From: Flavobacteriaceae bacterium
GTDB taxonomy: Bacteria; Bacteroidota; Bacteroidia; Flavobacteriales; Flavobacteriaceae
DNA: 44,201 nucleotides
NCBI GenBank assembly: GCA_022565635.1
Contig: JAIUMH010000008.1
Span: forward strand, 1 to 44,201
Direction of reading: 5' to 3'
The first letter of the stretch is position 1; each line of letters begins with the position of its first letter. The position numbers and the translations under genes are program-made. Under the pieces are notes generated by a model. That model did not search any database. It saw only the letters and a list, made by a program, of their open reading frames with translations, and was not told the origin of the DNA. Shown piece by piece: positions 1-44,201 of the stretch.

Positions 1-447
1 GTTGGTTTTTAAAATATCAGTATAGGTTACTTTTTGCGGAACAATAAAGTCTGAATATACAAAATTTAGTTCTTCATCACTTCGTTTATAGGAGGCAAAA
101 ACAAATGGAATACCTGTTTTTTGAATGGTTTTAATACTGTTTTTTAAGTGAAAATCAAACCATATATCATCGGCGTCTAAAAAGGCCAGGTATTTTCCTT
201 TTGCTTTTTGAATAGCCATGTTTCTTGCTTTAGCAGGGCCAGAATTTTCCGTTAGGCTATAATACTTAATTCGATGATCTTGTGAAGCTATTTTTTCAAG
301 CTTTTCCAGTGTAGCGTCTGTTGAAGCATCATCTACAATCAGCATCTCCCAATGGGTGTGGGTTTGTTTCTGCACAGACGCAATGGTTTCTTCTATAAAT
401 TTTTCAGCATTGTATGCGGCAGTGATTATGGAAACCAATTCATTCAT
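1..447 (-). CDS. Glycosyltransferase family 2, C-terminus cut by window edge
   Basis: This is the N-terminal 149 codons of a GT-A fold glycosyltransferase that would transfer a sugar from a nucleotide sugar to a growing lipid-linked repeat unit on the cytoplasmic side. The translation starts MNELVSIITAAYNAEKFI, has the nucleotide-binding LIVDDAST stretch near residue 37 and the metal-binding FLDADDIW motif near residue 90; both are classic GT2 signatures. The ATG directly follows the TAA of the upstream sugar-phosphate transferase with no gap, so the two are almost certainly translated together. Donor and acceptor cannot be told. The 3' end of the gene lies outside the window. Confidence 0.9.
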   Translation of the reverse strand, partial: MNELVSIITAAYNAEKFIEETIASVQKQTHTHWEMLIVDDASTDATLEKLEKIASQDHRIKYYSLTENSGPAKARNMAIQKAKGKYLAFLDADDIWFDFHLKNSIKTIQKTGIPFVFASYKRSDEELNFVYSDFIVPQKVTYTDILKTN

Positions 448-1812
448 TTAGTATGCTTTTTCTTCGCCTTTAAAAATATTTAAAGCGGTGAGTAAAATAA
501 TTTTTAAGTCTAAAAAAATAGACCAATTTTCAATGTAAAAAATATCGTATTTTACACGATTCACAATATCTGCTTCTGTTTCAATTTCACCTCGAAAACC
601 GCTTACTTGTGCTAAACCTGTAATGCCTGGTTTAATAAAATGCCTAACCATAAATTTATCTACTTGTTTTGCATACATATTAGTGTCACTAATCATGTGT
701 GGCCTTGGTCCAACAACACTCATGTCTCCGGCAAAAACATTAAAAAATTGTGGCATTTCATCAAGGCTTGTTTTGCGAAGAAATTCACCAACTTTGGTTA
801 CGCGATGATCATTTTTTTGAGCTTGATTAAAATCGGCTTCTTTGTTAGGTACCATAGACCTAAACTTGAGGCAATTAAATTCTTCATTCCCTAAACCTGT
901 TCTAATTTGTTTAAAGAAAATAGGACCTTTAGATTCAAGGCGAATAAGCAATGCAATTAATGGTGTAAACCAGGATAAAAAAAAGATAATTACAAAACTG
1001 GAAACCAATAAATCAAAAATACGCTTTTGAAATAAATTGATGGAATCGTCTAGTGGGATATTTCTCAAGCTCAAAATAGGTAATACTCCATAATAATCTA
1101 CCCGGAGTTTTCTGGAAAAAACATCTTTGTTGTCTGGTAAGAATTTGATGACAATTAAGTTATTGTCAGCAAAATTTATTAGCTCATTGATGTATTCGTT
1201 TTCAATATTTGAAACAGAGCAATAAATTTCATGGATTTCATTTTCTTCTATAAAGCGAAATATTTTTTCTACATCTTGCTTTCCTTTTTCTCCTCTGCCC
1301 ACAAAAAAAGTACGTTCATATTGGTAACCATACTCAGGATTTTCAACAAAAAAATTCTTTAATTGATAGGTTTTGGGTGAGCTTCCTATAATGATGGTTT
1401 TTCTGAAATTTTTTCCATATACACTTCTGTAACTTTTTAGAAAATAAAACAGGGTGAATTTAGCCAGCAGAACAAAACTATAGGAAAAAAGTAAAAAAAT
1501 TATAATTAACCGGTTTTCAACTTCCTCCAAAAAAAACCTGAAGAAGGTAAAAACCATAAAAGCAAAGACCAAAAAATGCGTAAGGGAAAGTGATATGATT
1601 CTGCTTACTTTGGTAAATCTGTAAACTTCGTAGAAGCCAGAATAAAAAGAAAGCAACACCCAGCCGACAACTAATGCAAAAGCTACTAGGGAGAATTCAT
1701 TGAAGTTAAATGGAAAACTAAAGTATGCAAACAATAAAATTAGACCCAAGTCTATAAGGTAAGAAATAGGCCTTAGGTAAATTGAGTACCTTTTATTTCC
1801 AATCGTTTTCAT
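448..1812 (-). CDS. Polyprenyl glycosylphosphotransferase (WcaJ/WbaP type), initiating enzyme
   Basis: The enzyme transfers a sugar-1-phosphate from a UDP-sugar to undecaprenyl phosphate, the first membrane step of repeat-unit synthesis. The 454-residue protein has four hydrophobic segments in the first ~125 residues, a Rossmann-like middle ([11 protein letters not shown] near 140) and a C-terminal bacterial sugar transferase domain from ~262. That domain shows [10 protein letters not shown], a re-entrant hydrophobic helix, [17 protein letters not shown], the [11 protein letters not shown] block and VVGPRP, all family hallmarks including the Asp-Glu catalytic pair. Length and architecture are normal for the two-domain form. 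It sits 11 nt after the UDP-sugar decarboxylase gene and abuts the GT2 gene. The exact sugar (glucose, galactose or a deoxy-amino sugar) cannot be read from sequence. Confidence 0.93.
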
Positions 1813-1823
1813 GAATTAATGCC

Positions 1824-2810
1824 TTACTTTTGGATGTACTTGCTAAAGTCTTTATGTTCACTATAACGCAATTCTTCTTCAGTTAGTGTTTTAAAGTAAT
1901 CATAAGTGATTTTCATACCTACTTCTCTGTTTACTTTTGGCTCCCAACCAAGTATATTTTTAGCTCTAGTAATGTCAGGTTGACGTTGCATAGGGTCATC
2001 TTTAGGAAGGTCTTTAAAAACTATTTTTTGTTTGGTTCCGGTAAGTTTAATAATTTCTTCAGCAAATTCTAAAATAGTAATTTCATGCGGATTACCTATG
2101 TTTACGGGTTGTTCATAGTCACTTAATAACAATCTGTAAATGCCTTCTACTTGGTCATCTACATAGCAAAAAGAGCGGGTTTGAGCGCCATCACCAAAAA
2201 CGGTCAAGTCTTCTCCTCTTAGGGCTTGGCCAATAAAAGCAGGAATTACTCTACCATCGTTTAAGCGCATTCTTGGTCCGTAGGTATTAAAAATCCTTAC
2301 AATTCTTGTTTCTAATCCGTGAAATGTATGATAAGCCATGGTAATGGATTCCTGAAAACGCTTAGCCTCATCATACACACCTCTGGGACCAATGGTGTTA
2401 ACGTTGCCGTAGTAATCTTCGGTTTGTGGATGAACTAGCGGGTCTCCATATACTTCAGAAGTACTAGCAATTAAAATTCTAGCTTCTTTCTGTTTTGCTA
2501 AACCAAGTAAATTATGTGTTCCTAAAGAACCAACTTTTAAGGTTTGAATAGGGATTTTTAAATAATCTATAGGGCTTGCAGGCGAAGCAAAATGAAGAAT
2601 ATAATCTAAATCACCAGGAACATGGACAAACTTGGTAACGTCATGGTGATAAAATTCAAAATGTTCATGGCCAAAAAGATGTTCAATATTTTTTAAATCT
2701 CCCGTAATTAAGTTATCCATTCCTAACACATGGTATCCTTCTTTTATGAATTTATCACACAGGTGTGAGCCCAAAAAACCTGCTGCTCCCGTTATTAAGA
2801 TTCTTTTCAA
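1824..2810 (-). CDS. UDP-glucuronate decarboxylase-like (UDP-xylose synthase) SDR enzyme
   Basis: This extended short-chain dehydrogenase would convert UDP-glucuronate to UDP-xylose using bound NAD. The 328-residue protein has the nucleotide-binding GAAGFLG at residues 8-14, the HFASPASP block, STSEVYGDP, and the catalytic YDEAK at 146-150, followed by [10 protein letters not shown] and the [10 protein letters not shown] block typical of UXS enzymes. The start is a TTG at 2810: an in-frame TAA lies five codons upstream, and the next in-frame Met is after the nucleotide-binding loop. A TAATTTTG -7 box at 2849-2856 suggests it heads a unit with the two downstream genes. A dTDP-glucose dehydratase is less likely because of the SPASP and NIGNP motifs. 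Confidence 0.88.
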
Positions 2811-2848
2811 AACATTTTGATTTTAAATTGTTAATTTTTTAAGACTCA

Positions 2849-2856
2849 CAAAATTA
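2849..2856 (-). promoter_or_regulatory. Candidate -7 promoter box (TAATTTTG)
   Basis: It matches the Bacteroidota TAnnTTTG consensus about 38 nt upstream of the TTG start of the UDP-sugar decarboxylase. No TTG at a 17-23 nt spacing is visible, so the promoter would rest on the -7 box alone. The rest of 2811-3059 is AT-rich with no gene that I can see. Confidence 0.4.
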
Positions 2857-3059
2857 CAATAATTTAATCAACTTTTATATGGCTAACTTGGCTTTGTTGT
2901 AATTCTTTTTGTTGACCCAATAGAAATACCATTTAAACCCTAAAAGGAAACTAATAAATCGTTTTTTTTCTTAAGTGTCGTTAAAAAAATAAAGCGTAGC
3001 TAAGGCTATACTTGATTTTTGGCTAGTTTAATCAAAAAATAATTCCATTAATTTCAGTC

Positions 3060-3512
3060 TTATTTTGCTTCAGTTGAATGATGTTGCATTTGTTCTTCAA
3101 GAAATTCTACATCTTCTTTCTTTAGGCTTTCTTTTGGTAACCTAATTTCAATTTTGTCATTTCTAAAAACATAATCACCAACAACAAATAGTACTTCATT
3201 CATGGCTTCATAAGTTAAAAATTTTCGTTTTTCAAAGCGCCATAAATCTTGTGGTTGATAAATTCCTTCCGCTGTAAATTCGTAATACCTGATTTTAGGT
3301 CCTAAAAAATATTCAGAAACCATGATTGAACCATAGATTACAAAGAAATAATCTGAAAATCTTAATCCGTCTGAAACATCTAAAAAGAACAATGCATATA
3401 GAAAATACAATATGAAAAGCATACCAATTAAAGCTTTTAAAAAACCATATTTTGCCCTTTTGTCATGGGCTAAAAAAATTTTCTTTGATTCTATAGATGT
3501 AGCCAAGCGCAT
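3060..3512 (-). CDS. Hypothetical membrane protein, 150 aa
   Basis: I do not recognise a named family. The protein has a charged N-terminal ~22 residues, two hydrophobic segments (about residues 25-45 and 53-70, separated by a short DVSDGLRFSD loop) and a charged C-terminal half that looks like a beta-rich PH-like domain: alternating short strands such as IRYYEFTAEGIY and EVLFVVGDYVFRNDKIEIRLP. Two membrane spans followed by a small beta domain is the layout of PH-domain-like membrane proteins, but this is only a fold guess. It lies inside the polysaccharide locus yet has its own promoter box and ~110 nt of upstream gap, so a role in polysaccharide synthesis is not implied. Confidence 0.75.
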   Translation of the reverse strand: MRLATSIESKKIFLAHDKRAKYGFLKALIGMLFILYFLYALFFLDVSDGLRFSDYFFVIYGSIMVSEYFLGPKIRYYEFTAEGIYQPQDLWRFEKRKFLTYEAMNEVLFVVGDYVFRNDKIEIRLPKESLKKEDVEFLEEQMQHHSTEAK

Positions 3513-3544
3513 AAGTCAGAGATTTTATTGAGTTGATGATCACA

Positions 3545-3552
3545 CAAATATA
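3545..3552 (-). promoter_or_regulatory. Candidate -7 promoter box (TATATTTG)
   Basis: A perfect TAnnTTTG match lies 33 nt upstream of the ATG of the 150-aa membrane protein gene. No clear -33 TTG is seen at the expected distance. Confidence 0.45.
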
Positions 3553-3623
3553 CTACAATCTTTAGTGATGAATAAAAGAATTTTTTGAGTATTGTAGCTA
3601 TAGAAACTAAAGGCTCTTTTTTT

Positions 3624-4625
3624 TTACAATTGAAAATCGGATGGTTTTACTTTTTTCCAGTGTTGAAGAGAAGCTTCAAATTCGTAATTAAATTGAAAGT
3701 TATTGGCTTTTAAATAAGTGGGCTCAATATGTGTGGGAAATCCTGCTTTTTTTACGCGAACTGGATGAATATCGGATTTTTTTCCTAGTAGTTTACTCAA
3801 CAACTGAAGCACAGAAGCAATCATCACCAAAACGGGTATTGGCAAAGACAAGGTGGGTTTTTTAATGTGCATAAAATTCTTCACTGTATGGGTCATTTCT
3901 TTAAGCGTAAGCAAATTGTTTTCAGCATAATTATAAATAATCAGGCTTTGATTTTGCTGAAGAGTAAAGTTGATGGAATCTATAAGCCCGTAAATATAAC
4001 CGTATGCTTTTATAATATCTCCTTTGCCTGGAATGATAAAAGTGCCTTTGCTTAAGGTTTTAATCATTCGGTACACGTTACCAGGGTCACCGGGGCCATA
4101 AATTACGCTAGGGCGAACAATAATTAATCTTCGGTTGTTGTTTTTTGCCAACCATTCTTGGTGAATTTTTTCGGCTTTTGCTTTAGAAATTCCGTAGGGA
4201 GTTACAGGATTAAGTGGAGAATCCTCCATTTTTTTCTCGCGTGATTTTCCGTAAGGAGCAATACTGCTGGTGAAGAAGATGTTGTTGATTTGATTTTTTT
4301 CAGCAAATTGGTTGACGTGCGCTGCACCTTTTAAATTCGTTTCGTAATACTCATGTTCTTCATGGCCGGGTTCACGGTGAATGGCGGCCAAATTAAAAAT
4401 CCAAGAATCCTGAGAAAAACTAAATTTATCTAAATTAATAGGTTGTCTAACATCTCCTTGAATAAAATGAAAGTTATTGGATGAAGGCAATTGAACGTCT
4501 TGACTTAATGTTTGTAAATCAAAAACAATGAATTGTTCAAAGCTTTTTTTGGCCAGTAAATCTTGAAGAAGAAATCTGCCAATATACCCTGCACCTCCAA
4601 AAATTATTGCTGTTTTCATCTTCAT
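3624..4625 (-). CDS. NAD-dependent sugar epimerase/dehydratase family protein
   Basis: This extended SDR protein probably modifies a nucleotide sugar or a lipid-linked sugar. The start of the domain reads MKTAIIFGGAGYIGRFLL, with the Gly-rich NAD loop, FDLQ at the end of beta-2 (the Asp that binds the ribose), DVRQP, NLAAIH, SSIAPYG and the catalytic YGISK followed by RPSVIYGPGD. The C-terminal third is more divergent and includes a hydrophobic helix (LPIPVLVMIASVLQLLSKLLG) seen in some membrane-associated members that act on polyprenyl-linked sugars. The upstream TTG at 4631 is possible, but ATG at 4625 or 4619 is more likely. It follows the GT4 gene by about 20 nt, so the two are probably co-transcribed. 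The substrate is unknown. Confidence 0.85.
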   Translation of the reverse strand: MKMKTAIIFGGAGYIGRFLLQDLLAKKSFEQFIVFDLQTLSQDVQLPSSNNFHFIQGDVRQPINLDKFSFSQDSWIFNLAAIHREPGHEEHEYYETNLKGAAHVNQFAEKNQINNIFFTSSIAPYGKSREKKMEDSPLNPVTPYGISKAKAEKIHQEWLAKNNNRRLIIVRPSVIYGPGDPGNVYRMIKTLSKGTFIIPGKGDIIKAYGYIYGLIDSINFTLQQNQSLIIYNYAENNLLTLKEMTHTVKNFMHIKKPTLSLPIPVLVMIASVLQLLSKLLGKKSDIHPVRVKKAGFPTHIEPTYLKANNFQFNYEFEASLQHWKKVKPSDFQL

Positions 4626-4644
4626 TATCAATACATATAAGGAA

Positions 4645-5778
4645 TTAGCTTAAGATTTCTTCCTTGTATAAAACTTCTAAGTTGGTGATAGTCTTTTGAA
4701 TGTTAAACTCCTCATTAAATCTGAGGAAAGAAGCCTTTTCAAATTTTTTTCTCAGCTCATTGTTGGTGAGTAGTTCTAAAGTTTTCATTGCAAATTCTTT
4801 CGGTTCAGGCTTAATTAAATAGCCATTTACATTGTCTTTTACAAGGTCTCTATTACCATCAGAATCAGTAGCAATTACAGCTTTTTTTAAGGCTAAAGCT
4901 TCAATAATTGAATAAGGAAGGCCTTCATATCTTGCTGTTGATACATAAAGGTCAGCATCAGAAACAATTTTAAAAACATCCTCTCTCTTTGTCCACTCTA
5001 ACAGGGTTACGTTTTCTTTTAAGTTATATTTAGAGATAAGCCTTTTTACTTGTTCTAAGTTAGGTGAGTACAAGCCCACTCCCATAAGAATCAAATGGAT
5101 GTTAGGTTGTGTTTTTTTAACCTCATAAAGTCCTTCAATCATTAATTCAATATTTTTCTGATATGAAGGTCTTCCTACTGAACAAATATATTTATCTGGC
5201 CAGGTTTTTTTGATACTTAAAGAATAGTCTTGAGGAATATGAACTGAGTTTATTGAATTTGAAAAAAGTAGCACTCGGCTTATTGGATAGCCAACTTCAT
5301 TGATTGCACGATTCATTTCAGATTTTGAAGAAGCTAGTATTTTATTATTTAATTTGGATAATAAACGCTCAATAAAAAGAAATGCTTTTTTTTTAAGCTT
5401 GTTATTAGTACTTAAGTAAGAGAATGCTTGTGGGGTGTGCAGACACTTAAGGTTGTTATTTTTTGCAACAACTTTTCCAAAAACACCCCCTTTAGTGCTG
5501 TGAGCATGAATTAAATCAGGTTTTATTTGATCTATAAGTTGATTGATTTCCTTTAAGGCGCTAAGGTCTTTAAATAGCTGTATATCTCTAACAATAGAAG
5601 ATTTAAAAGTAGTTATTTTTTCATTGTTTTTATCAAAAAATGTTGACGAAACTTCATTTCTACCATGAATTACAAAGTGTTCAAATTCATCTGGGTTTGT
5701 ATTGGCAAGAATGAGCCTGAGTGAAACTTCAACTCCACCTACAGCATGAAGAATATGTAGAATTCTTATTTTTTTCAT
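4645..5778 (-). CDS. Glycosyltransferase family 4 (GT-B fold)
   Basis: The protein would add a sugar to the growing repeat unit using a nucleotide-sugar donor, at the inner face of the cytoplasmic membrane. It is 377 residues, usual for GT4. The N-terminal acceptor domain begins RILHILHAVGGVEVSLRL, and IHAHSTKGGVFGKV near residue 90 matches the typical HxHs/G motif. The C-terminal donor domain carries SVGRPSYQKNIELMIEG and the E-x7-E motif region YEGLPYSIIEALALKKAVIATDSDGNRDLV. A hairpin and a TAnnTTTG box lie just upstream, suggesting it starts its own transcript with the epimerase gene behind it. Linkage specificity cannot be deduced. Confidence 0.9.
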   Translation of the reverse strand: MKKIRILHILHAVGGVEVSLRLILANTNPDEFEHFVIHGRNEVSSTFFDKNNEKITTFKSSIVRDIQLFKDLSALKEINQLIDQIKPDLIHAHSTKGGVFGKVVAKNNNLKCLHTPQAFSYLSTNNKLKKKAFLFIERLLSKLNNKILASSKSEMNRAINEVGYPISRVLLFSNSINSVHIPQDYSLSIKKTWPDKYICSVGRPSYQKNIELMIEGLYEVKKTQPNIHLILMGVGLYSPNLEQVKRLISKYNLKENVTLLEWTKREDVFKIVSDADLYVSTARYEGLPYSIIEALALKKAVIATDSDGNRDLVKDNVNGYLIKPEPKEFAMKTLELLTNNELRKKFEKASFLRFNEEFNIQKTITNLEVLYKEEILS

Positions 5779-5795
5779 TTGAATTTATTCAGTTA

Positions 5796-5803
5796 CAAAA
5801 ATA
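5796..5803 (-). promoter_or_regulatory. Candidate internal -7 promoter box (TATTTTTG)
   Basis: It matches TAnnTTTG, lies 18 nt upstream of the GT4 ATG and sits just downstream (minus strand) of the 5826-5846 hairpin. Together they suggest a transcript boundary inside the locus. No -33 TTG is visible. Confidence 0.4.
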
Positions 5804-5825
5804 CTAAATTCATAAGCTTAACTAG

Positions 5826-5846
5826 AAAAAAGCAGAATGCTTTTTT
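5826..5846 (-). terminator. Weak intrinsic terminator-like hairpin
   Basis: A perfect 9-bp inverted repeat, AAAAAAGCA / TGCTTTTTT, has a 3-nt loop and ends in a T-run on either strand. It lies 13 nt after the stop of the minus-strand GT2 gene. Only two of the nine pairs are G-C, so termination is probably partial. Confidence 0.45.
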
Positions 5847-5858
5847 GATACTTATAAT

Positions 5859-6647
5859 TTATCTTCTCAGTAAAGATTTTAATTGCTCACTTAAATTTCT
5901 ACTTATAAATAACAATAGGAAATTACGAAGCAGTCCAACAATTGGGTAATACCCCAAATAAAAATGTGATTTGATTACGCGTATTCTATTCCATACTTGT
6001 CTTTGTCTTCTTTTACTTGAAATAGAATTAGGGTCAATTACATAATTTAATAATACTTGGGGTAAGTTTTCAGCTTTTTTTTGTTGCACAACTTTAAAAA
6101 TATAAGCGTAATCTAAGGCTACATTAAAATCTTCTGGATAATACCCCACCTCTTCTAAAATGCAAGTTCTAAACACAATACTTGGATGAACAAACATCAA
6201 GTTGAAATACATTTTTTTTCTAATTGTTTCATAATCTGTAGGATGTTTTAATACGTATTGAAAATTAAAATCTTCATCTACTATATTTACCCACGTTCCT
6301 AAGAGATAAGTGGCTGGATTTTTTTCTAAATAAGCTAATTGAAGAGTGAATCGGTTTGGCAGACAAGTATCACCTGCATCTAGTCTTCCCACATAATCAT
6401 AACCTTGGTCAAGTATTTGCTTTAACCCTAAATTAGAAGCTATTTGTGGTCCTTTATTTTCAGGAAGAACTACAATATTTAATTTCCCTTGTGTGTAATT
6501 TAAGTCAGACAAATGCGGAGGTTGTTTACTTCCGTCATCAACAATTAAAACATCTACGGCAACCTCTTCTTGAATAGAAGCCAAACTAAGCTGCAGGCCT
6601 TTCAGGTTGTTGTAGTGGGTGATTAGAGTACAAATTTTAGCTGTCAT
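5859..6647 (-). CDS. Glycosyltransferase family 2
   Basis: This 262-residue GT-A enzyme has the canonical opening CTLITHYNNLKGLQLSLAS, then LIVDDGS near residue 35, NKGPQIASNLGL, and the metal-binding RLDAGD near residue 88, where family members usually show DxD. A hydrophobic, basic C-terminal tail (FYLGYYPIVGLLRNFLLLFISR) suggests membrane association. Its ATG overlaps the end of the polymerase gene by 11 nt, so translation is coupled. It is likely one of the repeat-unit assembly enzymes; sugar specificity is unknown. Confidence 0.9.
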   Translation of the reverse strand: MTAKICTLITHYNNLKGLQLSLASIQEEVAVDVLIVDDGSKQPPHLSDLNYTQGKLNIVVLPENKGPQIASNLGLKQILDQGYDYVGRLDAGDTCLPNRFTLQLAYLEKNPATYLLGTWVNIVDEDFNFQYVLKHPTDYETIRKKMYFNLMFVHPSIVFRTCILEEVGYYPEDFNVALDYAYIFKVVQQKKAENLPQVLLNYVIDPNSISSKRRQRQVWNRIRVIKSHFYLGYYPIVGLLRNFLLLFISRNLSEQLKSLLRR

Positions 6648-8061
6648 TAACGGGTAGGTTTTTGGTATTGATTTTAAAAACCAATTTTTGCGAACTTACG
6701 TAAATTAACAAAGCTAAATTGATCCAAAATACATAATCTCTCAAAGAGTCCATTTTTAACCAATTGAATGAAGCTCCAATAAGACTTGTAAGAATGATTA
6801 CGTAAATTAAAGCATATTGGTTTCTTTGAATAATTGCGCTTATGCATATATAAATGCTTAATAATAAAATACTCAAAAACAGCAAGAATCCAATAATTAC
6901 TGTTTCAGCTAATAAGCGAACATACAAATTATAACCAGGCACAAAACTAGGATGTTTGTTGTTAAGGTATTTAAATTTAAACTCCCAGTTATCTTCGGTT
7001 GCCCATTTTGGGTAATGATGAATGGCGTGGTAAGATTGCTGTCCTAAACCTACCCCTGTAACAGGGTTTTCTTTAAAAACTTGAAAATTGGCGTATTGAA
7101 TACCTAATCTCGATTTATTGGAAACAGCATGATCTTCATCTTTTGTGCTAAATGAAGTTGCTTTTTCTACTACATAACCGCCAATAGCTTTTCCTTTTAA
7201 AATAAAAATGACACCTAAGCCAATACTACCAATAAGTAGAATTTTTACCAAGTGGGGTTGCAGTTTTTTGATGTTGACAAAACTTAAAAAGAAGACTATA
7301 AACTGAAGTATAATAATAAAAATACCCGCTCTAGAACCTGATAATAAAGCAAAAATCAATACCAATAAACTAGGAATATACTTAACAATTCCTTTGTGGG
7401 TAGCAACATAACTTAGCATCCACGGAGTAATGGTAATGAGGTAAGTAGCTAAAGAAGGAGGCTCAAAAGTTGGCCCTGAAACTCGACCTAAATTAGTGTC
7501 TAAATATGCGTCTGTAAATGGAAAATAATCAAATAAGTAAAGCACTTGGGTTAAAAAACCTAGATTCAACTTAATAATTGCGGTTTCAATACAAATATAA
7601 ACACTAACTACGGAAAGAGATAATAAGAAAAAAAATCGAATCCATTTAAGAAGCTCCCAAACAGGCTTAGTTTTAAATGCATTGTAATACACCATAAAAA
7701 AAACAAGACTTAAACCCAATGAAATAAATTGTTTAACAAACCTTACTAAACCATTGGTGTGCTTGATTTCATTTTGGCTAATGCTTGCATAATTAAAAAC
7801 AAAACCGATTAAAATCCATAACACAAAAACACCTAAAAGTAGCGTGAGAACGTGATTTTTTGGGAGATAGAGTCGGTTGGTGAAAAGCGATTTAAGGAGT
7901 ATAAAAAACAACCCTATTCCAAAAAAAAAGATAGGAGCTTCTCTAGCAAATTCTCCTAATGAATCCACGTAAATGCCTGAATTAAAAGGAATAAAGAAAA
8001 AGCCAATTAAAACAAATAACAGGCTTAAACTAAGGCTATATTTTTTGCTTTTTAATTCCAC
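6637..8061 (-). CDS. O-antigen polymerase/ligase family membrane protein (Wzy-like)
   Basis: A 474-residue polytopic protein with roughly 11-12 hydrophobic segments. It would either polymerise lipid-linked repeat units in the periplasm (Wzy) or ligate them to lipid A core (WaaL); both carry the Wzy_C domain. The family signal is LSGSRAGIFIIILQF near the middle, then a long periplasmic loop with NPVTGVGLGQQSYHAIHHYPKW and NLYVRLLAETVIIGFLLF. The His-rich loop resembles that of ligases and polymerases alike, so I do not choose. The start codon is GTG at 8061, only 2 nt from the stop of the sulfotransferase gene. The 3' end overlaps the next GT2 gene by 11 nt. Confidence 0.85.
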   Translation of the reverse strand: MELKSKKYSLSLSLLFVLIGFFFIPFNSGIYVDSLGEFAREAPIFFFGIGLFFILLKSLFTNRLYLPKNHVLTLLLGVFVLWILIGFVFNYASISQNEIKHTNGLVRFVKQFISLGLSLVFFMVYYNAFKTKPVWELLKWIRFFFLLSLSVVSVYICIETAIIKLNLGFLTQVLYLFDYFPFTDAYLDTNLGRVSGPTFEPPSLATYLITITPWMLSYVATHKGIVKYIPSLLVLIFALLSGSRAGIFIIILQFIVFFLSFVNIKKLQPHLVKILLIGSIGLGVIFILKGKAIGGYVVEKATSFSTKDEDHAVSNKSRLGIQYANFQVFKENPVTGVGLGQQSYHAIHHYPKWATEDNWEFKFKYLNNKHPSFVPGYNLYVRLLAETVIIGFLLFLSILLLSIYICISAIIQRNQYALIYVIILTSLIGASFNWLKMDSLRDYVFWINLALLIYVSSQKLVFKINTKNLPVNDS

Positions 8062-8063
8062 TT

Positions 8064-8984
8064 TTAGTTATTTGTGTGCTTTTGAAAAGCTTTATTCCAA
8101 TGGCTAATCTCTACAGGATAATTATTCACCAATTGTTTTACATCATCTTTGCATTTTTCAATTAAATAGTTTTCTGCTTCTTTGCTAATTGCAGGAGCTG
8201 GTTGTTGATATTTAGCAATAACTTTTTCTTTAATTTTTTTCATTTTTGGAGTAATAGGAATGAGTTTCTTAATCGCTGAGCGCAATTTAGATTGCTTTAA
8301 AAGTGTTTGAGTAAGAATATTTTTTTCATACACTCCACCAGCATTGTAACGCTGACCTACATTTTCTGGTTCTATTTGTTTTACTCCTAAAAAATCATAC
8401 ACTTTAAAAAGCGTGTTTTTGGTATTCCTGTTTAATTCTTCTTGGGTCAAGATTAAAACATGATCAAAGGCTTTAACGAAAGCATCTACTTTAGAATAAT
8501 AAGTTGAATTGTACTGATAATACCAAAAATCTGAATACTTTAATTTCTTCCTTTTCTCTTCTGCTTGTATGGCTTCAAAAAAACTTAATGTTTCTCTCTG
8601 CTCTCTTTTTAAATGAAGATAATTAGAGTAAGCACGCTTAATAGGGTCTCTTAATAAAATGATGATTTTAGGCTCTCCTAAAAGCGATTTAATTTTGGGT
8701 ATTCTATCTGGATGATTGATGTAAGAAGGAGAGGCATCACCTATCATCTTTTCATTACCTGCATTTTTGTAAGCTTTTAAGTAAGAATCTTTCGTGGTTA
8801 ACATGAATTTTTTTACCTCTTGGTCACCAGGACCTTTGTTTAATTTCAGCAACTTATCTGCGGTAAAATAGTGTAATTCTTTCTGTGTTGGCATAAAAAT
8901 TTCAGGATGCGCTTCTAAATAATAATGCAAGGCTGTAGAGCCACACTTAGGAAAACCAACCACTAAAAAATTAGGTAATTTCAT
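8064..8984 (-). CDS. PAPS-dependent sulfotransferase
   Basis: The enzyme would move sulfate from 3'-phosphoadenosine-5'-phosphosulfate to a hydroxyl, here most likely on a polysaccharide sugar. Both cofactor motifs are plain: the 5'-phosphosulfate loop VVGFPKCGSTALHYYL at residues ~8-23 and the 3'-phosphate motif IILLRDPIKRAYSNYLHL near residues 107-125, with conserved Arg and Ser. The 306-residue length fits the Sulfotransfer_1 domain. The family includes heparan-type and other carbohydrate sulfotransferases. It lies 4 nt from the flippase gene and 2 nt from the polymerase gene, so it is a working part of this locus. Sulfated exopolysaccharide is common in marine bacteria; the acceptor here is inferred from context only. 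Confidence 0.9.
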   Translation of the reverse strand: MKLPNFLVVGFPKCGSTALHYYLEAHPEIFMPTQKELHYFTADKLLKLNKGPGDQEVKKFMLTTKDSYLKAYKNAGNEKMIGDASPSYINHPDRIPKIKSLLGEPKIIILLRDPIKRAYSNYLHLKREQRETLSFFEAIQAEEKRKKLKYSDFWYYQYNSTYYSKVDAFVKAFDHVLILTQEELNRNTKNTLFKVYDFLGVKQIEPENVGQRYNAGGVYEKNILTQTLLKQSKLRSAIKKLIPITPKMKKIKEKVIAKYQQPAPAISKEAENYLIEKCKDDVKQLVNNYPVEISHWNKAFQKHTNN

Positions 8985-8988
8985 TTGT

Positions 8989-10275
8989 TTAATTTAAAAA
9001 TGTTTTCACTTTTTCTTTTTTATATACATAGCCACTTGCCGTAATATTCCATAAGATAGTTGTGGTTGCTGTGGCAATCGCTGCTCCTTCAATTCCGTAA
9101 ACAGGAATCAATAGTAAGTTAAGCACAATGTTTAAAATTACAGCAAAAATAAGGATTAATTGGAGTTTTCTTTGCTTTCCCGTCATATTCATATAGGTGC
9201 CTACTGGGCCAAAACCTGCATTTACTACTTGACCAATTAACAGCAACATCAAAGCCCAAAAAGATTGGGTGTAGGCTTCGCCAAAAAGACTTAAAATATA
9301 TTCCCCAAAAAAAATCAAAATAAGTACTCCTGGCAGGGTTAAAATGAAAATTAACCGGGTAGATTTGCTTATAATTTGGTTGATTTTTTTCCACTGTTGC
9401 TCTTCAAAATATTGGGCAATTTGAGGAGCTATTACCGTATTTACGGAAAGTAAAACCAAAGATAATCCAGTAGCAATTTTAACCGCAACAGCATAGTATG
9501 CGGTCATTTCATAACTTTCTAGATGAGATAAAAGAATAATGTCTGTGCTCTGCAATAATATATAAGCAATAAAACTAATGGCCATAGGGTAGGAGCGGTT
9601 AATAATGTCTTTTTTGCTTATTTGAAGATTTTCTTTTTTTGATTTAAATCCCTTTAATTGATAAATCACGAATAAGAAACTAATCACAGCCAAAAGGACA
9701 AAATTGAGTAAAAATACATCTACTAAATAGTCTTCTTGATTAATGGAACTGATGTAAATTATTGCTAAAAAGAATGGAACATAACGCAATATGTTTTTAA
9801 AGATTTCAGAAGTTTTGATTAATCCCAAGCCTCTCAATGCGTCAAAACTAAGTTGCATAATTGCAAAGAAACCTAAACTAATAATTGTTTTACCAATTAA
9901 GCTTCTGGTAATTTCATCTTGAAATAGCATTTTTAACCAGCTTTCTGGTAGAATAAGGTAAAGTATAGAAACAGCAATAGCCACACAAATTACAATGCTG
10001 AGCATATTAAAATATACTTTCTTTAATGCACTAAGGTTATTTTTAGCTTTAAAAAAACCAGCATAATATACAATTGATTGATTCATGCCCAAGACGGTTA
10101 GGCCACCAAAAATCAATAACACCGCGCGTGTAAAATCGTATTGACCTACTAAGGAAGCGTCAAAATTATTAGTAAGGAAAAAAGTAGTACCAAATAAAAA
10201 AGCAACACCTATAACTTTCAGCATTAAAACAGCTAAAGTATCAAGTGTATTCCCTTTTTTTAGCCGTCTCCACAT
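8989..10275 (-). CDS. Polysaccharide flippase (Wzx-like, MOP superfamily)
   Basis: A 428-residue membrane protein with about 12 hydrophobic segments, starting with a short basic tail (MWRRLKKGN) and the first helix near residue 15. It would move the lipid-linked repeat unit across the inner membrane. The first helices (FLTNNFDASLVGQYDFTRAVLLIFGGLTVLGMNQSIVYY) match the polysaccharide biosynthesis family, in which the flanking N-terminal pattern is well conserved, and the C-terminal half (GQVVNAGFGPVGTYMNMTG, then LNLLLIPVYGIEGAAIATA) matches its C-terminal domain. It follows the CotH-like gene by 3 nt and precedes the sulfotransferase gene by 4 nt. Confidence 0.92.
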   Translation of the reverse strand: MWRRLKKGNTLDTLAVLMLKVIGVAFLFGTTFFLTNNFDASLVGQYDFTRAVLLIFGGLTVLGMNQSIVYYAGFFKAKNNLSALKKVYFNMLSIVICVAIAVSILYLILPESWLKMLFQDEITRSLIGKTIISLGFFAIMQLSFDALRGLGLIKTSEIFKNILRYVPFFLAIIYISSINQEDYLVDVFLLNFVLLAVISFLFVIYQLKGFKSKKENLQISKKDIINRSYPMAISFIAYILLQSTDIILLSHLESYEMTAYYAVAVKIATGLSLVLLSVNTVIAPQIAQYFEEQQWKKINQIISKSTRLIFILTLPGVLILIFFGEYILSLFGEAYTQSFWALMLLLIGQVVNAGFGPVGTYMNMTGKQRKLQLILIFAVILNIVLNLLLIPVYGIEGAAIATATTTILWNITASGYVYKKEKVKTFLN

Positions 10276-10278
10276 ACA

Positions 10279-13215
10279 TTAGTTTTTAATCAACTTTAAA
10301 TTTGATTTTTTGTTGTTTTGGAAAATGTTTAAAAAATAAACTCCTTTTGGTAAATGATCTACATTAACACCAGCCTTAGAATAATTAACTCGATCTATTA
10401 ATTTAGACTGAATAGTATAAACTTCTATAGCTGCTCCTTCTTCAATACCTTGAATAAAAAATCGATTATTTGCAGGGTTAGGGTAAATCTTGATATTTTG
10501 AGTTTGTTCTGGTTGATCAACACTCATAGTAATTGGCTTTCCTAGCACTGCTATATTGTTAAAAGTAACTCGGTCTCCATCATCTTGAGTTAAATCATTG
10601 CCTGTAAATGTCAATTTAATTTGAAACGTTGGATTGTTGCTTGCAGCACTAACATTTGAAAAATCAATTTCATATAAATTGTAGACATCTGTTGTTAAGC
10701 TGTAATTGGGAGTTATCATGTTTGTAGACCAAGAATTATTGGACTCATCAAAATAGCTAACTTCAAAACCATTAACCGCACCTTCATCTTTAGCGGCAAA
10801 AGAAAACTTGATATCTTCAAAATTTGAGGTATTGACATTAAAAATCATCTCGTTTTCTTGATCCTCACTTACAAAAGGCTGTTTTACTTGAAGCCCTCTC
10901 ATATTTACGCTTTCAAATGGCAAATCATCATTGCCTTCAGGAGTATAATTGATTGAAGTAGGTCTATTTCTGCGTTCCATAGAAGCCTTTCTCCAAAGTT
11001 CATGATTTTCATCAAAAGAATATCCCGTCAAACAAGAATAAAACTCAATTGAAGCATTTAAGTCATCAAAAGAGTAAGTAGCCTCTAAGCTTTCTAGTGG
11101 AGTATTATTTGGCATGTTGGAGTCCATCACCCAAAAATGAATCGGGATCTCTTCAATTTCTTCCTCCTCTAGTGGTTCAAAATGAGCTACAACCTGAGTA
11201 TGGTCTTGGAGGTTAATTTCTATGCTTGATTCAGTTGACTGTGAATCTCCACTCCAATGACTAAACTTATAACCTATTTGCGGAACTGCTATTAATTTTA
11301 CATTTAAGCCCTTAAAATATGAACCACTCCAAATGTGATTATTGCCCAAAGAAGGGATAGTTCCAGTGTCAACTCCCGGAGTGCTTGAGTTTAACAATGT
11401 TCGGTTAAGCTGAACATGTCCTTGGTTTTTATTTGATGAGATTACCACTAAACTTAGCTCGTCTTCGTCAAAATCAAATTCGTCTTTAAGGTGGTTTCTA
11501 ACAACCTGATTTCTTACGGAAGCAAAATCTAGTAATTTGTTGACGTTAAATTCCCAGTTAGAAAAACTTTCCATGTAGCTCCAACGATTAATATGTTTCT
11601 GTATTTCTGGCTCGTATTTAGATTTGAAACTTTGAATAAGCTCTTCTATGTGGGTTTCGGTAAGGTTAGTGTTCAATAAATCTAATAGGCGTACATTAAA
11701 GTCATTCTTAAATTGATCATTTTCTATTAAATTCTGAAAAAGCCTCTGTGACCAATTAGGCGTGTTTTCTCTTCTTAAAGCGTGATAAAGTGTATTGTGT
11801 AGCGTAGAATTAGGAATCCAGGTGGGTATACCGTTAAACCCTGCATCCATATCTTTTAAAACCCAACGCCATCTACCATCATGGCCATAAGGAGCATCAG
11901 GATTAAAGTCAACTTTTTTACGCCAATATTCTATATTATTTTGTGGCCAGTCGTAATTAGCACTATATATATTAGCTGCAAAATGATCAATAAAACTCTC
12001 CATATCCATCTGAGTTTGCATGTATTGATAATGCTCTTCTTCAGACAAATCATTGATGATTGCATAATGCCTCATATTACTAAAATGATTAGCATCTCCC
12101 TCTTTTACATTCATATTGTTTTCAAGAAAATCTAAGTATTCTTCGTCAATATTGTATTTCATTTCAAAATACTGTTTGCCATAACGCTCTCTAATATTCA
12201 TGATGCCCCAATATTCACCGTTGATAAACAGATTTATAGGGCGATAGGCTTGGTACTCATTTTTAATATGGCTAAATAGGTTGTGAATAAAAGCGTCTCT
12301 AAAAAGGGTTTGATGGCGGTCTTGACCTGAGTTTCTTAAAATTAGTCTACGGTGGGCACTTTCTGGTTCAGTTTCAAAAAAATGATGATTTAAAGTATTA
12401 TTGCTATATGAGTTTCTAGCGTACAAACGAAGGGATTTTAAGGGATAGTTTCTAGATGCCCCACCATGTATTCTCACACCAATTTTTTTGTTAAAAACCT
12501 GATTATTGCCTTCAAAATACTCAAAATTAGCTTCTATTTCATGATCTCTACCTCTTCGTTTGTAATTAGCTTGGCCCCAAGCAGGAGTTTGATGGTTAGG
12601 ATAATTTAACCGCCATTCTTCAAAGTCAATTCCCGCAATCCCTATACCTTCATAAAAGTCGTAGTATTCAGTTTCTGATAAGCTCAACGAAATGATTGGA
12701 AAATCACTTTGAAATTCATCTTCATCACCTACAAAATAAGTCGCTGAAATGGTTTCACTTTCCTGCTGATTATTACCAATAGCTTTAGCTCTTACCACAT
12801 TGGCTTTAGCCACAGAATATGAAGGAAAATAATCTGGCTCAAAATCAAAGGTTTGAGAAATCATGGAAATTTTGTTGTCTGATGACGACTTGTTTTGAAG
12901 ATTTAATTCTTGTTCATAGATATAAGTTTCAATTTGGTTTTCTAGAAATTCACCTATAGGTAAATCAGCTGTGATTGGATACTGGTTTTTGTATGGATAG
13001 GTGGTTCCTCCTATATTTTCTATTTTTGGTTCAGAGCCGTCTAAGGTGTAAATAATTATAGCCTCAGTATCTGGGTGTGTCATCTCTAAAGACAAGCTCT
13101 CTGGATAAAATCCAGACGCATGAGAAAATTCAGGGACAGGAATTTCAACATCCTGGCCAAAGACAAATGTAAAACTGCTTAAACTTAATAAAAGACTTAT
13201 AAAAAATCTAAGCAT
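10279..13215 (-). CDS. Secreted CotH-kinase-like protein with T9SS type A sorting domain
   Basis: A 978-residue exported protein. Residues 1-20 are a Sec signal peptide ending at VFGQ. Residues ~30-165 hold a chitobiase C-terminal-like beta domain (IIYTLDGSEP). A CotH kinase-like domain follows from ~170: GVRIHGGASRNYPLKSLRLYA near 246, LILRNSGQD near 291, FRDAFIHNL, INLFINGEYWGIMNIRE near 328, and the metal-binding LKDMDAGF at ~453-460. An InlB-type B repeat (HWSGDSQSTESS) lies near 680, and residues ~907-978 form a T9SS sorting domain (IYPNPANNRFFIQG ... GVYFLNIF). CotH proteins of spore formers are atypical protein kinases; activity in secreted Bacteroidota homologues is not established. 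Its start overlaps the Wzz-like gene by 8 nt and its end is 3 nt from the flippase gene, so it is built into the polysaccharide operon. Confidence 0.9.
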   Translation of the reverse strand: MLRFFISLLLSLSSFTFVFGQDVEIPVPEFSHASGFYPESLSLEMTHPDTEAIIIYTLDGSEPKIENIGGTTYPYKNQYPITADLPIGEFLENQIETYIYEQELNLQNKSSSDNKISMISQTFDFEPDYFPSYSVAKANVVRAKAIGNNQQESETISATYFVGDEDEFQSDFPIISLSLSETEYYDFYEGIGIAGIDFEEWRLNYPNHQTPAWGQANYKRRGRDHEIEANFEYFEGNNQVFNKKIGVRIHGGASRNYPLKSLRLYARNSYSNNTLNHHFFETEPESAHRRLILRNSGQDRHQTLFRDAFIHNLFSHIKNEYQAYRPINLFINGEYWGIMNIRERYGKQYFEMKYNIDEEYLDFLENNMNVKEGDANHFSNMRHYAIINDLSEEEHYQYMQTQMDMESFIDHFAANIYSANYDWPQNNIEYWRKKVDFNPDAPYGHDGRWRWVLKDMDAGFNGIPTWIPNSTLHNTLYHALRRENTPNWSQRLFQNLIENDQFKNDFNVRLLDLLNTNLTETHIEELIQSFKSKYEPEIQKHINRWSYMESFSNWEFNVNKLLDFASVRNQVVRNHLKDEFDFDEDELSLVVISSNKNQGHVQLNRTLLNSSTPGVDTGTIPSLGNNHIWSGSYFKGLNVKLIAVPQIGYKFSHWSGDSQSTESSIEINLQDHTQVVAHFEPLEEEEIEEIPIHFWVMDSNMPNNTPLESLEATYSFDDLNASIEFYSCLTGYSFDENHELWRKASMERRNRPTSINYTPEGNDDLPFESVNMRGLQVKQPFVSEDQENEMIFNVNTSNFEDIKFSFAAKDEGAVNGFEVSYFDESNNSWSTNMITPNYSLTTDVYNLYEIDFSNVSAASNNPTFQIKLTFTGNDLTQDDGDRVTFNNIAVLGKPITMSVDQPEQTQNIKIYPNPANNRFFIQGIEEGAAIEVYTIQSKLIDRVNYSKAGVNVDHLPKGVYFLNIFQNNKKSNLKLIKN

Positions 13216-14206
13216 GGGTATAAGATTTTAATTTTCTATAGGTGAATCTAAAAAACATAAGCACAGAAAAACCAAAAATTAACAGAAACGGTAGTAAAAT
13301 TGTTTTGCTTAAAGAAGCGATTGCAGAATCAAATTTAGCATTAGAATTTACATGTACAACCTCAATTACTTGGTCTTGCATTTCAACTTTTTTAAAGAGT
13401 TCAAAACGCTGGTCTAAGATTTCTGTTTTTTGTTCTAGCAAATTAGCTAACTGTGAATTATCCGATAATAAAACGCCTTGTTGTATAGATTTTAAACTAG
13501 CTAAACTTCCTGCCGCATGCATCACAGAATCAATTTGCGTGATGGATTTATCATTTTGAGTAAGCAAGTACTGGGTATTGGTCAAACTTACTTTTCGATA
13601 ATCTTGTAAATAATCAATTTGATTAAAGTAGTTGATTAAATTTTGAGCAATTTTGTTTTTATCTAAGCCATCTCCATCAACAACAACAATTTCTAACAAG
13701 TGTTGCTTATTAAGAAAGCCTTCTTCCAAATCCTCAAAAATCCAGTCTAAATCTTTTATTTCAGAAAGCGTTTCTATCATTTCAACAAACTCTTCTCCTT
13801 TCATTAGGTAATTGAAATCGCGTAAAGGTTTTATATCTACACTTCTAATAAATGCATAATCTTCACCAAAAAGAGCTATCAAATCTTGCTTTGCTTGATC
13901 ATCAGTATGTTGTTTTTGAAGCAAAACAGGTATGTTTTCTATGGCATTATAGAATAATTTATGGGTGTCATAATTAGGCTCAACAACAAGTTCTATTTTT
14001 GATTTGGAAGGAGTTGAGGTTTCTAAAAAATAACCTCCTACTACTCCAACAACAAGCAAGCCTAATACAATCCACTTATAATTCAGATAGAAATCAACTG
14101 TGTAAACAAAGGCTTTTGCTATTTTCTTAAAAAAGTTTCCAATTTTAGAAAGCAGATACCCTAAATCTACTTCATCTGAATATTGATTGTTTTTTTCTTG
14201 TTTCAT
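13208..14206 (-). CDS. Wzz-like chain-length determinant family protein
   Basis: A 332-residue inner-membrane protein with the layout of polysaccharide co-polymerases: a cytoplasmic N-terminus, a first span near residues 46-62 (WIVLGLLVVGVVGGYFL), a long periplasmic alpha-helical region, and a second span near 303-320 (ILLPFLLIFGFSVLMFFR) with a short basic tail. Sequence similarity to classical Wzz is weak, so the call rests on topology and position. There is no ATPase domain, unlike the Wzc-like protein at 21057-23438. It is the first gene of the minus-strand locus and overlaps the CotH-like gene by 8 nt. Confidence 0.7.
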   Translation of the reverse strand: MKQEKNNQYSDEVDLGYLLSKIGNFFKKIAKAFVYTVDFYLNYKWIVLGLLVVGVVGGYFLETSTPSKSKIELVVEPNYDTHKLFYNAIENIPVLLQKQHTDDQAKQDLIALFGEDYAFIRSVDIKPLRDFNYLMKGEEFVEMIETLSEIKDLDWIFEDLEEGFLNKQHLLEIVVVDGDGLDKNKIAQNLINYFNQIDYLQDYRKVSLTNTQYLLTQNDKSITQIDSVMHAAGSLASLKSIQQGVLLSDNSQLANLLEQKTEILDQRFELFKKVEMQDQVIEVVHVNSNAKFDSAIASLSKTILLPFLLIFGFSVLMFFRFTYRKLKSYTHA

Positions 14207-14365
14207 TTCTTCATTCGTTTAAAGATGCAAATTACGTATATTTAACGCAATATTTACATTCTTATTCTCTAATATTAAGATGTATTCATTCAAAAAAAGT
14301 TGCTTGTTTTGTTCTATTGATTTGCTTTTTTTTTTACTTTTATAGCATCCAAACCAATAAAACTT

Positions 14366-15046
14366 ATGATTACAGATTTCATACAACTGCTTTTTCCGAG
14401 AATTTGCGCGTGTTGCGACCACAATTTATTAGCTGATGAAAAAGTTATTTGCTTAAATTGCATGCATGATTTGCCTCTCACCAATGACCATGAAACTAAT
14501 GATGCCTTAATCCAAAAAGCATTGAGAGGAAGGTTGTTGATTGAAAAGTCAAGCTCGCTTTTGTTCTTTGAAAAAGCTGGGATGGTACAAGCGCTGATTC
14601 ACGATTTAAAATACCGAGGAAATGAAAAGATAAGTGCCTATCTAGGAAATTGGCATGCAGAACTTTTAAAATCAGTTGATTGGGGTAGAGGTATTGATAC
14701 AATAATCCCCGTTCCTGTGAGTACAGCTAGATTAAAAAAGAGAGGGTTTAATCAAGTGCAAGGCTATGCTGAAGCTTTTGCAGAAGTTTTTGATATTCCT
14801 ATTGCCAAAAACGTACTTCGCAGAGAATCAAGTAACTCTACACAAGTGTTTAAAAATCGTTTAGCTAGAACAGATGTCACTGAAAAAAACTATAGAGCAA
14901 GCAACCTAAAACAGATTGAAGGTAAACATGTATTGTTATTGGATGATTTAATGACTACGGGAGCCACTATTGAAGCTTGTGGAAGTCAACTGAAACAGGC
15001 CATAGACGTAAAGATTAGCGTGGCTACTATGGCCATTGTAGCATAA
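14366..15046 (+). CDS. ComF family phosphoribosyltransferase-like protein
   Basis: A 226-residue protein with the ComF layout: an N-terminal zinc-binding segment with Cys14, Cys16/17, Cys29 and Cys32 (CACCDH ... CLNCM), then a type I phosphoribosyltransferase domain whose PRPP loop, LLLDDLMTTGATIEAC, starts near residue 189. The IIPVPVSTARLKKRGFNQ block is also typical. ComF proteins support natural DNA uptake in several bacteria; the enzymatic reaction is unknown. It is transcribed divergently from the polysaccharide locus across a ~160-nt gap. No competence gene is adjacent, although comEC lies 12 kb away. Confidence 0.92.
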   Translation: MITDFIQLLFPRICACCDHNLLADEKVICLNCMHDLPLTNDHETNDALIQKALRGRLLIEKSSSLLFFEKAGMVQALIHDLKYRGNEKISAYLGNWHAELLKSVDWGRGIDTIIPVPVSTARLKKRGFNQVQGYAEAFAEVFDIPIAKNVLRRESSNSTQVFKNRLARTDVTEKNYRASNLKQIEGKHVLLLDDLMTTGATIEACGSQLKQAIDVKISVATMAIVA

Positions 15047-15057
15047 AAGTAAACGCA

Positions 15058-15087
15058 TAAAAAAAGCCTCAGATTACTCTGAGGCTT
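15058..15087 (-). terminator. Intrinsic terminator of the cold-shock gene
   Basis: A perfect 10-bp stem (AAGCCTCAGA, 15064-15073, with 15078-15087) has a TTAC loop. On the minus strand it is followed by a run of T, matching the end of the cold-shock gene at 15113. On the plus strand, after comF, no T-run follows, so it would be a poor terminator for comF. Confidence 0.88.
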
Positions 15088-15112
15088 AAAGGTTTAAATA
15101 ATACTCTATATA

Positions 15113-15310
15113 TTATTCAGAAATTACGCGTACTTCTGTAGCATTCATTCCTTTTCTTCCTTCTGATTCGTTGTATTCAACGCGGTCTCCTTCGGCTATT
15201 GTCTCGTCACCTAATCCAGTGATGTGAACAAAAATGTCTCTTCCGGTGTCTTCATTAGTAATGAATCCGTAACCTTTTGACTCGTTGAAAAATTTTACTG
15301 TACCTTCCAT
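15113..15310 (-). CDS. Cold-shock domain protein (CspA family)
   Basis: A 65-residue single-domain cold-shock protein that binds single-stranded RNA and DNA. It starts MEGTVKFFNESKGYGFI, with the RNP1 motif KGYGFI at 12-17 and RNP2 DIFVH at 25-29; both are intact. I chose the ATG at 15310 because the family begins at this point and because the -7 promoter box lies just upstream, inside the longer open frame. It is a single-gene unit with a clear promoter and terminator. Unlike cold-induced csp genes of enterobacteria, the predicted leader is only about 25 nt. Confidence 0.96.
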   Translation of the reverse strand: MEGTVKFFNESKGYGFITNEDTGRDIFVHITGLGDETIAEGDRVEYNESEGRKGMNATEVRVISE

Positions 15311-15342
15311 AATGTAATATAATAATGTATTTAAATATGATG

Positions 15343-15371
15343 CAAATATACGTATTAATATTTCAAACAAA
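15343..15371 (-). promoter_or_regulatory. Promoter of the cold-shock gene (TTTG-N17-TATATTTG)
   Basis: The -33 TTTG (15368-15371) and the -7 TATATTTG (15343-15350) are 17 nt apart, a full match to the Bacteroidota sigma-A promoter. Transcription should start near 15336. The rest of 15372-15616 is AT-rich DNA in which I see nothing. Confidence 0.75.
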
Positions 15372-15616
15372 ACAATTTATCTTTTTTATTTTTATTTTTT
15401 AAGCGTTAAAATTTTAAACTATTTTCAAATCATTTGTTGTGTAAGCAGTAAACTATGCTTTGTGGCTCTATTGTTTAATGCATTCTTAGTCAATTAATTG
15501 TATGATTGATTTATTGGTAAAAATAATTTCAATTGATAAATGGTATAAGCTTCTAATTGCTTTTTATAAGACAAAACTATTTTTTTACTCGCCTAAATGC
15601 TGAAAACACTACTTAT

Positions 15617-15865
15617 TTAGAATTTGTCAATTCCTTTTTCCCTCATTTTGTCTAAGTTTTCTTTTGTAAGCGTATAATCAGAAAACTTCTTCCCCTTCCA
15701 GCTATAATAGATAAAAATGGGCATCAAAAATAAAACAGTTCCCAGTACACTAAAACCAATTAATTTTTCTCCCAATTCCTTATGTTCATCGGTATAACTG
15801 CAATACAAACCAGAGCATAAAGCAATCAATATAAGTAAAGCTAATATTCTAATCACGTACTTCAT
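15617..15865 (-). CDS. Small hypothetical membrane protein, 82 aa
   Basis: I do not recognise a family. The protein has two hydrophobic segments, residues 4-22 (a signal-like first helix ending in Cys residues) and ~36-55 (LIGFSVLGTVLFLMPIFIYY), then a charged C-terminal tail (LTKENLDKMREKGIDKF) that is probably cytoplasmic. Its codon use and composition match its neighbours. No promoter box is visible, but it stands alone between the cold-shock gene and a divergent lipoprotein gene. Confidence 0.65.
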   Translation of the reverse strand: MKYVIRILALLILIALCSGLYCSYTDEHKELGEKLIGFSVLGTVLFLMPIFIYYSWKGKKFSDYTLTKENLDKMREKGIDKF

Positions 15866-16105
15866 CTGTTTGTTTTGTAATTTTAATGTTGAGATGTATA
15901 TGTAATTTGTAGGTAGAAATTAAAATATACATTTCTGTTTATTGCACTATTTTGCAAAGTTATTAAAATAAATCCATAGTAGTTATTGTATTGCTATTTC
16001 TATGTTTTTTACTGCATTTTATATAGAGTGTTTGTTATTTATAAGTGTAAATCTTCAAACTATACAATGCTCAAAATTCACCTTCATTAAAATTTCCTTT
16101 CTCTT

Positions 16106-16113
16106 TAACTTTG
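16106..16113 (+). promoter_or_regulatory. Candidate -7 promoter box (TAACTTTG)
   Basis: A TAnnTTTG match 27 nt upstream of the lipoprotein ATG at 16141. It excludes the longer reading frame that begins at 16002, because transcription would start after 16113. No -33 TTG is apparent. Confidence 0.5.
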
Positions 16114-16140
16114 GTGCCTTAACATTAAAAATTTTAACTA

Positions 16141-16736
16141 TGAAAAATTTACAAATATTCAGATTACTTTTAATTTTTAGCCTATTTGTATGGGCTTGTA
16201 GTAGTGATGATGACAGCACTAACGGTTTAGATGACCCAGGAAATGGTGAAGAGTTTAGTTTTGACATAGGAGCTGAAGAAAGAAACTTTGGAAATTCTTA
16301 TGTGACTTATGAAGACAATCAAACAGGGGTTGATTTTTATCGTTTGCATATTTTACCTCCAGGCGCTACATTTGATAGTTCTTCTGGAGTTTTTACAGGT
16401 GGGAGTACTGGTGATTACTTAACCTTTGACTTTAAGGTGGACGAATCTGAAGAGTTTCTTACAAGTGGAAGTTATGAGGTGGGCTATGGAGCTTTCTCTA
16501 TGACTGTGGAAGGCTACTTTCTAGATGATGTTACCGTTGATTTAGATGGGCCAACCGATATTCCTATGGTGTTTGTGCCTGAAGGTTCTAATGGGGTTGT
16601 CTTAGAAATTGATGATTCAAGCTTTAGTGTTGAAGTTGACGTCATGGCTGTTCAAGCTTCCGGTATGGGAGAGCTTAATGATGTAGAAATTTTTGGCAAC
16701 TATTCTTCAAGTTACCAATTTATTGAGCTTGATTGA
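16141..16736 (+). CDS. Hypothetical surface lipoprotein
   Basis: A 198-residue lipoprotein of unknown function. It opens MKNLQIFRLLLIFSLFVWACSSDDD: a signal peptide, a lipobox ending at Cys20, then Ser-Ser-Asp-Asp-Asp. Acidic residues just after the lipidated Cys act as an export signal to the cell surface in several Bacteroidota (the lipoprotein export signal), so surface display is likely. The rest is acidic and rich in Gly, Ser and Thr, with predicted beta-strands and no cysteines or recognised motifs. The ATG at 16141 was chosen because the signal peptide and promoter box fit it. It stands alone, 270 nt before the TonB receptor. Confidence 0.8.
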
Positions 16737-16772
16737 TTTTTTTGAACCCAAAAATAAACTGATGAAAACCAA

Positions 16773-16801
16773 TTGCCGTTTAAAAAAATAATTTACTTTT
16801 G
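16773..16801 (+). promoter_or_regulatory. Candidate promoter of the riboswitch transcript (TTG-N18-TACTTTTG)
   Basis: The TTG at 16773-16775 and TACTTTTG at 16794-16801 are 18 nt apart and fit the Bacteroidota promoter. The start point would be near 16805, just before the riboswitch core. The -7 box overlaps a sequence that could pair with 16891-16899, discussed in the findings. Confidence 0.55.
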
Positions 16802-16804
16802 CGC

Positions 16805-16899
16805 GCTCAATCTCATAAGGGGTGTTTTACGAAAGTAAGGCTGAGATTATACCCAATGAACCTGGGCAAGTAATGTTGCCAAGGGAAAAAGCGCAAAGT
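16805..16899 (+). ncRNA. TPP riboswitch (THI element)
   Basis: The conserved core is present in order: GGGGTG at 16819-16824, GGCTGAGA at 16839-16846, the ACCC...GAACCTG block at 16851-16864 and the closing AAGGGAA at 16881-16887. A small GGCAAG/TTGCC hairpin (P4/P5 arm) lies between the last two blocks. This is the thiamine pyrophosphate-binding aptamer; the CTGAGA and GAACCTG blocks form the pyrimidine- and pyrophosphate-binding pockets. It controls the TonB-dependent receptor that starts at 17015, presumably shutting it off when TPP is plentiful. Confidence 0.95.
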
Positions 16900-16928
16900 T
16901 AATCTTTGTGGCTTCAATTGTGTTTTAC

Positions 16929-16966
16929 TCCTGTTAGCTAAAGTAGCTTACAGGATTTTTTATTTT
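16929..16966 (+). terminator. Riboswitch-linked intrinsic terminator
   Basis: TCCTGTTAGCT (16929-16939) pairs with AGCTTACAGGA (16945-16955) with one T-T mismatch and a 5-nt loop, followed by six T and then ATTTT. It lies between the TPP aptamer and the receptor start, with no gene ending nearby, so it is best read as the expression platform. Confidence 0.75.
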
Positions 16967-17014
16967 AATAATCACCCAAATAATGGCCCCTTTTATTTGT
17001 GAATTTTTTTACAA

Positions 17015-19387
17015 ATGAAAAAGTTATTTTTTTGGGGTTTGATGGTACTTAGCTACCTCCAAACCCACGCACAAACTTTCCAAGTCAATGGAAAAGTTAC
17101 CGATGAAAACCTTCCTCTAGAAGGTGTTAGTGTTTATCCTAAAGGGAAAAGCACAGGAACAACCACCAATCAAAATGGTGAATACCAACTTGATTTACCA
17201 AAAGGAGAATACATTCTTGTATTTGCTTTTGGAAACCGAAAAGAGATTTCATTAAACCTTGTTGAAGACCAAGAAGTTAATGTCAATTTAGCGGAAGCTA
17301 TTTCTAACTTAGAAGATGTTATTGTTCGTTCTGTAAGGGTAGATGCAGATTCACCCATCACCCACTCTAATTTGAGTAAAGAAGAAATTAGAGAGCGAAA
17401 TTTAGGGCAAGATATTCCTATTTTGATGCAGTACATGCCTTCTGTAGTTTCTACTTCAGATGCCGGTAATGGCGTTGGCTACACGGGTATCCGTGTGCGC
17501 GGTAGTGATGCCTCTCGTGTAAATGTAACCTTGAACGGAATTCCTTATAACGACCAAGAAAGCCAGGGTACGTTTTGGGTGAATTTACCCGATTTTGCAT
17601 CCTCTGTAGAAAACCTTCAGTTGCAACGTGGGGTTGGTACTTCTACCAATGGTTCTGGAGCTTTTGGCGCCAGTTTGAACATTCTTACGGATGAAGTTTC
17701 TGAAGAAGCCTACGGTGAAATTGGAAATTCCTTTGGTTCATTTAACACCCGAAGGCACAATGTGAAATTTAGCACAGGACTAATGAATGATCATTTTGAA
17801 ATTTCAGGGAGACTTTCTAATATCAACTCAGATGGATACATTGATCGGGCTACTTCCGATTTAAAATCCTATTTTCTTCAAGGTGCTTACCAAGATGAAA
17901 ATCGTTTAATTAAAGCCATTGTCTTTGGAGGTCATAATATCACATACCAAGCTTGGTTTGGTATTGATGAAGAAACCTTAAACGAAGACAGAACGTTTAA
18001 CCCAGCAGGACAATACACCGATTTAAACGGAAATACTCGTTTTTACGATAATGAAATTGACGATTATAAGCAAGATCACTTTCAATTGCATTGGAATGAA
18101 AAAATCAATCGCTATTGGTCCACTAACTTAGGTTTAAATTATACCTACGGAAGAGGTTACTTTGAGCAATTTAGACCTGAAGCCGATATGATTTTTCACG
18201 GTTTATTACCCGAAAATACAACGGCAGAAAACACAACTACCGATTTAATAAGACAGCGTTGGTTAGATAACGACTATTATGTAATTAATGCCAATATCAA
18301 TTACCAAGATAATCAGTGGGATGTGACTACGGGAGCTTTTTATAGCTATTATACCAATGACCATTTTGGAGAGGTGATTTGGGCTAGAAATACCGGCTTA
18401 GCCGAGCCAGGCGATTTATACTATGATGGAAATGGAACCAAAAGAGAATTTACTACCTTTAGTAAAGCTACTTATAGAGTAGATAATCAATTTTCAGTCT
18501 ATGGCGATTTACAGTACCGATTTGTGAATTATCAAACCTCTGGAATTACTTCTTCATTAGAAAACTTAATCATTGACCAAGATTTTAATTTTTTTAATCC
18601 AAAGGCAGGATTTACTTATCAACTAGATAAAAAAAGTCAGTTTTATACCTCGTATGGAAGAGCTCACCGCGAGCCAAGAAGAACTGATTTTGAAGAAGGA
18701 ATTAGAGATGCCGAACGCTTAGATGATTATGAATTGGGTTGGCGTTATGAAAGTAAAATAGCTACCATTAATGCTAATTTATTTTATATGAATTATAAAA
18801 ATCAAATGGTATTAACCGGAGAACTTGATGATGTAGGAAGACCCATTAGAGAAACTTCTGGTGAAAGTTTTAGAAGAGGAATAGAAGTTGATGCAGAAAT
18901 AAGAATGGGGCAATTTACTTTGCGTCCTAATGCCAGCTGGAGCAGTAACAAAAACAGAGATTTTTCAACAGAAACCGATGGCGAATTGGTGAATTTAGGA
19001 AGAACCAATATTTCCTTTTCTCCTTCATTAGTCGCCGCGAATATGTTGATTTGGAAACCTAAAGACAACTTTCAAGCTAGTTTCTTGAGTAAATACGTAG
19101 GTTCTCAATACATGGGAAATATTGATAGTCCAACCTCAAGACTTCCTTCTTTTTTTGTTAATGACCTCAATCTGGTCTATGAGTTTAACGATGTGGGTTT
19201 CTTTAGAAAAATAGTTTTTAATGCTTTAATTAACAATGTTCTTAACAGAAAATTTGTTTCCAATGGATATTTTTTCAGGTTTGATGATACCTGGTCTGAA
19301 CCCGGAGTTACCACAACTATGGAAGGCGCTGGTTTTTACCCACAAGCAGGAAGAAATTTTTTAATTGGTAGTACACTGATTTTTTAA
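17015..19387 (+). CDS. TonB-dependent outer-membrane receptor, probable thiamine (or precursor) uptake
   Basis: A 790-residue outer-membrane transporter powered by TonB. Residues 1-19 are a signal peptide (ending THAQ); ~23-95 are a carboxypeptidase-regulatory-like beta domain common in Bacteroidota receptors; the likely TonB box is near 100-112 (LEDVIVRSVRV); the plug follows with TGIRVRGSDASRVNVTLNGIPYNDQESQG near 160-188; the 22-strand barrel fills the rest and ends with an aromatic terminal strand (NFLIGSTLIF). The substrate call comes from the TPP riboswitch and terminator directly upstream; TPP-controlled receptors of this kind are predicted thiamine transporters in Bacteroidota. No SusD-like partner and no thi gene is adjacent. 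Confidence 0.93.
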   Translation: MKKLFFWGLMVLSYLQTHAQTFQVNGKVTDENLPLEGVSVYPKGKSTGTTTNQNGEYQLDLPKGEYILVFAFGNRKEISLNLVEDQEVNVNLAEAISNLEDVIVRSVRVDADSPITHSNLSKEEIRERNLGQDIPILMQYMPSVVSTSDAGNGVGYTGIRVRGSDASRVNVTLNGIPYNDQESQGTFWVNLPDFASSVENLQLQRGVGTSTNGSGAFGASLNILTDEVSEEAYGEIGNSFGSFNTRRHNVKFSTGLMNDHFEISGRLSNINSDGYIDRATSDLKSYFLQGAYQDENRLIKAIVFGGHNITYQAWFGIDEETLNEDRTFNPAGQYTDLNGNTRFYDNEIDDYKQDHFQLHWNEKINRYWSTNLGLNYTYGRGYFEQFRPEADMIFHGLLPENTTAENTTTDLIRQRWLDNDYYVINANINYQDNQWDVTTGAFYSYYTNDHFGEVIWARNTGLAEPGDLYYDGNGTKREFTTFSKATYRVDNQFSVYGDLQYRFVNYQTSGITSSLENLIIDQDFNFFNPKAGFTYQLDKKSQFYTSYGRAHREPRRTDFEEGIRDAERLDDYELGWRYESKIATINANLFYMNYKNQMVLTGELDDVGRPIRETSGESFRRGIEVDAEIRMGQFTLRPNASWSSNKNRDFSTETDGELVNLGRTNISFSPSLVAANMLIWKPKDNFQASFLSKYVGSQYMGNIDSPTSRLPSFFVNDLNLVYEFNDVGFFRKIVFNALINNVLNRKFVSNGYFFRFDDTWSEPGVTTTMEGAGFYPQAGRNFLIGSTLIF

Positions 19388-19406
19388 AAAAAAATAGTAT
19401 AAAATT

Positions 19407-19445
19407 AAAAAAGCTCTTTGAATCATTGATTTAAAGAGCTTTTTT
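19407..19445. terminator. Bidirectional intrinsic terminator
   Basis: A perfect 13-bp stem, AAAAAAGCTCTTT (19407-19419) with 19433-19445, has a 13-nt loop and T-runs on both strands. It sits between the convergent receptor and DUF4837 genes and serves both. Confidence 0.85.
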
Positions 19446-19464
19446 AATTCATTTAAAGAATTAC

Positions 19465-20448
19465 TTAGTTTTCAAATTTTAAGGATTTTAAAATCGCTTC
19501 AATTTCAAAAATTTGATCGCGTTTGCTTTTTGATGGTCTAAATACAAAACCTTCAGCAATGAGGTAGCGTTGGTTTACCTCATCTTTAATGGCATAGAGT
19601 AAAAACGGTCCCGCCATAAAAGCGCCTTCAACTTCCCAAGTTCCCTTTACTTCGTAAGCGTTTTTACCTTTAAAATTAATAGACTTAATAAAGGGCATGT
19701 AAGCTTCTTCAGTAATCATAAATTGCCCTTCACGTGGACCGGGTATATGTTTCTTCCCTATGGAGTCTCTTATTTTTATTAAGTTCACAATAGGTTCATT
19801 CTCGTTTTCCACAAGGTGAATAGGCACTTCGTAAACCAGTAATTCTAAATTTCCTTTTGGAATATCTTTACGCATCCAGATGAAATCCTTTTCCTCTTTG
19901 GCATATCTATACGCTGATGGAAAGTTTAATGAAACACCAAAATGGTCGATTAGCGGTTGGGGAGATTTAGTTGATTTTCTAATTCTTCTGGATTTTTCAG
20001 CCAGCTCAGTTTTCTTTAACTCATGAATAAACTCTTCTCCTTTTTCTTCTAAAATTTCAGCAATTTCTTTTGGGTTTTGACCGTAGATTAATATCCCTTT
20101 TTGAGGTTTTGCATACGGGTTATCAAGAATTTTATAGCCTTGCTCTTTGTTGGTTTCAATTTTGATGAAGATTCTATTTTTTTTGGCAAAGCCAGAAAAG
20201 GTTTCGGTAGGTAAGTGATTCAAGTTAAAGAGAGGTTCTACTTGTGGTAAACCATCCACTTCAGCAGCAAAAACTGACCTAACATTTTCACCAATGGCCC
20301 CGTTCCAATCTTTTGTCTCCATTACTACATTCAAAGAGTTGATGTTTCCTGACGAACTTGACTTTGTAGCGGTTTTTTCTGATTTGCTATTATTGTCTTG
20401 ACAACCAAAACAAAAAGTAAGAATAAAGCAAAATAAAAGTGCTCTCAT
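19465..20448 (-). CDS. DUF4837 family lipoprotein
   Basis: A 327-residue lipoprotein: signal peptide to FCFGC (lipobox Cys16), then a Ser/Lys-rich linker, then the conserved domain with NVVMETKDWNGAIGENVRSVFAAEVDGLPQ near 40-70 and PLFNLNHLP, which I recognise as DUF4837, a family found in Bacteroidota. Later blocks include FGVSLNFPSAYRYAKEEKDFIWMRKD and GPFLLYAIKDEVNQRYLIAEGFVF. The function is unknown; its periplasmic or outer-membrane location is inferred from the signal. It is a single gene that converges on the TonB receptor. Confidence 0.85.
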   Translation of the reverse strand: MRALLFCFILTFCFGCQDNNSKSEKTATKSSSSGNINSLNVVMETKDWNGAIGENVRSVFAAEVDGLPQVEPLFNLNHLPTETFSGFAKKNRIFIKIETNKEQGYKILDNPYAKPQKGILIYGQNPKEIAEILEEKGEEFIHELKKTELAEKSRRIRKSTKSPQPLIDHFGVSLNFPSAYRYAKEEKDFIWMRKDIPKGNLELLVYEVPIHLVENENEPIVNLIKIRDSIGKKHIPGPREGQFMITEEAYMPFIKSINFKGKNAYEVKGTWEVEGAFMAGPFLLYAIKDEVNQRYLIAEGFVFRPSKSKRDQIFEIEAILKSLKFEN

Positions 20449-20643
20449 TTTGTTGAATATTTATTTAGAACAACAGCTAAAATCGTTCCAAAGTTGATTT
20501 TTATTTAGGAAATTAAACAAAATCACCTTCAATTTTTGAAAAAAGAAATCTTTTACGTTAGCATTTGAACCGTGTTATATTAGGTTTCAGGATTACCTTG
20601 CTCTATAAACAATTTGTTAATGAGTGTTTTAGTTGTTTGTTAG

Positions 20644-21036
20644 TTAGAATAAGTGTTGGATAGCTTCATGTTTTTTTAATTGATTTAGATGATCAATTTT
20701 TACGGGCTTTATTAAAAAGTCAATTACTAAACTTTTACTACGTGCCACTTCCTCGTCTTCAGGATTAATGGAGGATGTAACCATAATCACGTTTATTTTT
20801 GTCTGGGGTTCAATATTTTCAATCTTTTTTAAAAACTCCCAACCACTCATATAAGGCATATTGATATCTAAGAAAAGAACAACCTCATTAGCTTTTTCGT
20901 CTTTCAATTCTTCTAATGCATCTTGCGCGTCTGAAAATTTAAGTATAGACTTACAAAACTTTGATGCACTAAGCATCTTTTCTTGAATAAAAAGAACCAT
21001 TTTATCATCATCCACTACATACACCTTCTCAACCAT
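20644..21036 (-). CDS. Receiver-only response regulator
   Basis: A 130-residue single-domain receiver protein (CheY/Spo0F-like) with no output domain. All key residues are present: acidic pocket VVDDDK at 7-12, phospho-acceptor Asp57 in LFLDINMPYMSGWEF, switch Thr87/Ser88 in MVTSS, and Lys110 in FLIKPVK. The only upstream in-frame alternative is a TTG at 21063; the ATG at 21036 fits the family start. It lies 20 nt after the Wzc-like kinase gene and is the last gene of the wza-wzc unit. No histidine kinase is near, so its partner is unknown. A link with capsule export control is inferred from position. Confidence 0.9.
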   Translation of the reverse strand: MVEKVYVVDDDKMVLFIQEKMLSASKFCKSILKFSDAQDALEELKDEKANEVVLFLDINMPYMSGWEFLKKIENIEPQTKINVIMVTSSINPEDEEVARSKSLVIDFLIKPVKIDHLNQLKKHEAIQHLF

Positions 21037-21056
21037 GATTTTTGTGTTTACAAGAT

Positions 21057-23438
21057 TTACCAAAATCTTAATCTATTCCTACTTTTAGCTTTTTCATTAT
21101 ACCCGTAACCATACCCATAATTGTAAGCATAAGCACCATTGTCTTTTAGACCATTGAAAACAATTCCCATGTTTTTTAGTTTTTTCTTTTTGTAAATTTC
21201 TCTAATGTGTTCAAGTAGCTGAGTGTCTGTGTGTCCAGATCTAATCATATAAAGTGAAAAATCTGCATTTTCAGCAATTAGGAGAGAGTCGGTTACTAAG
21301 ATTGTTGGTGCAGAGTCAACTAAGATATAGTCGTACTGTTCTTTTAATTGTTCAATTAGCACTTCAAACCTTCCGTTAGACAGAAGTTCGGATGGGTTAG
21401 GGGGTATTTCTCCGGAAAGGATAACATCAAATTTAGTCTTAATATTTTCTCCTTTTATTGTAATGTCACTTACCTTGGCATCGTTTTCATATAAGAAGTA
21501 ACTCAGCCCCCTTGTGGCTTTATTTAAGCCTAAGAAGTTGTGGATTTGAGGGTTTCTAAGGTCTGATCCAATCAAAACTACCTTTTTATTATTAGTTGCT
21601 AATATACTAGCAAGGTTTACAGAGGTAAAAGTTTTTCCCTCACCCTTCATTGTTGATGTAATAAATATTACTTTAGATTTGTTTTTTTCTTCAAAGTGGT
21701 AAGTTTTTCCCAGAAACTTCAAGTTAGTTTTTAAAATTCTGAACGACTCAGCTAATGCAGAATGATCACTACTGCTTAAAACCTTGTTTTGATACTCTTT
21801 TTCAAATGGAATTTCTCCAACAATCGGAATTTCTCCAATACCTAGTTTAATGTCTTCTTTGGTGTATACTTTTGTATCCAACAAAAACTTAATATACACT
21901 ATTCCAAAGGGTATAATTAATCCTAGTAAAATACTACCCAGCATTATTATTTTGGGTTTTGGACTAACAGGATTTGGGTTTGTGTAGGCGAAGTCAACTA
22001 CTTTTATAATATCTGATGCAACAGCTGCAGACAATGTTGCTTCTTCTCTTTTTTGAAGTAGGAATACATACAAACGCTGTTTTACAAGCTGCTGTCTTGC
22101 AATTTCGTTAATTTCTTTTTCCTGAGAAGGGAGCAGATTGATTCTTCCTTTTGTTGAAGATTCACGTTTCTCTATCTTTTCAAGGCGTAGCTCTAATTGT
22201 CTTTTAAAGCTAGCAAGTGTTCTTATGATGTTTTGTTTAACTTGGTTTAATTGTTTGTTTATTTCTCTAATCTGTATACTTTCATCTGTAGAAGAGACTA
22301 ATAATTCAGCGCGCTCCATGATAAGCTTATTGTAGTCTGTTGTAAATTGATTTACTCCATTATCAGATATACCAATATTGGCAGGTAGCAACTCAAAATC
22401 ATCCATTTCATCAATTTCTCTTTGAAAATCCTCAACTAAAAGAAGTTGTTGAGATACCTCAAAAAACATGGCTTCTGCAGCGGTGTTTTTTCCAAACAAC
22501 TCTTGGGCAGAAGTTTCTACAGTGATTAAACCACTTTCAGTCTTAAAATCAACTAAGGAAGACTCAACAGTATCTAATTCTTGATTTAAGAATTTAAGTC
22601 TTTCAACAACAAATTTTTCTGTTTTTCTTGCTAATTTTTTGTTGTCTTCTATACCATCAAAATTAAACTGATAGATCAGATTATTAATAATATCTTCATT
22701 TTTTTGTTTATTTTGACCGTTTAGAAAGATGTTGAGTATCTCGCTTCTCTGACCAATATTTTCTACGTTGATTTTTGAAGTAATAGAAGTTATTAATAAC
22801 TCTAATGGCTTATGAGCAAAGAAAAACGTTTTGTTTAAGTACTTGTTGGTTTCTACACCATCTTTAATTAAAACTCTAAACTTAGCTTCTTCATGAGTAA
22901 TTAGCTCTCCTAACGAATATTCTTTTTTAAAAGACGTTTCAGTATCCTCAATACTAAATTTTTCTGTGCTAGAAAAGTTGATTTCATACTGGTTAGTTGT
23001 AAGTTTATCAAGGTCTTTGTTTTCCCAAATTATCTCAAACGGAATTTCATCTTTCCAAAGTTCAACAGTTCTAATATTACCTTTTAAATATACTGAGGTC
23101 TGCAAACCTAAGTTCTTAATTACATTACTAGTTAGTCTTCTTGATTTAAGGATTTCGCTTTCGTTTTCAAGATTTACTTTAGTCATGTCAATTAAAGGTG
23201 AGCTTCCTTGAAATCCAGACATGTCAATAGCTCCCTCATCTTTCAAAACTTTAATTTTTGATGTGGTTTGGTATACGGGAGGAGTTGATCTCAAATATAA
23301 ATAAGCAACACCAGTTAATATAAATACAGATAAAATGAAATAGGGCCAATAGGAAAGATACCTTAAAAGCAGTCTTTTAATATCCTCAGCATTTTCTTTT
23401 CCATCAATAAATTCTTGTTGTCCTTGATTGTTTTCCAT
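21057..23438 (-). CDS. wzc: Wzc-like polysaccharide co-polymerase and tyrosine kinase
   Basis: A 793-residue inner-membrane protein that works with the outer-membrane Wza channel to set length and export of capsule or exopolysaccharide. It has a first span near residues 33-52 (YWPYFILSVFILTGVAYLYL), a long periplasmic coiled-coil part, a second span near 490-508 (IIMLGSILLGLIIPFGIVYI), and a C-terminal BY-kinase domain. In that domain, Walker A STMKGEGKT is near 598, Walker A' VVLIGSDLR follows, and Walker B is YDYILVDSAP. The tail has a tyrosine cluster (YAYNYGYGYGYNEK), the usual autophosphorylation site. It starts 4 nt after wza ends, so the two are one unit. Confidence 0.93.
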   Translation of the reverse strand: MENNQGQQEFIDGKENAEDIKRLLLRYLSYWPYFILSVFILTGVAYLYLRSTPPVYQTTSKIKVLKDEGAIDMSGFQGSSPLIDMTKVNLENESEILKSRRLTSNVIKNLGLQTSVYLKGNIRTVELWKDEIPFEIIWENKDLDKLTTNQYEINFSSTEKFSIEDTETSFKKEYSLGELITHEEAKFRVLIKDGVETNKYLNKTFFFAHKPLELLITSITSKINVENIGQRSEILNIFLNGQNKQKNEDIINNLIYQFNFDGIEDNKKLARKTEKFVVERLKFLNQELDTVESSLVDFKTESGLITVETSAQELFGKNTAAEAMFFEVSQQLLLVEDFQREIDEMDDFELLPANIGISDNGVNQFTTDYNKLIMERAELLVSSTDESIQIREINKQLNQVKQNIIRTLASFKRQLELRLEKIEKRESSTKGRINLLPSQEKEINEIARQQLVKQRLYVFLLQKREEATLSAAVASDIIKVVDFAYTNPNPVSPKPKIIMLGSILLGLIIPFGIVYIKFLLDTKVYTKEDIKLGIGEIPIVGEIPFEKEYQNKVLSSSDHSALAESFRILKTNLKFLGKTYHFEEKNKSKVIFITSTMKGEGKTFTSVNLASILATNNKKVVLIGSDLRNPQIHNFLGLNKATRGLSYFLYENDAKVSDITIKGENIKTKFDVILSGEIPPNPSELLSNGRFEVLIEQLKEQYDYILVDSAPTILVTDSLLIAENADFSLYMIRSGHTDTQLLEHIREIYKKKKLKNMGIVFNGLKDNGAYAYNYGYGYGYNEKAKSRNRLRFW

Positions 23439-23441
23439 AGG

Positions 23442-24206
23442 TTATCTTGTAATTAGTACAACGGTGCTTAATATAATTGATATTACTGTTGAAACAGTCC
23501 CAACATTACTCACAAATCCAGCAGATTTTACTTTTGGTTGGTTAGGTTCTACATAAATTAAGTCGTTTTGCCTAATAAAATAAGCATCCGTATTCATCCA
23601 TTCTGTAGATGTAAGATCTATTCTTTTAATTTCTCTTTCTCCATCAGGATTGTGTCTTATTAAAAGTATATTATCTCTTTTTCCTGTGATAGTTAAATCT
23701 CCTGCCATTCCAAGAGCTTGTGGTAATGTCAAGTTCTCTTCAATTACCTCAAATGTCCCTGGGTTTTTTACTTCTCCAGTGATTGTGAATTTGAAGTTGA
23801 TTAATGTGAGTTTAACATTTGGAGCTATAATCTCTTTAGCTAGAAGGCTCTGCAAATGTTCTTGAGCTTCCTGTGTAGTCTTACCAGCTATTTTGACCTT
23901 TCCAAGTTGAGGAAAATCAATGTCTCCATTTTTATCAACAACATACCCAAACAATCTTAAAACCTCTAAACGCTGAGGCATATTAGATTGTCCTGTGTTT
24001 CTATTAAAAGGTATTGTAGACATTGGGTTTAAAGCATGGACTTTAATGTCTAGAATATCATTTTCTTGAATAACTAGATGATCATTTAAGTTTTTAACAT
24101 CGGTTAGTGATTTTTCATCTGCATCTTGAAAATAAACAATTTGTTTTTTGGTTGCACAAGAACTAACCAAAAACAACGCAATAAGTATTAATAATGATTT
24201 TTTCAT
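23442..24206 (-). CDS. wza: Wza-like polysaccharide export lipoprotein
   Basis: A 254-residue outer-membrane export protein. It has a lipoprotein signal with lipobox VSSCATKK (Cys17), a poly-export domain with IVYFQDADEKSL and ILDIKVHALNPM, an SLBB-type block (FTITGEVKNPGTFEVIEENLTLPQALGMAG) near 130-165, and a C-terminal hydrophobic helix (VGTVSTVISIILSTVVLI). The C-terminal helix fits the amphipathic or spanning helix of Wza-type channels. It is the first gene of wza-wzc-receiver. A -7 box begins only 5 nt upstream of the ATG, so the message may be leaderless. Confidence 0.92.
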   Translation of the reverse strand: MKKSLLILIALFLVSSCATKKQIVYFQDADEKSLTDVKNLNDHLVIQENDILDIKVHALNPMSTIPFNRNTGQSNMPQRLEVLRLFGYVVDKNGDIDFPQLGKVKIAGKTTQEAQEHLQSLLAKEIIAPNVKLTLINFKFTITGEVKNPGTFEVIEENLTLPQALGMAGDLTITGKRDNILLIRHNPDGEREIKRIDLTSTEWMNTDAYFIRQNDLIYVEPNQPKVKSAGFVSNVGTVSTVISIILSTVVLITR

Positions 24207-24210
24207 GCCG

Positions 24211-24238
24211 CAAATATAGGTTAAATGTAAAAAAACAA
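24211..24238 (-). promoter_or_regulatory. Promoter of the wza unit (TTG-N17-TATATTTG), possibly leaderless
   Basis: TTG (24236-24238) and TATATTTG (24211-24218) are 17 nt apart, a full consensus. The -7 box ends 4 nt before the ATG, so transcription should begin at or next to the start codon. Confidence 0.7.
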
Positions 24239-24333
24239 CATTTATTACTTAAATAAAAATGCTTATTTCATGAAATAATTATGGTTTTTCATACAAACAA
24301 ATTCTATTATCACTTTATACCGTTTATTTTTTT

Positions 24334-24341
24334 TACTTTTG
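24334..24341 (+). promoter_or_regulatory. Candidate -7 promoter box (TACTTTTG)
   Basis: A TAnnTTTG match 30 nt upstream of the TTG start of the dehydratase gene and divergent from the wza promoter. The 164-nt gap between the two genes therefore carries both promoters, and shared control is possible. No -33 TTG is seen. Confidence 0.5.
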
Positions 24342-24370
24342 TCTGAATTAAATAGCCAATTATTTAAGTT

Positions 24371-26281
24371 TTGAGAAGTTTAAAAGCATTATTTATTAAA
24401 TACATAAGAAAACTATCTAGAAATTATGTTCCTAGATGGATTATTTTTTTGATTGATTGTTTAATTGTTCTATCTGCCGCTCAAGCTAGTTTTTTTTTAG
24501 TAGGTTCAATTAGTAAGAAACCAGAGTTAATTAATTTAAGTCAAGAGTTTTGGATTCTTTTTGGAGTACAAGTTTTTTATTTTTTAGCCTTCAAGTCGTT
24601 TTCTGGTATAGTAAGATACACAAGTTTTAAAGATGCATTCCGCCAGCTTCAAACAACCTTAGCAACGGTTGCTACAGTCTTAATTTTTAACCAGGTTTTG
24701 TTTTACTACTTAGGACGCAAAATTATTTATGATGCTGGAGTTATTATTTACGGTTTCATTGCCTTTTCCTTGTTGTATTTTTTTAGAATCATTGTAAAAA
24801 GAGCTTACCAAATTGTTCAGTCTAACACAAATTCTTCTAAGGCATTTATTTTAGGTACAGATTTAACGGATGTAGCAATAGCCGAAGGAATTATTTCTGA
24901 TCCAAAGAAAAAATTTGATATAATCGGATTTATTTCTGAATCTAAAACAGTGAAAAAAAATAAAATTTTTACTTTACCCATAATTACCGTAGATCAAATT
25001 CCGTTAAAGCGAACCAAGGGAGACTCTATTATAGTTTCTTCTGAAAAACTTGCTAAAATCAATCGAAATAACCCTGAACTTATTCAAGAGCTCTTAGAAT
25101 TTAATTACAAAATTTATAAGTTACCAGAAATACAAGATTGGGATGACAGTCAATCTCTATCCTCTGAAGTGAAAAAAGTAAATTTGGAAGATCTTTTGCA
25201 AAGGAATCCAATTAAATTAAGCAAAAACAAAATTCGTAAAACTTACGAGTCAAGAACTATACTTGTAACAGGCGCAGCAGGTTCTATAGGAAGTGATATT
25301 GTTAATCAGCTTATTCCTTTTGAGCCAGAACTAATTGTGTTATTAGATCAAGCAGAAACTCCCTTGCATTCGGTTAGTCTTTACTTAGATAACAATCATC
25401 CTGAGGTAGCCTATGAAAAAGTAATTGCAGATGTCACTAACTTGAATAGATTAAGCCATGTTTTTGAAAGTTTTCAGCCCGATGTTGTCTTTCACGGAGC
25501 CGCTTACAAGCATGTGCCTATGATGGAAGCAAACCCTATTGAAGCTTTTAGTGTAAACTATATGGGAACAAAAAACTTAGTTGATTTATCTCAAAAATTT
25601 AACGTGAAGCGTTTTGTTTTTGTTTCCACCGATAAAGCAGTCAACCCAACAAATATTATGGGGGCTTCAAAGCGTAGTGCAGAAATTTATGTTCAAGCCG
25701 CCTCTAGAAACCACTTAAGCAACACTAACTTTATTACTACAAGGTTTGGCAATGTGTTAGGCTCTAATGGATCTGTAATCCCTTACTTTAAAGAACAAAT
25801 TGAAAATGGAGGTCCGGTGACCGTTACACATAAAGATATTACGCGCTATTTTATGACTATTGATGAAGCCTGTCAATTGGTTCTTGAAGCTGGAGCAATG
25901 GGTAAAGGAGGTGAAATTTATGTGTTTGACATGGGTAAACCTGTCAAAATAATGCATTTAGCAGAACAAATGATTCGCTTATCAGGCTTTATTCCTCACC
26001 AAGATATTGAAATTAAATTTAGTGGATTAAGACCAGGTGAAAAGCTTTATGAAGAGCTTTTGGCCGACCAAGAAAACACTTTACCAACGCATCATGAAAA
26101 GATATTAATTGCTAAAAACTCTTATCAATTTAGTAAAGATAATTATGAATTACTTGACCTAATGACTGAAAGTATTCAAAATTGCGATGTGAAAAAAGCT
26201 TTTCAAACTATGCAATTATTAGTTCCTGAATATAAGCAAGCAGACAATGATGATAATCAAGTTAAAATTAAAGTAGTTTGA
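24371..26281 (+). CDS. Membrane nucleotide-sugar 4,6-dehydratase/epimerase (WbpM/CapD/FlaA1 type)
   Basis: A 636-residue protein with four membrane segments in the first ~150 residues, a linker domain, and an SDR domain from ~295. The SDR part shows [37 protein letters not shown], then [18 protein letters not shown], where the usual catalytic Tyr of YxxxK is Met, the SMK triad typical of WbpM-type 4,6-dehydratases acting on UDP-GlcNAc. [18 protein letters not shown] and [12 protein letters not shown] complete the family pattern. The start must be the TTG at 24371: an in-frame TAA lies two codons upstream and no Met occurs in the first 380 residues. It probably makes a deoxy-amino sugar precursor for the surface polysaccharide. 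Confidence 0.92.
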
Positions 26282-26775
26282 TGCAATATCAATTTTCTAA
26301 GTTATTACATGCACACTTTTACCTGCGCTTCCTTTTTTTGGTTACAGGGGCAATTCTGTTACAGTCCTGTGCAAGTCAAAAACTAAGAAAACAAAAAGCC
26401 TCAACAGTGGTAAATTACGCCCAACAATATATAGGCACACCTTATGCTTGGGGGGGTACAAATAGGAGCGGAATAGATTGTTCTGGTTTGGTGAGTAACG
26501 CCTTTAGTCAGGTACAAGTAGATCTGCCAAGAACAGCAAAGGAAATGGCCAAAGAAGGAAAGCGAAAATCTAAACGTAAATTGAAAAAAGGTGATTTAAT
26601 TTTTTTTAATACGGCCAAAAGAGGAAGAAAAGTAAATCACGTAGGTATTGTAGTTAGTGTTGATCAAAATGACGTTAAATTTATTCATTCCTCTACAAGT
26701 AAAGGTGTTATTATTTCATCTCTTAGCAACACTTATTGGAAAAAAAACTTCAAAAAGGCTAGGAGGGTTCTCTAA
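26281..26775 (+). CDS. NlpC/P60 family lipoprotein (peptidoglycan endopeptidase)
   Basis: A 164-residue lipoprotein with a C40 cysteine peptidase domain that would cleave peptidoglycan stem peptides in the periplasm. The lipobox is LLQSC (Cys30). The domain has [20 protein letters not shown] with catalytic Cys67, then [16 protein letters not shown], His120 in NHVGIVV and the third polar residue His136 in KFIHSS, so it looks active. The ATG at 26281 shares one base with the TGA of the dehydratase gene, so translation is coupled; a TTG one codon earlier is a less likely start. The pairing with a sugar-nucleotide gene may be only an operon of convenience. Confidence 0.92.
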
Positions 26776-26860
26776 AAACCGGTGCATTACAATAATTTTT
26801 TTGATTTTTTTTGTAAATAATTTCAAAAAATAGTAATTTAGTCCTTCTAATCCATTAAAA

Positions 26861-28894
26861 ATGAGACTACTCAACTTCATCGTTATACGGTTAAGTCTGT
26901 TTTTTGTGACAGGTGTTTTAGTTGGTTTTTATATAGAAATCGACAAAAGTCTTCAGTACATCGGTCTAGGAATAAGTTTACTTATTTTACTGTTTTATTA
27001 TTTCTTACAATACCGCTCACTGCATCCTCAATATACTTTTTCTGCTTTAGCTTATTTGCTTGTATTTCAAATAGGTTGCTTAAATGCTACTATACAACTC
27101 CCAGATCACCAAGAAAATCATTATGTTCATTATGTGAATCAATCTGCACAAAATATAGTTTTTGAAGTTTCAGAAGTGCAAAAGGAAAATGATTATAACT
27201 ATAAATACTTGGTAGAGATTCATCAAATTGATGAAAATAAATGTTTTGGACAATGTCTCATTCAATTAAAAAAAGACAGCACAACTATTCCATTTCATCC
27301 CGGTCAGTTTTATTGGGCAAATACCATCATAAAGGATTTTAACGAGCCTAAAAACCCAACTTCATTTGACTATAAAAAGTTTATGAAACGTAGGGGAGTT
27401 TACAAACAAGCATATTTAACCCCTTTTAAACTTAAAAATATAGACCATATTTATTCAGAAAAAATCACATATTGGGCACATCAACAGCGTTCACGGATTA
27501 AGGACTCGCTTCTAGTCAATGGTTTTTTACAAAATGAATCGGGTTTAATTCAAGCGCTAATTCTAGGCCAAAAGGATGGCATAGACCCTGAAACTTACCA
27601 AGACTTTTCAAAAGCTGGTGTGGTACATATCTTAGCTGTTTCTGGTTTGCATGTGGGTATAGTTTTGTTGATTTTGCAATATGTTTTTAAGCCCTTAGAA
27701 TGGCTTCCGTATGGGCAAATCATAAAAACTTTAACGGTTATTGCTTTTTTATGGTTGTTTGCTTTAATGGCTGGCTTTTCACCCTCTGTTTCAAGGGCGG
27801 TTACCATGTTTAGTTTATTTGCTATAGCCATTAACATGAAAAGAAAAACCAACACCATTAATGTGCTTTGCATATCATTATTTATTTTATTGTTAATTCA
27901 CCCGCAGCGAATTTTTGAAGTTGGTTTTCAATTAAGTTACAGCGCTGTTTTTGCCATTGTTACCATGCAACCTCCATTATTTAAACTTTGGAAACCTAAG
28001 TGGAAACCAATCAAGTACCTCTGGTCTATTGCAAGCGTTACTCTCACCGCCCAATTAGGGGTGTTGCCCTTAAGTTTATATTATTTCCAACAATTTCCTG
28101 GTCTTTTTATGCTGGCAAACATTGTTATTATTCCGCTTTTAGGTGTTTTGCTTGTCATGGGAATTTTAGTTGTTATATTGAGTTTAATTGGATTTTTACC
28201 TGAATTTTTACAGCTTACCTATGCTAAGATTCTTCAGTTACTTACTGTTTTTGTCAACAAAATAGCTTCTCAAGAGCAATTTGTTATTCAGAATATTTCT
28301 TTTGATGAATGGATGTTTTTTAGTTTATCCCTAGCCATATTTTTCCTTTTGTTGTCTTTTCGAAAACCTCAATTTGGTAATTTGGCACCAATGCTTTTAG
28401 GTTTTATTTCATTTTTTATAGCCTCTACTTTTCACTTCAAGCATACCAATCAACATCAAGAATTTATTGTTTTTGATCAAGCAAGAAAAAGTGTTTTTGC
28501 TAGACAGTTAGCTGGAGGTTTGCAGGTTTTTTCTGATGAAGAAAGTGATTTGACAGCTAATTATGCAATCAAAAATTTCGAGAAACTTCAGGGTTTAAAA
28601 AAACTTACGTTCAATAAAAAACAAAATATTTATCGTTTCAATGAAGAATTTGTTCTGGTTGTAGATGAAAAAGAAGTTTATGAAATTCCTGATTTGAAGA
28701 AGCCTATAGTGTTATTAACCAATTCTCCTAAAATTAACCTTGAGCGATTAATAGAAATGTTAGAGCCATCCATCATTATTGCAGATGCCAATAATTACAG
28801 AAGTTTTGTAGAGCTTTGGAAAACCACTTGTCAAGAACATGAAATAGATTTTCACTATACTTTTGAAGATGGTGCTTGGAGGAAAAAATGGTGA
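26861..28894 (+). CDS. comEC: ComEC/Rec2 family DNA-uptake channel protein
   Basis: A 677-residue polytopic protein that would form the inner-membrane channel for transforming DNA. It has two or three N-terminal spans, a soluble DUF4131-like OB-fold region (~100-200), and the Competence domain from ~225, with ALILGQKDGIDPETYQDFSKAGVVHILAVSGLHVGIV, the family's best-known block, and AGFSPSVSRAVTM. After the last spans (~540) there is only a ~135-residue soluble tail. That tail lacks the HxHxDH motif of the metallo-beta-lactamase-like nuclease domain found in long ComEC forms. A ComF gene is 12 kb upstream; no other competence gene is in the window. Confidence 0.92.
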   Translation: MRLLNFIVIRLSLFFVTGVLVGFYIEIDKSLQYIGLGISLLILLFYYFLQYRSLHPQYTFSALAYLLVFQIGCLNATIQLPDHQENHYVHYVNQSAQNIVFEVSEVQKENDYNYKYLVEIHQIDENKCFGQCLIQLKKDSTTIPFHPGQFYWANTIIKDFNEPKNPTSFDYKKFMKRRGVYKQAYLTPFKLKNIDHIYSEKITYWAHQQRSRIKDSLLVNGFLQNESGLIQALILGQKDGIDPETYQDFSKAGVVHILAVSGLHVGIVLLILQYVFKPLEWLPYGQIIKTLTVIAFLWLFALMAGFSPSVSRAVTMFSLFAIAINMKRKTNTINVLCISLFILLLIHPQRIFEVGFQLSYSAVFAIVTMQPPLFKLWKPKWKPIKYLWSIASVTLTAQLGVLPLSLYYFQQFPGLFMLANIVIIPLLGVLLVMGILVVILSLIGFLPEFLQLTYAKILQLLTVFVNKIASQEQFVIQNISFDEWMFFSLSLAIFFLLLSFRKPQFGNLAPMLLGFISFFIASTFHFKHTNQHQEFIVFDQARKSVFARQLAGGLQVFSDEESDLTANYAIKNFEKLQGLKKLTFNKKQNIYRFNEEFVLVVDEKEVYEIPDLKKPIVLLTNSPKINLERLIEMLEPSIIIADANNYRSFVELWKTTCQEHEIDFHYTFEDGAWRKKW

Positions 28895-28900
28895 TGAAAA

Positions 28901-29383
28901 TTAATTTTTTGCTTCCTTTTTTAAAAAATAGGCAACTGGACCAGCAATAACAATGCCCATAGAAACATTAAATAAAATTCCATTTTTAATATAAGCCTCT
29001 AAGCTATGGAAATTTTTTGCTTCGGCTTCTTTACCTCCACTCATTAAATAACGGTCTAAAGCTAAATCTAAAAAATCTGGCGATAAAAAAGTGTTCATAT
29101 AATATACCACTGCGGGCGATAAACCTGCGATTATTAAAGACAAAATTCCACCGGAAAGAAATAGCTGTTGCCAATTGGCTTCTCCTTTAAAATACTTGTC
29201 TCTTTTTTCTTTAATCCCTAAATAGAAGAAAAATACCTGAGGAACAATAATGGCTAATGAGTAAAATGCATATTGTTGAATCAATTCATCATGCCATCCT
29301 AAAAACTTCTCTAAAGAAAGCCAAAGGGCATTGAATGCTGTAAAATACAATGCCCATTTAAACTCAATTTCAAATTTACTCAT
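28901..29383 (-). CDS. DUF4199 family membrane protein
   Basis: A 160-residue inner-membrane protein with four hydrophobic segments (about 10-25, 40-57, 72-92 and 135-152). The layout, with EKFLGWHDELIQQYAFYSLAIIVPQVFFFYLGIKEKRD between helices one and two and a late LSPDFLDLALDRYLM stretch, matches DUF4199, a Bacteroidota family of unknown function. It starts only 7 nt after the end of secA, so it may ride on that transcript. It converges on comEC with a 6-nt gap and no terminator that I can see. Confidence 0.75.
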   Translation of the reverse strand: MSKFEIEFKWALYFTAFNALWLSLEKFLGWHDELIQQYAFYSLAIIVPQVFFFYLGIKEKRDKYFKGEANWQQLFLSGGILSLIIAGLSPAVVYYMNTFLSPDFLDLALDRYLMSGGKEAEAKNFHSLEAYIKNGILFNVSMGIVIAGPVAYFLKKEAKN

Positions 29384-29390
29384 TTGCTTT

Positions 29391-32300
29391 TTATGCTTTT
29401 TTCACCATCACCCATTCGCCTTTTTCAATTAACGGTTGAGCTTGTTTATATTTGGTGGTTTTTTCTTCACCGTTAGCTACGTTTTTTATAACAACCTTAT
29501 CATTTCTTCCAATTTTAGGTTGCTCTCTAACTATGGTTTCTGTTACTTGTGGTTGCTGTCTTCCAGCTTGTTGACCCGCCACTCTGTTTTGAGCCGCTTG
29601 TTCATCAAGGTTTCTTACTTCTTCTTTTTTTGTTTGTACACCTTGCTTCGGTCTAACCTCTGAAGCTTCTTTGATAGTAGAGGTATCTCGTTGAGGAATT
29701 TCGCCTTTAAATAAAAAGGAAATTACATCTCGATTAACTTCATCTAACATGACTTTAAAAAGCTCTAAAGCTTCAAATTTATAAATAAGCAAAGGATCTT
29801 TTTGCTCGTGAACCGCTAATTGAACACTTTGTTTAAGCTCATCCATTTTTCTTAAATGATTCTTCCAAGCTTCGTCAATAATAGCTAAAGTGATGTTTTT
29901 TTCAAAATCTGTCACCAATTGCTTACCTTCAGACTCATAAGCGGCCTTTAAGTTGGTGGCCACCTGAAGTGTTTTGTTTCCATCAGTAAACGGAACAGCA
30001 ATGCGTTCAAAACGCTCACCATGTTGCTCGTAGACTTGTTGAATTACTGGCAGAGCAATTTCTGCATTTCTACTCATTTTATCTTCGTAAGCTTGGTAAG
30101 CCGTTTGGTACAACTTCGCTGTAATTTGTTGTTCGTTCATTTTTTTGAACTCCGCTTCATTTAATGGAGGCTCAATAGAGAAAAAACGAATACATTCAAA
30201 CTCAAAGTTGTCAAAATCGTTGGTTAGTTTATTGTTTGCGGTAACCGATTCTGAAATGTCATAAATCATGTTAGCAACATCAATTCTTAGGCGTTCCCCA
30301 AACAAGGCATTGTATCTTCGTTTATAGATGACCTCACGCTGTGCGTTCATTACATCATCGTACTCTAACAAACGCTTTCTAACACCAAAATTATTCTCTT
30401 CTACTTTTTTCTGGGCGCGTTCAATAGATTTTGAAATCATAGAATGCTGAATTACTTCACCTTCTTCTAATCCCATTCTGTCCATTAATTTGGCTATTTT
30501 CTCAGAACCAAATAAGCGCATTAAATTATCTTCTAAAGACACGTAGAACTGTGAGCTTCCAGGGTCTCCTTGACGTCCTGCACGTCCTCTTAACTGTCTA
30601 TCAACCCGTCTTGAATCATGTCTTTCTGTACCAATAATAGCAAGACCACCTGCTTTTTTAACTTCATCAGAGAGTTTAATATCCGTACCACGTCCCGCCA
30701 TGTTGGTGGCAATGGTGACTATACCTGCATTACCTGCTTCAGCTACAATATCTGCCTCTCTTTTGTGAAGTTTTGCATTTAATACATTATGCTTAATATT
30801 TCTGATTTTTAGCATTCTGCTCAACAATTCAGAGATATCTACTGAAGTTGTTCCAATTAAAACAGGTCTTCCTGCTTCAGAAAGTTTTACTACTTCATCT
30901 ATAATAGCATTGTATTTTTCACGCTTGGTTTTAAAAACCATATCCTGGCGATCATCTCTAGCAATAGGTCTGTTGGTTGGAATTTCAACTACATCTAATT
31001 TATATATTTCCCAAAACTCGCCTGCTTCAGTCACGGCTGTACCCGTCATTCCTGAGAGTTTACGGTACATCCTGAAATAATTTTGAAGAGTTACTGTGGC
31101 AAAGGTTTGGGTTGCGTCTTCAATTTTTACGTTTTCCTTAGCTTCAATGGCTTGGTGAAGTCCGTCACTGTATCTTCTACCGTCCATAATACGGCCGGTT
31201 TGTTCATCAACAATTTTTACCTTGTTCTCCATCACCACATACTCGGTGTCTTTTTCAAATAAGGTGTAGGCTTTTAATAACTGACGTAAGGTATGGATGC
31301 GTTCACTTTTTACACTAAACTCTCTATAAAGCTCATCTTTTTTAGCCACTTCTTCTTCTTTAGGAAGTTTTTGAGCCTCAATACGGGCAATTTCCATTCC
31401 TATTTCTGGCATCACAAAAAAGTCTGGATCTTCCTTACCCGATAAAAACTCTACTCCTTTATCTGTTAAATCAATTTGATTTGACTTTTCTTCAATTACA
31501 AAAAATAGTTCCGCATCAACTTTGGGCATTTCGCGGTTATTGTCTTGCATGTAAAAGTTTTCTGTTTTTTGAAGAATTTGTTTCACTCCTTCTTCAGATA
31601 AAAACTTGATTAAAGCTTTGTTTTTAGGCAGACCTCTGTAAACTCTATACAGTTGAAAACCTCCTTTTTTGGTGTCTCCTTCCTTAATTAGTTTTTTAGC
31701 TTCAGCTAACACACCGGTTAAGTATTTTCGTTGAGCTTCAACAATTTTGGCTACCTGAGGCTTGAGTTCATTAAATTCATGTACATCACCTTTGGGTACT
31801 GGTCCAGAAATAATTAAAGGTGTTCTTGCATCATCAATTAAAACTGAATCCACCTCATCTACAATAGCGTAGTTGTGTTTGCGTTGTACTAAATCGTTAG
31901 GAGAATGACTCATGTTGTCACGCAAATAATCAAAACCAAATTCGTTATTGGTTCCGTAGGTAATATCTGCATTGTAAGCTTTTCTGCGTTCTTCAGAGTT
32001 GGGTTTGTAGTAATCTACACAATCCACACTAAGCCCGTGAAATTCAAAAAGTGGAGCCATCCACAAACTATCCCTCTTTGCTAGGTAATCATTAACGGTT
32101 ACCAAGTGAACGCCTTTACCGGTTAGTGCGTTAAGGTAAACGGGAAGCGTAGCCACTAAAGTTTTACCTTCACCGGTTTGCATTTCTGCAATTTTACCCT
32201 GGTGCATAGCTATACCTCCAATAAGTTGAACATCATAATGAATCATGTCCCAAGTAACTTCTTTTCCGGCGGCGTTCCATGAGTTTTTCCAAAGGGCAAA

Positions 32301-32756
32301 ATCACCTTCTAATTGAACGTATTCTTTTTCAGAGGAAAGTGCACGGTCATATTCCGTGGCTTGAACTTTCATTTCAGAATTATGGAAAAAACGCTTGGCT
32401 GTTTCTTTCACCACGGCAAAAGCTTCTGGCAAAATTTTCTCTAAAACAGCCTCAGATGCTTCATAAATTTTATCATCTAAAGCGTCAATTTCTACGTAAA
32501 TATCTTCTTTTAGGTTAATATCTGACTCTTGGTCTGCTTTTGCAGTAAGATTTATTTTTTCTTCTTCAAATTCTTTTGTGGCGGTTGCAATTTGAGTTTT
32601 AAATTCTTGTGTTTTTGCTCTTAACTCGTCTATGCTTAAAGCTTCAAACTCTTTTTCAAAAGATTTAACTTGGTTAACTATAGGCTTAATTAATTTAAGG
32701 TCCTTTTTGGCTTTATCGCCAACAAATGTTTTTAAAACTGAATCTAATAATCCCAT
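29391..32756 (-). CDS. secA: SecA preprotein translocase ATPase
   Basis: The motor that pushes unfolded precursors through SecYEG. At 1121 residues it is long, as in other Bacteroidota, with extra inserts in the N-terminal half (around 120-160 and ~330-450) compared with ~900 in E. coli. Visible motifs are Walker A MQTGEGKTL near 190, VTVNDYLAKRD, the DEVD box (IVDEVDSVLIDDARTPLI) near 300, GMTGTA, TNMAGRGTDI and the GTERHDSRRVDRQLRGRAGRQGDPG block of NBD2. The C-terminus starts like a zinc-binding tail (QPKIGRND) but has no cysteines, ending in IEKGEWVMVKKA. A promoter box (32828-32835) and the terminator of the upstream gene isolate it from the DUF2795 gene. Confidence 0.98.
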   Translation of the reverse strand: MGLLDSVLKTFVGDKAKKDLKLIKPIVNQVKSFEKEFEALSIDELRAKTQEFKTQIATATKEFEEEKINLTAKADQESDINLKEDIYVEIDALDDKIYEASEAVLEKILPEAFAVVKETAKRFFHNSEMKVQATEYDRALSSEKEYVQLEGDFALWKNSWNAAGKEVTWDMIHYDVQLIGGIAMHQGKIAEMQTGEGKTLVATLPVYLNALTGKGVHLVTVNDYLAKRDSLWMAPLFEFHGLSVDCVDYYKPNSEERRKAYNADITYGTNNEFGFDYLRDNMSHSPNDLVQRKHNYAIVDEVDSVLIDDARTPLIISGPVPKGDVHEFNELKPQVAKIVEAQRKYLTGVLAEAKKLIKEGDTKKGGFQLYRVYRGLPKNKALIKFLSEEGVKQILQKTENFYMQDNNREMPKVDAELFFVIEEKSNQIDLTDKGVEFLSGKEDPDFFVMPEIGMEIARIEAQKLPKEEEVAKKDELYREFSVKSERIHTLRQLLKAYTLFEKDTEYVVMENKVKIVDEQTGRIMDGRRYSDGLHQAIEAKENVKIEDATQTFATVTLQNYFRMYRKLSGMTGTAVTEAGEFWEIYKLDVVEIPTNRPIARDDRQDMVFKTKREKYNAIIDEVVKLSEAGRPVLIGTTSVDISELLSRMLKIRNIKHNVLNAKLHKREADIVAEAGNAGIVTIATNMAGRGTDIKLSDEVKKAGGLAIIGTERHDSRRVDRQLRGRAGRQGDPGSSQFYVSLEDNLMRLFGSEKIAKLMDRMGLEEGEVIQHSMISKSIERAQKKVEENNFGVRKRLLEYDDVMNAQREVIYKRRYNALFGERLRIDVANMIYDISESVTANNKLTNDFDNFEFECIRFFSIEPPLNEAEFKKMNEQQITAKLYQTAYQAYEDKMSRNAEIALPVIQQVYEQHGERFERIAVPFTDGNKTLQVATNLKAAYESEGKQLVTDFEKNITLAIIDEAWKNHLRKMDELKQSVQLAVHEQKDPLLIYKFEALELFKVMLDEVNRDVISFLFKGEIPQRDTSTIKEASEVRPKQGVQTKKEEVRNLDEQAAQNRVAGQQAGRQQPQVTETIVREQPKIGRNDKVVIKNVANGEEKTTKYKQAQPLIEKGEWVMVKKA

Positions 32757-32827
32757 AATGGAAAGTGTATAATTTATATGCTAAACGAATAGCTTTTAAT
32801 TTATTGTAATGATTTTATTTTCAACTC

Positions 32828-32835
32828 CAAAGGTA
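32828..32835 (-). promoter_or_regulatory. Candidate -7 promoter box of secA (TACCTTTG)
   Basis: A TAnnTTTG match 71 nt upstream of the secA ATG, just past the hairpin at 32845-32867. No -33 TTG is seen, as that place is occupied by the hairpin and its T-run. Confidence 0.5.
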
Positions 32836-32836
32836 A

Positions 32837-32867
32837 GGAAAAAAAAAAGTCTCTAACCGAGACTTTT
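32837..32867 (-). terminator. Intrinsic terminator of the DUF2795 gene
   Basis: A perfect 9-bp stem (AAAAGTCTC, 32845-32853, with 32859-32867) has a TAACC loop and is followed on the minus strand by about 10 T. It lies 25 nt after the DUF2795 gene and upstream of secA. Confidence 0.85.
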
Positions 32868-32891
32868 AAAAGCTTTTATGAGCTGGGAATG

Positions 32892-33113
32892 TTAATATTC
32901 ATCTTCATTCCATAAATAATCCTCATCTGTAGGGTAATCTGGCCAAATTTCTTCTATTGAATCATAAGTATCTCCTTCATCTTCAATAGATTGTAAGTTT
33001 TCAACAACTTCTAAAGGCGCTCCAGTTCTAATTGCATAATCAATCAACTCATCCTTTGTTGCTGGCCAAGGCGCATCACTTAAATAAGATGCTAATTCTA
33101 AAGTCCAATACAT
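32892..33113 (-). CDS. DUF2795 family small acidic protein
   Basis: A 73-residue soluble protein with a conserved helical core, WTLELASYLSDAPWPATKDELIDYAIRTGAPLEVVENLQSI, matching DUF2795 (function unknown, often next to secA in Bacteroidota), followed by a very acidic tail with many Asp, Glu and Tyr residues. The LIDYAIRTGAPLEVVENL part resembles short DNA-binding or protein-interaction helices in the family, but no function is established. It has its own full promoter and a strong terminator, so it is a single-gene unit. Confidence 0.85.
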   Translation of the reverse strand: MYWTLELASYLSDAPWPATKDELIDYAIRTGAPLEVVENLQSIEDEGDTYDSIEEIWPDYPTDEDYLWNEDEY

Positions 33114-33136
33114 ATATATTCGTATTATAATTTTTG

Positions 33137-33166
33137 CAAAAGTATGTTTTTTGCTGAAATTTGCAA
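33137..33166 (-). promoter_or_regulatory. Promoter of the DUF2795 gene (TTG-N19-TACTTTTG)
   Basis: TTG (33164-33166) and TACTTTTG (33137-33144) are 19 nt apart, a full consensus. The start point would be about 20 nt upstream of the ATG. Confidence 0.7.
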
Positions 33167-33269
33167 CTAATTTTAGGTGAATTTAAAATTAAATCAAGAA
33201 TATTTATTACAGAAAAATTCTTTTTTTGTATAGGTTGCCAAAAAACAAGAGTTTTCTCTCTACTACTTT

Positions 33270-34634
33270 TTAAAAATTTCGTTTAACTTCACTTAAATGT
33301 AAACTTCTTACTATTATTTTTTTATCCTTGTTTAATAGAAAGTAGGTAGGGTAGGTTTCTAATTTTAGTTGTTCCATTTTTTCTTTATGTTGGCTTAGAG
33401 GCAAATGGTAATTGGGCCATTTCATTGTTCTACGGTATTGCATACGGTCTGCTGCTCCAGCATTTTCATCTACAGAAAACCCAATAATGTCAACTCTTGA
33501 AGTATCAATTTCTTTTAAATCAGGAACTTCTTTCAAGCTTCGTTTTTCTTCTAAAGTCCAAAAATACAAAAGTTGAAATTCTTTGTCAGTGACAGGAAAC
33601 GCTTGTGTTTCTCCATGAAATGTGTTTACTTCGCTTAGCGGAAAATAATTTCCCATTCTACTTCCTAATGGTTTTTTGTTTTTTCCTAAATGTTTCAGCG
33701 TAACTTTTTTACCATCGTCTGAAATAGACTCAATCTGATAGTCTTGATTGTTTAAGTTAACAGTATCTTTAAGCTGAAAAGGTATTTTGTTTAGCTGAGT
33801 TACCTCTTCATCTTTTTTATAAAAGACAAATTGAACATCATTTGAAGCGTAAAAAGGATCTAAAAAATTGTTAGCTACCTGTAGTTGAAATTCTTGACCA
33901 TCTACTTCAAATTGTGTAAACTGAATTTTTGGAAAGCTTACTGCTAAAAAATATTCTTTTTCATTAGGATCATCGGCATAAAAATTCATTTCAGTTTCCA
34001 GTGCATAAGGATTCACTGAAACAATAAAGCTTCTTTTTGTAACTTCTCCACGCAATACGTAATCTGCTGTAAATTGAGCCCTAGGAAGAAATTTTTCTTG
34101 GTTTTCCTCAAAAAACTCTTCGTCGTCTTCGTCAATAAACTCTAATGGAAACTCAAATTGCAAAGGTGCGTCGTCAGAAAAGTCATAATTTTGATTTGCA
34201 TCAGGAATAATTACCCTATTTCCATTGGTGTCCGTACCTATTAAAAACAATAATTCTGTGTTGGGCATTTCCTCGCTTAGCACGCTTTGATCAATATCAA
34301 AAATTTCTTGAATTTTTTGATAATGCTCTTCAGAAATTTGCCCTAGCTTATATTGGTTGTAATAATGTTGATTTTTCTGAAGGACAAAAGAACGAACCAC
34401 ATAAGAAGTTAAATTTTCAGGCACCCCAATGTATGAAATTTCTTGGTTTAAAGGGAAAAGGATTTCTCTGTTAGGGATGAAATCACCGTAGCCTAGTCGG
34501 CTCTCCATTTCCATATTTAAGTCAGAAATAGTGGTTTTTGCGCTGGTTTCTTTCTCTTCTTTTTGGTTTTTACAGCTAACCAAAATAGCAAGAAGTAGAA
34601 TTAAAGAAATAGGTAATTGAAGCGACTTCTTCAT
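33270..34634 (-). CDS. Lipoprotein with degenerate TlpA/thioredoxin-like domain
   Basis: A 454-residue lipoprotein; the lipobox is LVSCKNQ (Cys21) in the form starting MKKSLQL at 34634, although an ATG four codons upstream at 34646 is possible. The N-terminal ~300 residues are a beta-rich acidic region with no family that I recognise. The last ~140 residues look like a TlpA-type thioredoxin fold: LGNYFPL-like start, FQLLYFWTLEEKRSLKEVPDLKEI in the place of the usual W-C-x-x-C helix, VDIIGFSVDE, and the cis-Pro strand YPTYFLLNKDKKIIVRS. The two redox cysteines are absent, so it cannot be a normal disulfide reductase. It follows the TadA gene by about 40 nt. Confidence 0.8.
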   Translation of the reverse strand: MKKSLQLPISLILLLAILVSCKNQKEEKETSAKTTISDLNMEMESRLGYGDFIPNREILFPLNQEISYIGVPENLTSYVVRSFVLQKNQHYYNQYKLGQISEEHYQKIQEIFDIDQSVLSEEMPNTELLFLIGTDTNGNRVIIPDANQNYDFSDDAPLQFEFPLEFIDEDDEEFFEENQEKFLPRAQFTADYVLRGEVTKRSFIVSVNPYALETEMNFYADDPNEKEYFLAVSFPKIQFTQFEVDGQEFQLQVANNFLDPFYASNDVQFVFYKKDEEVTQLNKIPFQLKDTVNLNNQDYQIESISDDGKKVTLKHLGKNKKPLGSRMGNYFPLSEVNTFHGETQAFPVTDKEFQLLYFWTLEEKRSLKEVPDLKEIDTSRVDIIGFSVDENAGAADRMQYRRTMKWPNYHLPLSQHKEKMEQLKLETYPTYFLLNKDKKIIVRSLHLSEVKRNF

Positions 34635-34675
34635 TGAATTATGCATTAGGTTATGTAATTTAATTGTTTTAATTT

Positions 34676-35113
34676 TTATCTTTTCTTGGTAAAAAAAGCC
34701 TGTAACAAAGATTGAGCTTCATTGGCTAAAACCCCACCTTTTATTTGTGTTTTAGGGTGGAGGTGAGTCCCCATTTTAAGAAAGCCTCTTTTTTCATCAC
34801 TTGCTCCAAAAACCACTTCATCAATTTGCGACCAATACAATGCACCTGCACACATTTGGCAAGGCTCTAAACTCACATAAAGCTTGCATTTTTTCAGGTA
34901 TTTTCCGCCCAAATAATTAGCAGCAGAAGTGATTGCAAGCATTTCTGCATGTGCGGTAACATCATTTAGTTGCTCTGTAGAATTGTGTGCCCTTGCAATA
35001 ATTTGTTGGTTGCTTACCACTACAGCCCCTACAGGAACTTCTCCTTTTTCAAAAGCCAATTGCGCTTCTTCTAAGGCTTTTTTCATAAAATAGGTATCAT
35101 CAAAAACTTCCAT
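34676..35113 (-). CDS. tadA: tRNA adenosine(34) deaminase TadA
   Basis: The enzyme deaminates A34 of tRNA-Arg(ACG) to inosine. The 145-residue protein has the zinc-binding HAE at His55-Ala-Glu57 (Glu is the proton shuttle) and PCQMC with Cys85 and Cys88. KRGFLKMG and an AlaGluAlaGlnSer tail agree with TadA rather than other cytidine deaminases. The longer open frame begins at 35173, but MEVFDDTYFMKKALEEAQ at 35113 (or the ATG at 35116) is the family start. It lies with the lipoprotein gene downstream, probably as one unit. Confidence 0.94.
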   Translation of the reverse strand: MEVFDDTYFMKKALEEAQLAFEKGEVPVGAVVVSNQQIIARAHNSTEQLNDVTAHAEMLAITSAANYLGGKYLKKCKLYVSLEPCQMCAGALYWSQIDEVVFGASDEKRGFLKMGTHLHPKTQIKGGVLANEAQSLLQAFFTKKR

Positions 35114-35243
35114 CATAAAGCAAAAATATTGAATTTCTATGATGTTTTGAGACATATCTTTAATTAATACCATTTTTTATTTCACTGATTTTTAAAACGA
35201 AAAACAAGAATTGGTAACGTTGAAGCAGTAGGTAAAAGAACAG

Positions 35244-36017
35244 TTACACCCTAATTTTAAAATCTTGTTTAACTTGTTCTTTTCTAAAAAAAACCAATCC
35301 CCAATAAAAAGTATCAATACTAACTTTTACTGCTGGATGCTGAATAATTTTTTTCCAAGCTTCCTGCATGTCTTTGCTCCAATAGATATCGTCAAAAATA
35401 AACACGCTATCGTTGTGATGATGTGGTAAAAGCCTTTCAAAATAAGTATAAGTTGCCTCCCCATCATGATGACCATCCACAAAAACCAAATCGAATTTTG
35501 TATGGGAAGAAAGCGATTTTAAGTAGTCTTTAAAAGTACAAACTTCTGATGTAACCTTGGTTAATTGAAGTGCATCAAAATTATTTTTTGCTACTTGAGC
35601 TGTTTGTGGGCAGGCTTCAACAGTGGTTAATTCAAGTTCGGGTTTCAATGCCATGGCTAGGCTCCCCAATCCTAAAGAAGTGCCTAATTCTAAGGCGTTT
35701 TTAATTTTTAAATAATGCGTTAACCGATGTAAAAGTTTAGCGCGTTTGTAAGTTGTACCAGCATTTTTAGCTATGGCGGAGACTTTTCGCTCTGCGGAAG
35801 AAAACACCCGAGAGCCAGCACCAAAATCTTTGACCTCTATGGTTTCTTTCGACTTCAAAAGTTGTTTTTGAAACTTTTTCCAAACCAAATACCCCTCAAA
35901 ATCTGAAGTATCATAAAAGCATTCCGTTACCAATTTATACACAAAAGGCGAATGCAAACCATGCTGATTTTGAGAATTCAGCAAATAAGGTAAATAAGAT
36001 TTTATAGGATACCACAT
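35244..36017 (-). CDS. Class I SAM-dependent methyltransferase
   Basis: A 257-residue protein with a Rossmann methyltransferase domain. Motif I is ALELGTSLGLGSLAMA near residue 105, followed by TVEACPQTAQVAKNNF (the acidic residue after beta-2 binding the SAM ribose), and motif IV is FDLVFVDGHHDGEATYTYFE near 175, the Asp-Gly-x-His pattern of O-methyltransferase-like members. The N-terminus carries YLLNSQNQHGLHSPFVY, seen in many Bacteroidota homologues. The ATG at 36017 is chosen because the longer frame would need a TTG at 36056 and the family starts near here. The substrate is unknown. Confidence 0.82.
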   Translation of the reverse strand: MWYPIKSYLPYLLNSQNQHGLHSPFVYKLVTECFYDTSDFEGYLVWKKFQKQLLKSKETIEVKDFGAGSRVFSSAERKVSAIAKNAGTTYKRAKLLHRLTHYLKIKNALELGTSLGLGSLAMALKPELELTTVEACPQTAQVAKNNFDALQLTKVTSEVCTFKDYLKSLSSHTKFDLVFVDGHHDGEATYTYFERLLPHHHNDSVFIFDDIYWSKDMQEAWKKIIQHPAVKVSIDTFYWGLVFFRKEQVKQDFKIRV

Positions 36018-36105
36018 CTTTATTAAATGAAAGCGAAAATAGAAAAAATAACTCAAACTCTAACTTGTACTTGGAATGCTCATCGGTTTTATAGTACACG
36101 AAATA

Positions 36106-36122
36106 CGACCCCGCTGGGGTCG
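36106..36122. repeat. REP-like palindrome CGACCCC-GCT-GGGGTCG
   Basis: Perfect 7-bp arms with a 3-nt centre in otherwise AT-rich DNA. About 50 nt further on, a second palindrome has the same GCT centre. Confidence 0.7.
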
Positions 36123-36157
36123 AGCGTCAGAACGTGAAATTAATTTCTATACACATG

Positions 36158-36174
36158 CGAATCCGCTGGATTCG
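36158..36174. repeat. REP-like palindrome CGAATCC-GCT-GGATTCG
   Basis: Perfect 7-bp arms and the same GCT centre as 36106-36122, differing at two arm positions on each side in a compensated way. Both units are preceded by an ATA..ACAC stretch. Confidence 0.7.
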
Positions 36175-36415
36175 TGGATTTTTTTGTTGATTAAGATGAA
36201 GTTAAAGTAATCCTACGATGTTCAGAATAAACACTTTAAGCCATAGTTTGAAAGGGCTAGATTCAAGCACACACATATGGATTTAAAAACAATAAGCCAG
36301 ACCCTAAGAGGTTGGCCTTTTTCCCGGTAAGCTTTAAAATAAAATGAATGTCTTTCAAAATCAAAAATTAGCGTGTTTTTTATTCTCCTATACCAATTCA
36401 CAAAGCACTGAATCA

Positions 36416-36430
36416 GACCCCATCGGGGTC
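36416..36430. repeat. REP-like palindrome GACCCC-ATC-GGGGTC
   Basis: Perfect 6-bp arms identical to those of 36106-36122, but with an ATC centre. It may be a relative of that unit. Confidence 0.6.
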
Positions 36431-36512
36431 GAATCTCTATCCCGATTCTCCAATTTTCAATGGAGATTGGATTCCTTAAAAAAATCCATTAACTTTATCC
36501 AAAAATAATTTT

Positions 36513-36911
36513 ATGCCTACATTATTTACAAAAATCATCAACGGAGAAATTCCAGCGCACAAAGTCGCTGAAAACGATGACTTTTTAGCGTTTTTAGATA
36601 TTAACCCCAACGCCAAGGGACATACACTTTGCATTCCTAAAAAAGAGGTGAATAAAATCTTTGATTTAGACGAACAGACTTATTTAGCTTTGATGAAATT
36701 TTCCAAGCAAGTAGCCCACGGTTTAGAAAAAACCATTGCTTGCAAACGCGTGGGTATGGCGGTGGTTGGTCTTGAAGTACCGCATGTACACGTGCATTTA
36801 ATTCCGCTTAACGATATGAAAGAAATGACTTTTCAGCATAAAGTTAAAATGAGCCAGGAGGAATTGGGTGATTTAGCTAAAGAAATAGCTTCTCATGTGG
36901 AATTGGACTAA
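36513..36911 (+). CDS. HIT family nucleotide-binding hydrolase
   Basis: A 132-residue histidine-triad protein, HinT/Hit-like, that hydrolyses nucleotide phosphoramidates or dinucleotides. The catalytic triad motif is HVHVHLIP, His91-x-His93-x-His95, preceded by VGLEVP. The N-terminal blocks FTKIINGEIPAHKV and AFLDINPNAKGHTLCIPKKE are highly conserved. The usual HIT start MPTLFTKII at 36513 is clear. It stands alone between two palindrome-rich gaps. A near-consensus -7 box (TAACTTTA) lies about 15 nt upstream. Confidence 0.95.
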   Translation: MPTLFTKIINGEIPAHKVAENDDFLAFLDINPNAKGHTLCIPKKEVNKIFDLDEQTYLALMKFSKQVAHGLEKTIACKRVGMAVVGLEVPHVHVHLIPLNDMKEMTFQHKVKMSQEELGDLAKEIASHVELD

Positions 36912-37093
36912 ATTTTGCTAGGTAAGACTTATTTTTACTGGTTTAGTTTCTTTCAAAGACATAAGCGGTAAATAGAAAATCACCAAATTCATCAAAAACA
37001 ACCCATTTTAAATAATTGAATTCGTCCTGTTTACAGTTTTGAATTTCAATTGTTGCAAATTGAATCAAACATTCAATTTGCATCATTCAGCAG

Positions 37094-37113
37094 GAACGGG
37101 ATTGATCCCGTTC
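37094..37113. repeat. REP-like palindrome with GAACGGGAT arms
   Basis: A perfect 9-bp inverted repeat with a 2-nt TG centre in AT-rich DNA. There is no T-run or nearby gene end, so it is not a typical terminator. Confidence 0.65.
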
Positions 37114-37290
37114 ATAGATTAAAAACCTAAACAGGCTTTAGCCAAATTTTTTATTGAGTGATTTTGGACATCAGTTTTGTAAAAAGTTGGGTTAAAGCCC
37201 CTGTGGAGAACAAATTAATTTTCCTTCCTCTGAGGATGAGGGCTTCTGATTTATTAACGAGATTTAAAAAATGAAATGGGGATTAATGCT

Positions 37291-37298
37291 TAAATTTG
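37291..37298 (+). promoter_or_regulatory. Candidate -7 promoter box of dinB (TAAATTTG)
   Basis: A TAnnTTTG match 16 nt upstream of the dinB ATG. No -33 TTG at the usual spacing and no LexA-like site are seen. Confidence 0.5.
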
Positions 37299-37314
37299 AA
37301 GCAAGAATTTATTC

Positions 37315-38421
37315 ATGCAACCGGAAACCGATTTTAAACAACACATCAGAAAAATCATACATATTGATATGGATGCTTTTTATGCTTCGGTAGAGCAATT
37401 GGATTTTCCTGAGTTGCAAGGAAAAGCTATTGCTGTGGGAGGAAGTTCTAATCGTGGTGTGGTAGCCGCTGCTAGTTATGAAGCCAGAAAATTTGGGGTA
37501 AAAAGCGCCATGAGTGGAAGGCAAGCACAACGCCTTTGTCCTGACTTAATTTTTGTAAAAGCTCGTTTTGATCGGTATAAAGAAATTTCTCAACAAATTA
37601 GAAAAGTTTTTTATGAATATACCTCATTGGTTGAACCACTTTCTTTAGATGAAGCTTATTTGGATGTTACACAAAACACCCAAGGCCATCCTAGCGCCAC
37701 GCTTTTAGCTACTGAAATCAGGCAAAAAATTAAAGAAAAAACTGGTTTAAATGCTTCCGCTGGAGTTTCCATCAATAAGTTTATTGCTAAAGTGGCCAGT
37801 GATATCAATAAACCCAACGGACAAAAAACCATTCCGCCAGAAGAAGTAATTTCCTTCTTAGAAAACTTAGATGTGCGTAAATTTTACGGAGTGGGAAAGA
37901 AAACTCAGGAGAAGATGTATGCCATGGGGATTTTTACGGGAGCCGATTTAAAAAAAATGAGCATAGAAGAACTTGAAAAAAACTTTGGAAAAAGCGGTTT
38001 GCATTATTACCAAATTGTGCGCGGTGTGCATTTAAGTCAAGTAAAACCCAACAGAACTCGAAAATCACTAGGTGCAGAACAAACTTTTTCAAAAAATATT
38101 AGCTCTGAAGTATTTATGGAAGATAAGCTACAGCAAATTGCAGAAGAAGTAGAAAGGCGACTCAAATCTGCGCAAGTAGCCGGAAAAACCATTACTTTAA
38201 AAATTAAGTATTCAGATTTTAGCACCCATACCCGAAGCAAGACATTGGCTTTATTTATTGCTAGCTCCTCCCTAATTTATGAAGAAGCTAAAGCACTCCT
38301 TTACCAAGAAAAGCTAAAAGATTCCGTACGCTTAATTGGCATTAGCCTTTCTAATTTAAATAACGACAATACTCCTAAAAAAGTAACCCCCAAAGAACAT
38401 CAGCTTCAACTTCCTTTTTGA
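37315..38421 (+). CDS. dinB: DNA polymerase IV (Y-family, DinB)
   Basis: An error-prone translesion DNA polymerase of 368 residues. The catalytic metal ligands are in place: Asp18 and Asp20 in IIHIDMDAFYASVE, and Asp112-Glu113 in PLSLDEAYLDVT. The fingers block GVVAAASYEARKFGVKSAM, the thumb helix-hairpin-helix (FYGVGKKTQEKMYAMGI) and the little-finger domain follow. The very C-terminus, QLQLPF, is a fair match to the beta-clamp binding QLxLF motif. The stop codon lies 4 nt before the long-inverted-repeat element at 38425. Confidence 0.96.
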   Translation: MQPETDFKQHIRKIIHIDMDAFYASVEQLDFPELQGKAIAVGGSSNRGVVAAASYEARKFGVKSAMSGRQAQRLCPDLIFVKARFDRYKEISQQIRKVFYEYTSLVEPLSLDEAYLDVTQNTQGHPSATLLATEIRQKIKEKTGLNASAGVSINKFIAKVASDINKPNGQKTIPPEEVISFLENLDVRKFYGVGKKTQEKMYAMGIFTGADLKKMSIEELEKNFGKSGLHYYQIVRGVHLSQVKPNRTRKSLGAEQTFSKNISSEVFMEDKLQQIAEEVERRLKSAQVAGKTITLKIKYSDFSTHTRSKTLALFIASSSLIYEEAKALLYQEKLKDSVRLIGISLSNLNNDNTPKKVTPKEHQLQLPF

Positions 38422-38424
38422 TTT

Positions 38425-38590
38425 ATACCAATTTAACTTTTAAATGTCGTTCATAGAGCGAAATTGCTTTTTTCTTAGATGACGATGTGATTAATTTGCA
38501 TCCTGTACGTACCGGATGGAAATTGTGAACAAGGAAATATAAGGAAAAATGAATAAGCTAAATAGCGTCATTTGATGGTTAAATTAATAT
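38425..38590. mobile_element. MITE-like long inverted-repeat element, copy 1
   Basis: A 166-bp near-palindromic element without coding capacity. The ends (ATACCAATTTAAC and ATTTAACCATC-type) are inverted copies; folding the element pairs about 56 of 82 positions along its whole length, and the exact centre is the near-perfect palindrome CATCCTGTACGTACCGGATG (38499-38518). A related copy in the opposite orientation is at 41077. The end motif TATACCAATT also recurs near 36390. No transposase is nearby, so it would be a non-autonomous element. It begins 4 nt after the dinB stop codon. Confidence 0.65.
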
Positions 38591-38713
38591 TACACCACAT
38601 TCAAACCACTATTCGCTTTACATATTGTTTCTTAGAAACTTAAATTTAAGGTAATTTCTAAACTCATAACCTTTACTTATTTTATAATCTTATGTACCTC
38701 CAATAAAATTACT

Positions 38714-38721
38714 TACATTTG
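38714..38721 (+). promoter_or_regulatory. Candidate -7 promoter box of rnr (TACATTTG)
   Basis: A TAnnTTTG match 18 nt upstream of the ATG at 38740. Its position rules out the TTG at 38719 as the translation start. A GAGGAG stretch (38721-38726) lies in the short leader or just before it. Confidence 0.5.
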
Positions 38722-38739
38722 AGGAGTTTTAAAATATAT

Positions 38740-40968
38740 ATGAGTAAACAGAGAAATAACAAAAGAAAAGGGAAGAGTGGGGTGCCCAGTACAAACTTCA
38801 CACATCAAATTCTTAGAATTTTTAAGTCAAACGAAAACGAATCTTTCAACTATAAAGACATAGCTTCGCGTTTAAACCTAGATGATGCTAAAAGCAGAAA
38901 TCGAATTATTCGAACCTTAGCTCAACAAACCGCCAAAGGTAAATTGAAAGAAACTTCCAGAGGAAAATTCCAATTTAATGGAAGTTCAGATTTTTATGAA
39001 GGAACTATAGATATGACTTCCAAAGGTGACGCTTACGTCATAGTTGAAGGTCTTGAAAATGATATTCACATTGCTAATGCTAATCTAAACGGAGCATTAA
39101 ACAGAGATAAAGTTCAAGTTTACGTCTTTAAAAACCGCCAACGTTCAAGTTCTGAAGGAGAGGTAATTGATATAGTTGAACGCCACACCACTCGTTTTGT
39201 GGGAGTCTTAGACCAACAGAAAAATTTTGGTTTTGTGGTCATACAAAACCCTAAAATGTACACCGATATTTTTGTGGCGCCAGAAAACATAAATGGCGCT
39301 AAAGATGGTGAAATGGTCTTGGTTGAAATGACTTCTTGGGGAAAAAAAGACGATTCGCCACGAGGGAAAATCATTGAAGTCTTAGGAATACCCGGAGAAC
39401 ATCAAACTGAAATGCACGCTATTTTAGCCCAGTACGGGTTACCTGAAAAATTCCCTAAAGAAGTAGAAGATTACGCCAATCAACTAGATACTTCTATTCA
39501 AGCTTCAGAAATTGCAAAGCGAAGAGATATGCGGGATGTACTTACATTCACTATAGACCCAGCAGATGCTAAAGATTTTGATGATGCACTAAGTTTTAAG
39601 GTGCTAGAGAATGGAAATTATGAAATTGGTATTCACATTGCCGATGTTTCTTTTTACGTACAACCCGGAAGTATTTTAGATGAAGAAGCTTACCAAAGAG
39701 CTACCTCTATTTATTTGGTAGATCGGGTGGTACCTATGTTGCCTGAAGTGCTTTCTAACAACGCCTGTTCTTTAAGACCCAACGAAGAAAAATACACCTT
39801 TTCTTCGGTCTTTGAAGTCACTCCACAAGCTAAAGTAGTCAACGAATGGTTTGGTAGAACAGTCACTTATTCAGATGCGCGTTTTGCCTATGAAGAAGCG
39901 CAATATATCATTGATACAGAAGATAATAGTGTAGATGAAAGTGTTTCGCTCAGCGGAAAAACTTATCAAGTAGATGATGCCATTAAAGAAGCTGTAATAA
40001 AGCTAGATCAGTTGGCTAAAATGATGCGTATTAGAAGAATGAAAAACGGCTCTATTTCATTTGATAAAATTGAAGTAAAATTCGATTTAAATGATGAAAA
40101 CAATCCTGAAGGAGTATTTTTTAAAACCTCTAAAGATGCCAATAAGCTAATTGAAGAATTTATGTTATTGGCCAATAAAAAAGTATCTGAATTTATAGGA
40201 AAACAAAAACCTAAAAAGACTTTTGTGTACCGTTGCCATGATGAGCCAGATCCAGAAAAACTATCGGCTTTAAGCACGGTAGTAAGTAAGTTTGGTTATC
40301 AGATGAATTTTAAAAGCAGAAAATCAACCATCAGTTCTTTAAATCAATTATTGGAAGATGTACAGGGCAAAGGTGAACAAAATCTGATTGATACTTTAGC
40401 CATTAGAACCATGTCTAAGGCGTATTATTCCACCAAAAACATTGGTCATTACGGATTGGCATTCGATTTTTACTCGCATTTTACTTCGCCCATTAGAAGG
40501 TACCCAGATGTAATGGTACACCGATTATTGCAACGTTATTTAGACGAAAAAGACAGCGTGAAACAAGAAGAATATGAAGAAAAATGTAAACATTCTTCAC
40601 AAATGGAAGGTTTAGCTACCAACGCCGAACGTGATTCGATTAAATATATGCAAGTAAAATTCATGCAACAGTATGAAAACGAAGAGTTTAAGGGTGTGAT
40701 TTCGGGAGTAACTGATTTTGGAATGTTTGTTGAAATCATAGAAAACCGATGTGAAGGTATGGTACGTTTAAGAGATATTGAAGGTGACCACTACTACTTT
40801 GATCAAGAAAATTATGCCATTGTTGGTAAACGAAAAAAGATAACTTATCAATTGGGTGATGAGGTTTTTGTAAAAGTAAAGAAAGCCGATTTAATTAAAC
40901 GTAATATCGATTTTGAATTGGTAGGAAGTAAGGAAAGCAAATTTTTAGAAAAAGGGGAGGTGGTTTAA
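38740..40968 (+). CDS. rnr: Ribonuclease R
   Basis: A 3'-to-5' exoribonuclease of 742 residues that degrades structured RNA and rRNA. It starts with a basic stretch (MSKQRNNKRKGKSG), then a winged-helix region (FNYKDIASRLNLDDAKSRNRIIRTL), two cold-shock-like OB folds, and the RNB catalytic domain from ~265, with DPADAKDFDDALSF carrying the metal-binding Asp residues, SNNACSLRPNEEKYTFS and the FTSPIRRYPDVMVHRLL block. A C-terminal S1 domain (FKGVISGVTDFGMFVEI) follows. The ATG at 38740 is used. It has its own promoter and terminator and lies between two inverted-repeat elements. Confidence 0.96.
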   Translation: MSKQRNNKRKGKSGVPSTNFTHQILRIFKSNENESFNYKDIASRLNLDDAKSRNRIIRTLAQQTAKGKLKETSRGKFQFNGSSDFYEGTIDMTSKGDAYVIVEGLENDIHIANANLNGALNRDKVQVYVFKNRQRSSSEGEVIDIVERHTTRFVGVLDQQKNFGFVVIQNPKMYTDIFVAPENINGAKDGEMVLVEMTSWGKKDDSPRGKIIEVLGIPGEHQTEMHAILAQYGLPEKFPKEVEDYANQLDTSIQASEIAKRRDMRDVLTFTIDPADAKDFDDALSFKVLENGNYEIGIHIADVSFYVQPGSILDEEAYQRATSIYLVDRVVPMLPEVLSNNACSLRPNEEKYTFSSVFEVTPQAKVVNEWFGRTVTYSDARFAYEEAQYIIDTEDNSVDESVSLSGKTYQVDDAIKEAVIKLDQLAKMMRIRRMKNGSISFDKIEVKFDLNDENNPEGVFFKTSKDANKLIEEFMLLANKKVSEFIGKQKPKKTFVYRCHDEPDPEKLSALSTVVSKFGYQMNFKSRKSTISSLNQLLEDVQGKGEQNLIDTLAIRTMSKAYYSTKNIGHYGLAFDFYSHFTSPIRRYPDVMVHRLLQRYLDEKDSVKQEEYEEKCKHSSQMEGLATNAERDSIKYMQVKFMQQYENEEFKGVISGVTDFGMFVEIIENRCEGMVRLRDIEGDHYYFDQENYAIVGKRKKITYQLGDEVFVKVKKADLIKRNIDFELVGSKESKFLEKGEVV

Positions 40969-40995
40969 ATCACTCCAACTTTATTGTTTTAAAAG

Positions 40996-41021
40996 AAAGA
41001 ACCTCAAGGGGTTCTTTTTTT
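40996..41021 (+). terminator. Intrinsic terminator of rnr
   Basis: AAGAACC (40997-41003) pairs with GGTTCTT (41010-41016), extended by a T-G pair, and is followed by a T-run. It lies 29 nt after the rnr stop codon. Confidence 0.8.
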
Positions 41022-41076
41022 ATATGTTATGGTCTTTAGATGAATAGCTGAGTGTATCAACATCAAATGAAGCTTT

Positions 41077-41236
41077 ATACCAATTTAACCATCAAATCAC
41101 GCCATTTAACTATTCTTTTTTTGCATCTCTTATTTATAATTAATGATTCCGTAAGACTTTCAGGAGGGAAATTACTAGCAATGTTAGCTAAGAAAAATAT
41201 CACTTCATAAACAACATTGAATAGTGAAATGGGAAC
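41077..41236. mobile_element. MITE-like long inverted-repeat element, copy 2
   Basis: A second, more decayed copy of the element at 38425-38590, in opposite orientation. Its first ~46 nt match the reverse complement of the right arm of copy 1 at about 39 of 46 positions (the block AATTTAACCATCAAAT is identical), and its right half, from AGGAGGGAAATTA through CTAAGAAAAA to GAAATGGG, follows the reverse complement of the left arm of copy 1. No ORF or transposase is present. With the rnr terminator it fills most of the 40969-41427 gap; apart from the promoter box at 41407 I see nothing else there. Confidence 0.6.
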
Positions 41237-41380
41237 ATACTTTAATGCATCAAAATAGTTAACTTGTAAAAAAAATAACAGTTAATCGAAAATAAGTAAA
41301 TCTATCTTTTTATTTTGTTTCTGTTAATTGTTTGACTATAAGGGGTGAATGTAAATTAATATTCTCACTGTTTTATGTTT

Positions 41381-41414
41381 TTGTTAAGTTGTTCGTATGA
41401 TTTTTTTATATTTG
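41381..41414 (+). promoter_or_regulatory. Candidate promoter of the metalloprotease gene (TTG-N23-TATATTTG)
   Basis: TATATTTG (41407-41414) is a full -7 match; the TTG at 41381-41383 gives a 23-nt spacing, at the long end of the usual range. The leader would be only about 8 nt. Confidence 0.55.
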
Positions 41415-41427
41415 AAAAAAAATTATC

Positions 41428-44201
41428 ATGAAAAATGCTATACTTTTACTTTTTTTACCTTTAACTTTATTTGCTCAAGAAAGGAATTTTTGGAAATCTG
41501 CAAATGTCTCAGAGCTATCAGAGCATGATTTGATAAATTATTCAACTAAAGTTAACAATCCTATTCTTCTATCCGTTGACCAAAGTGAATTAATCGCATA
41601 CCTAACAGAAGCGCCTGATCGCTATGAAGCGTCAAGTTCTCCGATTCAATTGGAGATACCCAACCCAGACGGAGATTTTGATACTTTTACAATTTTCTCC
41701 ACGCAAACCATGGCTAGAGGATTAGCTGATAAATTTCAACAAATTAATAGTTATGTTGGATATAATGTGGACAAAAAATCACATACAGCTCGAATAACAT
41801 CTACCCCAACAGGTCTATATGTAATGACATTAGGGTCTAAACATGGTCAAACATTTATTAATCCTTACGCATTAAACTCTGATGTTCATATGATATTTAG
41901 CAATGAGCAGTGCCACTATCAAGATAGCTTAGAGTGTCATCATGATGATGAGTTAACAATTCCTTCCACTGGTGGTTTAGGATTAACAACCCATTTTATT
42001 CAAGAAGGGGAATTGAGAAAATACCGTTTAGCAGTTGCGGCAAATGTACAGTATTCAGAATTTCACTGGCAAGCTGCTGGACTTGAAGAAAGTGATTCAG
42101 ACACAGCAAAAAAAGCTGCTGTACAGGCAGCTATTGTAGTTTCTATTGATCGAGTAAATCAAATGTTTGAAAGAGATTTTGGTGTTACCTTAGAATTAGT
42201 TGCCAATAACGATGATGTCATTTTCTTAGGAAACCCAAATGATGACCCTTATGATAATACAGATCACTTACAAATGATTGATGAAAATCAAATTGTGCTT
42301 GATACTGAGATAGGAAACGATAATTATGATGTTGGCCACGTTTTTAATACAAATGGAGGCGGGCTTGCTTCAACTCCTTCGGTTTGTAATGACAACTTCA
42401 AAGCTAGAGGCTCCACAGGTTCAACTACGCCAGCAGGTGATCCTTTTGATATCCGCATTGCTTCTCATGAATTTGGACACCAATTTGGAGCAAATCATAC
42501 ACAGAACAATGATGTCAATAGGAACAATGATACCGCAGTAGAGACTGGCTCAGGAAGCACTATAATGGGGTATGCTGGAGCGGCAGCTCCAAATGTTCAA
42601 AACAATACCGACCCTATGTTTCATTACATAAGTATTTCTGAAGTAAGTAATCTTTTTAGTGGATTTAATGGAAATTGCGCTGAAATAGTAAACATAGCAA
42701 ACGAATCCCCCACAGTTGATGCGATACCAAATTACACCATTCCACAAAATACTCCTTTTATGTTGGAAGCAGTGGCAACTGATCCGGATGACGATGATTT
42801 GACCTACTCTTGGGAGCAATTTGATAATGAAATAGCACCAATGCCACCTGAACCCACAGCAACAGACGGTCCAGCGTTTAGGACGTTTCTGCCAACTACA
42901 TCTCCAATTCGCTACTTTCCTTCTATGAGTACTTTAACTGAGGGTAATTATTCCAACACTTGGGAAGTACTCTCAACAGTAAACAGAACATATAACTTTG
43001 CTGTTGTGGTTAGAGATAATAATCCGCTTGGAGGTCAAGTAACAACTGAAACTACTACGGTAACCGTGGATGATTCGGCTGGCCCTTTTAGAGTGACATC
43101 TCAGGATGATTTACAAGATCCTTGGTTTGCAAACGATACACAGACCATTACTTGGGATGTTGCTGGAACAGATGATTCAACAGGAATAAACGCACAAGAA
43201 GTAGATATTATACTTTCTTTAGACGGTGGAGAAACATTTACGGAGGTAGTACTACAAAACACCCCCAATGATGGTGAAGAAGATATTATTGTTCCAGATG
43301 TGGTAGCATCTAACGTAAGAATAATGGTTAAAGCTTCAGACAATATATTCTTTGATATCAATGAGCAGGCTTTTGCTATTGGTACCGCTTTTACGCCAGA
43401 ATACTGCGAGGCGGGTAGTGATAATCAGGACTTCACAAATATTTCACAAGTAGAGTTTAATACCATTGATAATTCTTCTGGAAATGATGGTTACTCTGAT
43501 TTTACATCGATTAATACTACTGTTCAACGAAGCGAGACTTACTCCTTAACAGTTAAAGAAAAAGATGATACTGTCTTTGATGGTTCTCAAGTAATTGTAT
43601 GGATAGATTTTAATCAAAATGGGAGTTTTGATGATCCAGGTGAAAAAGTGATAGAAACTGATTCATTTGATGGCGATTGGAGCATCTATCCTTTTGGAGG
43701 AGATATCACAATACCCTCTGATGCTCAGTTGGGAGAAACCACCATGAGAATCAGAATTCATAGTGCTGACTTTGGAGAACCTAATACCACTCCTTGTGGT
43801 AACTCTACGTTTGGAGAGGTTGAAGATTATACCTTAGTTATTTATGATGATTTTGTATATTACGATGACCAATGGGAGCCAAATTTACCAACAGGCTTGT
43901 CTACAAGTGCGGATAATGTTTTAGTTGTTGATGGTGAAACTACACTTTCTGGAACTACTGAACTTCATAACTTAACCTTACAAATAGGTTCAAGATTATC
44001 TGTTGAAGGAATACTAAATGTGGCCGGTAATATAGAAAATGATGGAAATCTTGTTTTTTTAAGTGATGAAAATGGCTCTGGGCAATTAGATGAATTTTCA
44101 GGAAGTATATCAAGACCTGTAGAGGTAGAACGCTATATTCCCTCGGGACGTGCCTTCCGCTTTTTATCTTCTCCCGTTGGTGGTGTGGATATTGCTGATG
44201 C
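41428..44201 (+). CDS. Secreted reprolysin-like zinc metalloprotease with GEVED domain, C-terminus cut by window edge
   Basis: The first 924 codons of a large secreted metalloprotease. Residues 1-17 are a Sec signal (ending LFAQ), followed by a pro-region. The catalytic domain contains the zinc motif HEFGHQFGANH starting at His347 and a Met-turn (STIMGYAG) about 25 residues on, which is the metzincin pattern of the M12B/reprolysin-like group. After ~500 come Ig-like beta domains (ITWDVAGTDDSTG) and, near 660-805, a GEVED domain (NQDFTNISQVEFNTI, VWIDFNQNG, FGEVEDYTLVI). A T9SS sorting tail is expected beyond the edge but not seen. The ATG at 41428 is supported by the signal peptide and the -7 box. 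No start or frame problem is visible. Confidence 0.9.
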   Translation, partial: MKNAILLLFLPLTLFAQERNFWKSANVSELSEHDLINYSTKVNNPILLSVDQSELIAYLTEAPDRYEASSSPIQLEIPNPDGDFDTFTIFSTQTMARGLADKFQQINSYVGYNVDKKSHTARITSTPTGLYVMTLGSKHGQTFINPYALNSDVHMIFSNEQCHYQDSLECHHDDELTIPSTGGLGLTTHFIQEGELRKYRLAVAANVQYSEFHWQAAGLEESDSDTAKKAAVQAAIVVSIDRVNQMFERDFGVTLELVANNDDVIFLGNPNDDPYDNTDHLQMIDENQIVLDTEIGNDNYDVGHVFNTNGGGLASTPSVCNDNFKARGSTGSTTPAGDPFDIRIASHEFGHQFGANHTQNNDVNRNNDTAVETGSGSTIMGYAGAAAPNVQNNTDPMFHYISISEVSNLFSGFNGNCAEIVNIANESPTVDAIPNYTIPQNTPFMLEAVATDPDDDDLTYSWEQFDNEIAPMPPEPTATDGPAFRTFLPTTSPIRYFPSMSTLTEGNYSNTWEVLSTVNRTYNFAVVVRDNNPLGGQVTTETTTVTVDDSAGPFRVTSQDDLQDPWFANDTQTITWDVAGTDDSTGINAQEVDIILSLDGGETFTEVVLQNTPNDGEEDIIVPDVVASNVRIMVKASDNIFFDINEQAFAIGTAFTPEYCEAGSDNQDFTNISQVEFNTIDNSSGNDGYSDFTSINTTVQRSETYSLTVKEKDDTVFDGSQVIVWIDFNQNGSFDDPGEKVIETDSFDGDWSIYPFGGDITIPSDAQLGETTMRIRIHSADFGEPNTTPCGNSTFGEVEDYTLVIYDDFVYYDDQWEPNLPTGLSTSADNVLVVDGETTLSGTTELHNLTLQIGSRLSVEGILNVAGNIENDGNLVFLSDENGSGQLDEFSGSISRPVEVERYIPSGRAFRFLSSPVGGVDIAD

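Follow-up and report, generated by a model that had tools for sequence, protein, structure and literature searches.

The window, the full 44,201 nucleotides of a contig from a Flavobacteriaceae bacterium, carries two related sequences on either side of a gene that we take to be rnr, the first directly 3' of a gene that we take to be dinB. The names HIT, methyltransferase and deaminase used for neighboring genes are likewise presumptive. Copy 1 is 164 bp and copy 2 is 158 bp long, and the statement of a first-pass annotation that both are non-coding holds, as no ORF of 60 or more amino acids lies within either. The annotation was also right that rnr is followed by a terminator, in the form of a terminator-like stem-loop, and then by copy 2. 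No Rfam family exceeded its gathering threshold in the window, no Rfam match at E ≤ 1 fell in 38300–41400, and a scan of 10 element loci returned only tRNAs and an S16 leader, all outside the elements.

Table 1. Features at the locus, in positions of the window; assignments are predictions from sequence.
Feature	Position	Strand	Basis and remarks
Copy 1, putative full-length hairpin MITE	38426–38589	+ (better-folding strand)	Model R2, 137.7 bits, E 6.7e-25; blastn; fold
Copy 1, left target duplication TTA	38423–38425		Sequence and TNA rule; 1 nt past dinB stop codon
Copy 1, right target duplication TTA	38590–38592		Sequence
Copy 1, hairpin tip, GTACGTAC type	38498–38519	+	Sequence, alignment
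Copy 2, decayed and inverted	41078–41235	-	blastn, R2, fold; left TTA 41075–41077, right triplet does not match
Possible third decayed copy	2927–3078	-	31.3 bits, E 4.5e-4; fold z –0.34, no better than shuffles
dinB	37315–38421	+	ORF; copy 1 starts directly 3' of it
rnr	38740–40968	+	ORF; sits between copies 1 and 2
Terminator-like stem-loop	40992–41021	+	3' of rnr, upstream of copy 2
Three-gene block (methyltransferase-like, HIT-like, dinB)	35232–38421		Inverted relative to G018; one breakpoint at copy 1

Copy 1 folds over its full length. The RNA of its + strand (38420–38595) has a computed energy of –45.8 kcal/mol compared to –27.9 ± 3.5 kcal/mol for shuffled sequence (z –5.2; none of 200 shuffles as good), and that of the – strand reaches –27.6 kcal/mol (z –2.9; 2 of 200 as good). 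The element by itself forms 57 pairs from end to end, in agreement with the hand alignment of the first-pass annotation (about 56 of 82 positions paired), and the central palindrome that had been placed at 38499–38518 is present at the tip. Many other copies have the tip variant GCRTAGC..GCTAYGG instead of the GTACGTAC type. Copy 2 is indeed an inverted relative of copy 1: blastn aligns them on opposite strands at 69% (E 3.7e-8), and model R2 matches the – strand of copy 2 with 34 bits (E 1.3e-4). Its fold gains nothing over 200 shuffles on either strand (+, z –0.06, 89 as good; –, z –0.39, 69 as good), and the claim that the sequences fold on themselves is therefore limited to copy 1.

The further copies that the annotation had proposed to look for exist in the genome itself, in the genus and in the family. 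A search of the window's genome at E < 1e-5 gives 15 distinct places, counting copies 1 and 2. Relatives are present in 16 of the 27 genomes of the genus (E ≤ 0.01), in 27 of 397 family genomes and 24 of 237 sampled genera (E ≤ 1e-6), and also in other Bacteroidota. Model R2 was run on 82 of 121 loci; two viral contigs that fit the tip pattern were not picked up by R2 at E ≤ 0.001. In G025, a relative whose genome is a single contig, a pattern of TNA plus element end has 353 matches, compared to 11 for a reversed control pattern. Forms of 160, 184 and 208 bp differ by a 24-bp segment on one or both arms, and the 184-bp forms, with unequal arms, have transposed too.

Both sequences in the window are short and have terminal inverted repeats. 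The ends read TACCAA..TTGGTA, and in the family TACCAAWTT..AAWTTGGTA. A 3-bp TNA duplication flanks 18 of the 20 copies sampled in G025, and TAA, TTA, TCA and TGA examples were found outside it; copy 1 lies between two TTA triplets, and copy 2 is without a matching pair. Equal flanking triplets were seen in 6 of 29 chosen matches from named genomes, that is in 5 of the 10 with TACC or TATC ends and in 1 of the 19 others. An IS630-like element in G025, whose transposase contains the domain PF13358 (DDE_3, E 1.9e-18), has ends of this kind; 8 of its 11 matches have TACC ends and equal TNA triplets. At one locus (L154) the IS630-like element sits within the MITE between two TTA triplets, and at least one such insertion is present in G025. 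Three more genera have related transposases bounded by TACC ends and equal TNA triplets, and one of those genomes also contains the MITE. The ends of a second DDE_3 element in G025 are different, and this element starts and ends with TA (10 of its 16 copies aligned). IS630 elements typically duplicate TA, not TNA, and the element here departs from the 2-bp TA duplication typical of IS630-family MITEs in having a 3-bp TNA that includes TCA and TGA. A DDE_3 transposase was found in only three of the 27 genus genomes. A search of the window's own genome (G000) did not recover the autonomous element, and since neither G000 nor G018, both drafts, gave the transposase, the partner that would go with the copies in the window has not been seen. 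The conserved ends, the target duplications and, in a relative, the autonomous partner that the annotation had proposed to look for are all present, in line with the earlier suggestion of non-autonomous mobile elements. Many copies, common ends, TNA duplications, and an IS630-like element that shares such ends and duplication and has inserted into a MITE, identify the sequences, at the level of sequence comparison, as MITE copies. The IS630-like transposase would recognize the outer ~25 bp and move the MITE in trans.

The ends may not be a fixed part of the element. In two comparisons the terminal ~27 bp differ around a retained hairpin core; in the Flavobacteriales MAGs JALTUD and JALWSJ, TCCCTAAC and TACCATTT ends surround a shared core. 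The core could stay while the ends differ. It is possible, though rather unlikely, that the conserved unit is a strand-specific hairpin core of ~105 bp with the tip TTTGCRTAGC..GCTAYGGAAA and not the transposon. Such a core would persist in Bacteroidota as a structured satellite, swapping its terminal ~27 bp on both sides to fit different mobilizing systems, parasitizing several transposon families and depending for its propagation on its fold as RNA or ssDNA. We place less weight on this reading because outside the tip no similarity in the core was detected between the window's own class and the Saprospiraceae classes, in comparisons with at most nine sequence pairs per pair of classes. An AAGYTGTT-ended Saprospiraceae class has the tip motif in common but was not counted as having the same core, since its core similarity is at chance level (z –0.8 to 1.4). 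The ends of a TCCC-ended class were not accepted as demonstrated transposon ends, as the copies examined lie within a larger composite repeat.

Divergent copies differ in their letters yet preserve the pairing, a result that is statistical and carries the following caveats. Over 22 divergent copies, compensatory change occurs in 38 of 54 pairs, which none of 500 shuffles reaches, with the tested structure taken from the same alignment. Compensated cells number 162, compared to 46.4 in shuffled and 35–51 in slid alignments; the cells are not independent, because the copies are related. Three misaligned loci (L119, L121 and L125) of the 19 from other genera were omitted from this alignment, as were L128 (118 bp, tip missing) and copy 2, and the copies from other genera had been found by a structure-bearing model (R1), which biases them towards pairing copies. 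Outside the tip, G-U outnumbers A-C by 83 to 31 in 17 representatives picked from the 29 chosen matches and spread over the end classes. Private mutations split evenly (7 to 8, small numbers) and ignore pairing. Recent changes in family 1 have no wobble asymmetry (G-U 11, A-C 15). Counted by cells, private changes in this family are 3 compensated and 20 one-sided, compared to 77 and 19 for shared changes, the latter representing few events; counted by distinct events in 30 copies (L110 and L112 removed), 3 of 8 shared and 2 of 29 private changes are compensated (p 0.057). For a cluster of 57 copies drawn almost wholly from G025 the private/shared test failed, with just 5 pairs common to both strands. 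Pairing could also persist without selection, if template switching or recombination between the arms homogenized them. This would account for the concerted change in both arms, and the 24-bp segment that distinguishes the 160-, 184- and 208-bp forms indicates that arms are reshuffled. However, homogenization would erase mismatches, and some recur in place, for example a G opposite a G by the tip; nor would it give an excess of G-U over A-C on one strand while private mutations are even. We regard it as an unlikely explanation that still deserves some weight.

One given strand folds better than the other, in 21 of 22 and in 31 of 32 copies in two sets. In 21 of 22 copies the strands differ by more than dinucleotide shuffles do, with z below –1.64 in 17; the difference averages 16.5 kcal/mol, of which ~7.4 is due to composition, leaving about half beyond composition. 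With DNA energies the difference is found in 22 of 22. The strand has no consistent orientation relative to genes. Among 125 copies, obtained from 188 near-full matches after removal of repeats and of copies without 20 nt of flank, 58 lie between co-directional genes, 33 with the better-folding strand as sense and 25 with it as antisense; of the 24 between convergent genes this strand is sense to the nearer gene in 6 and antisense in 18. The two settings together give 39 sense and 43 antisense. Since private mutations ignore pairing and gene orientation is inconsistent, we cautiously infer that selection on the fold acts during propagation rather than through a function for the host. While the element propagates, the better-folding strand may matter as a single-stranded molecule, either RNA or ssDNA, and inserted copies would be neutral for the host and then decay, like copy 2. 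We thus favor, with a probability of about 0.85, a MITE of ~160 bp that forms a rod-like hairpin when intact and is probably mobilized in trans by an IS630-like element, for which a single-stranded form matters, whose insertions are neutral, and whose core may be retained with differing ends.

The evidence gives no support to the proposal that the hairpins work at 3' ends. Copies are intergenic and often close to stop codons, and copy 1, directly after that of dinB, has a strong RNA fold, features that would suit a 3'-end, terminator or RNase III element serving neighboring genes. The mixed strand orientation, the private changes blind to pairing, the loss of the fold in copy 2 and a dinB without the element in G018 and G002, where a deaminase-like gene comes next, make such a host function very improbable. 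attC sites of integrons and the ends of IS200/IS605 are used as strand-specific single-stranded DNA. A site of that kind as the real mobile unit would agree with the persistence of the strand difference under DNA energies and with the conserved mismatches and tip; given TNA duplications and ends in common with a DDE transposon, we hold it to be highly improbable. The oppositely oriented copies might also be palindromes that arose by chance, or long repeats allowing inversion of rnr as had been proposed, but we give these almost no credence, as family-wide copies and the z of –5.2 refute a chance origin, copies 1 and 2 are just 69% alike, and the block inverted relative to G018 consists of the three genes left of copy 1 (35.2–38.4 kb), not rnr. 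No empty site could be recovered for either insertion in the window; the neighbors of rnr are not conserved, and the dinB junction is rearranged in G018 and G002.

The hairpins of bacterial MITEs are readily put down to their inverted ends. In the present element, compensatory change maintains the hairpin across many genera and one strand is preferred. Were selection on the fold in propagation confirmed, a single-stranded form would matter in the life of a DDE-mobilized element, and the MITE–IS pair in G025 allows this to be tested directly.

ERIC/RU-1 sequences are palindromic, Cardinium belongs to the same phylum as the host of the window, and the palindromes of REP/BIME adjoin a Y1 transposase (RAYT); at 20–40 bp these last differ from our element in size. 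The element is of a known kind, a hairpin MITE comparable to RUP, and what is new lies in its covariation, its strand polarity and ends that vary around a shared core. The earlier contrast with ordinary MITEs is correct in part: transcripts of bacterial MITEs generally form long stem-loops according to a review (PMC2229807), and the unusual features are the three just named. As described there, RUP of Streptococcus pneumoniae, with IS630-Spn1, is likewise a small intergenic MITE with IS630-type TIRs, a TA-containing target and a stem-loop transcript; compared by description, it is shorter (107 bp compared to ~160 bp), and the element here has a 3-bp TNA duplication, many genera, covariation and strand polarity (PMC2229807). 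Correia/NEMIS of Neisseria, a MITE of 107–155 bp, also gives a long stem-loop RNA, for which there are reports of a 3'-end, terminator or RNase III role in mRNAs; by description, it differs in belonging to another phylum (PMC10969869, PMC2229807). ERIC/RU-1 of enterobacteria is MITE-like, 127 bp, taxon-wide and has TA at its ends (PMC2229807). It differs in size and taxon, and for the present element a relative supplies an identified autonomous partner. MITECca01 of Cardinium, described in a paper that does not contain the word hairpin, is also a MITE with a parental IS, but it is derived from IS982, measures ~240 bp and is found in one lineage (PMC9769881).

The element that flanks rnr is a hairpin MITE of a kind already known, for which a related genome carries an IS630-like partner. 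Three features set it apart, namely wide covariation, strand polarity and ends that differ around a common core, and on these grounds we regard it as a new variant. According to one paper (PMC2229807), bacterial MITEs are characterised by transcripts that form long stem-loops, and IS630-Spn1 is proposed as the mover of RUP; the accessible part of a 2024 review (PMC10969869) contains none of the words IS630, Bacteroid- and Flavobacteri-. No family of this kind was found in Rfam, nor a published description in a literature search that covered a minority of subscription journals.

The first-pass annotation described two related inverted-repeat elements in opposite orientation. Copy 1, after dinB, stands as described, with exact limits, and its + strand folds on itself end to end (z -5.2 against shuffles); the fold of the - strand is weaker (z -2.9 against shuffles). 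Copy 2, after rnr, is indeed an inverted relative (69%, E 3.7e-8), matched by the covariance model R2 on the strand opposite to copy 1 (E 1.3e-4), but its fold is that expected by chance on both strands. Both copies are non-coding, as had been stated. The possible third, decayed copy has a fold z of -0.34.

MITE copies and the rearranged gene block in the window
Feature	Position	Strand	Basis
Copy 1	38426-38589		TTA at either side
Copy 2	41078-41235		inverted relative of copy 1
Possible third, decayed copy	2927-3078	-	R2 31.3 bits, E 4.5e-4; GTATAGCCTTAGCTACGC tip on - strand
Inverted three-gene block	35232-38421 (35.2-38.4 kb)		comparison with G018

A deaminase-like gene directly follows dinB in the genus genomes G018 and G002, the G002 comparison covering the dinB-deaminase junction only. 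In the window this gene lies beyond the opposite end of the methyltransferase-like/HIT-like/dinB block. The window's gene order is probably the derived one, since rnr places G018 nearest (92%) and G002 next (89%). At the dinB end, similarity to G018 ceases at TTTTTGAT, the start of the target duplication and copy 1. One breakpoint of the inverted block falls at copy 1; at the other, an R2 search of the window detected no copy. Copy 1 may have participated in the inversion or may have arrived later.

Further copies, which the first-pass annotation had proposed to look for, occur in the window's own genome at 15 distinct places at E<1e-5, counting copies 1 and 2 and leaving out a sixteenth row that is the opposite strand of a counted copy; several are only partial. 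This number is probably an underestimate, as contigs C42, C50, C65, C153 and C155 of the genome terminate within or close to a copy. DNA similarity at E<=1e-6 places the MITE in 13 of 60 genomes, its own counted, all of the same genus. With R1, a covariance model built from 22 copies, 16 of 27 genus genomes are carriers at E<=0.01 (two with E of only about 0.007-0.008); at E<=1e-6, with strict filters that make the count a lower bound, carriers are 27 of 397 genomes and 24 of 237 genera of the family. Among 41 family places outside the own genome, the length is 156-162 bp at 39 and only 118 and 132 bp at the remaining two. Across the phylum, R2 with strict filters and 7 candidates scored per genome finds carriers in 8 of 395 genomes (7 of 170 genera). 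The motif at the hairpin loop end (the tip) was present in at least 119 stretches in an exact scan of named genomes; its carriers among the matches listed are Flavobacteriales, Saprospiraceae, Lewinella, Bacteroidales, Draconibacterium, Psychroflexus, Mesonia, Maribacter, Flavivirga and one Chlorobiota-labelled contig. A copy from Psychroflexus planctonicus (L290) is similar to the window's MITE family, which hints that Psychroflexus or a neighbouring genus may be the source of the window.

Target duplications, another sign that had been asked for, are found as 3-bp TNA repeats bordering the copies, with TAA, TTA, TCA and TGA all exemplified. In the single-contig genus genome G025, identical TNA triplets stand at both sides of 18 of 20 sampled copies (two of the 20 have common flanks), and the pattern of TNA plus end has 353 matches, its reversed counterpart 11. 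Over 400 kb of G025, pairs of ends bordered by equal TNA have lengths concentrated around 160, 184 and 208 bp, and a 24-bp segment, read by eye in loci L149-L168, can occur on either arm or on both, independently. One 65-bp miniature (L012:1497-1561) comprises just the outer portions of both arms, with intact ends and differing flanking triplets. In several genus genomes, copies (L009, L011, L017, L036, L070) lie near another, AGAGCTTCCTRCCGGTCGCTTTG-like repeat.

The autonomous partner that had been sought is present in G025, where an end pair 1122 bp apart holds an IS630-like transposase in two reading frames, its domains being HTH and DDE_3. This element has 11 matches in G025, eight with TACCAATTTAGTTATTAAATG../TACCAAATA.. 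ends and equal TNA, and none in the other 26 genus genomes at E<=1e-5. At L154 it is inserted within a MITE, with ..AAATTAGACC.. in the intact MITE and ..AAATTA-[IS]-TTAGACC.. in the interrupted one; the duplication of 3 bp is clean. The MITE shares its ends specifically with this element, since a second DDE_3 element of G025 shows TATTAACTTCG.. ends in an alignment of 10 of its 16 copies. In the copies examined the transposase (L154:17811-18879) is divided between two frames, open for 164 and 194 aa, as if a frameshift were required. Its relatives occur in 8 of 397 family genomes; seven of 28 loci examined (6 elements; family genomes G032, G121 and G423) have TACC at both ends and equal TNA, and G121 also carries the MITE (L120), whose ends are similar. 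DDE_3 was found in just 3 of 27 genus genomes, and most MITE carriers, including the window's genome, are without a visible partner, which may be hidden in draft assemblies.

Covariation was measured in another set of 22 copies, drawn from the genus and, beyond it, from 15 genomes in 14 genera (mean column identity 73%). The consensus of the better-folding strand has 54 pairs (energy -40.1, covariation term -8.1). Compensatory change affects 38 pairs (22.3 when shuffled), with 162 compensated cells (46.4 shuffled, 35-51 for slid structures) and 92% paired cells (76% shuffled); none of 500 shuffles attains the real values, which are to be read with the structure taken from the same alignment, the copies sharing kinship and the other-genus copies obtained via R1, which rewards pairing. 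The inner helices (columns 50-122) also covary (CG 7, GC 6, AU 4, UA 3), for which transposase binding of the ends is not the obvious reason. The window's own family (family 1) by itself shows compensation at 9 of 40 pairs. Its private changes are one-sided in 26 states vs two-sided in 3, mostly breaking pairs, and of 8 shared states 3 carry compensation (shared vs private p 0.057); cautiously, this pattern suggests selection during MITE propagation.

One strand folds better in 31 of 32 copies. In the 22-copy set it does so in 21, by a mean of 16.5 kcal/mol, and in all 22 with DNA parameters. R1 does not favour this preference, as it was built on the opposite strand. Composition explains part of this: between the strands of shuffled copies the gap is 7.4 kcal/mol. 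Real copies surpass their shuffled versions in this gap in 21 of 22 cases (17 with z below -1.64), and for 20 of the 22 the better strand also has the stronger fold z-score. Where a pair is predicted on both strands, G-U is commoner than A-C (37 vs 13). Outside the tip, a strand-neutral alignment of 17 representatives of all end classes, oriented by R2 and the tip, gives 83 vs 31; G-U prevails in 15, A-C in one, and one is a tie. Neither recent changes within family 1 (11 vs 15) nor private mutations (7 vs 8) show the asymmetry, so that a bias in mutation is no obvious explanation. No consistent orientation of the better-folding strand to genes was found among 125 copies with a simple ORF caller: 58 lie between co-directional genes (33 sense, 25 antisense), 24 between convergent genes (6 sense, 18 antisense to the nearer gene), 12 between divergent genes, 31 at edges and none within an ORF.

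Ends were compared in 29 chosen R2 matches from named genomes (147-172 bp, most 155-163). In all 29 the tip is preserved and the better fold is again on that strand, their orientation being given by the model and the tip. Ends unlike TACC/TATC occur in 19 (TCCCTAACGC.., TAACGACGAA.., AGGGATGGG.., TAGCTTAAA.., AAGYTGTT.. and single others), and just one of the 19 non-TACC matches has equal flanking triplets. With the tip left out, TACC and TCCC copies of two Flavobacteriales MAGs have core-arm identities of 0.82 and 0.78 (z 10.7) vs end identities of 0.44 and 0.51 (z 1.3); for TAACGAC and AGGGATG copies, core identity is about 0.70 (z 8.3) vs about 0.5 for the ends (z 0.5). The core has therefore been retained with differing ends in at least two comparisons. 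Other results speak against generalising this. Beyond the tip, the core of the flavobacterial TACC class, that of the window's copies, resembles neither the Saprospiraceae nor the Lewinella classes (z 0.1 to 1.5), and its likeness to the MAG classes is weak (z 2.7 and 2.9); the AAGYTGTT class has the tip alone in common with other classes. TCCC copies are embedded in a larger repeat. The TCCCTAAC-ended hairpins printed from Flavobacteriales MAGs (L294, L304, L237, L282, L271) are preceded by a conserved composite repeat, GGGCGTT..CCC..GTCGRGCTATCACTACTCACTC..GGAGTTCAAACACGCC, and most have more CCCTAACG starts shortly after.
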